Source: Chloroflexota bacterium (lineage in GTDB: Bacteria > Chloroflexota > Limnocylindria > Limnocylindrales > CSP1-4). Taken from it: a stretch of 41,553 nucleotides of DNA. The DNA is taken from the NCBI GenBank assembly GCA_017881915.1, contig JADGQK010000017.1, forward strand, positions 1 to 41,553, read 5' to 3'. Below the pieces are notes generated by a model. That model had not been told where the DNA came from, made no database searches, and saw only the letters and a list, made by a program, of their open reading frames with translations. A program made the translations under genes and the position numbers. Position 1 is the stretch's first letter. Each line of letters starts with the position of its first letter. This document shows positions 1 through 41,553 of the stretch, piece by piece.

Positions 1-111
1 GCCAGCGCACCGGCCAACTTCATGCTCGCCCCGAATGCCTATCAGCTGACCCTGACGAGCCGGCTGGCGACCTCCGACCTGTTCCTGGGCGCGACCCTCA
101 GCTGGCCCTAG
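1..111 (+). CDS. C-terminal fragment of an unidentified protein (truncated by window edge)
   Basis: Frame 1 is open from base 1 to TAG at 109-111 (ASAPANFMLAPNAYQLTLTSRLATSDLFLGATLSWP*). Convergent with ppdK. Confidence 0.5.
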   Translation, partial: ASAPANFMLAPNAYQLTLTSRLATSDLFLGATLSWP

Positions 112-2897
112 CGGTCGCGCTCGGCCATCGAGGCGAGGGCCGCCTGGGCGGCCGCCAGCCGGGCGACCGGCACCCGGAACGGTGAGCAGGACACGTAGTC
201 CAGGCCGATCCGCTCGCACTTGGCGATCGACTCGGGATCGCCGCCGTGCTCACCGCAGATGCCCAGCTCCAGGTCCGGGCGGGTTGCCCGGCCCTTGTCC
301 ACGGCGATCTTCATCAGGCCGACAACCGCGTCATCGAGCGTCTGGAACGGATTGACCGGCAGGATCCTGTCCTCGACGTACTTGAGCAGGAAGCCGCCTT
401 CGGCATCGTCGCGGCTGTAGCCGAAGGTCATCTGGGTCAGGTCGTTGGTGCCGAAGCTGAAGAACGCGGCATCCGTGGCGATCTCGTCGGCCGTCAGGGC
501 GCCCCGGGGGACCTCGATCATCGTCCCGAACTTGTAGTCGACCGACACGCCGGCCGCGGCCTCGACCGCCTTGGCCTCGGTCTCGAGGATCCGCTTGGTG
601 GCCGACAGCTCGTTCACGTGGCCGACCAGCGGGATCATGATCTTGGCGATCGGGTGGCCGCCCGAGCGGTGGACGGCGATCTGGGCATTGAGGATGGCCC
701 GGGTCTGGATCTTCACGAAGTCCGGGATCATCAGGCCCAGCCGGCAGCCGCGCAGGCCGAGCATCGGGTTCTGCTCGCGCATCGAGTTGACGACCGCCAG
801 GACCTCCCGGGCCCTTGCATACTCGGGGTCCGCGTCGGGCGTGCCCCGCTCGCGCAACTCGGTCACCTCCACGAGCAGGTCGTCGTGGTTGGGCAGGAAC
901 TCGTGGAGCGGCGGGTCGATCAGGCGGACTACGACCGGCAGGCCATCCATCGCCCGGAAGATCCCCTCGAAGTCGCCCTGCTGGAGGCGCTCCAGCCGGC
1001 CCATTGCGGCGTCGAAGCGGGCGACGACCGCTACCTCCTCGGCGCCAAGCTCCTCGCCGGCATCCCGGCGCGCCTTGGCCCGCGTTGCGGCGTTGGCGAC
1101 GAGGATCGCATCGCGCACGATCTCGAGCCGCTCGCCTTCGCGGAACATGTGCTCGGTTCGGCACAGGCCGATCCCCTGGGCGCCGTATGACCGAGCCAGG
1201 GCTGCCTCTTCGGGTTTGTCGGCGTTCGTCCAGACACCCATTCGGCGGATTCCGTCGGCCCAGTCAAGGATCGTGCGAAGGTTCGGCTGATCTTCGAAAC
1301 GGGCGGAGATCGTGGGCATCGAGCCGAGGAAGACCTCGCCGGTCGAGCCGTCGACGCTGATCCAGTCGCCCTCTGCGAAGGTCACCCCGGATTCGATGCT
1401 CCGGGCCGTGCCCGCGACATAGTCCACAACGAGCTCGGCGCAGCCGGCCACACAGGGCTTGCCGATCTGGCGGGCGACCACGGCGGCGTGCGAGGTGGCG
1501 CCGCCACGAGCCGTCAGGATGCCCTGGGCCACGGCCATCCCATGGAAGTCGTCCGGCGAGGTCTCGACCCGGACGAGAACGACCTTCTCGCCGCGGCCAA
1601 CCCAGGCAACTGCATCGTCGGCCGAGAAGACGGCCCGCCCGACGGCTGCGCCCGGGGAGGCGTTGAGGCCGCGGGCGATCCGGGTCGCCGACTGGCGGGC
1701 CGCGGGATCGTACTGGTCGCGCAGGAGCTGGTCAACGTGGGCCGGCTCGATCCGGCCGATCGCCTCTTCCTTCGTGATCAGGCCCTCGCCGACCATGTCG
1801 ACGGCGATCTTCACTGCGGCCGCGGCCGTCCGCTTCGCGCTGCGGGTCTGGAGCATGAACAGGTGACCGCGCTCGATCGTGAACTCGAGGTCCTGGACGT
1901 CGCGGTAGTGCCGTTCGAGACGCTCGGCGATCTGCTGGAACTCGACGTAGGCCTGGGGCAGGTCGCGGGCGAGGTTGCTGATCTTCTGGGGTGTCCGGAT
2001 CCCGGCCACGACGTCCTCGCCCTGGGCGTTGGTGAGGTACTCGCCGTAGAGGACCTTCTCGCCGGTGTTCGGATCGCGCGTGAACGCCACGCCCGTGCCC
2101 GAGTCGTCGCCCATGTTGCCGTAGACCATCGTCACGATGTTGACCGCCGTGCCCAGGTCGTGGCGGATCTTCTGGTTCTCGCGGTAGTCATGGGCCCGCC
2201 GCCCGAACCAAGAGGCGAATACGGCCTTGATCGCCAGGTCGAGCTGGTCGAGCGGATCGTTCGGGAATTCGCGCCCGGTCGCGGCCAGCACGATCGCCTT
2301 GAATGCGCCGCTCACCTCGCGCAGGGCCGCCGCGTCGAGGTCCGTGTCCTGCCTGGCGCCGTGGCTGGCCTTGGCCTGGTCGAGGGCCTCATCAAACTTC
2401 TCGCCGTCGACGCCCATCACGATCCGGCCGAACATCTGGATAAACCGGCGGTAGGCGTCCCAACCGAAGCGCTCGTTCGCGGTGAGTGCGATCAGCCCGT
2501 TCAGCGTGTGCTCGTTCAGACCGAGGTTGAGGACGGTGTCCATCATCCCGGGCATCGAGAACTTGGCGCCGGAGCGGACCGAGACGAGAAGCGGGTTGGC
2601 CGCGTCGCCGAAGCCCTTGCCGCTCTGTCGCTCGACTTCCTTGACCGCTTCGAGGACGTCCTGCCAGAGCCCCTCGGGCAGCTGCTCGCCGGCCGCGAAG
2701 TAGTCGTTGCAGGCCTCGGTCGTGATCGTGAAGCCGGGTGGGACCGGCAGTCCCGCCGCGGTCATCTCCGCCAGCCCGGCACCCTTGCCTCCGAGGAGGT
2801 CGCGCATCGCGGCGCTGCCCTCGGCCCGCCCACCGCCCCAGGCGTAGATGTAGCGCTTGGCAGCGACGTGGCTACGATCGGTTGCGGTCTCGGTCAT
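108..2897 (-). CDS. ppdK: pyruvate, phosphate dikinase
   Basis: Protein from MTETATDRSHVAAKRYIYAWGGG; GGKGAGLAEMTAAGLPVPPGFTITTEAC, RGGATSHAAVVARQIGKPCVAG (phospho-His domain) and GLCRTEHMF...FGTNDLTQMTFGYSRDDAE (PEP/pyruvate domain). The upstream part of the 1327-aa ORF does not look coding. Confidence 0.97.
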   Translation of the reverse strand: MTETATDRSHVAAKRYIYAWGGGRAEGSAAMRDLLGGKGAGLAEMTAAGLPVPPGFTITTEACNDYFAAGEQLPEGLWQDVLEAVKEVERQSGKGFGDAANPLLVSVRSGAKFSMPGMMDTVLNLGLNEHTLNGLIALTANERFGWDAYRRFIQMFGRIVMGVDGEKFDEALDQAKASHGARQDTDLDAAALREVSGAFKAIVLAATGREFPNDPLDQLDLAIKAVFASWFGRRAHDYRENQKIRHDLGTAVNIVTMVYGNMGDDSGTGVAFTRDPNTGEKVLYGEYLTNAQGEDVVAGIRTPQKISNLARDLPQAYVEFQQIAERLERHYRDVQDLEFTIERGHLFMLQTRSAKRTAAAAVKIAVDMVGEGLITKEEAIGRIEPAHVDQLLRDQYDPAARQSATRIARGLNASPGAAVGRAVFSADDAVAWVGRGEKVVLVRVETSPDDFHGMAVAQGILTARGGATSHAAVVARQIGKPCVAGCAELVVDYVAGTARSIESGVTFAEGDWISVDGSTGEVFLGSMPTISARFEDQPNLRTILDWADGIRRMGVWTNADKPEEAALARSYGAQGIGLCRTEHMFREGERLEIVRDAILVANAATRAKARRDAGEELGAEEVAVVARFDAAMGRLERLQQGDFEGIFRAMDGLPVVVRLIDPPLHEFLPNHDDLLVEVTELRERGTPDADPEYARAREVLAVVNSMREQNPMLGLRGCRLGLMIPDFVKIQTRAILNAQIAVHRSGGHPIAKIMIPLVGHVNELSATKRILETEAKAVEAAAGVSVDYKFGTMIEVPRGALTADEIATDAAFFSFGTNDLTQMTFGYSRDDAEGGFLLKYVEDRILPVNPFQTLDDAVVGLMKIAVDKGRATRPDLELGICGEHGGDPESIAKCERIGLDYVSCSPFRVPVARLAAAQAALASMAERDR

Positions 2898-3191
2898 TGG
2901 GTCGGGTCCCTCTGGGGTCGCGTCGGGTGCCGTCGCGCGGCACGTCAATTCAGTGCCAGCCGATTGTACCCGCGCACGTTCGGACCCGAGTCCGACGGAT
3001 CGGCCCGCGTACCCGTGCGGGCCCGGGCACGAGCGCAGGCTCCGCCGCATGGAGCCCAGGCTTGACAACCGGATCGCAGGCGTCGGATAGCCGCTGGCTC
3101 CGACCCAGTCCGCGAGGGCGCCTGCGCCGGTCGACTCCGGCCAGCCTCGGTAGACTGGGCCAACATCCATGTCGAGAGGTGCATCGCCCGA

Positions 3192-4001
3192 ATGATCGAG
3201 CTCGAGCAAGACGGCCGCGAGATCCAGCAGGCGGCCGACCAGTACAACGCCCGGCTCGTTCGGCGAGTCGATCAGACGGGCGACCTGGGCTACTTCTGGG
3301 TCCAGCTCGAGGGCGAACCCGTCCGGTTCGAGCCCGGCCAGTACATGACGATCGGCGTGTTCGCCGACGGCAAGCTGGTCCAGCGCCCCTACTCGGTCGC
3401 GTCGGCGCCCGCCGAGGCCGGCGACGGCGGCTACGAGTTCTATGTTCGGCTCGTGCCGATCCTGCGCTTCACGACCCTGCTGTGGCGCCTGCCGATCGGC
3501 CACTCGATGCGGATGATCGGGCCGAAGGGCAAGTTCCTCCTGGAGCCCGACGACCAGCGGACCCACCTGTTCGTCTCGACCGGGACGGGGATCGCCCCAT
3601 TCATCTCGATGATCCGCCAGAGCCAGCTCGATGGTGCGCCACGCAAGACGGTCGTCGTGCACGGCTGCTCGCACGTCGACGAGCTCGGCTACCGCACGCT
3701 GCTCGAAGGTTGGCAACGCGACCACACCTACCCGCTCCAGTACATCCCCACGATCTCGCGCCCGAACGACCCCCGCAACGCCGGCTGGACCGGCCGGACC
3801 GGCCGGGCCGAGGCGATCGTCGGGTCGGTGTGCACGGAGCTCGGGCTGCGGCCGGAGCGGACGGTCGTCTATATCTGCGGCAACCCCGAGATGATCCTGA
3901 GGGTCGAGGCCGAGCTCATCGATCGCGGCTTTCCGGAGTTCCACGTCAAGAAGGAGCTCTACTGGCCGAAGGGCAAGGACGCCGCGCTCCTGGGGCGCTG
4001 A
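3192..4001 (+). CDS. ferredoxin/flavodoxin-NADP+ reductase family protein
   Basis: FAD motif RPYSVASAP, NAD(P) motif STGTGIAPFISMIR, C-terminal YICGNPEMI. Confidence 0.88.
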   Translation: MIELEQDGREIQQAADQYNARLVRRVDQTGDLGYFWVQLEGEPVRFEPGQYMTIGVFADGKLVQRPYSVASAPAEAGDGGYEFYVRLVPILRFTTLLWRLPIGHSMRMIGPKGKFLLEPDDQRTHLFVSTGTGIAPFISMIRQSQLDGAPRKTVVVHGCSHVDELGYRTLLEGWQRDHTYPLQYIPTISRPNDPRNAGWTGRTGRAEAIVGSVCTELGLRPERTVVYICGNPEMILRVEAELIDRGFPEFHVKKELYWPKGKDAALLGR

Positions 4002-4024
4002 GCCGGATTTCTGCGCTGAGGCGC

Positions 4025-4048
4025 CCCGCCGCGGGTGCGCTCGGCGGG
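4025..4048 (+). other. hairpin in the FNR-like / NfnA-like gap (possible terminator or attenuator)
   Basis: CCCGCCG-N10-CGGCGGG, no T-run. Confidence 0.3.
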
Positions 4049-4151
4049 ATCCCTGGTGGAAGTGACCTTCGGCCCACAGATTCGTGCGCAACGGCGAGTA
4101 GTGTCCGCTGTGTCGGTCTGCGACGATTGATCAAGAAGCTCGCAGGATTGG

Positions 4152-5051
4152 ATGTCTATGCACCGCGTCGTCGCCAAGAGTCAGCTGTCGCCGAACGTCA
4201 CCCGGCTCGTCATTGAGGCTGCCCGGATCGCCGAGATCCGCCGGCCTGGCCAGTTCGTCATTGTCCGGCTGGATGAGGGCGCCGAGCGGCTCCCACTTAC
4301 GATCGCCGACGCCGACCCCAGCGCCGGCACGATCAGCCTGATCATCCAGGCCGTCGGCAAGAGCACGATCGACCTGGTCGAGCTGGGCGTTGGCGACGCC
4401 ATTCGGGATGTTGCCGGACCGCTCGGCCGGCCAACTGACCTGATCGAGTCGGGACACGCGGTCTGCGTCGGCGGCGGGGTCGGCACGGCGGTGGTGTACC
4501 CGATCGCCCAGGAGCTCCAGCGGCGCGGCGTGGCTGTGACCAGCGTGATCGGTGGCCGCTCAGCCGAGTGGGTCATCCTCGAAGCGGAGCTGGCGACGGT
4601 CGGCGAGGTCGTAACCTGCACCGACGACGGGAGCTATGGTCGGCCCGGCTTCGTCACACAGGCGCTGGCCGATCTGTGCGCGGCAGGGGGCATCGATGCG
4701 GTCTACGCCGTCGGACCGGTCCCGATGATGCGCGCCGTCGCCGAGCTGACCCGGCCGTTCGGCATCCCGACGACGGTCTCGCTCAACGCCATCATGGTCG
4801 ACGGGACGGGGATGTGCGGCGGCTGCCGGGTCGTCGTCGATGGCGAGACCCGCTACGCCTGCGTCGACGGTCCCGAGTTCGACGGGCACACAGTCGACTT
4901 CGGAGTCCTTGCCGACCGGTTGACCACGTACCGCCAATTCGAACAGGAGGCGCTCGAACGGCGAGGGCCCTGCCTGATCCCCGGACTCGTCCGAGCCGCC
5001 GCGGTCTCGGCGGCACCAACGGCGAGCGCGGGCCACGAGGTGCCGGCATGA
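4152..5051 (+). CDS. NfnA/SudB-like ferredoxin-NADP+ reductase subunit alpha (sulfide/dihydroorotate dehydrogenase-like FAD/NAD-binding protein)
   Basis: RPGQFVIVRLDEGAERLPLTIAD, VGGGVGTAVVYPIAQ, C-terminal Cys cluster GTGMCGGCRVVVDGETRYACVDGPEFDGH; ATGA overlap with the next gene. Confidence 0.9.
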   Translation: MSMHRVVAKSQLSPNVTRLVIEAARIAEIRRPGQFVIVRLDEGAERLPLTIADADPSAGTISLIIQAVGKSTIDLVELGVGDAIRDVAGPLGRPTDLIESGHAVCVGGGVGTAVVYPIAQELQRRGVAVTSVIGGRSAEWVILEAELATVGEVVTCTDDGSYGRPGFVTQALADLCAAGGIDAVYAVGPVPMMRAVAELTRPFGIPTTVSLNAIMVDGTGMCGGCRVVVDGETRYACVDGPEFDGHTVDFGVLADRLTTYRQFEQEALERRGPCLIPGLVRAAAVSAAPTASAGHEVPA

Positions 5052-6514
5052 CCGAGCGCGTCCCCGAGGAGCGCCCTCCGCTGGAGCGGGCTCACCCCAC
5101 TCCCAAGGAGCGCATGGCGATCGAGCGCCATGCAATGCCGGAGCGCCCGGCCGACCTCCGCGCCCACGACTTCAGCGAAGTCAACATGGGCTACACCGAC
5201 CTCCTCGCTGTTGCCGAGGCCGAACGCTGCCTCCAGTGCAAGAAGCCGACGTGCATCGACGGCTGCCCCGTCCGGGTCAACATCCCCCGGTTCATCGACC
5301 TGCTGGCCAAAGGTGACGTCCATGCGGCCGCCGAATCGCTCCTTGACGACAACGCGCTGCCGTGCGTGACCGGTCGGGTCTGCCCGCAGGAGACGCAGTG
5401 CGAGGGCCTGTGCCTGCGCCGCAAGAAGGGCAAGCCGGTCGCGATCGGCTACCTGGAGCGGTACGTGGCCGACTGGGCCCAGACCCACCCGTCGGAGATG
5501 ACCCGACACGACCATCCGGACGCCACACGCGCGGTCGCAATCGTCGGCTCCGGTCCAGCCGGGCTGACCGCGGCCGGTGAGCTGGCCAGGCTGGGCTATG
5601 CGGTCACCGTCTTCGAGGCCTTCCACGCGGCGGGCGGCGTGCTGGTCTACGGCATCCCCGAGTTCCGGCTGCCCAAGGACATCGTGGCTCGCGAGGTCGA
5701 GCGGCTCGTCGCCTCGGGCGTGACGATCGAGAAGAACTCGGTGATCGGCAAGACATTCACCCTGGCCGAGCTCCGCGAACGGTTCGAGGCGGTCTTCCTG
5801 GCGGTCGGGGCAGGGCTCCCGGTGTTCATGAATGTTCCCGGCGAGAACCTCAAGGGCGTGTATTCGGCGAACGAGTACCTGACCCGGGTCAACCTGATGG
5901 GAGCCTGGACCCGGGACTCCGACACGCCCGTCCTGCGCGGACCCCGGGTTGCCGTCGTCGGTGGCGGCAACGTCGCGATGGACTCGGTCCGGACTGCCCG
6001 TCGGCTCGGCGCTGACGAAGCAACGATCGTCTACCGGCGCGGCCACGATGAGCTTCCGGCGCGGGCCGAGGAGGTCCACCACGCCGAGGAGGAAGGCATC
6101 CGCTTCGAGCTTCTCGCGGCACCGGTCGAAGTCCTGGCGGACGAGGGTGGTTGGGTCCGTGCCCTGCGCTGCATCCGGATGGCACTTGGCGAGCCGGACG
6201 CATCGGGCCGGGCCCGCCCCGAACCGATTGCCGGGTCCGAGTTCGAGATCCCCTGCGAGATCGTCGTCGTCGCGATCGGCACGCGCTCCAACCCGCTGCT
6301 GACCTCAACCGCGCCCGACCTCGCCGTCAACGAGTGGGGCTACATCGAGGTCGACGAGACCGGGATGACGAGCATGCCCGGTGTCTTCGCCGGTGGCGAC
6401 ATCGTTCGAGGGGCGGCCACCGTCATCCTGGCGATGGGCGACGGCAAGCGTGTCGCGGCTGCAATGGACCACTACCTGCGCCCCGTCGAAGCGGAGCCAA
6501 CCCCGGCCGGCTGA
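5048..6514 (+). CDS. gltA: NADPH-dependent glutamate synthase small subunit / NfnB-like protein
   Basis: CLQCKKPTCIDGCPVRVNIPRFI and C-x-x-C clusters, FAD motif VAIVGSGPAGLTAAGELARLGY, NADPH motif VAVVGGGNVAMDSVRTARRLGA, terminal GVFAGGDIVRGAATVILAMGDGKRVA. Confidence 0.92.
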   Translation: MTERVPEERPPLERAHPTPKERMAIERHAMPERPADLRAHDFSEVNMGYTDLLAVAEAERCLQCKKPTCIDGCPVRVNIPRFIDLLAKGDVHAAAESLLDDNALPCVTGRVCPQETQCEGLCLRRKKGKPVAIGYLERYVADWAQTHPSEMTRHDHPDATRAVAIVGSGPAGLTAAGELARLGYAVTVFEAFHAAGGVLVYGIPEFRLPKDIVAREVERLVASGVTIEKNSVIGKTFTLAELRERFEAVFLAVGAGLPVFMNVPGENLKGVYSANEYLTRVNLMGAWTRDSDTPVLRGPRVAVVGGGNVAMDSVRTARRLGADEATIVYRRGHDELPARAEEVHHAEEEGIRFELLAAPVEVLADEGGWVRALRCIRMALGEPDASGRARPEPIAGSEFEIPCEIVVVAIGTRSNPLLTSTAPDLAVNEWGYIEVDETGMTSMPGVFAGGDIVRGAATVILAMGDGKRVAAAMDHYLRPVEAEPTPAG

Positions 6515-6539
6515 GGTCAGCGTCAGCCGATCGGGCCGC

Positions 6540-7964
6540 TCAGGGTCGGATCGCGGCGAGTCGATCGACGATCACCCGCTTGACCTGATCGACGCTGACC
6601 CGTTCCTGGGTCATCGAGTCGCGGTCGCGAATGGTGACCGCCCCGTCCTCAAGCGAATCGACGTCTACGGTCACGCACCAGGGCGTCCCGATCTCGTCCT
6701 GGCGGCGGTACAGCTTGCCGATCGCCGCCGTGTCGTCGTACACGGCCATGACCTCGCGCTTCAGGTCGTCCTTGATCCGGTGGCACAGCTCGACGATCTC
6801 GGGCCGCTTCTTGAGCAGGGGCAGGACCGCCACCTTGTAGGGGGCGAGATCCGGGTGGAGGGCCAGCGAGACCCGGGTCTCGCCCTTGACCTGCTCCTCG
6901 CGATACGAATCGATCAGGAAGGTGAACGCGGCGCGGTCGGCACCGGCGGCCGTCTCCACGATCCAGGGGATGAAGTGCTCCTCCGTGGCCGGGTCGAAGT
7001 ATTCCAGGTTCTGGCCGGAGGCCGCCGCATGGCGGGACAGGTCGAAGTCGCCCCGGTTATGGACGCCCTCCAACTCCTTCCAGCCAAACGGGAAGCGGTA
7101 CTCGATGTCGATCGCCTTCCGGGCGTAGTGGGCAAGCTCGTCGGGGGCGTGCTCGCGCAGCCGAAGACGGGCGGGCGTGACGCCGTAGGCCTCATACCAC
7201 GTCCGCCGGCGGGGCAGCCACTCCGCGAAGGCGGCCGCCGCGGCCGGGCCGCCGGGCTGCACGAAATACTGCATCTCCATCTGCTCGAACTCGCGCATCC
7301 GGAAGACGAAGTTGCCCGGGCTGATCTCGTTCCGGAAGCTCTTGCCGATCTGGGCGATCCCGAACGGGATCTTCTTGCGGCTCGACTCGCGGACGTTCTT
7401 GAAGTTGACGTAGGAGCCCTGGGCCGTCTCAGGCCGGAAGTAGACGATCGAGCCCTCGTCCTGGACCGGGCCCATGTAGCTCTGGAACATCAGGTTGAAC
7501 TGGCGCGGCGGCGACAACGGGCCAGCGTCGTTGGGGCAGATGAGCTGGAAGCGCTCGATCACGGTCGGGTCGGCGAGATCGGTGACGGTCAGCGCCTCGG
7601 CGCCGGGCAGCTCATCGAGACGGTAGCGACGGTGGCAGGTGGCGCACTCGACCAGGGGATCCGAGAATGACCCGACATGGCCCGAGGTGATCCAGACCTG
7701 GGGATGCATCAGGATCCCGGCGTCGAGCCCGACGATATCGTCGCGCTCCTGGACCATCGCCCGCCACCAGGCCCGCTTGACGTTGTTCTTGAGCTCTACC
7801 CCGAGCGGCCCGTAGTCCCACACGGCGTTGATCCCGCCGTAGATCTCCGAGCTCGGGAAGACGAAGCCGCGGCGCTTGCTGAGCGACACGATCGTGTCGA
7901 GGTTGGCCATGGCCGGGGCAACGGCATTCGGATCGGACGCCGCGACGTCCTGCAGTTCGGTCAC
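6540..7964 (-). CDS. glyQS: glycine--tRNA ligase (homodimeric type)
   Basis: SLSKRRGFVFPSSEIYGGINAVWDYGPLGVELKNNVKRAWW; FRPETAQGSYVNFKNV; FRNEISPGNFVFRMREFEQMEMQYF. GTG start. Confidence 0.97.
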   Translation of the reverse strand: MTELQDVAASDPNAVAPAMANLDTIVSLSKRRGFVFPSSEIYGGINAVWDYGPLGVELKNNVKRAWWRAMVQERDDIVGLDAGILMHPQVWITSGHVGSFSDPLVECATCHRRYRLDELPGAEALTVTDLADPTVIERFQLICPNDAGPLSPPRQFNLMFQSYMGPVQDEGSIVYFRPETAQGSYVNFKNVRESSRKKIPFGIAQIGKSFRNEISPGNFVFRMREFEQMEMQYFVQPGGPAAAAAFAEWLPRRRTWYEAYGVTPARLRLREHAPDELAHYARKAIDIEYRFPFGWKELEGVHNRGDFDLSRHAAASGQNLEYFDPATEEHFIPWIVETAAGADRAAFTFLIDSYREEQVKGETRVSLALHPDLAPYKVAVLPLLKKRPEIVELCHRIKDDLKREVMAVYDDTAAIGKLYRRQDEIGTPWCVTVDVDSLEDGAVTIRDRDSMTQERVSVDQVKRVIVDRLAAIRP

Positions 7965-7976
7965 TCCCGGAGTCTA
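7962..7976 (-). promoter_or_regulatory. candidate leaderless promoter of glyQS (TAGACT-N6-GTG)
   Basis: Minus strand TAGACTCCGGGAGTG; overlaps the TAG stop of the PPOX gene. Confidence 0.35.
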
Positions 7977-8408
7977 GCCGAGGCGGAGACGGGTCGGCCG
8001 GATCCAGATGGCAGTCGGGTAGTCGGTTGCGAACTGCTCGTCGGTCCAGCCGTTGTCAACGATCAGGCGGCGGTACTTGGCCAGGTAGGCCGGATTGGCT
8101 GCGGCTGACGGAGCGCCCGGATCGAGGCGCGCCTCCGCCTCGAACGTGACGATGTCGTCGCCTGTGGCGTCGCTGTTGAGGTGGACTGAGACATGCGCGC
8201 TGGCTGCGATGTTGGCGGTCCGGGGCGTGCCCGACCGGCTGTAGACCAGGATCTCGCCGGCCGCCCACAGGAACCAGACCGCCGAGCTCTGGGGCCGGCC
8301 GTCCGGCGTCACCGTGGTCAGCCACGCGATCAGCTCGCGGTCGAGGCGCTCGGCCAGGCGGGCGCCGGCCTCGGTCAGCGGGTCAGGCAGGGCGAAGGGC
8401 GTGGTCAT
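7974..8408 (-). CDS. PPOX-class pyridoxamine 5'-phosphate oxidase-fold protein, possibly F420-dependent
   Basis: LIAWLTTVTPDGRPQSSAVWFLWAAGEILVYSRSGTPRTANIAAS; split beta-barrel flavin-fold pattern. Cofactor is inferred. Confidence 0.8.
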   Translation of the reverse strand: MTTPFALPDPLTEAGARLAERLDRELIAWLTTVTPDGRPQSSAVWFLWAAGEILVYSRSGTPRTANIAASAHVSVHLNSDATGDDIVTFEAEARLDPGAPSAAANPAYLAKYRRLIVDNGWTDEQFATDYPTAIWIRPTRLRLG

Positions 8409-9208
8409 CGGCGGGACTCCGCAGACTGGTCAGTGACGGATCGATCCGGTCCAGCCCGGACCAGGTCAAGGAAGGGCAGCGAGCGAGCGTCGCGCTCCAG
8501 GCTGATCCGCACGAAATCGCGCATCGCGGCTTCCACCTCGCGCTCGGCCAGGGCCGGCACGCGCAGGGCGGCGATCGCGGCGATGTCCAGGCGCTGGTAC
8601 GCCTTGAGCAGCTTGAGGCCGTCCAGGCTCAGGCCGGTCCGCTCGACCGGCGGCCCCGGATCGCGCTGGCACAGGACACCACCGAGCGGCGGTACCCAGC
8701 GGAACGTGTCACCCGGCTCCAGCATCCGGTCGCACTCGACACAGCGGTCGACCTCTGGCCGCATCCCCAGCTCGTCGGTCAGGCGCATCTCGAACCAGCG
8801 CGCCACCCGACCCGGCGCCATCCCGGCATCGAGCAGCTCGTAGGCCCGCTTGAGCAGGAGGTAGATCGGCTCCGCCGAGTGGCGCTCCTCGAGTGAGCGG
8901 TCGGCCAGCTCGGCCAGGTACCAGGCCGTGGCGGTGGATTCGAGCGAGTCGCGCAGGGCCAGCCAGGCATGCCCGACGCTGACCTGGGTGACCACATCGA
9001 ACGTCCGCCCGCGGGCCAGCTGCAGGCGCAGCTCGGCGAATGGCTCGACGCTGCCGCCCAGCCGGCTCGTCGGCCGGCGAACCCCCTTGGCGATCGCCTT
9101 CAGCTTGCCGTCGTGGGGAGTGATCAGAGTCAGGACCCGGTCTGCCTCGCCCAGGTCGAAGCGCGACAGGACGATCGCGTCGGTCGACCACAGGCGCTTC
9201 AACGGCAT
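8405..9208 (-). CDS. recO: DNA repair protein RecO
   Basis: STDAIVLSRFDLGEADRVLTLITPHDGKLKAIAKGVRRPTSRLGGSVEPF and C-terminal Cys-containing domain (CVECDRMLEPG). Confidence 0.93.
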   Translation of the reverse strand: MPLKRLWSTDAIVLSRFDLGEADRVLTLITPHDGKLKAIAKGVRRPTSRLGGSVEPFAELRLQLARGRTFDVVTQVSVGHAWLALRDSLESTATAWYLAELADRSLEERHSAEPIYLLLKRAYELLDAGMAPGRVARWFEMRLTDELGMRPEVDRCVECDRMLEPGDTFRWVPPLGGVLCQRDPGPPVERTGLSLDGLKLLKAYQRLDIAAIAALRVPALAEREVEAAMRDFVRISLERDARSLPFLDLVRAGPDRSVTDQSAESRR

Positions 9209-9220
9209 GCGGCCACGGTA
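9206..9220 (-). promoter_or_regulatory. candidate leaderless promoter of recO (TACCGT-N6-ATG)
   Basis: Minus strand TACCGTGGCCGCATG. Confidence 0.35.
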
Positions 9221-9282
9221 GCATCGGCGCACCGAGGGCGACGCCGAGTCAACCCGCTACCGGGAACGTGCAGGTTTGCGTG

Positions 9283-9300
9283 TACACTGGCCCGGCGATG
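9283..9300 (+). promoter_or_regulatory. candidate near-leaderless promoter of the polyprenyl synthetase gene (TACACT-N9-ATG)
   Basis: TACACTGGCCCGGCGATG in a divergent gap with recO. Confidence 0.35.
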
Positions 9301-10320
9301 ACCGTGACCCGCCCGGACCTGGACCTGCCAACCCTGATCGCCGCGACCGAGGACGAGATCGTCCGGCTGGTGGGCGACCGCGATCCGTCCACCCGGGGCA
9401 TGTACGAGATGGTCCGCTATCACCTGGGCCTCGACGGCAGCGGCTCGGCCGGTAAGCGGATGCGGCCGCTCCTGGGCCTCCTCGCCTACGCCTCGATCAC
9501 CGGCGAGTACGAGCCGGCCCTGCCCGGGGCAGCCGCGGTGGAGCTGGGCCATAACTTCAGCCTGATCCACGATGACATCGAGGACGCCGACGTCGAACGT
9601 CGCCACCGGCCGACGCTGTGGTCGCTCCACGGCATCCCCCAGGCCATCAATACCGGCGACGCCGTGTTCGTCCTCAGCCGGATCGCCCTCCATCGGCTGA
9701 CCGAGCTGGGCTTCAGTGACACCAAAGTGCTCCGCCTGATGCGCCTGTACGACGAAACCTGCCTGGCCCTGTGTGAAGGCCAGTACATCGACATCTGGAC
9801 ATCGGGCCACGACGATCCGATGACCGTCGAGCTGTATTTCGACATGATCGGTCGCAAGACCGCCGCGCTGATCTCGGCCGCGATCGAGGCCGGTGCACTC
9901 CTGGCGACCGACGACGAGGCCGTGATCGGTCGGTACCGGGCCTTTGGCTGGGCGCTCGGGCTGGCCTTCCAGCTCAACGACGACCTGCTCGGGATCTGGG
10001 GCGAGGAAGCCACGACCGGCAAGGCACCGTCGGATATCGAGAAGCACAAGAAGACCCTGCCGATCCTGTATGCCTTCGAGCAGGCTGGGCCGGCCGACCG
10101 GCTCCGCCTCGGCCAGGTCTACCGCGACCCGTCGCCGTCGGCCGCCGGCATCGCCGACGTCGTGGCGATCCTCGAGCGGACCGGGGCCCGGGCCTACACC
10201 CGCGACCAGGCCCACCGCTACCGCGACGAGGCCCTGGCCGAACTCGAGGCGGCCGGCACGGTCGAGCAATCGGCCCGGGAGCGACTCGAAGGGATCATCC
10301 AGTCGGTGATCAGCGCCTGA
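9298..10320 (+). CDS. polyprenyl (geranylgeranyl-type) diphosphate synthase family protein
   Basis: GKRMRPLLGLLAY; first Asp-rich motif LIHDDIEDADVERRHRPTLW; second Asp-rich motif FQLNDDLLGIWGEEATTGK. Confidence 0.93.
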   Translation: MTVTRPDLDLPTLIAATEDEIVRLVGDRDPSTRGMYEMVRYHLGLDGSGSAGKRMRPLLGLLAYASITGEYEPALPGAAAVELGHNFSLIHDDIEDADVERRHRPTLWSLHGIPQAINTGDAVFVLSRIALHRLTELGFSDTKVLRLMRLYDETCLALCEGQYIDIWTSGHDDPMTVELYFDMIGRKTAALISAAIEAGALLATDDEAVIGRYRAFGWALGLAFQLNDDLLGIWGEEATTGKAPSDIEKHKKTLPILYAFEQAGPADRLRLGQVYRDPSPSAAGIADVVAILERTGARAYTRDQAHRYRDEALAELEAAGTVEQSARERLEGIIQSVISA

Positions 10321-10321
10321 T

Positions 10322-10349
10322 CCCGGCCTGACCGTTTCGGGGGGCCGGG
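10322..10349. terminator. candidate bidirectional hairpin between convergent genes
   Basis: CCCGGCC-N14-GGCCGGG in the 37-bp gap; no clear T-run. Confidence 0.3.
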
Positions 10350-10357
10350 CCACTCCG

Positions 10358-11698
10358 TCAGCGATCGTCCTCGTCGGCGTCGTTGTCGTCGTCGTCGGGG
10401 TCGCGCTGGCGGACCGCCAGGACCTTGCCGACCCGCCGACCATCAGTCGTCTCGACCGTCAGCTTCAACCCGTTCAGGCGGACCTCGTCGCCCGGTTTCG
10501 GGACCTTGCCCAGGCGATGGAAGATCAGCCCGCCGACGGTGTCGTACTCGTCGGCGTCCTCGAGCGCGAGCGGGATCTCGAAGATCTCGGCCAGCTCGTC
10601 GACATCCACCCGGCCGTCGATCCGGACCTCGTCGGGCGACAGCCGGACGACCATCGGCTCCTCGACGTCGTACTCGTCCTGGATCTCACCAACGATCTCC
10701 TCGAGCAGATCCTCGATCGTGAGCAGCCCGGCGGTCCCGCCGTACTCGTCCAGCACGATCGCGATGTGAACCTTGCGCCGCTGGAACTCGTGGAGCAGGT
10801 CATCGATCGACATCGATTCGGGCACGAACAGGGGCGTCCGGAGGAGCGCGCGAACCGTGGGCCGGGCGTTCGAACCGACCTTGAGGACCGGCAGCAGGTC
10901 CTTGGCATAGACGATCCCGATCACCCCGTCGATCGACTCTTCGTAGACCGGGACCCGGCTGTGGCCCTCCTCGACGATCAGGTCGATGGCCTCGTCGAGG
11001 GTGGCCGTCACAGGCAGTGCCACGATTGCGATCCGGGGGACCATCACCTCGTGCAGGCGCCGGTCGCCGAGCTCGATCACCGCGTTGATCATCTGCTCTT
11101 CTTCCGCCTCGAGGATCCCCTGCTCGCCGCCGCGCTCGACGATCAGCTTGAGCTCCTCGGCGGTCATCTGGGCATCGCTCGACATGCTCACCCCGAGCAA
11201 CTTCGTGATCGCGCTGGTCAGCCGGGTGAGCAACCACACGATCGGTCCGAGCAGCCGGGCGATCCATTCGACCGGTCCGGCGACGAGCATCGACAGGCGC
11301 TCGGCGTAGGCCAGCCCGATCGACTTGGGAACGAGCTCACCGAAGACGATCGTGAACAGGGCGAGCAGGACGGTCACGATCAGCAGGGCAAGCCCATCGG
11401 CTCCGGCGCCGATCGCCGGGAACGTGTGCAGGAATTTCGCAAACTCCGTGCTGATGTTGACCGCGGCATAGGCCGAGGCGAAGAAGCCGAGCACGGTCAG
11501 GCCGAGCTGGACCACGGCCAGGAAGCGGCCCGGATCGTCCTTCAGGCGGCGCACTCGGCGGGCCCGCCGATTGCCGTCCTCGGAGAGCTGGTCGAGGCGG
11601 CTGCGGCGGATCGAGATGATCGCAATCTCGGCCGAGACGAAGAAGCCCTCGAGCACGGTCAGCACGATGATGACGAGCAGCTCGACGAGGTTGTTCAT
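10358..11698 (-). CDS. hemolysin/CorC-CNNM family membrane protein (DUF21 + CBS + CorC_HlyC domains)
   Basis: N-terminal TM helices, HEVMVPRIAIVAL, tandem CBS region, VDEYGGTAGLLTIEDLLEEIVGEIQDEYD. Confidence 0.93.
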   Translation of the reverse strand: MNNLVELLVIIVLTVLEGFFVSAEIAIISIRRSRLDQLSEDGNRRARRVRRLKDDPGRFLAVVQLGLTVLGFFASAYAAVNISTEFAKFLHTFPAIGAGADGLALLIVTVLLALFTIVFGELVPKSIGLAYAERLSMLVAGPVEWIARLLGPIVWLLTRLTSAITKLLGVSMSSDAQMTAEELKLIVERGGEQGILEAEEEQMINAVIELGDRRLHEVMVPRIAIVALPVTATLDEAIDLIVEEGHSRVPVYEESIDGVIGIVYAKDLLPVLKVGSNARPTVRALLRTPLFVPESMSIDDLLHEFQRRKVHIAIVLDEYGGTAGLLTIEDLLEEIVGEIQDEYDVEEPMVVRLSPDEVRIDGRVDVDELAEIFEIPLALEDADEYDTVGGLIFHRLGKVPKPGDEVRLNGLKLTVETTDGRRVGKVLAVRQRDPDDDDNDADEDDR

Positions 11699-13113
11699 CC
11701 GGGCGAACCGTCGTCGGGCGGAGGCTCCTCGGGCTCGGGCCGGGGATCGCGCAGGCGGGCCGGCACGCCGACGGCCAGCTTGCCCGCGGGGACGTCACGG
11801 TTGACCACCGCGCCCGCCCCGGTCCGGGCACCCTGGCCGATGTCGACCGGCGCGATCAGCATCGTGTCGACCCCGATGAAGGCATCGCTCCCGATCGTCG
11901 TCCGCAGCTTGCGCTTGCCGTCGTAGTTGGCGGTGATCGCGCCAGCCCCGATGTTCGTGCGGGCGCCTACATGAGCGTCACCGATGTAGCTCATGTGATG
12001 CTGCTGGACGCCGGCCTCGAGGCGGCTGTTCTTGACCTCGGCGTAGTTGCCGAGCTTCACCCGAGTCCCGATCGAGCTGCCCGGTCGGAGATGGGCGAAC
12101 GGTCCGATCTGGACCTCGTCCTCTACCTCTGACGACTCCAGCACGCTGGCCCAGATGCGGCAATCGCGGCCGACGATCGTGTCGAAGAGCTGGCTGCCGG
12201 CCCCGATGACCGTGCCCGCCCCAACGCGGGTCGAGCCGCGCAGGATCACGTTGGGCTCGAGGGTCACGTCCGCCTCGAGGACGACTCCGGCGTCGACGTG
12301 GGCGGTCGACGGATCGAGCATCGTCACGCCGGCCAGGAGATGGCGTTCGTTGATCCGGACCTGCATCGCGAAGGTCGCTTCGGCAAGCTGGGCCCGGTCG
12401 TTGATCCCGTCGAGGCTTCCGTCGTCACCCACCTGGACCGAACCGACCTGGCGGCCGTCGGCCCGGGCAAGGGCGATCAGATCGGTCAAGTACAGCTCGC
12501 CGGTCACGCTCGACGGCTGCAGGTCGGCCACCCGGCCGCGGACCCAGGCGCCGTCAAGGACATACAGGCCGCTGTTGATCTCGTCGATCTCGAGTTCGTC
12601 CTCGGTCGCATCCCGGGCCTCGACGATTCGCTCGACCTCGCCTTCGTCGTCGCGGACCACCCGCCCGAGCCGCCCTGGATCGGTCGTGACGACGCTGACC
12701 AGCGAGACCGCGGCGGCGGAGTCAAGGTGGGCGGCGAGGAGCGCGTCGAGCAGGTCGACCTCGACCAGGGGGACGTCTCCGGACAGGACGAGCAGCTGGG
12801 TGGCCGGCCGACGGTCGATCGCGGCCAGGCCCGCCAGCGCGGCTGCCAGCGCATCGCCCGTTCCGCGCGGCTCGGCCTGCCGGGCCGTATCGGCGCGGCC
12901 GGCGACGGCGTCCCGCACCGCCTCGACCGGCGGCGACCAGACGACGAGTGGCCGGGCGCCCGTCGCTGCCTCGGCGGCGTCGAGGACATAGTCGATCATC
13001 GGCCGGCCACAGATCGCATGGAGAACCTTGGGCAGGCGCGACTTCATGCGCGTGCCGAGCCCCGCGGCGAGGACGATTGCCCGTGTTCGCGCGAGCTTCG
13101 GTTGTGGTGTCAT
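11695..13113 (-). CDS. glmU: bifunctional UDP-N-acetylglucosamine diphosphorylase / glucosamine-1-phosphate N-acetyltransferase
   Basis: AIVLAAGLGTRMKSRLPKVLHAICGRPMIDYVLDAA; left-handed beta-helix end GAGAITANYDGKRKLRTTIGSDAFIGVDTMLIAPV. Confidence 0.96.
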   Translation of the reverse strand: MTPQPKLARTRAIVLAAGLGTRMKSRLPKVLHAICGRPMIDYVLDAAEAATGARPLVVWSPPVEAVRDAVAGRADTARQAEPRGTGDALAAALAGLAAIDRRPATQLLVLSGDVPLVEVDLLDALLAAHLDSAAAVSLVSVVTTDPGRLGRVVRDDEGEVERIVEARDATEDELEIDEINSGLYVLDGAWVRGRVADLQPSSVTGELYLTDLIALARADGRQVGSVQVGDDGSLDGINDRAQLAEATFAMQVRINERHLLAGVTMLDPSTAHVDAGVVLEADVTLEPNVILRGSTRVGAGTVIGAGSQLFDTIVGRDCRIWASVLESSEVEDEVQIGPFAHLRPGSSIGTRVKLGNYAEVKNSRLEAGVQQHHMSYIGDAHVGARTNIGAGAITANYDGKRKLRTTIGSDAFIGVDTMLIAPVDIGQGARTGAGAVVNRDVPAGKLAVGVPARLRDPRPEPEEPPPDDGSPG

Positions 13114-13160
13114 GCGTTGGGCGGAGCGTAGGGTCCGCCGCTCCGGAGTGTCAACGTCGC

Positions 13161-13547
13161 TCAGCTGGGACGTGCCGCGATCAGCTCAATCTCGATGCGG
13201 GCGCCCTTCGGCAGGGCCGCCACGCCGATCGTTGAACGGGCCGGCGGCGGGTCCGCCATGTACCGGCCATAGACCTCGTTCATCGCCCCGAAGTCGCCGA
13301 TGTCGACCAGGAAGACGGTCGTCTTGACCGCGTCGGCCAGCGACAGGCCGGCCGCCTCGAGGACCGCGCCGAGATTCTGGAGCACCCGTTCGGTCTGGGC
13401 GCCGATGTCGCCCTCGACGAGCGTGCCCGTGGCCGGGTCGAGGTGGACCTGGCCGGAACAGAAGACGAGCTCGCCGGCGCCGATCGCCTGGCTGTACGGC
13501 CCGACCGCCGCCGGGGCACCCGTGGTGGCAATGGCCTGACGATCCAT
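13161..13547 (-). CDS. ridA: RidA family (reactive intermediate/imine deaminase) protein
   Basis: APAAVGPYSQAIGAGELVFCSGQVHLDPATG; VLQNLGAVLEAAGLSLADAVKTTVFLVDI; strong SD AGGAGGG upstream. Confidence 0.94.
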   Translation of the reverse strand: MDRQAIATTGAPAAVGPYSQAIGAGELVFCSGQVHLDPATGTLVEGDIGAQTERVLQNLGAVLEAAGLSLADAVKTTVFLVDIGDFGAMNEVYGRYMADPPPARSTIGVAALPKGARIEIELIAARPS

Positions 13548-13574
13548 GTGGTCCCTCCTGGTGAACTTGACAAT

Positions 13575-13620
13575 CGAGACAAGGCGGTGGTTGGGAGTCT
13601 CGGGCTATCTTGTCACCGCC
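13575..13620 (-). other. interleaved inverted repeats in the ridA leader
   Basis: CGAGAC(13575-13580)/GTCTCG(13597-13602); GGCGGTG(13583-13589)/CACCGCC(13614-13620); GACAAG(13578-13583)/CTTGTC(13609-13614). Confidence 0.4.
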
Positions 13621-13655
13621 GTCGGTCAGCCGAAGTCATCACCACGTCAGCCCGC

Positions 13656-13724
13656 CTGGGCCGTGCCGAGAGCGCGGGACGAGCAGAGACCTCGCGCCAG
13701 TCGACCGCAGCGCGGACGGCCCAG
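13656..13724 (-). other. 69-nt inverted-repeat element between ispE and ridA
   Basis: CTGGGCCGT(13656-13664)/ACGGCCCAG(13716-13724), 9-bp perfect arms, with smaller hairpins inside. Confidence 0.4.
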
Positions 13725-13739
13725 CCCCGGGCAACTCAC

Positions 13740-14741
13740 CTAAGGCACGGCACGGTTGGTGATCACCGTTGCCGCGACGAACGGCGGATGATCGCCGGGC
13801 GCGACCAGCGAACCGGACTCGATCGCCTGGCGCACGACCGCCTCGGCCGCCCGGGCGGCTTCGAGTGAAGGATAGAGGACCCACAGGGTCGGGCCGGAGC
13901 CCGACAACCCGATCGGGCGGCCCGTCAAGCGGGCCAGGGCCCGCCGGAAGGGCACGATCGCGGGTTCGACCGCGGCGCTTGCCGGCAACAGGTCGTTGGC
14001 CGACGCGAGGATGCCCGCCCGGTCGTGCAGCGTACGGGCCGTCAGACCGCGCTTGAGCTCGCCGGCGAGGTGCTCGGAGGTCTGCCTGGTCGCGCCATTG
14101 AGCGGCGTCCCGGCGGCTGCGAACGCGGCAAAGACAGACGACGTCGGGACCGCGATCCGCGGAACCACGAGCATGATCCCCGGCGCTTCGCCCCGGATCG
14201 CGGCGGGCAGGTCCGTCACCCGCTCGCCGCGACCCTCCACGAGGGCCAGGCCGCCGGCCAGAAAGAACGGCACATCCGAGCCGAGCCCGGCGGCGATTCG
14301 ACGGCGGTCGTCGTTCGAGAGGAACGCCTCGCCGCCGGCTCCCCAGGCCTCGAGCGCGGCATCGAGGGCCGCCGCGGCATCGCTGCTGCCACCGGCCAGG
14401 CCGGCTGCTACCGGGACCCGCTTCTCGAGGCGGGCGGCGAGGGCCGGCGCCGGCAGCGCGCCAGCCAGCGCCGAGCGGGCCGCCGCGATCGCGCGCAGCA
14501 CGAGGTTGTCTGCCGCCGCGCCGAGCGCAGCCTGATCGAGGTCATCAGCGACCACGTGGAGGGTGTCGTCAGGGCCGGCGGCCGGCGCCAGCGACAGGCG
14601 ATCGAACAGGCCGAGCGGGGCCATGATCGAATGGAGGGTGTGGTAGCCGTCGGGCCGTCGGCCAACGATCGCCAGGGTCAGGTTGAGCTTGGCCGGGGCC
14701 AGCCGGACGATCGGCCCGAGGCGGCGAGCGGAATCCGTCAT
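13740..14741 (-). CDS. ispE: 4-(cytidine 5'-diphospho)-2-C-methyl-D-erythritol kinase
   Basis: APAKLNLTLAIVGRRPDGYHTLHSIM; GHMP motif PVAAGLAGGSSDAAAAL. ATG overlaps the rsmA stop (ATGA). Confidence 0.94.
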   Translation of the reverse strand: MTDSARRLGPIVRLAPAKLNLTLAIVGRRPDGYHTLHSIMAPLGLFDRLSLAPAAGPDDTLHVVADDLDQAALGAAADNLVLRAIAAARSALAGALPAPALAARLEKRVPVAAGLAGGSSDAAAALDAALEAWGAGGEAFLSNDDRRRIAAGLGSDVPFFLAGGLALVEGRGERVTDLPAAIRGEAPGIMLVVPRIAVPTSSVFAAFAAAGTPLNGATRQTSEHLAGELKRGLTARTLHDRAGILASANDLLPASAAVEPAIVPFRRALARLTGRPIGLSGSGPTLWVLYPSLEAARAAEAVVRQAIESGSLVAPGDHPPFVAATVITNRAVP

Positions 14742-15694
14742 CGGGTCGACGCCGGCGGGTTCATCTCGCGCGGGGCTCGCCGGCCGCGCTCGTCGGAGCC
14801 GATCGGCCCGATCGCCTCGAGCAACCGGATCCACTCGCCCACCGCCAGGGTCTGCGGCCGCCGGTCCGGGTCAATCCCGGCGTCCGCCAGGGCCGCGGCG
14901 ATCCGGTCAGCCGGCAGAGGCAGCTGCCGCGTGAGGACGTTGTGGATCATCTTGCGCCGCTCGCGGAAGGCGGCCTGGACGAGCCGCCACAGGGCGTCCT
15001 CGGTGGGCGGGTCGAGGCGATCGTCCTCGGCGAACGGCTCGATCACGATCACAGCCGAGTCGACCGCGGGGGCTGGCTCGAATGCCCCAGGCGGGACGCG
15101 CAGCGCGATCCGAACGGTCGCGTGGTACTGGACGAAGACGGACAGGTAGCTCAGCCCGCCGGGCTTCGCCGCGATTCGTTCGGCCACCTCGCGCTGGACC
15201 ATCAGGACGAGGCGCCCGGGCCGGGGCGGTTCGCCCAGGAGCCGGTGCAGGATCGGGCTGGTGATGTGGTAGGGCAGGTTGGCCACGACGTCGTACGGCT
15301 CGGGCAGGAGCCGGGTGAGCGGCTGGTCGAGCGCATCGCCTTCGATCAGGCGGAGCGATCCCGGGCTGCGGGGACCGCCCGGGGCCTGACCAGGCGGCCG
15401 AGCGAGGGCAGCGGAGAAGCGATCGCGCAGGACGGCGGCGAGGCCAGGATCGATCTCGACGGCCGTGACCGTTGCCCCTGCCGCGATCAGGCCGTCGGTC
15501 AGGAAGCCGAGGCCCGGCCCGATCTCGAGGACGTTCTGCCCTGGTCGTGGCTGCGCTTCGGCCAGGATCGCCTCGAGGACATCGACATCAACCAGGAAGT
15601 TCTGGCTGAGCGAGTGGCGGGCGCGCAGGCCCGACTGGCGCAGCGTCCGGCGGATGGCCGCAGGATCGAGGCGGGCCGAGCTCGGCGGGCTCAC
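14738..15694 (-). CDS. rsmA: 16S rRNA (adenine1518-N6/1519-N6) dimethyltransferase
   Basis: GLRARHSLSQNFLVDVDVLEAI; VLEIGPGLGFLTDGLI; VVANLPYHITSPIL. GTG start overlapping the tsaD stop (GTGA). Confidence 0.94.
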   Translation of the reverse strand: MSPPSSARLDPAAIRRTLRQSGLRARHSLSQNFLVDVDVLEAILAEAQPRPGQNVLEIGPGLGFLTDGLIAAGATVTAVEIDPGLAAVLRDRFSAALARPPGQAPGGPRSPGSLRLIEGDALDQPLTRLLPEPYDVVANLPYHITSPILHRLLGEPPRPGRLVLMVQREVAERIAAKPGGLSYLSVFVQYHATVRIALRVPPGAFEPAPAVDSAVIVIEPFAEDDRLDPPTEDALWRLVQAAFRERRKMIHNVLTRQLPLPADRIAAALADAGIDPDRRPQTLAVGEWIRLLEAIGPIGSDERGRRAPREMNPPASTR

Positions 15695-16758
15695 CGGGCA
15701 GCCAGTGGCAGGTTCGGCCGCGCGTCCAGGTCCAGGCCGGCCCGGGCACCGGCCACGAACCGGCGGCAGCCGGCCGCGCCGATCATCGCTCCGTTGTCGG
15801 TGCACAGGCCCGGACGCGGCACGTGGAGTGGCAGGCCGAGGGCGGCCGCCTCGTCGGCGAGGCGCCCGGCCAGGACCCGGTTGGCGGCGACCCCGCCGCC
15901 GACGACGATCGAGCGGGCGCCGATCGCCCGGGCCGCCCGGGCCGTCTTGCGGGCAAGGACGTCGATCACCGCGTCCTGGAAGCCCCAGGCGAGCTCGGCC
16001 ACGACGGCCTCGGGGAGCAGCCCCCCGGGCTCGTCGCCCGGCAGGCCCGCCTCGGCCCGGGCTGCATCGATGATCCGGCGGGCGGCAGTCTTGAGGCCGC
16101 TGAAGCTGAAGTCGTAGCTGTCACCAAGCCAGGCTCGCGGAAAGGCGACACTGCGATGTGTCGCGCCGGATGCCGCCTGCATGATCGCGGGACCGCCTGG
16201 GTAACCCAGCCCGAGCATCCGGCCGACCTTGTCGAACGCCTCGCCGGCCGCGTCGTCGACCGTCTCACCGAGCAGGCGGTAGTCACCGTGATCACGCATC
16301 TCGGCCAGGAACGTGTGGCCACCCGAGACGACCAGGGCAACCAGCGGGAAGACAGGTTCGGGGTGGTCGTCCTCACCGGGATCGAGCAACCAGGCCGCTT
16401 CCACGTGGCCATCGAGGTGGTTGACCGGCACGAGCGGCTTGCCCCGAACGTAGGCCACCGCCTTGGCGAAGTTCAGCCCGACGAGGAGCGAGCCGGCCAG
16501 GCCCGGACCATGGGTCACCGCGACTGCGTCCACCTCGGACCAGGCCACCCCGGCATCCTCCCAGGCGGCCTCCAGGACGGGCACGATCCAGCGCAGGTGG
16601 GCCCGCGCGGCGACCTCGGGCACGATCCCGCCGGTCGCGGCATGGAGGGCCACCTGGCTGGCGACCACGTTGGCGTGGATCCGGCGACCGCCCTCGACCA
16701 GGGCGATTCCGGTCTCGTCACAGCTCGATTCGATCGCCAGCACGAGCGGGCCGTTCAT
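15691..16758 (-). CDS. tsaD: tRNA threonylcarbamoyladenosine (t6A) biosynthesis protein TsaD
   Basis: VLAIESSCDETGIALVEGG; VTHGPGLAGSLLVGLNFAKAVAY; PVNHLDGHVEAAWL; GGGVAANR. Confidence 0.97.
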   Translation of the reverse strand: MNGPLVLAIESSCDETGIALVEGGRRIHANVVASQVALHAATGGIVPEVAARAHLRWIVPVLEAAWEDAGVAWSEVDAVAVTHGPGLAGSLLVGLNFAKAVAYVRGKPLVPVNHLDGHVEAAWLLDPGEDDHPEPVFPLVALVVSGGHTFLAEMRDHGDYRLLGETVDDAAGEAFDKVGRMLGLGYPGGPAIMQAASGATHRSVAFPRAWLGDSYDFSFSGLKTAARRIIDAARAEAGLPGDEPGGLLPEAVVAELAWGFQDAVIDVLARKTARAARAIGARSIVVGGGVAANRVLAGRLADEAAALGLPLHVPRPGLCTDNGAMIGAAGCRRFVAGARAGLDLDARPNLPLAAR

Positions 16759-17330
16759 GCCCCGCGATCCGTCCCCGGGCGGGGCGGCGGCTCGACCCTG
16801 ACTGGTTCCGCCACGCTCGCCAGCGCGCCCCGCCGCTCTGCCAGGCGGGCCACCATCTCCGGCGAGCGGAGCGGCTCGGTGGTCATGATCAGGGCATCCT
16901 CGCTGTTGTCGCTGTAGTAGCGCGGTCGGATCCCGACCGGCCGGAAGCCGAACTTCTCGTACAACCGGCGAGCCGGCAGGTTCGACAGGCGGACCTCGAG
17001 GGTTGCCTCGGTCGCCCGCCGGTCAAGGGCGATGTCCAGGATCGCCACCAGGAGCCGCTCGGCGAGGTGGTTGCGGCGCCAGGCCGGGGCAATCGCGAAG
17101 GTGGTCACATGGGCCTCGTCCACCATCAGCCACAGGCCCGCAAAGCCGGCGACCTCGTCGCCGACCCGGACGACGAGGTAATGGGCGAGCTTGTTCGTCT
17201 CGAGCTCGGTCCGGTAGGCATTCGCCGGCCAGGGCGCCGAGAAGGCCGCCCGCTCGATCACCTGGACGGCCGGAAGGTCGTCGAGCCCCATCGGCTCGAC
17301 GGCGATCCTCAGCGGGGGTCGCGCGACCAC
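16755..17330 (-). CDS. rimI: [ribosomal protein S18]-alanine N-acetyltransferase-like GNAT protein
   Basis: GNAT pattern DDLPAVQVIERAAFSAPWPANAYRTELE..., APAWRRNHLAERLL, NLPARRLYEKFGFRPVGIRPRYYSDNSEDALIM; lies between tsaB and tsaD. The exact start is uncertain. Confidence 0.88.
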   Translation of the reverse strand: MVARPPLRIAVEPMGLDDLPAVQVIERAAFSAPWPANAYRTELETNKLAHYLVVRVGDEVAGFAGLWLMVDEAHVTTFAIAPAWRRNHLAERLLVAILDIALDRRATEATLEVRLSNLPARRLYEKFGFRPVGIRPRYYSDNSEDALIMTTEPLRSPEMVARLAERRGALASVAEPVRVEPPPRPGTDRGA

Positions 17331-18007
17331 TCGATCGAACCGCTCAGGACCCCTACGCCGCGGGGCAGGCTGACGTACTCCGGTACGAGCCGGGCGAGGT
17401 CATCGGCCTCACCGGCCGCCAGTCGGGCGGCGCCGAGCCGGAGGAGCGTGGCGCCGAGCCGGGTGCGCGCCGCCTGTCCGCGGACCAGCGCGTCGGCCGG
17501 CGCTCGTCCGTCGAGATCCAGCGCCACCAGCTCGACGTCCTGGGTGAGCTTGGGCTCGCTGCCGGCCGGCACGAGCCGTGGGCCATTCTCGTCGACGAGG
17601 ATGCGGTCGCGCGGACCGGCCGGCAACAGGAGGACGCGGCGCCGGGCAACATCCGGTGGCAAGTCGGAATCAGCGACGCTGACCGGCGCGAGCAGGGCGG
17701 CCGAGGTCGGGATCCCGATGATCGGGATCGCCATGGCCTGGGCCAGACCCTTCGCCGTCGCAAGCCCGACGCGCAGCCCGGTAAACGCGCCCGGGCCAGT
17801 GCCCACGACGATTCCGCCCAGCATGTCAAGCCGGACGCCGAGGCGCTGGAGCAGGCCATCGAGTGCGGTCAGGAGCTCCTCGCCATGGCGCTGGCCGGCC
17901 GGCCAGGCCGCGACCTCCGCCCGGCCGCCGGGGCGTTCGAGCGCGACGACGATCTGGCTCGTCGCGGTGTCGATCGCGAGCAGGGGCCCACGTCCGGCGC
18001 TGGTCAC
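17309..18007 (-). CDS. tsaB: t6A biosynthesis protein TsaB
   Basis: LLAIDTATSQIVVALE; VVGTGPGAFTGLRVGLATAKGLA. GTG start at 18007 overlapping the tsaE stop. Confidence 0.92.
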   Translation of the reverse strand: MTSAGRGPLLAIDTATSQIVVALERPGGRAEVAAWPAGQRHGEELLTALDGLLQRLGVRLDMLGGIVVGTGPGAFTGLRVGLATAKGLAQAMAIPIIGIPTSAALLAPVSVADSDLPPDVARRRVLLLPAGPRDRILVDENGPRLVPAGSEPKLTQDVELVALDLDGRAPADALVRGQAARTRLGATLLRLGAARLAAGEADDLARLVPEYVSLPRGVGVLSGSIEWSRDPR

Positions 18008-18483
18008 GGGACGGCATCCAGGTAGCGCTCGAAGTCCGCCTCGGTCGCCGTCAGGCAGATCGTCCTGGGCTCGTCCGCGCCGCCGACGATCACGATGTCG
18101 AGGCGGGCCGCCGGCAGGGCCGGGCCGAGGCGCTCGGCCCATTCGACCAGGCTGACGCCGGCGGCCTGACGCTGATCGAGGAGTCCCTCGGCCAGCACAT
18201 CGCTGGCGTCGTCGAGGCGGTACAGATCAAGGTGGAACAGCGGCAGGCGGCCTTCGTACTCGGCCATCAGCACGTAGCTCGGCGAGTTGATCGTGGCCGT
18301 CACGCCGAGACCGGCGCCAAACCCCTTGGCCAGCTGCGTCTTCCCGGCGCCGAGCTCACCGTGCAGCGCGATCAGGTCGCCCGGACGGGCGGCCGAGGCG
18401 AGGGCGGCGGCGAGGGCGCGGGTCGCCTCGGGCGAGGCCGAAAGGACCCGACGCTCGGTGACCCCCGGACGAGTGACTGGCAT
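18004..18483 (-). CDS. tsaE: t6A biosynthesis ATPase TsaE
   Basis: Walker A GELGAGKTQLAKGFGAGLG; INSPSYVLMAEYEGRLPLFHLDLYRL. Confidence 0.94.
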   Translation of the reverse strand: MPVTRPGVTERRVLSASPEATRALAAALASAARPGDLIALHGELGAGKTQLAKGFGAGLGVTATINSPSYVLMAEYEGRLPLFHLDLYRLDDASDVLAEGLLDQRQAAGVSLVEWAERLGPALPAARLDIVIVGGADEPRTICLTATEADFERYLDAVP

Positions 18484-18495
18484 GGGCCGAGGGTA
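18481..18495 (-). promoter_or_regulatory. candidate leaderless promoter of the tsaE operon (TACCCT-N6-ATG)
   Basis: Minus strand TACCCTCGGCCCATG. Confidence 0.4.
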
Positions 18496-18524
18496 CCCGA
18501 ACCGGCTGCCGGCCGGTCCGCGCG

Positions 18525-19556
18525 TCAGCTGAACCGCTCGAGGTCGGGGATCGGCACGATCACGATTCCGCCATCGTCAAGCTCGACCGTACCGGCCTCG
18601 AGCTGGACCCCCGCCGGGAAGCGCCGGCGCCCCACCGATCCCCGCCAGCGGCCCTCGCGACCGGCCAGCTCGCCGTGGCGGATGCGGACCCAATCGGGCG
18701 CGACCCCCGGACGGTCGAGCGGCGGGTCCACGACAAGCAGCGGCGGATCCGACACGATCCCCACTTCGCGCCCATCGAGGCGCTCGAAAAGCACCAGGAG
18801 CGGTGTCGCGATCGGCCGCCGAAACGTACCGTCCAGGACGAGGACGGCAAAGGGTGCGAGCGCCTGGAGGCTGGCCCGCTGGCGCGCCTCGGATGCGACG
18901 AGGTCGCGCAGGTCCTTGCCGGCCAGGCCCGGCACGACGATCCCGCGGACGCCCATCGCCCGGGCCCGGCTGATCGTCTCCGAGTCGAGCCGACCGCCGA
19001 CGACCAGGATTGCGCCGGCACGTCCGACATCGAGGCTGCCTCGCAGGCCTGCCTCGCCGGTCACCAGCTCCAGCCGCCCACGGGTGGGGCCGCCGGCCGC
19101 GAAAGCCCCGGGGACCCCGTAGCCGGCGAGGGAGATCCCGATCCCGCGACCGGGCACCACCTCGCGGACGATCCCGGCCGCCGGCGCCTCGAGGAGCTCG
19201 GTGTGCTCACCGCTCACGACCTGCCAGCGGCCGGCCTCGGCCATCAGCACTTCGCCCGGGGCGGTCCGTGGCCGGCGGCGGCGAAGCACCGCACCCGATT
19301 CATGGCCGTCGCCGGCCCACCAGTCGCCCGGGGACAGCCCGGCGGCGGCATCACCGGGATCCGCCAGCGTCGGCGGGCCAACCTCGAGCCGGGGATCCCG
19401 ACGGCGCTCGGCCAGGCTCAACCCGGCCGTGACCGGCTCGCCCGCCCCGACCAGGATCCGATCGCCGGGCCCAAGCTCGAACCAGGTCGTCGGGGCCGGG
19501 ATGACCAGGGGCCGGCTGGGCACGGCCCAGACCGACATCGGCTCGATCTCAGACAT
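18525..19556 (-). CDS. uncharacterised partner of the MutL-like protein; barrel-sandwich-like segment plus C-terminal KOW-like segment (inferred)
   Basis: Start overlaps the mutL-like stop by 8 nt (ATGTCTGA). Segments LLEAPAAGIVREVVPGRGIGISLAG, GAILVVGGRLDSETISRARAMGVRGIVVPGLAGKDLRDL, and VRIRHGELAGREGRWRGSV...LEAGTVELDDGGIVIVPIPDLERF. Confidence 0.85.
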   Translation of the reverse strand: MSEIEPMSVWAVPSRPLVIPAPTTWFELGPGDRILVGAGEPVTAGLSLAERRRDPRLEVGPPTLADPGDAAAGLSPGDWWAGDGHESGAVLRRRRPRTAPGEVLMAEAGRWQVVSGEHTELLEAPAAGIVREVVPGRGIGISLAGYGVPGAFAAGGPTRGRLELVTGEAGLRGSLDVGRAGAILVVGGRLDSETISRARAMGVRGIVVPGLAGKDLRDLVASEARQRASLQALAPFAVLVLDGTFRRPIATPLLVLFERLDGREVGIVSDPPLLVVDPPLDRPGVAPDWVRIRHGELAGREGRWRGSVGRRRFPAGVQLEAGTVELDDGGIVIVPIPDLERFS

Positions 19557-21144
19557 CGAGACCCGGCCATAGTGCCGCCTGCCAGGCGCCGAGCAGCGCC
19601 CGGCGCCGATCGAGCCGGTCGGGCAGACGCAGCGGGACATCGCGCAGGTCGACCAGCAGACCCCCGAGGCCCCCGCCGACCTCGATGCGGGCGTGCCGGG
19701 CTCGCGATCCGAGGTTGACCTGGTCGCGGAAGCGGAACTCGGCGATCCCCAGTTGGCCCGGCGGCAGGTCGACCAGCTGGAGGCCGCCGGGGACGAGGTC
19801 GATCTCGCTCGACCCCGACTCGCCGTGGATCACCAGCCGCCCGGCGCTCTTGCCCGCCCGCAGGCCGGCCGGGGTCACCACCGTCCCGAGTGGGACGAGC
19901 AGGTCCTCGGCCAGCTCGGCCAGCAGCGCCCGGCGCTCGACCTGGTCATCAATCATCCCGATCGGGCCAAGCAGCCGGGCGTGATCCCAGGCCAGTTGGC
20001 TGGCGCCGGGCCGGCGGACCACGTCGGCCAGGGCCAGGGCGATCGCCGGGCCAGGCGCCACGGCCCACGCCCCGCCCGCAACCACGATCAGGTCCGGGGC
20101 GGGCAGCCCGCTGATGTCGGGAGTCGCGGCGACCAGGCGTTCCAGGGCGGCCCGGGCCGCCGCATGACGGACGACCGCACCGGCCCCGTGCGCCTCGCCC
20201 CACGGGGTGAGGCGCAGCTCGCGCAGGCGATCGCGCATCCGGTGGCGATCGAGTGGGATCGACGACCAGGCGAGAACGCCGTCGACCAGTCCATCATCGG
20301 GCTCGCCGGGTGGAGCGAGGGCGGCCACCTCGACGAAGGCCGGCGACGCCTCCAGGCCATCTGGGGCTGCGAGGACGCGAAGCCCGCCGGTCAGCCCGAT
20401 CTCGACCAGCTCGACCCGCCGGTCGAGGACCGTCGCGAGGTCGGTCGTGGCCCGGACGAGAGCGTGACGGCCGTCGCCTGAACCGGGATGGATGGCGTCC
20501 AGGAGACGGCGCAGGCCGGCTCCGGGTGGATCGCCGGCGGTCGCTGCCGGGCCGTACGGCGGCGGGGCGCCATCGGCATCCGTGGCAAAGCGGCCGGTTT
20601 CGGTCCGGAGCAGGCCGGCGAGCACGAGCGGCCGGGTCGGATCCCGACCGGACAGGGCGGCGCCGAGCGTGGCCAGGGCGGCCACCGCCGGTTTCGGATC
20701 GAGAGCCGGCGACTCCCCGGCGGCGAGGATGACGGCCGCGACGTCACGCTCCAGGGCGAGCCGGGCGAGGGCCACCGGCTCGGAGGCTTCGAGGCTCAGG
20801 CCGTTCGCTCGCCAGCCGGCCGTCCCGGCCAGCCGCTCGACAGCGGCTCGCTCGCGCTCGCTCGTGGCCAGGATCGCCAGGCGCGGCGACTCGGTCGTTC
20901 GGGCGACGAGCCGGGGGGTCGCGGCGAACGATGACGGCCCAAGGCCGAGCTCTGCAGCAAGGCCCGCGTCGACCTCGACGAGCCGGGCAACGAGGCTGGC
21001 CAGGATGTCGTCCGGGTCGCTCCCGGCGGGTGCCGCTTCGGCCACCACCAGGCGCCACCGGCGATTGATCCGGCCGAGCACGGCGACCGCCGAGGTCGCC
21101 GACCCGAGGTCGAGCGTGAACAGGGCGCGCGGGTCGCTCGTCAC
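19549..21144 (-). CDS. glutamate mutase MutL/GlmL-type ASKHA ATPase homologue
   Basis: N-terminal phosphate-1-like FTLDLGSATSAVAVLG; IVVAGGAWAVAPGPAIALALADVVRRPG; C-terminal VPLGTVVTPAGL...VGGGLGGLLVDLRDVPLRLPDRLDRRRALLGAWQAAL. GTG start. Confidence 0.75.
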   Translation of the reverse strand: MTSDPRALFTLDLGSATSAVAVLGRINRRWRLVVAEAAPAGSDPDDILASLVARLVEVDAGLAAELGLGPSSFAATPRLVARTTESPRLAILATSERERAAVERLAGTAGWRANGLSLEASEPVALARLALERDVAAVILAAGESPALDPKPAVAALATLGAALSGRDPTRPLVLAGLLRTETGRFATDADGAPPPYGPAATAGDPPGAGLRRLLDAIHPGSGDGRHALVRATTDLATVLDRRVELVEIGLTGGLRVLAAPDGLEASPAFVEVAALAPPGEPDDGLVDGVLAWSSIPLDRHRMRDRLRELRLTPWGEAHGAGAVVRHAAARAALERLVAATPDISGLPAPDLIVVAGGAWAVAPGPAIALALADVVRRPGASQLAWDHARLLGPIGMIDDQVERRALLAELAEDLLVPLGTVVTPAGLRAGKSAGRLVIHGESGSSEIDLVPGGLQLVDLPPGQLGIAEFRFRDQVNLGSRARHARIEVGGGLGGLLVDLRDVPLRLPDRLDRRRALLGAWQAALWPGLDV

Positions 21145-21156
21145 CCGACCATGCTA
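21142..21156 (-). promoter_or_regulatory. candidate leaderless promoter of the mutL-like operon (TAGCAT-N6-GTG)
   Basis: Minus strand TAGCATGGTCGGGTG in the gap after the 96-aa gene. Confidence 0.4.
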
Positions 21157-21222
21157 CCCGGCCGAACGGCCGCCGGTGTCCGGGCGCACCACCAGCCGGC
21201 GGTCACGGCCAGGAGGCCGGGC

Positions 21223-21513
21223 TCAGGCGTCGAGGGTGTCGTCCTCGTCCCATTCCTCGAGCCGCTCGATCAGCTGCTCGATTCCGATGTCATCGGCCAG
21301 CAACTCGGTCGCCGAGCTGACCTCGCCGCCGAACAGGCCGTGGAGGATGGGATCGAAGAAGAGCATGGCGTTGCTGCCCAGCGGCCGGTATGGCCGGCTG
21401 GCGTTGAGGAAGTGGACGGCCGGAGCGGCCAGTCCGCGCAGGTGGATCTCGCGGGCGACGCGGTCGACAAGCTCGTCACGTTGCTCCTCGGTCCGGTCGG
21501 GCGGCAGCATCAT
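21223..21513 (-). CDS. conserved-looking 96-aa hypothetical protein
   Basis: ORF with ATGA overlap to the macro-domain gene; EIHLRGLAAPAVHFLNASRPYRPLGSNAMLFFDPILHGLFGGEV...IEQLIERLEEWDED. Confidence 0.75.
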   Translation of the reverse strand: MMLPPDRTEEQRDELVDRVAREIHLRGLAAPAVHFLNASRPYRPLGSNAMLFFDPILHGLFGGEVSSATELLADDIGIEQLIERLEEWDEDDTLDA

Positions 21514-22055
21514 CGGCCGTCTCCCCCATCCGGCCCGGCGGCGGAAGCAACCTCGACCGCGTTCAGGGCCGCCTGGAAGGCCGCGTACGGGGCGGCCCCG
21601 CGCAGGGCGAAGGTCAGCACCTCAATCGCGGGCGAGCGCGCCAGCTCGTCACGCACCGTGGCCAGCGTGATCTGGGCCGCCTCGTCGAGCGGATAGCCAC
21701 CGACGCCAGTGCCGAGGGCCGGGAAGGCGATGCTGGTCACGTTGTTCTCACGAGCCCGGGCCATGGCGCTCCGGACGGCCTCTTCGATGGCGATTGCGCT
21801 CGTCCCCCGGTCGCGGTCCAGCGATACGGCGTGAATGATCATCCGGGCGGCCAGCGTGCCGGCCGGGGTCACGACCGCCTGGCCCAGCCCGAGCGGGCCC
21901 TGGCGGACCGCGGCAAACTCGATCGCGTCACCGCCGACCCGCTTGATCGCCCCGCCGACCCCCGTCGCCATCCACAGGCTGGGGTTCGCCGGGTTGACGA
22001 TCGCGTCGACCTCCAGGTCGCAGATGTCCCCGTTCCAGAGCTGAATCCGAGCCAC
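21510..22055 (-). CDS. macro domain (ADP-ribose/O-acetyl-ADP-ribose-binding) protein
   Basis: IQLWNGDICDLEVDAIVNPANPSLWMATGVGGAIKRVGG; AFPALGTGVGGYPLDEAAQ. GTG start preceded by SD GGTGGAGGG. Confidence 0.92.
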   Translation of the reverse strand: MARIQLWNGDICDLEVDAIVNPANPSLWMATGVGGAIKRVGGDAIEFAAVRQGPLGLGQAVVTPAGTLAARMIIHAVSLDRDRGTSAIAIEEAVRSAMARARENNVTSIAFPALGTGVGGYPLDEAAQITLATVRDELARSPAIEVLTFALRGAAPYAAFQAALNAVEVASAAGPDGGDGR

Positions 22056-23361
22056 GAACCCTCCACCCCGCGAGCGTCCTTACGCTCAGCGGTACCAGCC
22101 CGGCATGGTACACCCGGGGCAATCGGCGAGCCATCGTGCTGACCACCTCCCACGATATCGTGGTGCGGGCCCGCCCCACGTCGAGGGCGCTGATCCGCTC
22201 GTCTTCCTGCTCGCCGACGAGGACGAACTCGTCGTCGACCGTGACGGCCGGTCCGGGCACATCGGTCACGTCGGCCATCACCGCGTCCATCGCCACGGTC
22301 CCGACGAGCGGGACGCGGATCCCGCGGACGAGCACCTCGGTCCGGTTCGAGCCCGCCCGCGACCAACCGTCGCCATAGCCCACGGGAAGGGTCGCGATCT
22401 GGCTCGGACGGCTGGTCGTGAAGCTCGGGCCGTAGCTGATGCCGCTGCCCGCCGGCAGCTCGGCGACGCGGATCGGCCGGGCGTGCAGCGACATGACCGC
22501 CTGGAGGTCGGCCGCGACGGAGCCCTGAAGTGCCTCGGCCGGCAACTCGTCCGGCGGCAGGCCATACAGGGCCAGTCCGATCCGGACTCCATCGAGAGCC
22601 GGGCTGCTGCCCGCCAGCAGGCCGCCGCTCGCGCTCAGGTGGCGGCGCGGGATCCGGACGCCTTCCGCCCCGAGCAGGGCGATGGCAGCGCCAAACCGGT
22701 CAGCCTGGCCCGAGGTTCGCACCCGGTCGGTCGGCGCCTGGAGGTGCGACCAGATCCCGGCCAGACGGACTCCGGCGGCGGCTTCGATCCGGGCCGCCGT
22801 CGCCGCGGCCTCGGACGGTGGGATTCCGGCCCGTCCCAGGCCGGTCTCGAGCTCGAGGTGGAGCTCGAGCTGGTGCGGCGTGCGACGCCGGCCGGATGCA
22901 CGGGCCGAACTGCGGGCCTGCTCGATCGCGCCCAGCGTCCGGTCGAGGAGGACCGCGTCGCCGACGGTGATCGCGATCCGCCGTCGGGCAGCCTCGGCAA
23001 CATGCTCAGGCGGGACCGGGAAGAGCACCAGGATCGGCAGGCGCAGACCGGCCTCGCGCAACTCGACGGCCTCGTCGAAGGTGGCCACGGCCAGCCCATC
23101 AGGCGACGCACCACCCATGAGCCGCGCCCCGTCGGTCGCGCCGGTCCCGGCCTGCAGGGCATGGCCGATCGGAATGGCCCCGTGGCCGTAGGCGTCGGCC
23201 TTGAGGACGACATCGAGGCGGGTCCCGGCGGGCAACGCCCGGCGCAGTAGCGCCAGGTTGGCAGCCAGCCGGCCGAGGTCAATCTCGAGCCAGGCCGAGC
23301 GGGGCAGCGCCGGCAGGCCGGCGGCCGCCAGGCCGGCTGTGACCCAGTCCGGATGGCTCAG
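21928..23361 (-). CDS. alr: alanine racemase; boundaries unusual (probable CTG start, C-terminus runs into the macro-domain gene)
   Basis: PLP-Lys motif RLDVVLKADAYGHGAIPIG; SAWLEIDLGRLAANLALLRRA is encoded upstream of the first ATG/GTG/TTG (TTG at 23235); GISYGPSFTTSRPSQIATLPVGYGDGWSRAGSNRTEVLVRG. Confidence 0.85.
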   Translation of the reverse strand: MSHPDWVTAGLAAAGLPALPRSAWLEIDLGRLAANLALLRRALPAGTRLDVVLKADAYGHGAIPIGHALQAGTGATDGARLMGGASPDGLAVATFDEAVELREAGLRLPILVLFPVPPEHVAEAARRRIAITVGDAVLLDRTLGAIEQARSSARASGRRRTPHQLELHLELETGLGRAGIPPSEAAATAARIEAAAGVRLAGIWSHLQAPTDRVRTSGQADRFGAAIALLGAEGVRIPRRHLSASGGLLAGSSPALDGVRIGLALYGLPPDELPAEALQGSVAADLQAVMSLHARPIRVAELPAGSGISYGPSFTTSRPSQIATLPVGYGDGWSRAGSNRTEVLVRGIRVPLVGTVAMDAVMADVTDVPGPAVTVDDEFVLVGEQEDERISALDVGRARTTISWEVVSTMARRLPRVYHAGLVPLSVRTLAGWRVRGSDSALERGHLRPGGRRDRQPGEPQPVDGDGGRRGDQAGRR

Positions 23362-24395
23362 CTCGAGCTCCCGGCCGGTGGAGCCGCTTCGCCCGCCGGG
23401 CTGGCCGCTCCGCTGCTCTTCGCCGGCCGGACCCCGAAACCGAGCTTCCCCTCGGCAGTTCGGCGCGCCCGGGCCGCCGCCAGGCGCTTGCGGCCCAGGG
23501 CGATCTCGAACGGCAGGTCGGAAGCCAGCAGTCCGGCATCACCGAGGCGATCGCGGATCGCTTCGCCCGCAGTGCCGTGCAGGAAGACACCCAGGCGGGC
23601 AGCATCGAACGGGGCGAGGTGCTGGGCAAGGAGTGCTCCGATCGTGCCGCTGAGCACGTCGCCGGTCCCGCCGGTCGCCATCGCCGGATTCTCGAAGGGC
23701 GCCCGGGCCAGCCGGCCGTCGGGCGCCGCCACCACCGTTCGGGCGCCCTTCAGCACGACGACCTGGCCCCAGCGCCGCGCGGCGTCGCCCGCGGCCACGG
23801 CCCGGGCCGCGTCGTCGCCGAGCAGATCGCCATCGGCCTCGGCGGCGATCCCACTGGCGGCCCGGAGCCGGGCGAACTCGCCAGTGTGAGGGGTAAGTAC
23901 GCACGGTCGCCGGACGTCCAGCCACCACTCGTCCTCGGCGGCCAGCGAGCGCAGCGCCTCGGCGTCGACGACGGCCGGCGGCGTGCCGTCCTCCTCGACC
24001 GCGAGGAGCCCGCGGATCAGCTCCACGGTCGCGAGGCCGGGCCGGAGACCCGGGCCGACGACGATGGCGTCGTGCTCGTGGTCAAGGATCCGGGCCAGCG
24101 CGTCCTCCGGCTCGATTTCCTCGCGGTCATCCTCGGGCAGGCCCAGCGTGGTCGCCTCGACCACCTTGGCCGCGAACAGCGGCTGGAGCGACTCGGGCAC
24201 GGCCAGGGTCACCAGGCCCGCCCCGGCCCGGCCCGCGGCGATGCACACGAGCAGGGCCGAACCGGCGTAGTCGAGCGAGCCGGCCACGACCAGCAGCCGC
24301 CCGAACGTGCCCTTGTGGCCGCGGACGGGCCGCTCGGGCAGGAGCACCCCGGCCGTGCTGTCGTTGATCTCCTCGACAGGATCGGGCTCAGCCAT
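23358..24395 (-). CDS. nnrD: ADP-dependent (S)-NAD(P)H-hydrate dehydratase
   Basis: GHKGTFGRLLVVAGSLDYAGSALL; DAIVVGPGL; VLTPHTGEFARL; ENPAMATGGTGDVLSGTIGALLAQ. No N-terminal epimerase domain. Confidence 0.93.
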   Translation of the reverse strand: MAEPDPVEEINDSTAGVLLPERPVRGHKGTFGRLLVVAGSLDYAGSALLVCIAAGRAGAGLVTLAVPESLQPLFAAKVVEATTLGLPEDDREEIEPEDALARILDHEHDAIVVGPGLRPGLATVELIRGLLAVEEDGTPPAVVDAEALRSLAAEDEWWLDVRRPCVLTPHTGEFARLRAASGIAAEADGDLLGDDAARAVAAGDAARRWGQVVVLKGARTVVAAPDGRLARAPFENPAMATGGTGDVLSGTIGALLAQHLAPFDAARLGVFLHGTAGEAIRDRLGDAGLLASDLPFEIALGRKRLAAARARRTAEGKLGFGVRPAKSSGAASPAGEAAPPAGSSS

Positions 24396-24903
24396 TGCGG
24401 GTGTCTGCCTCCTGGAGCTCCCGGAGCCTGTCCAGCCGGGCGAGGATCCGCCGTTCGCGATCGTCGAGGCGGGCCTCGATATCGGGCGGGAAGAGATACC
24501 GGCCGCCCACGGTGCGCACCCCGAACGCGATCGCCACGGCGTATTCCGCCTCATGGCTGATCGAGACTGCGATCCGGCCCATCCCGAGCTGCTCGGCCCG
24601 CAGGGCGGCCCGGTCATGGAGGCGGACCGCCGGGGCACCGGTCGGCAGCCGTTCGATCTCGATCTCCCGCCAGCCAATGCCCCGGACGCCCAGCCCCAGG
24701 ACCTTGCTGACCGCCTCCTTGGCGGCCCAGCGGCCGGCCATCGTCTCCGGCCGGCCTCGGACGTAGGCCTGCTCGGCCGGCGTGAGCACGCGGTTCGAGA
24801 AGCGCTCCCCGAACTTCGCCAGGGCAGCCCGGATCCGGTCGATCCGGATGATGTCGATCCCGAGCTCGGTCGTCCCATCCGGGACCGCCGGGACCATGGC
24901 CAT
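24388..24903 (-). CDS. acpS: holo-[acyl-carrier-protein] synthase
   Basis: LGIDIIRIDRIRAALAKFGERFSNRVLTPAEQAYV; AGRWAAKEAVSKVLGLGVRGIGWREIEI; ISHEAEYAVAIA. Confidence 0.93.
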   Translation of the reverse strand: MAMVPAVPDGTTELGIDIIRIDRIRAALAKFGERFSNRVLTPAEQAYVRGRPETMAGRWAAKEAVSKVLGLGVRGIGWREIEIERLPTGAPAVRLHDRAALRAEQLGMGRIAVSISHEAEYAVAIAFGVRTVGGRYLFPPDIEARLDDRERRILARLDRLRELQEADTRNG

Positions 24904-24905
24904 GA

Positions 24906-26735
24906 CTACTCGACCGTGACCGACTTCGCGAGGTTGCGCGGCTGGTCCACGTCCGTCCCCCGGGCAAGCGCCATGTGGTACGCGAAAAGCTGGAGGGGGA
25001 TGACCGCCAGGATCGGACTGAGTACCTCGTCGGTGGCGGGGACCCAGCAGACCTCGTCGGCGAACCGCTCGATCTGGGGATCGCCTTCCGTCGCGACCGC
25101 GATCACCCGGGCGTCCCGGGCGCGGCCCTCCATCACGTTGCTGATCACCTTGTCGTAGACCGACGAGCGGGTCGCCACCGCGACCAGCGGGCATTCGGCG
25201 TCGAGCAGGGAGATGGGCCCGTGCTTGAGCTCGCCGGCCGCATAGCCCTCGGCATGGACGTAGCTGACTTCCTTGAGCTTGAGTGCCCCCTCGAGCGCGG
25301 CCGGGTAGCCGTAGCCGCGTCCGACGAACATGAACCCGCGCGAATTGACGTACCGCCGGGCGAGGTCCGCCGCGCCGGCCGCCAGGTCGAGCGTCCGCTG
25401 GGCCGCGTCAGGCAGGGCGCGCAGCGCCCGGGCCAGGCTCACCTCGCGCGCGCTCTCCAAGGTTCCGCGCGCCTTGGCGATTGCCGCTGCCAGGATCACC
25501 AGCGTCGTGACCTGGGTCACAAACGTCTTCGACGCCGCAACTGCAACCTCCGGTCCGGCCTGCAGGAAGAGGACAGCGGCCGCCTCGCGCGTGATCGCCG
25601 AGCCGACCGTGTTCGTGACCGCGATCACCGGGCAGCCTCGTTCACGGGCCAGGCGGGTCGGGGCGATCGTGTCGGCCGTCTCGCCCGACTGGGTCACGGC
25701 GATGACCAGCGTCTCCGGGTCGAGCGGTGGCGGGCTGTAGCGGAACTCCGAGCCGACGGTTGCGCGGGCCGGCAGGCCGGTCCATTCCTGGAGCGCGGCC
25801 GCACCGATCAGGGCAGCGTAATAGGCGGTCCCGCAGGCGACCAGCTCGATCCGTCGGATGCCGGCCAGCACGTCGCCCAGGCCGGCTAGCTCTTCCACGA
25901 TGATCCGATCGGCGCGGGTCACCCGGCCGGCGATCGACTGGCGCAGCGCGGCCGGCTGCTCGTGGATCTCCTTCAGCATGAAATGCTCGAAGCCGCCCTT
26001 CTCGGCGGCCGCGGCAGTCCAGGTGATCGTGGTCGTGGGCCGGGTGATCGGCTCCCCGGCGACGTTGCTGATCGTGACCCCCCATGGCCGGAGGTCGGCC
26101 ACATCGCCCTCCTCGAGGAAGATCACCTGGTCCGTGTGGGCCAGGATCGCGGCCACATCGCTGGCCAGGAACGTCTCGCCATCGGCCAGGCCGACGACGA
26201 GGGGCACGTTCTGGCGGGCGCCGACGAGCCGGTCCGGCTCGCCCCGATGCATGACCGCCAGGGCGTAGGCGCCCTCGGTCAGACGGAGGGCCGCCCGGGT
26301 CGCCTCGGCGATGTCTCCGTCGTAGGCCTCCTCGATCAGGTGGGCGATCGCCTCCGTGTCCGTCTCGGAGGTCAGGACATGGCCGCGCTGCTCGAGGCCG
26401 TCGCGCAGCTCCCGGAAGTTCTCGATGATCCCGTTGTGGATCACCGTGATCTCACCGGTGCAGTCCTGGTGGGGATGGGCGTTGAGGTCGTTCGGTCGGC
26501 CGTGGGTGGCCCAGCGGGTGTGGGCCAGGCCGATCGCGGCATGGGGTGTCCGGTCGGCAATCGCCGACTGAAGGTTGGTCAGCTTGCCTGCTCGTTTCTC
26601 GACAAAGAGGCGCCCGCTGTCATCGACCAATGCGATCCCGGCCGAGTCATAGCCGCGGTACTCAAGCCGCTTGAGGCCTTCGATCAGGATCGGGCCGGCC
26701 TCGCGGGGACCCGTGTAGCCGACAATTCCACACAT
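24906..26735 (-). CDS. glmS: glutamine--fructose-6-phosphate aminotransferase (isomerizing)
   Basis: MCGIVGYTGPREAGPILIEGLKRLEYRGYDSAGIA; two SIS domains; C-terminal DVDQPRNLAKSVTVE. Confidence 0.98.
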   Translation of the reverse strand: MCGIVGYTGPREAGPILIEGLKRLEYRGYDSAGIALVDDSGRLFVEKRAGKLTNLQSAIADRTPHAAIGLAHTRWATHGRPNDLNAHPHQDCTGEITVIHNGIIENFRELRDGLEQRGHVLTSETDTEAIAHLIEEAYDGDIAEATRAALRLTEGAYALAVMHRGEPDRLVGARQNVPLVVGLADGETFLASDVAAILAHTDQVIFLEEGDVADLRPWGVTISNVAGEPITRPTTTITWTAAAAEKGGFEHFMLKEIHEQPAALRQSIAGRVTRADRIIVEELAGLGDVLAGIRRIELVACGTAYYAALIGAAALQEWTGLPARATVGSEFRYSPPPLDPETLVIAVTQSGETADTIAPTRLARERGCPVIAVTNTVGSAITREAAAVLFLQAGPEVAVAASKTFVTQVTTLVILAAAIAKARGTLESAREVSLARALRALPDAAQRTLDLAAGAADLARRYVNSRGFMFVGRGYGYPAALEGALKLKEVSYVHAEGYAAGELKHGPISLLDAECPLVAVATRSSVYDKVISNVMEGRARDARVIAVATEGDPQIERFADEVCWVPATDEVLSPILAVIPLQLFAYHMALARGTDVDQPRNLAKSVTVE

Positions 26736-26793
26736 GGCTGCTTGGTTCTCCGTCGCGGTATGGCCCCGGTCCCGGACCGACGCCGGAGCCGGG

Positions 26794-28125
26794 CTAGTGT
26801 AGACGCTCTCCGGCGAGGGTCGCGATGGAGTCGGCCAGCTCGCGGACAAGCGCCGCATCGGGACCTTCAACCATCACCCGCAGGGCGGGCTCGGTGCCCG
26901 ATGGTCGGACAAGGATCCGGCCGCCCGACCCGAGGCGCTCGCCCGCCTCGGCGATCGTCCGGCGGAGGACCGGGTCGCCCTCCCACTGGTCCTTGTGACG
27001 AACGCGAACGGCTCGTTGCTCCTGTGGGAACAGGGGAATCTCGGCGGCCAGCTCGTCCACCGCCCGACCGGCCCGGCCCAGCACCCCGAGCAGCTCAAGG
27101 CCGGTCACCAGGCCGTCGCCCGACGAGGCGTGATCGAGGACGATCACGTGGCCGCTCTTCTCGCCGCCCAGGTTGGCGTCGTTTACGAGCATCCCCTCGA
27201 GGATGTACTTGTCACCGACCGGGGTCCGCACAAGCTGGCCGCCGGCGGCTCCAATGGCCACCTCGAGGCCACCATTTGAGAGCACGGTCACGACCACGAT
27301 GCCATTGCGCAGCGCGTTCCGGCGCAGGCGGTCGAGGGCGATCAGCCCGATCAGCTGATCGCCGTCGACGACCAGGCCCTTGCGGTCGACGACGACGAGC
27401 CGGTCGGCATCGCCATCGAGGGCAAAGCCCAGGTCGGCACCGCGGGCGAGGACCGCGCTGGCCAACGCTGCGGGGGCCGTGGCCCCGCATTCGACGTTGA
27501 TGTTCACGCCGTCGGGTTGGTTGTAGATCACGTCGACGGTGGCGCCTGTCGCCGCGAGGATCTCCGGGGCGGCGACGCCGCCGGCTCCGTTGGCGCAATC
27601 AAGGACGATCCGGAGATCCGTCTGGATCGATCGGGCCAGCTCCAGACGGGCGGACCGGTAGCGCTCGAGCAGGGCGGGCGCGTCGACCACCCGGCCGATT
27701 CCGGCATTGCGTGGACCAGCGAGCTCCTCCGTCCGCCAGATCAGGGCCTCGAGGGCATCCTCGCGATCGTCGTCGAGCTTCATCCCCCGCGCGTCGAGGA
27801 CCTTCAGACCGTTGTCCTCGGCCGGGTTGTGCGAGGCCGAGACCATGATCCCGGCGCCGAATTCGCCGCTCCCGGCCAGGAATGCGAGGGCCGGGGTGGG
27901 CAGCATCCCAGCCAGGTGGACATCCGCGCCGATGCTGGCCGCGCCGGCCGCGATCGCGGCGACGAACATGCCACCGGAGCGCCGGGTGTCCTGGCCAACG
28001 ACCAGCGCCCGGCCGGCGCCGAGCAGCTCATGGGCCGTGGCCCGGCCGAGGGCGTAGGCCAGGGTGGGCTTGAGGTCCACGTTGGCGACGCCCCGAATGC
28101 CGTCGGTGCCGAAGAGTCGGGCCAT
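26794..28125 (-). CDS. glmM: phosphoglucosamine mutase
   Basis: RLFGTDGIRGVANVDLKPTLAYALGRA; catalytic Ser loop MVSASHNPAEDNGLKVL; FALDGDADRLVVVD. Confidence 0.97.
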   Translation of the reverse strand: MARLFGTDGIRGVANVDLKPTLAYALGRATAHELLGAGRALVVGQDTRRSGGMFVAAIAAGAASIGADVHLAGMLPTPALAFLAGSGEFGAGIMVSASHNPAEDNGLKVLDARGMKLDDDREDALEALIWRTEELAGPRNAGIGRVVDAPALLERYRSARLELARSIQTDLRIVLDCANGAGGVAAPEILAATGATVDVIYNQPDGVNINVECGATAPAALASAVLARGADLGFALDGDADRLVVVDRKGLVVDGDQLIGLIALDRLRRNALRNGIVVVTVLSNGGLEVAIGAAGGQLVRTPVGDKYILEGMLVNDANLGGEKSGHVIVLDHASSGDGLVTGLELLGVLGRAGRAVDELAAEIPLFPQEQRAVRVRHKDQWEGDPVLRRTIAEAGERLGSGGRILVRPSGTEPALRVMVEGPDAALVRELADSIATLAGERLH

Positions 28126-28126
28126 C

Positions 28127-29395
28127 CTAGGGGCCAGCCGAGGCGGGCGGGGCCGACGAGGGACTGGGCGAGGCCGGTGCCACCGAAATCGTGACCGAGA
28201 CGGTTGTCGGCGCCAGGCCGATCAGGGTGAGGCTGGCCGGCAGGTTGACGGTGGGGGTCAGGACGTGGATGCCCGGTGCCAGCCCGTCGACATCGACCGT
28301 CACCGAGAACGTCTGACCCTGGATCCCGACCAGGGCGGCCGGCGAGCCGCCCAGCGTGACCAGAACCTGGTCGACCGACAAGCTGTACAGGCGATCGTCG
28401 CGAGCCCCGGACAGGACGATCCCTACCGAAAACGTCTGCGAGGCGGTCACCGGCCTGAGGCGGACCGTGACCGAGACCGTGCCCGAGCCGATCGTGGTGA
28501 TCCCTGCCGGCAGGACCAGGTTGACGACCCGGGTAACGTCGCCGATGGCTCCGGTCAGGTCGACCGTGCCAGTGTCGATCTGGTTCAGCGAGGCCAGCGC
28601 GTCGGCGTCGCCTTCGACGGTCACCGCCGTGGGGTTGACGGTCACGCTGCTGACCTGGAAGCCGCTATTCGGCACGCCGCCGAATTTGGGATTGACCGGC
28701 ACCGTCCGAGTCTGCTGGCTGCCGACCCGGATCTGCACCCGGACGGTCTGTGGGTCGATCTTGACCGGGCTGAGGGCATTGCCCAGCGCGTCCACCGCCA
28801 CGAGCGGGACCTGCTGGTCGACATCGAGGCCGGATGGCTGGATCACGACCCGGGCGATCACCGCCGTTGTCAGGCGGACCACCGAGGCGGGCCCCGAGAC
28901 GCTCACCGAATTGACCGACAGGACGGCTGCCTGGGGCTGCAGACCGGCGGGGACGGTGCCCTTGTCGACCTCGACCGGGACGTTCTTCGAGATCAGCGGA
29001 TCGAGCTGGACCTGGACCAGCTGGGGATCGAAGTCGAGGATCTGGACCCGGGGGTCGGCGGCCTGGACGTGGACCTGGACGGTTGCAAACGCGGTGCCCG
29101 CCTTGGGCGTCGCGGTCGACAGGTCAACCGTGGCGGTGAAGCTCAAGCTGCCGAGCCGGTCGGCCACGTCGGTCGGCGCGAAGTAGCGGATGTTGGTGAC
29201 CTCGCCCAGGTTGCTCAGGAGAACCGCATTCGTGGGCTGGTTGGTCGCGACGATCGGAATCCGGCCTGGCCAGACCTGGGCGTTCTGGGACAGGACGAGG
29301 CCGGCGTACAGGAACGTGGCGAGGACGACCGAGCCCAGCTTGAGCGGCCAGTTCCGGACGATCCGGGCGGCGATCCGGGCAACGTTCTGGCTCAT
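28127..29395 (-). CDS. cdaR: YbbR-domain protein (CdaR-like regulator of CdaA)
   Basis: N-terminal WPLKLGSVVLATFLYAGLV helix, repeated beta-rich PKFGGVPNSGFQVSSVTVNPTAVTVEGDADALASLNQIDT units; lies between cdaA and glmM. Confidence 0.88.
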   Translation of the reverse strand: MSQNVARIAARIVRNWPLKLGSVVLATFLYAGLVLSQNAQVWPGRIPIVATNQPTNAVLLSNLGEVTNIRYFAPTDVADRLGSLSFTATVDLSTATPKAGTAFATVQVHVQAADPRVQILDFDPQLVQVQLDPLISKNVPVEVDKGTVPAGLQPQAAVLSVNSVSVSGPASVVRLTTAVIARVVIQPSGLDVDQQVPLVAVDALGNALSPVKIDPQTVRVQIRVGSQQTRTVPVNPKFGGVPNSGFQVSSVTVNPTAVTVEGDADALASLNQIDTGTVDLTGAIGDVTRVVNLVLPAGITTIGSGTVSVTVRLRPVTASQTFSVGIVLSGARDDRLYSLSVDQVLVTLGGSPAALVGIQGQTFSVTVDVDGLAPGIHVLTPTVNLPASLTLIGLAPTTVSVTISVAPASPSPSSAPPASAGP

Positions 29396-30306
29396 GGGCC
29401 GGGCGGTCCAGCCGGAGGCGGCGGCGGGCCGCCGGGATCATCGGCGACCCGGCGCGGTCGGGTGACCCGGGCGCTCGAGGGACGGAGGCTGCCCGAGGGC
29501 ATGTGGCCGAGCAGCGAACGCCGCCCACCGGACGAATCGAGCAGCTCGATCAGGGCTCGCTCGAGCTGGACCGGGTTCAGGTTGCGCACGATCCGGGCCC
29601 GTTCAACCAGGCTGGTCTGGCCGGTCTCCTCGGACACGACGACGACGACGGCATCGGTCTGCTCGGCGATCCCGACCGCCGCCCGATGGCGGGTCCCGAA
29701 GCGTTCGGCCGGCAGGATCGTGGTCTCGGCCAGGGGCAGCACGGCACCGGCCGCCACGACCGAGTCGCCGCGCACGATCACCGCCCCGTCGTGGAGCGGC
29801 GAGCGGGGCATGAAGATCGTGCGCAGCAGATCCGCGGTCAGGTCAGCGTGGAGCATCACCCCGGTCTCGGCAATCTCGCCGAGGGCAGTCTCGCGCTCGA
29901 TCACGATCAGGGCGCCGTAGTGATCCGCGGCGAGCAGGCCGCAGGCACGGGCCACCTCGGCCGCGACGTGGCCAACGACGCGTCGATCGGCCCCGCTCAG
30001 GAGCCAGGCAAAGGAGCCGACCCGGCCGATCCGGTCGAGGGCCCGACGGAGCTCCGGCTGGAAGACGACGACCAGGGCGAAGACACCGACCAGCGCGCCT
30101 GTCTCGAGGACCTGGCGGAGGAGCCGGAGATCGAAGAAACGAGCAGCGGCATAGACCAGCAGCATCACCGTGACCCCGATCACGAGGCTGACGGCGCGGG
30201 TCCCCCGGATCAGGCTGAACAGGCCGTAGATCAGCAGGGCGGTGATGAGGACATCGACCACCGTGTTGAGCCGGACCTGGTCGAGGATCGACTGGACGAG
30301 CTGCAT
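29392..30306 (-). CDS. cdaA: diadenylate cyclase (c-di-AMP synthase) CdaA
   Basis: N-terminal TM helices; DAC-domain motifs GALIVIERETALGE, SPLHDGAVIVRGDSVVAAGAVLPL (DGA) and FGTRHRAAVGIAEQTDAVVVVVSEETG (RHR). Confidence 0.96.
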   Translation of the reverse strand: MQLVQSILDQVRLNTVVDVLITALLIYGLFSLIRGTRAVSLVIGVTVMLLVYAAARFFDLRLLRQVLETGALVGVFALVVVFQPELRRALDRIGRVGSFAWLLSGADRRVVGHVAAEVARACGLLAADHYGALIVIERETALGEIAETGVMLHADLTADLLRTIFMPRSPLHDGAVIVRGDSVVAAGAVLPLAETTILPAERFGTRHRAAVGIAEQTDAVVVVVSEETGQTSLVERARIVRNLNPVQLERALIELLDSSGGRRSLLGHMPSGSLRPSSARVTRPRRVADDPGGPPPPPAGPPGP

Positions 30307-30321
30307 CGTGCGCCCAGTCTA
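30304..30321 (-). promoter_or_regulatory. candidate near-leaderless promoter of cdaA (TAGACT-N9-ATG)
   Basis: Minus strand TAGACTGGGCGCACGATG in the gap after the TPR gene. Confidence 0.3.
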
Positions 30322-30323
30322 GG

Positions 30324-31325
30324 TCAGGCACACAGTCCGGCGAGCCGGCTGTCGTCGGGCAGGAGGCGGATCGCGGCGGCACACAGCCGATCGCGCACAG
30401 CCGCATCGCCGGACAGCTCGACCAGGCGACCGAGGAGGAGGAGCTTGTCGCCGGCCAGCGATCGCCAGCCGCGGGCGACGTACAGCTCGACGAGGACGAG
30501 GTGGAGATCCGGGTCGTCGGGGGCCAGGCCGAGGGCCGAGTCGGCGGCATCGAGGGCGGCCTCATCGAGGCCGGCGGCGGCGAGCTCGCGACTGACCGCC
30601 ACGATTGCCCGGACCGCGCTCGCCGGATCGCCGGAACCCATCGCGGCTTCGAGCCGGACGCTGACCGCGGCGATGTCGATCGGCACGAGCTCCGGCGGTG
30701 TTGCGCGCCCGGGCGCTGCGGCACCGGCCGGGCCCTCGGCGACAACCTCCCCGGCCCCGTCTTCGGCCGTCTCTCCCGGCGGCGGCCCCCCAGCGGCCGG
30801 CGCGTCGGCCAACCCCGGCAGGACCTGGACCGGTTCCTCGAGGACCCGCAGGGCGCGGGCGAGGGCCGCCTCGGCAGCCCCTCCGGGAGCGTCGCGGACG
30901 AGCTCGGTCAGGTCGGCGAGGTGACGCCGGCGGGCCCTCGACTCCGCCAGCTCGAGGGCACGCCGGGCGGTGTCGCAGGCGTCGGGCAGGCGGCCACCCA
31001 CGGCCTGCACCTCGGCCAGCAGGTCGAGCGCACCAGCCGCCTCGGCCGGGCGGCCGGCCCGGATCAGCGCGTCTGCCCGACCGCCCAGCGCCGACTCGTC
31101 GCGGGGCGCCAGGCCCAGGGCGCCACCATAGGCATCGAGGGCGTCATCAAGCCGGCCAAGGCGGACCAGGACGGTGGCCCGGCTGGTCAGCGGCAGGGCC
31201 CGGTCGGGGGCGACCTCGGCAGCGTCGGCGTAGGCCACCAGGGCCTCATCGAGCCGGCCGTGCAGGGCGGCCACGTGGCCGAGGCGGAGGGCCTCCTTGT
31301 AGCGCTCGTACGGGGCATCGGTCAT
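30324..31325 (-). CDS. TPR-repeat protein
   Basis: Repeats such as LGHVAALHGRLDEALVAYADAAEVAPDRALPLTSRATVLVRLGRLDDALDAYGGALGLAPRDESAL; ATGA overlap with argF. Confidence 0.85.
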   Translation of the reverse strand: MTDAPYERYKEALRLGHVAALHGRLDEALVAYADAAEVAPDRALPLTSRATVLVRLGRLDDALDAYGGALGLAPRDESALGGRADALIRAGRPAEAAGALDLLAEVQAVGGRLPDACDTARRALELAESRARRRHLADLTELVRDAPGGAAEAALARALRVLEEPVQVLPGLADAPAAGGPPPGETAEDGAGEVVAEGPAGAAAPGRATPPELVPIDIAAVSVRLEAAMGSGDPASAVRAIVAVSRELAAAGLDEAALDAADSALGLAPDDPDLHLVLVELYVARGWRSLAGDKLLLLGRLVELSGDAAVRDRLCAAAIRLLPDDSRLAGLCA

Positions 31326-32305
31326 TGCTGGCCCCCCGGGGGCTGGCCGGCGAAGTCGGGCGCCCCGATCAACTCGACAAGGAGCGCCTTCTGGACGTGG
31401 AGCCGATTCTCTGACTGGTCAAAGACTACGCTCTGCGGCCCATCCATCACCTCCGACGTGATCTCTTCCCCGCGGTGGGCGGGCAGGCAGTGCATCACGA
31501 TCGCGTTGGGCCCGGCAGTCGCCAACAGCCCGGCGTTCACCTGGAACCCCGCGAATGCGTCGCGCCGCTCTTCGGCCTCGGCCTCCTGGCCCATCGACGT
31601 CCAGGCGTCGGTGTACACGACGGAGGCACCGGCCACCACCTCGGCCGGTTCGCCCGAGAAGACGATCCGACCGCCATTTGCCGCGGCAAGGTCCTGGGCC
31701 CGCTCGACGATCCGGGAGTTGGGGGCGTAGCCCGGCGGATGGGCGAGACGCACCTCGATGCCGAGCGTCGCCCCGAGCAGGGCGAGCGAGTGGTAGACGT
31801 TGTTGCCATCGCCGACGAACGCGAGGACGACGCCCTCGAGCCGGCCGAGCTGCTCCCGGATGGTGAACAGGTCGGCGAGCGCCTGGCAGGGATGCTCGCG
31901 CAGGGTCAGCCCGTTGATGACCGGGATCGCCGCCTGGGCCGCCAGCTCCACGGCCACCTCGTGCGGCCCCGTCCGGACAACGATCGCATCGACCAGTCGC
32001 TCGAGGTTGCGGGCCACGTCGCGGACGCTCTCACGCGCCCCCAGGACGACCTCATTGGTCAGGTAGATCGCGTGGCCGCCGAGCTGGGCGGCGCCCACCT
32101 CGAACGTCACCCGGGTCCGCAGGCTGGGCTTCTGGAAGAGCATCGCCAGGGTCCGCCCGGCGAGCGCCGGTCGGGCGTGGCGGCGGATGGCCCGAAACTC
32201 AGCCTTCAGCTCAGCAGCTCGATCGAAGAGCCCCTCCACCTCCGGCCGCGACAGGTCCGCGACGCTCAGCAGATCGCGACCACGCAGCGAGCCCGCGGTC
32301 GACAT
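31322..32305 (-). CDS. argF: ornithine carbamoyltransferase
   Basis: FQKPSLRTRVTFEVGAAQLGGHAIYL; HPCQALADLFTI; YTDAWTSMGQE; MHCLPAHRGEEIT. Confidence 0.95.
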   Translation of the reverse strand: MSTAGSLRGRDLLSVADLSRPEVEGLFDRAAELKAEFRAIRRHARPALAGRTLAMLFQKPSLRTRVTFEVGAAQLGGHAIYLTNEVVLGARESVRDVARNLERLVDAIVVRTGPHEVAVELAAQAAIPVINGLTLREHPCQALADLFTIREQLGRLEGVVLAFVGDGNNVYHSLALLGATLGIEVRLAHPPGYAPNSRIVERAQDLAAANGGRIVFSGEPAEVVAGASVVYTDAWTSMGQEAEAEERRDAFAGFQVNAGLLATAGPNAIVMHCLPAHRGEEITSEVMDGPQSVVFDQSENRLHVQKALLVELIGAPDFAGQPPGGQQ

Positions 32306-32340
32306 CAGGCTGGCGTCCGTGCCGCGCCGATCGGCGGCGG

Positions 32341-32736
32341 CTAGCGCTTCGTGTACTGGGGCGCCTTGCGGGCTCGCTTCAGGCCGTACTTCTTGCGCTC
32401 CTTCATCCGGGGGTCGCGGGTGAGCAGGCCCGCCTGGCGAAGGGCGAGGCGATTCATCTCATCGAGCTGCAGGAGGGCCCGGGCAATCCCATGGCGGATC
32501 GCGCCGGCCTGGCCGGTGACCCCGCCACCCTCGACCTTGACCAGCGTATTGAACCGGCCGTCCGTGCCGGTCACCCGGAATGGCATTCGGACATCCGTCT
32601 CGTTGACGGCATTGCCGAAGTGCTGGTCCATGGTCCGGCCGTTAACGACGATCTCACCCTCGCCGGGCAGGAGGCGGACACGGGCGACAGCCGTCTTGCG
32701 GCGGCCTGTCCCGTAATAGAACGCGGGGGTCGACAT
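32341..32736 (-). CDS. rpsI: 30S ribosomal protein S9
   Basis: [29 protein letters not shown]-terminal [24 protein letters not shown]. Confidence 0.98.
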
Positions 32737-32752
32737 GGTGGGCGGTCCTCCG

Positions 32753-33184
32753 TCAGGCCAGCGGCTCAGGCCGCTGGGCCTGATGCGGATGATCCGAGCC
32801 GGCGTAGACCTTCAGCTTGCGAAGCTGCTGGGCGCCGAGGCGGTTGTGCGGCAACATACCCTTGACCGCCCGGCGAATGACCTCCTCGGGACGGCGCTCG
32901 AGGAGGTGACCGAGGGTCTCTTCCTTGTAACCCTGGGGATGGCCGCTGTGGCGGATGTAGAGCTTCGACTCGAGCTTGTCGCGGCTGACCGCGATGCGCC
33001 CGGCATTGAGGATGATCACGTGGTCGCCTGAGTCCAGGTGCGGAGCGTACGTGGGCTTGTGCTTGCCGATGAGGACATGGGCGACCCGCGATGCGAGGCG
33101 GCCGAGCGTTTCGTCCGCCGCATCGACGACGTACCAGCGTCGGTCGATCTCGCTCTCACGAGGCGTGTAGGTCTTCGCGGTCAT
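32753..33184 (-). CDS. rplM: 50S ribosomal protein L13
   Basis: [78 protein letters not shown]. Confidence 0.98.
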
Positions 33185-33968
33185 GATGCTCCGAGTTCTC
33201 CATCCAATCCCGCGCCGGCCGCCCGAGAGCGACCCGTCGCAGGCACAGTCCCCGTGCCGGAGCGGCTGCTCCGGAGAGGGCGGGCCGTCCGGCGTCGAGC
33301 GCCGCGGCGACCCCGGCCACGTCCATCCTGCCGTCGCCGACCCTCAACAGGACGGCCACGATCCGTCGAACCATTCCCCGCAGGAAAGCATCGGCCCGGA
33401 CGTCGATCGTCACGACCCGACCCCTCCGGCGAACCCGGACCGAATGAACGGTCCGAACCGGCTGGCGGTCCGGCGCCCCGAAAGCGGAGAAGTCGTGCCG
33501 GCCAACGAGGACCGACCCGGCCAGCGCCATCGCGGCGTCGTCGAGTGGCGTCCGCACCCCGAGCGCGTAACGCTCGATGAGCGGCCGGTGCGGCCCGTTC
33601 CAGACGGTGTAGCGATACTCCCGGTACCGCGCCGCGTAGCGTGGGTGGAACCCATCCGGCACCCGCCGGATGCCGCTGATCGCGATATCCGCCGGGAGCA
33701 GTGCGCCGATCGATTGTTCGAGCCGGGCTCCGCTGAGCCGTCCCAGGTAGGTGAATGCGATCACCTGCCCCGAGGCGTGGACCCCGGCGTCCGTTCGACC
33801 GGCCCCGTCGACCCGACCCGCGCCGTCCGGCACGAGCCGCGCCAGCACGGCTTCGAGTTCTCCCTGGACCGTCCGCCTTCCTGGTTGGACCTGGAAGCCG
33901 GCAAAGTCCGTGCCGTCGTATTCGACCCGGGCGCGATAGCGCCGGGGCGCGCCCTCTCGAGCGCTCAT
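33156..33968 (-). CDS. truA: tRNA pseudouridine(38-40) synthase
   Basis: VEYDGTDFAGFQVQPGRRTVQGELE; GAGRTDAGVHASGQV; FLRGMVRRIVAVLLRVGDGR. Overlaps the rplM start by 29 nt. Confidence 0.95.
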   Translation of the reverse strand: MSAREGAPRRYRARVEYDGTDFAGFQVQPGRRTVQGELEAVLARLVPDGAGRVDGAGRTDAGVHASGQVIAFTYLGRLSGARLEQSIGALLPADIAISGIRRVPDGFHPRYAARYREYRYTVWNGPHRPLIERYALGVRTPLDDAAMALAGSVLVGRHDFSAFGAPDRQPVRTVHSVRVRRRGRVVTIDVRADAFLRGMVRRIVAVLLRVGDGRMDVAGVAAALDAGRPALSGAAAPARGLCLRRVALGRPARDWMENSEHHDREDLHAS

Positions 33969-33981
33969 TGCCGAACCCGTC

Positions 33982-34335
33982 CTAGACGAGCTCGATCTGG
34001 ACGATCTCGGCAGAGTCGCCGAGGCGCCGGCCGATGCGCACGATCCGGGTATAGCCCGAGGTGCGATCGGCGTATTTCGGTGCGATCTCGTGGAACAGCT
34101 TGTCGACGACCAGCGGCTCGTTCGGGAACTCGGCGATGACCTGGCGTCGAGCGGCCAGATCGCCGCGCTTGGCCAGGGTGATCATCCGCTCCACCCGCGG
34201 CCGGATCTCCTTGGCCTTGGCCTCGGTCGTCTGGACCTTCTCGTAGCGCAGGACCGAGACGGTCAGGTTCTTGAACAGGGCCAGCCGCGGGCCCTGCTTG
34301 CGCGAGAGCTTGCGGCCGTCGATCCGGTGGGACAT
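33982..34335 (-). CDS. rplQ: 50S ribosomal protein L17
   Basis: MSHRIDGRKLSRKQGPRLALFKNLTVSVLRYEKVQTTEAKAKEIRPRVERMITLAKRGD. Confidence 0.97.
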   Translation of the reverse strand: MSHRIDGRKLSRKQGPRLALFKNLTVSVLRYEKVQTTEAKAKEIRPRVERMITLAKRGDLAARRQVIAEFPNEPLVVDKLFHEIAPKYADRTSGYTRIVRIGRRLGDSAEIVQIELV

Positions 34336-34337
34336 CC

Positions 34338-35309
34338 TCAGACTTCCTCGCCGTCATCGTCGAAGGGCTCGTCGGAGGGCTCGCCCTCGGGGATGACGAA
34401 GCCGCGCATGCGCAGGCGCTCCTTCATCTCGTCGAGCGACTTTCGGCCGAAGTTGCGCATCCGGAGGAGGTCGTCGTCGGACAGCTGCAGGAGCTGGCCA
34501 ACCTTGACGATGTTATTGCGCTTGAGCGAGTTGTACGCCCGCATCGGCAGGTCGAGCTCCTCGATCGGCATGTCGAGCATGTTCGGGGGCAGCTGCGGAG
34601 GTCCGCCGACGGCGCTACCGGGCGTGGCCACCAGGCCGATGTTGGCGAACAGGGAGAACTGCCGGACGAGGATGTCGGCCGAGCGCGAGAGCGCCTCTTC
34701 CGGGGTGATCGAGCCGTCCGTCTCGATTTCCATTGTCAACTTGTCGTAGTTGGTGATCTGGCCGACGCGGGTTGGCTCGACCCAGTAGTTCACCTTGCGC
34801 ACGGGCGTGAAGATCGCGTCGACCGCGATCACCCCGATCGGCAGCGACTCGGAACGCTCCGCAGCGAGGTAGCCGACGCCGCGCTCGACGGTCAGGTCAA
34901 GCTCGATCGTCACGTCGTCGGTGTCGAGGGTCATCAGGATCTGTTCGGGGTTGACGATCTCGACGTCGGCCGACTCGACGATGTCGGCGGCGGTCACGGC
35001 ACCGGCACCGCTCTTGACCAGCTTGAGCTGGACCGGATGCGAGGCAAAGCTCTTGAGGCGGAGCTTCTTCACGTTCAGGACGATCTGGGTGACGTCCTCC
35101 TTGACCCCGGGGATCGTGGAGAACTCCTGGTAGACGTCCCGAATCTGGATCGAGGTGACGGCGGCCCCCTCGAGCGAGGACAGGAGGACACGGCGGAGGG
35201 CATTACCGAGGGTCACCCCGTAGCCGGCCGGCAGCGGTCCTGCCTCGTACTTGGCGAATGTGCCGAGCTCTTCGACAGGCTCGATCTGCGGACTCTCGAG
35301 TTCGATCAT
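34338..35309 (-). CDS. rpoA: DNA-directed RNA polymerase subunit alpha
   Basis: PLPAGYGVTLGNALRRVLLSSLEGAAVTSIQI; C-terminal domain LKRNNIVKVGQLLQLSDDDLLRMRNFGRKSLDEMKERL. Confidence 0.98.
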   Translation of the reverse strand: MIELESPQIEPVEELGTFAKYEAGPLPAGYGVTLGNALRRVLLSSLEGAAVTSIQIRDVYQEFSTIPGVKEDVTQIVLNVKKLRLKSFASHPVQLKLVKSGAGAVTAADIVESADVEIVNPEQILMTLDTDDVTIELDLTVERGVGYLAAERSESLPIGVIAVDAIFTPVRKVNYWVEPTRVGQITNYDKLTMEIETDGSITPEEALSRSADILVRQFSLFANIGLVATPGSAVGGPPQLPPNMLDMPIEELDLPMRAYNSLKRNNIVKVGQLLQLSDDDLLRMRNFGRKSLDEMKERLRMRGFVIPEGEPSDEPFDDDGEEV

Positions 35310-35319
35310 GGTCTGGGGC

Positions 35320-35946
35320 TTACCTCGAGTAGTACTCGACCACGAGCTGCTCGTTGAGATCGAGCGGCATCTGGTCGCGCCGGGGCTGGTCGACGATTGT
35401 CCCGGCGAGCTTCGCCGGATCCACGCTCAGCCAGTCGGGCGGCTGGTGGGAGCGGAGGGTTTCCTTCGCCAGCTTGAATGGTTCGCGAGTCGTGTGCGTC
35501 GCGCGAACCTCGACCCGGTCGCCGGGTCGGAGCTGATGAGAGGCGATGTTGGTGGGCCGTCCGTTGACGGCGAAATGGCCGTGGTTGACGAGCTGGCGGG
35601 AAGCCGCCCGGGAGCTGGCGAAGCCCATCCGGAAGACGATGTTGTCGAGCCGCAGCTCGAGCAACCGGAGGAGGTTCTCGCCGGTCACGCCGGGTCGCGC
35701 CTCGGCGGCGTCGAAGTAGTTCTTGAACTGGCGCTCGAGGACGGCGTAGACCCGCCGGACCTTCTGCTTCTCGCGCAGCTGCATCCCGTACTCGCCGACC
35801 TTGCGCCGGCGAACACCGTGCTGACCGGGCGGCGTTGGCCGCCGCTCGAAGGCGCACTTCTTCGAGTAGCAGCGAGAGCCCTTGAGGAAGAGTTTCATGC
35901 CCTCCCGGCGGCAGAGGCGACAGACGGAGGCGGTGTAACGGGCCAT
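35320..35946 (-). CDS. rpsD: 30S ribosomal protein S4
   Basis: MARYTASVCRLCRREGMKLFLKGSRCYSKKCAFERRPTPPGQHG; S4 domain LRLDNIVFRMGFASSRAASRQLVNHGHFAVNGR. Confidence 0.98.
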   Translation of the reverse strand: MARYTASVCRLCRREGMKLFLKGSRCYSKKCAFERRPTPPGQHGVRRRKVGEYGMQLREKQKVRRVYAVLERQFKNYFDAAEARPGVTGENLLRLLELRLDNIVFRMGFASSRAASRQLVNHGHFAVNGRPTNIASHQLRPGDRVEVRATHTTREPFKLAKETLRSHQPPDWLSVDPAKLAGTIVDQPRRDQMPLDLNEQLVVEYYSR

Positions 35947-35962
35947 TGTGTCCTGACCTGGC

Positions 35963-36358
35963 TCAGACCCGGCGTCGCTTGGGGGCGCGGCAGCCGTTGT
36001 GCGGGATGGGCGTGACGTCGGTGATCGCGGTCACCTCGAGTCCGGCGGCCTGGAGCGAGCGGATCGCCTGCTCCCGACCGGCCCCGGGGCCCTTGACGTA
36101 GACCTCGACCTGGCGCATCCCGTGCTCCATGGCACGGCGAGCGGCACCTTCGGCCGAAAGTGCCGCAGCGTACGGCGTGCTCTTCCGGGAACCCTTGAAG
36201 CCGGCGATGCCGGCTGAGCCCCAGCTGATCACGGCACCACCGAGATCGGTGATCGTGATGATCGTGTTGTTGAACGTCGCCTGGATGTGAACGTGACCCT
36301 GGGGCACGTTCTTGCGCTCCTTGCGACGCTGCTTGACGGCACGCTTGCGGTCGGCCAT
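35963..36358 (-). CDS. rpsK: 30S ribosomal protein S11
   Basis: [62 protein letters not shown]. Confidence 0.98.
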
Positions 36359-36376
36359 GGCTGGGCTAGGTTCCCC

Positions 36377-36748
36377 TTACTTCTTCCGGCGAACGCCGAC
36401 CGTCTTCTTCGGTCCGCGCCGCTGGCGTGCATTCGTCTTCGTCCGTTGGCCGCGCGCCGGCAGGTTGCGCCGATGGCGGCTGCCGCGGTACGAGCCGATC
36501 TCGATGAGACGCTTGATGTTCAGGGCGACCTCGCGACGCAGGTCCCCCTCGACCTTATAACGGCGATCGATGATCTCGCGGAGCCGATTGACCTGCTCCT
36601 CGGTGAGGTCACGCACCCGGGTGTCCGGGTTGATGTTGGCCTGGGCGAGAATCTTCTGGCTGGTCGGCAGGCCGAGCCCGAAGATATAGGTGAGGGCGAT
36701 CTCCACCCGCTTCTCGCGCGGGATATCAACTCCGGCAATGCGTGCCAT
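36377..36748 (-). CDS. rpsM: 30S ribosomal protein S13
   Basis: [64 protein letters not shown]. Confidence 0.98.
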
Positions 36749-36751
36749 CGG

Positions 36752-36865
36752 TTACCCCTGCCGCTGCTTGTGCTTGGGATTGGTGCAGATGACCATCACG
36801 GTGCCGTGGCGACGAATCACCTTGCAATTGTCGCAACGGGCCTTGACGGAGGCTCGAACTTTCAA
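36752..36865 (-). CDS. rpmJ: 50S ribosomal protein L36 (missing from the ORF track; TTG start)
   Basis: Own translation of the reverse complement: [37 protein letters not shown], 37 aa, between infA and rpsM. Confidence 0.95.
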
Positions 36866-36895
36866 CGGTTCCTCGATCGAACTCAGATAGCTCGG

Positions 36896-37114
36896 TTACT
36901 TCAGGCGGTAGGTGATCCGACCGCGGGTGAGATCGTAGGGGGAGAGCTCCACCCTGACTCGATCGCCGGGCAGGATCCGGATGAAATTCATCCGCAGCTT
37001 GCCGCTGATGTGAGCCAGAACCCGATGGCCATTCTCGAGTTCGACGGCGAACATCGTGTTCGGGAGCGGCTCGATCACCGTTCCTTCGACTTCGATCGCG
37101 TCCTTCTTGGCCAC
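36896..37114 (-). CDS. infA: translation initiation factor IF-1
   Basis: GTG start: [72 protein letters not shown]. Confidence 0.97.
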
Positions 37115-37146
37115 AGGCTTTCGGTCTTCCCTTTCTCGCACGGAAT

Positions 37147-37166
37147 GCCGGCCCGAGTGGGCCGAC
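37147..37166 (-). other. stable hairpin in the infA leader
   Basis: GCCGGCCC-GAGT-GGGCCGAC: 8-bp stem (one G-U in RNA), 4-nt loop; no T-run follows. Confidence 0.5.
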
Positions 37167-37178
37167 ACACGAACGGTG

Positions 37179-37207
37179 AGGATATCAAATCTTCGCCAAT
37201 CCGGCAA
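37179..37207 (-). promoter_or_regulatory. candidate sigma70-type promoter upstream of infA
   Basis: Minus strand TTGCCG-N17-TATCCT in the map-infA gap, the most AT-rich stretch nearby. Confidence 0.5.
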
Positions 37208-37218
37208 CCACCGGCTGG

Positions 37219-37986
37219 TCAGACGGTGGTCAGGATCTCCGGTCCGTGCTGGGTGATGGCGATGCTGTGCTCGAAGTGAGCGGCCAATGAGCCGTCCCGG
37301 GTCACGATCGTCCAGTCATCGGGCAGCATCATCGCCTCGTGGCTGCCCAGGGTGAACATCGGCTCGATCGCGAGGCAGAGGCCCGGCTCCAGCTTGCGGC
37401 CCACCTGGCCGCTGCGGTAGTTCGGGACCTGGGGATCCTCGTGCATCGCCCGGCCGATGCCATGGCCGACGAACTGGCGGATCACGCCGTAACCCTTCGG
37501 ACCAGCGACATCCTCGACCGCCGCCCCGATGTCGCTCACGTGGTTGCCCGGCTGGGCCGCCGCGATCCCGGCCATCATGGCCAGGCGCGTCGTCTCGATC
37601 AGCTCGCGGATCGGCTCAGGTGGCTGGCCGACGTAGAAGGTCCGGGCCGCGTCGCCGTGCCAGCCGTCGACGATCGCGCCGGCATCGATCGAGACGAGCT
37701 GGCCCTCCCGGATCGTCCGCTCGCCGGGGATGCCATGGACGATCTCGGCATCGATCGAGATGCAGATGCTGGCCGGGAATGGCCGGCGCGGATTGGCCCC
37801 GGGATAGCCCTTGAACGAAGGCAGCGCGCCGCTCCGGCGGATATGAGCCTCGGCCAGGGCGTCCAGGTGGGCGGTGCTGACCCCCGGACGGAGCTCCGAC
37901 TCGACCAGGGCGAGGACTTCGGCCACGACCCGGCCGGCCCGGCGCATCGCGTCGATCTCGGTCGCCGATTTCAGGCTGACGGCCAT
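37219..37986 (-). CDS. map: type I methionine aminopeptidase
   Basis: [87 protein letters not shown] at 37986 (GTG at 37989 also possible). Confidence 0.96.
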
Positions 37987-38681
37987 CACCCGACCCTGCC
38001 CTTGGCTTCGCTCGACCGGGCGCCGGGACCCACCGCGCCGCGGGCCGCGGCGAGGAGGCCCTCGGTCACCTCGGCGGCGGGCCGAAGGCCATCGATCGTG
38101 CGCAGGAGGCCGCGCTCGCGGTAGTAACCGACCACCTCGCGCAGGGCGCTGAGCTGGGCTGCCAGGCGGGCCGCGACCGTCTCCCGCCGGTCATCCTCCC
38201 GCTGGATCAGCGTCGAGCCGTCCAGGTCGCACAGGCCGGCGACCCGGGGGGGATGGCTGGACTCGTTGTAGACGTGTCCGTTGGCCTGGCAGATCCAGCG
38301 CCCGGACAGGCGTCGGACGAGCTCTGCCTCGGGTACTTCGATCTCGAGGGCGACGCCGACCGCGCTGCCGCGCTCGGCCAGGGCCGTGGCCAGGATGTCC
38401 GCCTGGGCCAGGTTGCGCGGGAAGCCGTCGAGGATCGCCCCACCGCCCGCGTCGGGCTGGGCCAGCCGGTCGAGGAGCATCTTGACGGTGATGCTGTCCG
38501 GCACGAGCTGGCCCCGCTCCATGTAGCGGCGTGCCTCGAGTCCGACCGCGGAGCCTTCGTGCACGGCCAATCGGAACAGGTCTCCGGTGGCGACGTGGGG
38601 GAGACCGAGTCGATCCGCGAGGATCGGCGCCTGGGTACCCTTACCGGCGCCGGGGGCGCCGAGCAGGACCAGGAATGTCAC
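37986..38681 (-). CDS. adk: adenylate kinase
   Basis: GTG start overlapping the secY stop; TFLVLLGAPGAGKGTQAPILADRLGLPHVATGDLFR; ILDGFPRNLAQA; LID RWICQANGHVYNESSHPPRVAGLCDLDG. Confidence 0.96.
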   Translation of the reverse strand: MTFLVLLGAPGAGKGTQAPILADRLGLPHVATGDLFRLAVHEGSAVGLEARRYMERGQLVPDSITVKMLLDRLAQPDAGGGAILDGFPRNLAQADILATALAERGSAVGVALEIEVPEAELVRRLSGRWICQANGHVYNESSHPPRVAGLCDLDGSTLIQREDDRRETVAARLAAQLSALREVVGYYRERGLLRTIDGLRPAAEVTEGLLAAARGAVGPGARSSEAKGRVG

Positions 38682-39964
38682 CGGATGAAGCCCTCGTAGT
38701 TGCGCATCAGCAGCTGAGCCTCGATCTGCTTCATCGTCTCGACCACGACGCTGACCACGATCAGCAGGCTGGTCCCACCCAGGGTCAGGCCGCCCAGGCT
38801 CTTGAACACGGCGGCCAGGATCGTCGGCGAAACGGCCACGATCGCCAGGAAGAAGGCGCCCGCGATCGTGATCCGGTTGACCACCCGGCGGAGATAATCC
38901 TCGGTCGGCCGGCCCGGCCGGATTCCCGGGATGAACCCGCCGTTCTTGCGCAGTTGCTCGGCGGTCTCGTCCGGCTTGAACGTGAATGCGGTATAGAAAT
39001 ATGTGAAGCCGAAGGTCAGCACGAAGTACAAGGCGATATACAGGAAGGCCTGGGGATCCATCAACCTGACGATGCCCTGCGAGATGCCGGCAATCACGTC
39101 GACCTTCGAGGTCGTGAAGTAGGAGGCGATCTGGGTCGGGAAGAGCAGGATGCTGACCGCGAAGATGATCGGGATCACGCCGGCCTGGTTGACCCGCAGG
39201 GGCAGGAACGTCGAGCCACCCTGGTACATCCGCCGGCCGCGGACACGGCTGGCGTACTGGACCGGGATCCGCCGCTGGCCCTCCTGGATGTAGACGATCA
39301 CGCCGACGGCGGCCAGTCCAACGACCACGAAGGCGATGAAGGCGGTGAGGTCCGGGTTGTTCAGGAAGGCCGTCAGGGCGGTCGGGGCTCGACCGACGAT
39401 CCCGGCGAAGATGATGAAGCTGATGCCGTTGCCGATGCCCTTCTCGGTGATCAGCTCGCCCAGCCACATCAGCATGATCGAGCCGGTGGTCAGGGCGATC
39501 ATCTGGGTCAGCGTGCCGATGTCATCGAGGCCGAAGCCACCGGTCAGGACCGGCGGGTTCGAGCCGTGCAGCACGGCCAGGAAGCCATATGACTGGAGCA
39601 GGGCGAGGGGCACAGCCAGGTAGCGGGTGTACTGGTTGATCTTGTTGCGCCCGTACTCCCCCTCGCGGCTGAGCTGCTGGAGGCGGGGAATCACCCCGGT
39701 CATGAGCTGGATGATGATCGAGGCGTTGATGTACGGGTTGACCCCCAGGCCCACGATCGAGAAGCGCGACAGGCCGCCGCCCGAGAAAAGGTCGAGCAGG
39801 CCGAGCAGCTGGTTGCCGTTGAACAGGGACTGGAGCGAAGCCGCGTTCGCCCCAGGGACCGGCACGTGGGACAGGAAGCGGAAGATGATGAGGATCCCGG
39901 CGACGAACAGAATCCGCCGCCGGATGTCGGGCGCGCGGAAGGCGTTGAGCAGGGATTCAATCAT
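38678..39964 (-). CDS. secY: protein translocase subunit SecY
   Basis: GGGLSRFSIVGLGVNPYINASIIIQLMTGVIPRLQQLSREGEYGRNKINQYTRYLAVPLALLQSYG; multiple TM helices; GFIPGIRPGRPTEDYLRRVVNRIT. Confidence 0.98.
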   Translation of the reverse strand: MIESLLNAFRAPDIRRRILFVAGILIIFRFLSHVPVPGANAASLQSLFNGNQLLGLLDLFSGGGLSRFSIVGLGVNPYINASIIIQLMTGVIPRLQQLSREGEYGRNKINQYTRYLAVPLALLQSYGFLAVLHGSNPPVLTGGFGLDDIGTLTQMIALTTGSIMLMWLGELITEKGIGNGISFIIFAGIVGRAPTALTAFLNNPDLTAFIAFVVVGLAAVGVIVYIQEGQRRIPVQYASRVRGRRMYQGGSTFLPLRVNQAGVIPIIFAVSILLFPTQIASYFTTSKVDVIAGISQGIVRLMDPQAFLYIALYFVLTFGFTYFYTAFTFKPDETAEQLRKNGGFIPGIRPGRPTEDYLRRVVNRITIAGAFFLAIVAVSPTILAAVFKSLGGLTLGGTSLLIVVSVVVETMKQIEAQLLMRNYEGFIR

Positions 39965-39966
39965 CG

Positions 39967-40812
39967 TCAGGCGTCGTTGTCGGGGTGCTCGGTGGCCTTG
40001 GCGGCGGCCTTCGGGTCGGCTTTGCCGGTCGCCTTCGCGGACTTGGCGGCCTTGGGCTTGGCAACCTCGGACTTGGCGGCCTTGGGCTTGGCAACCTTGG
40101 GCTTGCTGGCTGGGGTGCCGGCGGAAGCGTTCGCCGTGGTCGGCTTGGCCGGCCGGCCCGGCTTGGGCGTGGTCTCCGGCTGGGCGTCCGCCCCGGATTC
40201 GACCGGGGCTTCAACTGTCGAGTCGGGCGCCGTGTGGGCGACTACGGGGACCTCAGGCTCAGGCAGGTCGAGGCCGAGGGCGGCCAGCGGACCGCTGGGA
40301 ACCTCGAGCACCTGGACGGACCCGCCGGCAGCCTCGATCTTGGCAATCGCGCTCCGACTGAACGCGTCGGCGACCACGAAGAGGGCCACCGACAAATCAC
40401 CGTTGCCGAGGACCTTGAGTGGCTTCTTGAGGGTCGACACGAGTCCGGCCGCGCGCAGGATCTCCTGGTTGATCGTGATCGGGGCCGTCGTTCCGGCCTT
40501 GCCGGCCTTCTTCGCCCCGGGTAGCTCGCCGGGCTCGAAGATGCCGGCCTCGACAAGGGCAGCGATCCGTCCGAGATTCACGACCTCGTATTCGATCCGG
40601 AAGCGATTCTTGAAGCCGTGCAGCTTGGGGATCCGCATCTGGAGGGGCGTCTGGCCGCCTTCGAACCAGGCCGGGATCGAGGCTCCGGCGCGAGCCTTCT
40701 GGCCCTTCGTGCCGCGGCCCGCGGTCTTGCCGCCGCCCGCCGCGATCCCGCGCCCGACGCGCTTGCGCGCGCGGTGGGCGCCCTTCGCGGGGCGCAGATC
40801 GTGGAGCTTCAT
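39967..40812 (-). CDS. rplO: 50S ribosomal protein L15 with long Ala/Lys/Pro-rich C-terminal extension
   Basis: [43 protein letters not shown] core; tail KPKVAKPKAAKSEVAKPKAAKSAKATGKADPKAAAKATEHPDNDA. Confidence 0.96.
   Translation of the reverse strand: MKLHDLRPAKGAHRARKRVGRGIAAGGGKTAGRGTKGQKARAGASIPAWFEGGQTPLQMRIPKLHGFKNRFRIEYEVVNLGRIAALVEAGIFEPGELPGAKKAGKAGTTAPITINQEILRAAGLVSTLKKPLKVLGNGDLSVALFVVADAFSRSAIAKIEAAGGSVQVLEVPSGPLAALGLDLPEPEVPVVAHTAPDSTVEAPVESGADAQPETTPKPGRPAKPTTANASAGTPASKPKVAKPKAAKSEVAKPKAAKSAKATGKADPKAAAKATEHPDNDA
40041..40100. repeat. 30-nt tandem repeat, two copies with one mismatch, encoding the L15 tail
   Basis: acttggcggccttgggcttggcaacctcgg / acttggcggccttgggcttggcaaccttgg. 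Confidence 0.9.
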
Positions 40813-41018
40813 GCCTTCTCCTCGGGACCGGCCTCGGGAAGCTCCTCGACCTGGACGAGGAAGCGCACCTGGCGGACCATGCCGCGGGTCGCTGGATTGT
40901 CCGGCACCTCGACGATGTCACCGATCCGGTGAAGGCCGAGGGCGCGAACCGTGGCGCGATTCCGCTGGATGTGACTGATCGTGCTCTTGACCTGGGTGAC
41001 GCGCAGCCTAGCGGGCAT
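40809..41018 (-). CDS. rpmD: 50S ribosomal protein L30
   Basis: [54 protein letters not shown]. Confidence 0.97.
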
Positions 41019-41541
41019 CGGCGGCCTCCACGACAGGCTGGCCGGGGATCGCCAGGCGGACGGTCACGCCGCGACGAGCGGAGATCTCCGCGGCCGAGTG
41101 GAGCGAGGCCAGCGCGTTGATCGTGGCCCGGGTGACATTGACCGGGTTGGTCGAGCCGTGGACCTTGGCCAGGATGTCGCGGATGCCGGCCGCCTCGACG
41201 ACGGCGCGGACGGCGCCCCCGGCGATGACCCCGGTGCCCTGGGAGGCCGGCTTGAGCATGACCCGGGCGGCGGAATACTCGACCCGCACCTCGTGGGGGA
41301 TTGTCGTTCCGACCATCGGGATCCGGATCAGGTTCTTCTTGGCATCCTCGACGCCCTTGCGGATCGACTCGGGGACTTCGCCGGCCTTGCCCAGGCCGAC
41401 CCCGACGTGGCCGGCGCCATCACCGACGACGACGATCGCGCTGAAGCTGAAGCGACGGCCGCCCTTGACCACCTTCGCGACGCGGTTGATCTGGACGACA
41501 CGCTCCTCGAGCGTGAGCTTGTTGGGGTCGATGCGGGCCAC
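41008..41541 (-). CDS. rpsE: 30S ribosomal protein S5
   Basis: [62 protein letters not shown]; complete start [10 protein letters not shown] at 41541. Confidence 0.98.
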
Positions 41542-41553
41542 TGGTTGCTCCTT

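Follow-up and report, generated by a model that had tools for sequence, protein, structure and literature searches.

The window, by which we mean the whole 41,553-nucleotide stretch of Chloroflexota DNA that was analysed, contains two overlapping genes that encode a GlmL/MutL-like ASKHA protein (P0002) and a partner protein (P0001). The pair and its neighbours are arranged as follows:

15691-18483, minus strand: tsaE, tsaB, rimI and tsaD (t6A genes), identified by Pfam matches and not counted in the module
18525-19556, minus strand: P0001, the partner, 343 aa
19549-19556, minus strand: 8-nt overlap ATGTCTGA, where the start of P0001 lies over the stop of P0002
19549-21144, minus strand: P0002, GlmL/MutL-like ASKHA protein, 531 aa, GTG start
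21223-21513, minus strand: P0003, a 96-aa soluble protein and third module member, whose family also heads a seven-gene locus in distant Chloroflexota
21510-22055: macro-domain protein gene, coupled to the P0003 gene by ATGA

Both open reading frames of the pair and their 8-nt overlap were found on the minus strand where the original prediction had placed them. The P0003 gene lies 78 nt before that of P0002 and shares an ATGA overlap with the macro-domain gene upstream; at the other end, tsaE starts 41 nt past the P0001 gene on the same strand. The trio sits within a same-strand run, and no sigma-70-like promoter sites belonging to the pair were found, so the candidate promoter formerly assigned to it lacks support. 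Rfam returned no structured-RNA match between positions 15000 and 25000. All three genes are under purifying selection: compared with a congener (G002), dN/dS is ~0.13 for P0002 (dN 0.055, dS 0.42), ~0.10 for P0001 (0.049 and 0.51) and ~0.02 for P0003. Because these ratios are low and both P0002 and P0001 are kept in relatives at 25-92% identity, the two are genuine genes and not chance open reading frames. Neither has a Pfam or NCBIfam match on its own, even at E<10.

The AF2 model of P0002 (pLDDT 91.9, pTM 0.92) confidently predicts an ASKHA (actin/Hsp70-type two-domain) fold. Foldseek returned 141 PDB matches at E<=0.001 for this model; each of the 50 highest-ranked entries listed is an ASKHA protein or has an ASKHA domain. 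The best of them include a hydantoinase-type enzyme, PilM, glycerol kinase, FtsA and a 2-hydroxyacyl-CoA dehydratase activator; with TM scores of 0.2-0.3 normalised to the query, and with kinases, hydantoinases and corrinoid reactivators among the matches, the resemblance is at the level of the superfamily. Residues 1 to ~415 make up the ASKHA core, and residues ~417-531 form a C-terminal beta domain specific to the pair. A MutL-like C-terminus had been proposed, but the match to GlmL covers only residues 1 to ~415; true GlmL has no counterpart of the final ~115 residues. True GlmLs end near profile position 460 of 582 and pair-type proteins run to ~579, so the C-terminal extension is a pair-type feature. 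The ASKHA part is thus a divergent branch of a known family, not a new fold.

The core carries a phosphate-1 loop (LDLGSATS, residues ~11-18), an altered phosphate-2 region (VEIGLTGGLRV, ~246-256) and an adenosine-type motif (VVAGGAW). As anticipated, an ASKHA phosphate motif is present at the N-terminus, with D12 and G14 near-invariant; the Asp and Gly of phosphate-1 are kept and its Thr-Lys is lost. Where GlmL has the phosphate-2 loop DVGGATTD, P0002 has EIGLTGGLR, and the window's family consistently follows the pattern E/D-I/V-G-x-x-[GA]-[GA]-x-R; all 38 sequences compared share R256. In proteins of a sister family, f2, that fuse the pair, both phosphate loops are degraded and phosphate-2 is lost. 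Since phosphate-2 is altered in P0002 and lost in the fusions, a scaffold is favoured over a reactivating ATPase. Many proteins outside the window's order keep a near-canonical phosphate-2 loop; the prediction that ATPase activity was lost is therefore confined to this lineage and does not extend to the subfamily at large, and activity may persist in relatives outside the order.

P0001 is laid out as an N-terminal beta/barrel-sandwich-like region, a central alpha/beta swivel-like domain and a C-terminal KOW/SH3-like domain (AF2 model pLDDT 87.7, pTM 0.83). The model has no global Foldseek match below E=0.001; KOW matches appear, none of them below that value. The barrel-sandwich (BSH) and KOW-like segments first noted by inspection are supported in relatives of the partner, of which 5 of 25 match RnfC_N (best 3e-6) and 8 of 25 match KOW at E<=1 (best 5.6e-5), the BSH matches being weak, present in some relatives only and absent from P0001 itself. 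Profile searches with the partner reached Spt5 at 1.3e-4 and RNA polymerase beta' at 5e-5; the latter value is summed over several weak stretches of the N-terminus and was taken to reflect a shared barrel-sandwich fold only. A PA-domain reading of the central domain was set aside as too weak (ZNRF3, Foldseek E 0.01, rmsd ~16 A), and a phage origin of the partner was rejected after no match was found among 50,697 phage records. Whereas segments of the relatives match the RnfC_N/NqrA_N barrel-sandwich (3e-6) and the KOW domain of Spt5, NusG and L24 (6e-5), P0001 scores against none of these families, and its combination of BSH, central alpha/beta and KOW parts corresponds to no described family, in line with the original prediction.

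The two genes are tightly linked. The partner is present in 49 of 61 near-relative genomes, and a survey of neighbourhoods found a GlmL-like gene beside it in all 30 relative loci fetched and in 48/48 named loci from a narrow-alignment GTDB scan, titled Chloroflexi, Chloroflexota or Limnocylindrales bar one Thermoleophilia label and one Anaerolinea. Of 251 Chloroflexota genomes sampled, 151 have the GlmL-like protein and 151 the partner; 142 genomes, more than half, have both, nine have the GlmL-like protein alone, nine the partner alone and 91 neither (Fisher p=1.7e-46, a value that ignores phylogeny). Two of the nine partner-only genomes belong to family f2, in which the fused protein escapes the GlmL model. 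In this family, with genomes of ~1.1 Mb, the pair is one polypeptide of ~590-640 aa in the four loci that were read. In the Chloroflexales-like families f16, f25, f53 and f57 the pair genes are unlinked, yet both persist. At four Chloroflexales-like loci (L240-L243) the unlinked partner gene precedes the F0F1 ATP synthase operon and adjoins a gene for a receiver-domain protein with a C-terminal part resembling, by its sequence, a Roadblock/LC7 domain; in three of the four it also adjoins a GAF/histidine kinase gene, and an MreB-like gene follows. We drew no clear meaning from this proximity to the ATP synthase operon.

Clustering of neighbouring genes, combined with profile searches, revealed a larger locus in relatives, with the order small protein, DUF6754 protein (c26), membrane protein (c24), zinc-ribbon/tryptophan-repeat protein (c23), membrane protein (c25), GlmL-like protein, partner. 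By Kyte-Doolittle analysis, c24 and c25 have ~6 predicted transmembrane segments each, and c26 and c23 have two. The full seven-gene order is present at L085-L088 and L090, from distant Chloroflexota families, and at L048, from the window's own class; L096, L173 and L177 have the same order with the small protein not detected, and at L092, L094, L097, L098, L100 and L165 only the adjacent partner is missing from it. Of the 251 Chloroflexota genomes, 55 encode DUF6754, and all 55 are positive for the GlmL-like protein. In single-sequence phmmer searches, counterparts of P0003 were found just upstream of DUF6754 (L088, 3.6e-12; L085, 2e-10; L048, 1.1e-5). The proposal of a dedicated two-gene module thus stands as to its dedication and conservation, but not as to its size: a third gene, that of the 96-aa P0003, starting at position 21513, lies upstream, and the full locus in relatives has seven genes. 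The window's genome lacks DUF6754, and no repeat protein was observed close to the pair in the window's family. With P0003 and the pair kept and DUF6754 absent, the window therefore retains both ends of the locus without its middle. Because L048, of the same class, still has the middle genes, the membrane genes were probably lost in the window's lineage.

Several further features of these loci were observed. Most of the repeat proteins contain 5-59 copies of the motif [LIVMA]PxWL against <1 expected; the c23 zinc-ribbon membrane proteins of L092, L094, L097, L098, L100 and L085 reach up to 59, with <1 in shuffled sequences. The motif resembles DIPPFL, the peptide at the C-terminus of FtsZ in this phylum, and the GlmL-like protein of L100 has two copies in its own tail. 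At L083, L081 and L093 a zinc-ribbon, tryptophan-motif protein with little similarity to c23 is encoded directly upstream of the GlmL-like gene, without DUF6754. Most loci of the window's family, and L088 as well, have a macro-domain gene in the vicinity of the pair.

The matches to GlmL suggest a chaperone or reactivase, in which the ASKHA protein would use ATP to reactivate or load a radical enzyme such as a B12-dependent mutase, and the partner would serve as adaptor. Pair-type proteins share the ASKHA core and phosphate-1 motif with GlmL/MutL (PF13941, NF040745; glutamate mutase accessory), and divergent relatives match PF13941 (up to E=3.2e-68, L085) and the NCBIfam GlmL models (best 1.2e-28); 12 of 29 also match the GlmL-related ornithine degradation protein Or-4 (NF040744) at E<=0.01, the best at 5e-27. 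The predicted fold of P0002 resembles the dehydratase activator and corrinoid reactivators, and the BSH segment of the partner could in principle shuttle a group. Against this, P0002 itself matches neither PF13941 nor the GlmL models, the pair type differs from GlmL/MutL in its ~115-aa C-terminal beta extension, its linked partner and the absence of mutase genes nearby, and the motifs for ATP are altered or lost. The lack of a mutase in the window, noted at the outset, extends to the genome, which is 92% complete and yielded 0 candidates for GlmE (PF06368). The genome has three B12-binding ORFs, none of OraE size, and no ornithine-degradation genes were recognised. One of the three is a short mutase-type subunit followed by an ORF that reads as its own MeaB-type GTPase, an arrangement typical of what a methylmalonyl-CoA-type mutase would show. 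Genome G223 provides a decisive natural control against a mutase-accessory role. There, one locus (L160, G223:C1:1237000-1252000) encodes a complete methylaspartate pathway, with GlmE, GlmL, GlmS, methylaspartate ammonia-lyase and a fumarase-like protein (PF06368 1e-224, PF13941 4.6e-159) and without the partner, and a second, separate locus carries the pair with the membrane cluster. In a midpoint-rooted tree, which gives no relative age, four GlmL-type proteins group together with 100/100 support, and every pair-type protein falls outside their group. On the absence of GlmE, the G223 control and this split, the link to glutamate mutase was rejected: the pair is not a glutamate-mutase accessory, and we regard the chaperone or reactivase reading in general as quite unlikely. 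To call P0002 an orphan is misleading, as the protein belongs to a distinct subfamily that spans the phylum and has a conserved locus of its own, and is not a GlmL bereft of its mutase in this genome. The pair, then, is conserved, does not track a mutase and includes a partner of no characterised family.

The KOW-like domain, resembling those of Spt5, NusG and L24, could instead point to a factor in translation or associated with RNA, with the partner binding rRNA, tRNA or RNA polymerase under regulation by the ASKHA protein. Consistent with such a factor, the t6A genes tsaE-tsaB-rimI-tsaD follow on the same strand, and in some other families argS and a D-aminoacyl-tRNA deacylase, recognised by eye, are near the locus. 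The t6A synteny is restricted to the window's class, however, KOW domains also bind proteins, and the conserved cluster elsewhere consists of membrane proteins; we give this role a minor share of the probability. The FtsA fold match and the abundance of FtsZ-tail-like [LIVMA]PxWL motifs in most repeat proteins could alternatively mark the ASKHA protein as an FtsA-like cell-division receptor that recognises the tryptophan motifs of the cluster's repeat protein. This seems very improbable: the likeness to the FtsZ tail is a short motif only, and neither DUF6754 in the window's genome nor the repeat protein near the pair in the window's family was found. Replacement of FtsA by a P0002-type protein was rejected, since FtsA, a separate gene near FtsZ, is present in 30/30 genomes tested and needs no replacement.

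Taken together, the data lead us to favour, tentatively, a reading in which the pair and P0003 form the cytoplasmic part of a Chloroflexota-specific assembly, with the ASKHA protein acting mainly as a scaffold and with docking at the membrane in many lineages. The GlmL-like protein would use its ASKHA fold in a manner comparable to PilM or FtsA and would form an obligate complex with the barrel-sandwich/KOW partner, which it holds. Many lineages would have this complex docked on a membrane complex of DUF6754, the two ~6-TM proteins and the zinc-ribbon/tryptophan-repeat protein; the window's family would have lost the membrane subunits and retained the soluble core. As the window's genome lacks DUF6754, membrane docking cannot be transferred to it. 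The predicted P0002 fold matches the ASKHA membrane scaffolds PilM and FtsA (Foldseek E 5e-7 to 5e-5), and a membrane-protein cluster adjoining the GlmL-like gene in relatives is a trait shared with them; P0002 differs in having no detectable sequence relationship to either, low global TM and different partners, and a PDB profile search with the GlmL-like protein found no PilM or FtsA chain.

The module is undescribed in the libraries searched and larger than first noted, and we found no paper on DUF6754 or PF13941, nor any on the GlmL-like subfamily of the pair. It is possible, and we suggest it with more reserve than the assembly itself, that the seven-gene locus encodes a previously unrecognised envelope-associated machine of Chloroflexota; in the window's family its soluble core of three proteins would have persisted after the membrane part was lost, changing from an ATPase to a scaffold. 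Cultured Chloroflexales seem to be among the families that have the full cluster, and deletion or tagging may therefore be feasible. Because pair-type proteins match models named GlmL/MutL, they may be wrongly assigned to a metabolism absent from these genomes; recognising that they form a mutase-free subfamily found across the phylum, with a partner tightly linked to it, corrects this misfiling and defines a conserved, uncharacterised locus. The fusion, the lineage with a soluble core only and the graded change of the ATP site together amount to a natural experiment in the possible conversion of an ASKHA protein into a scaffold.
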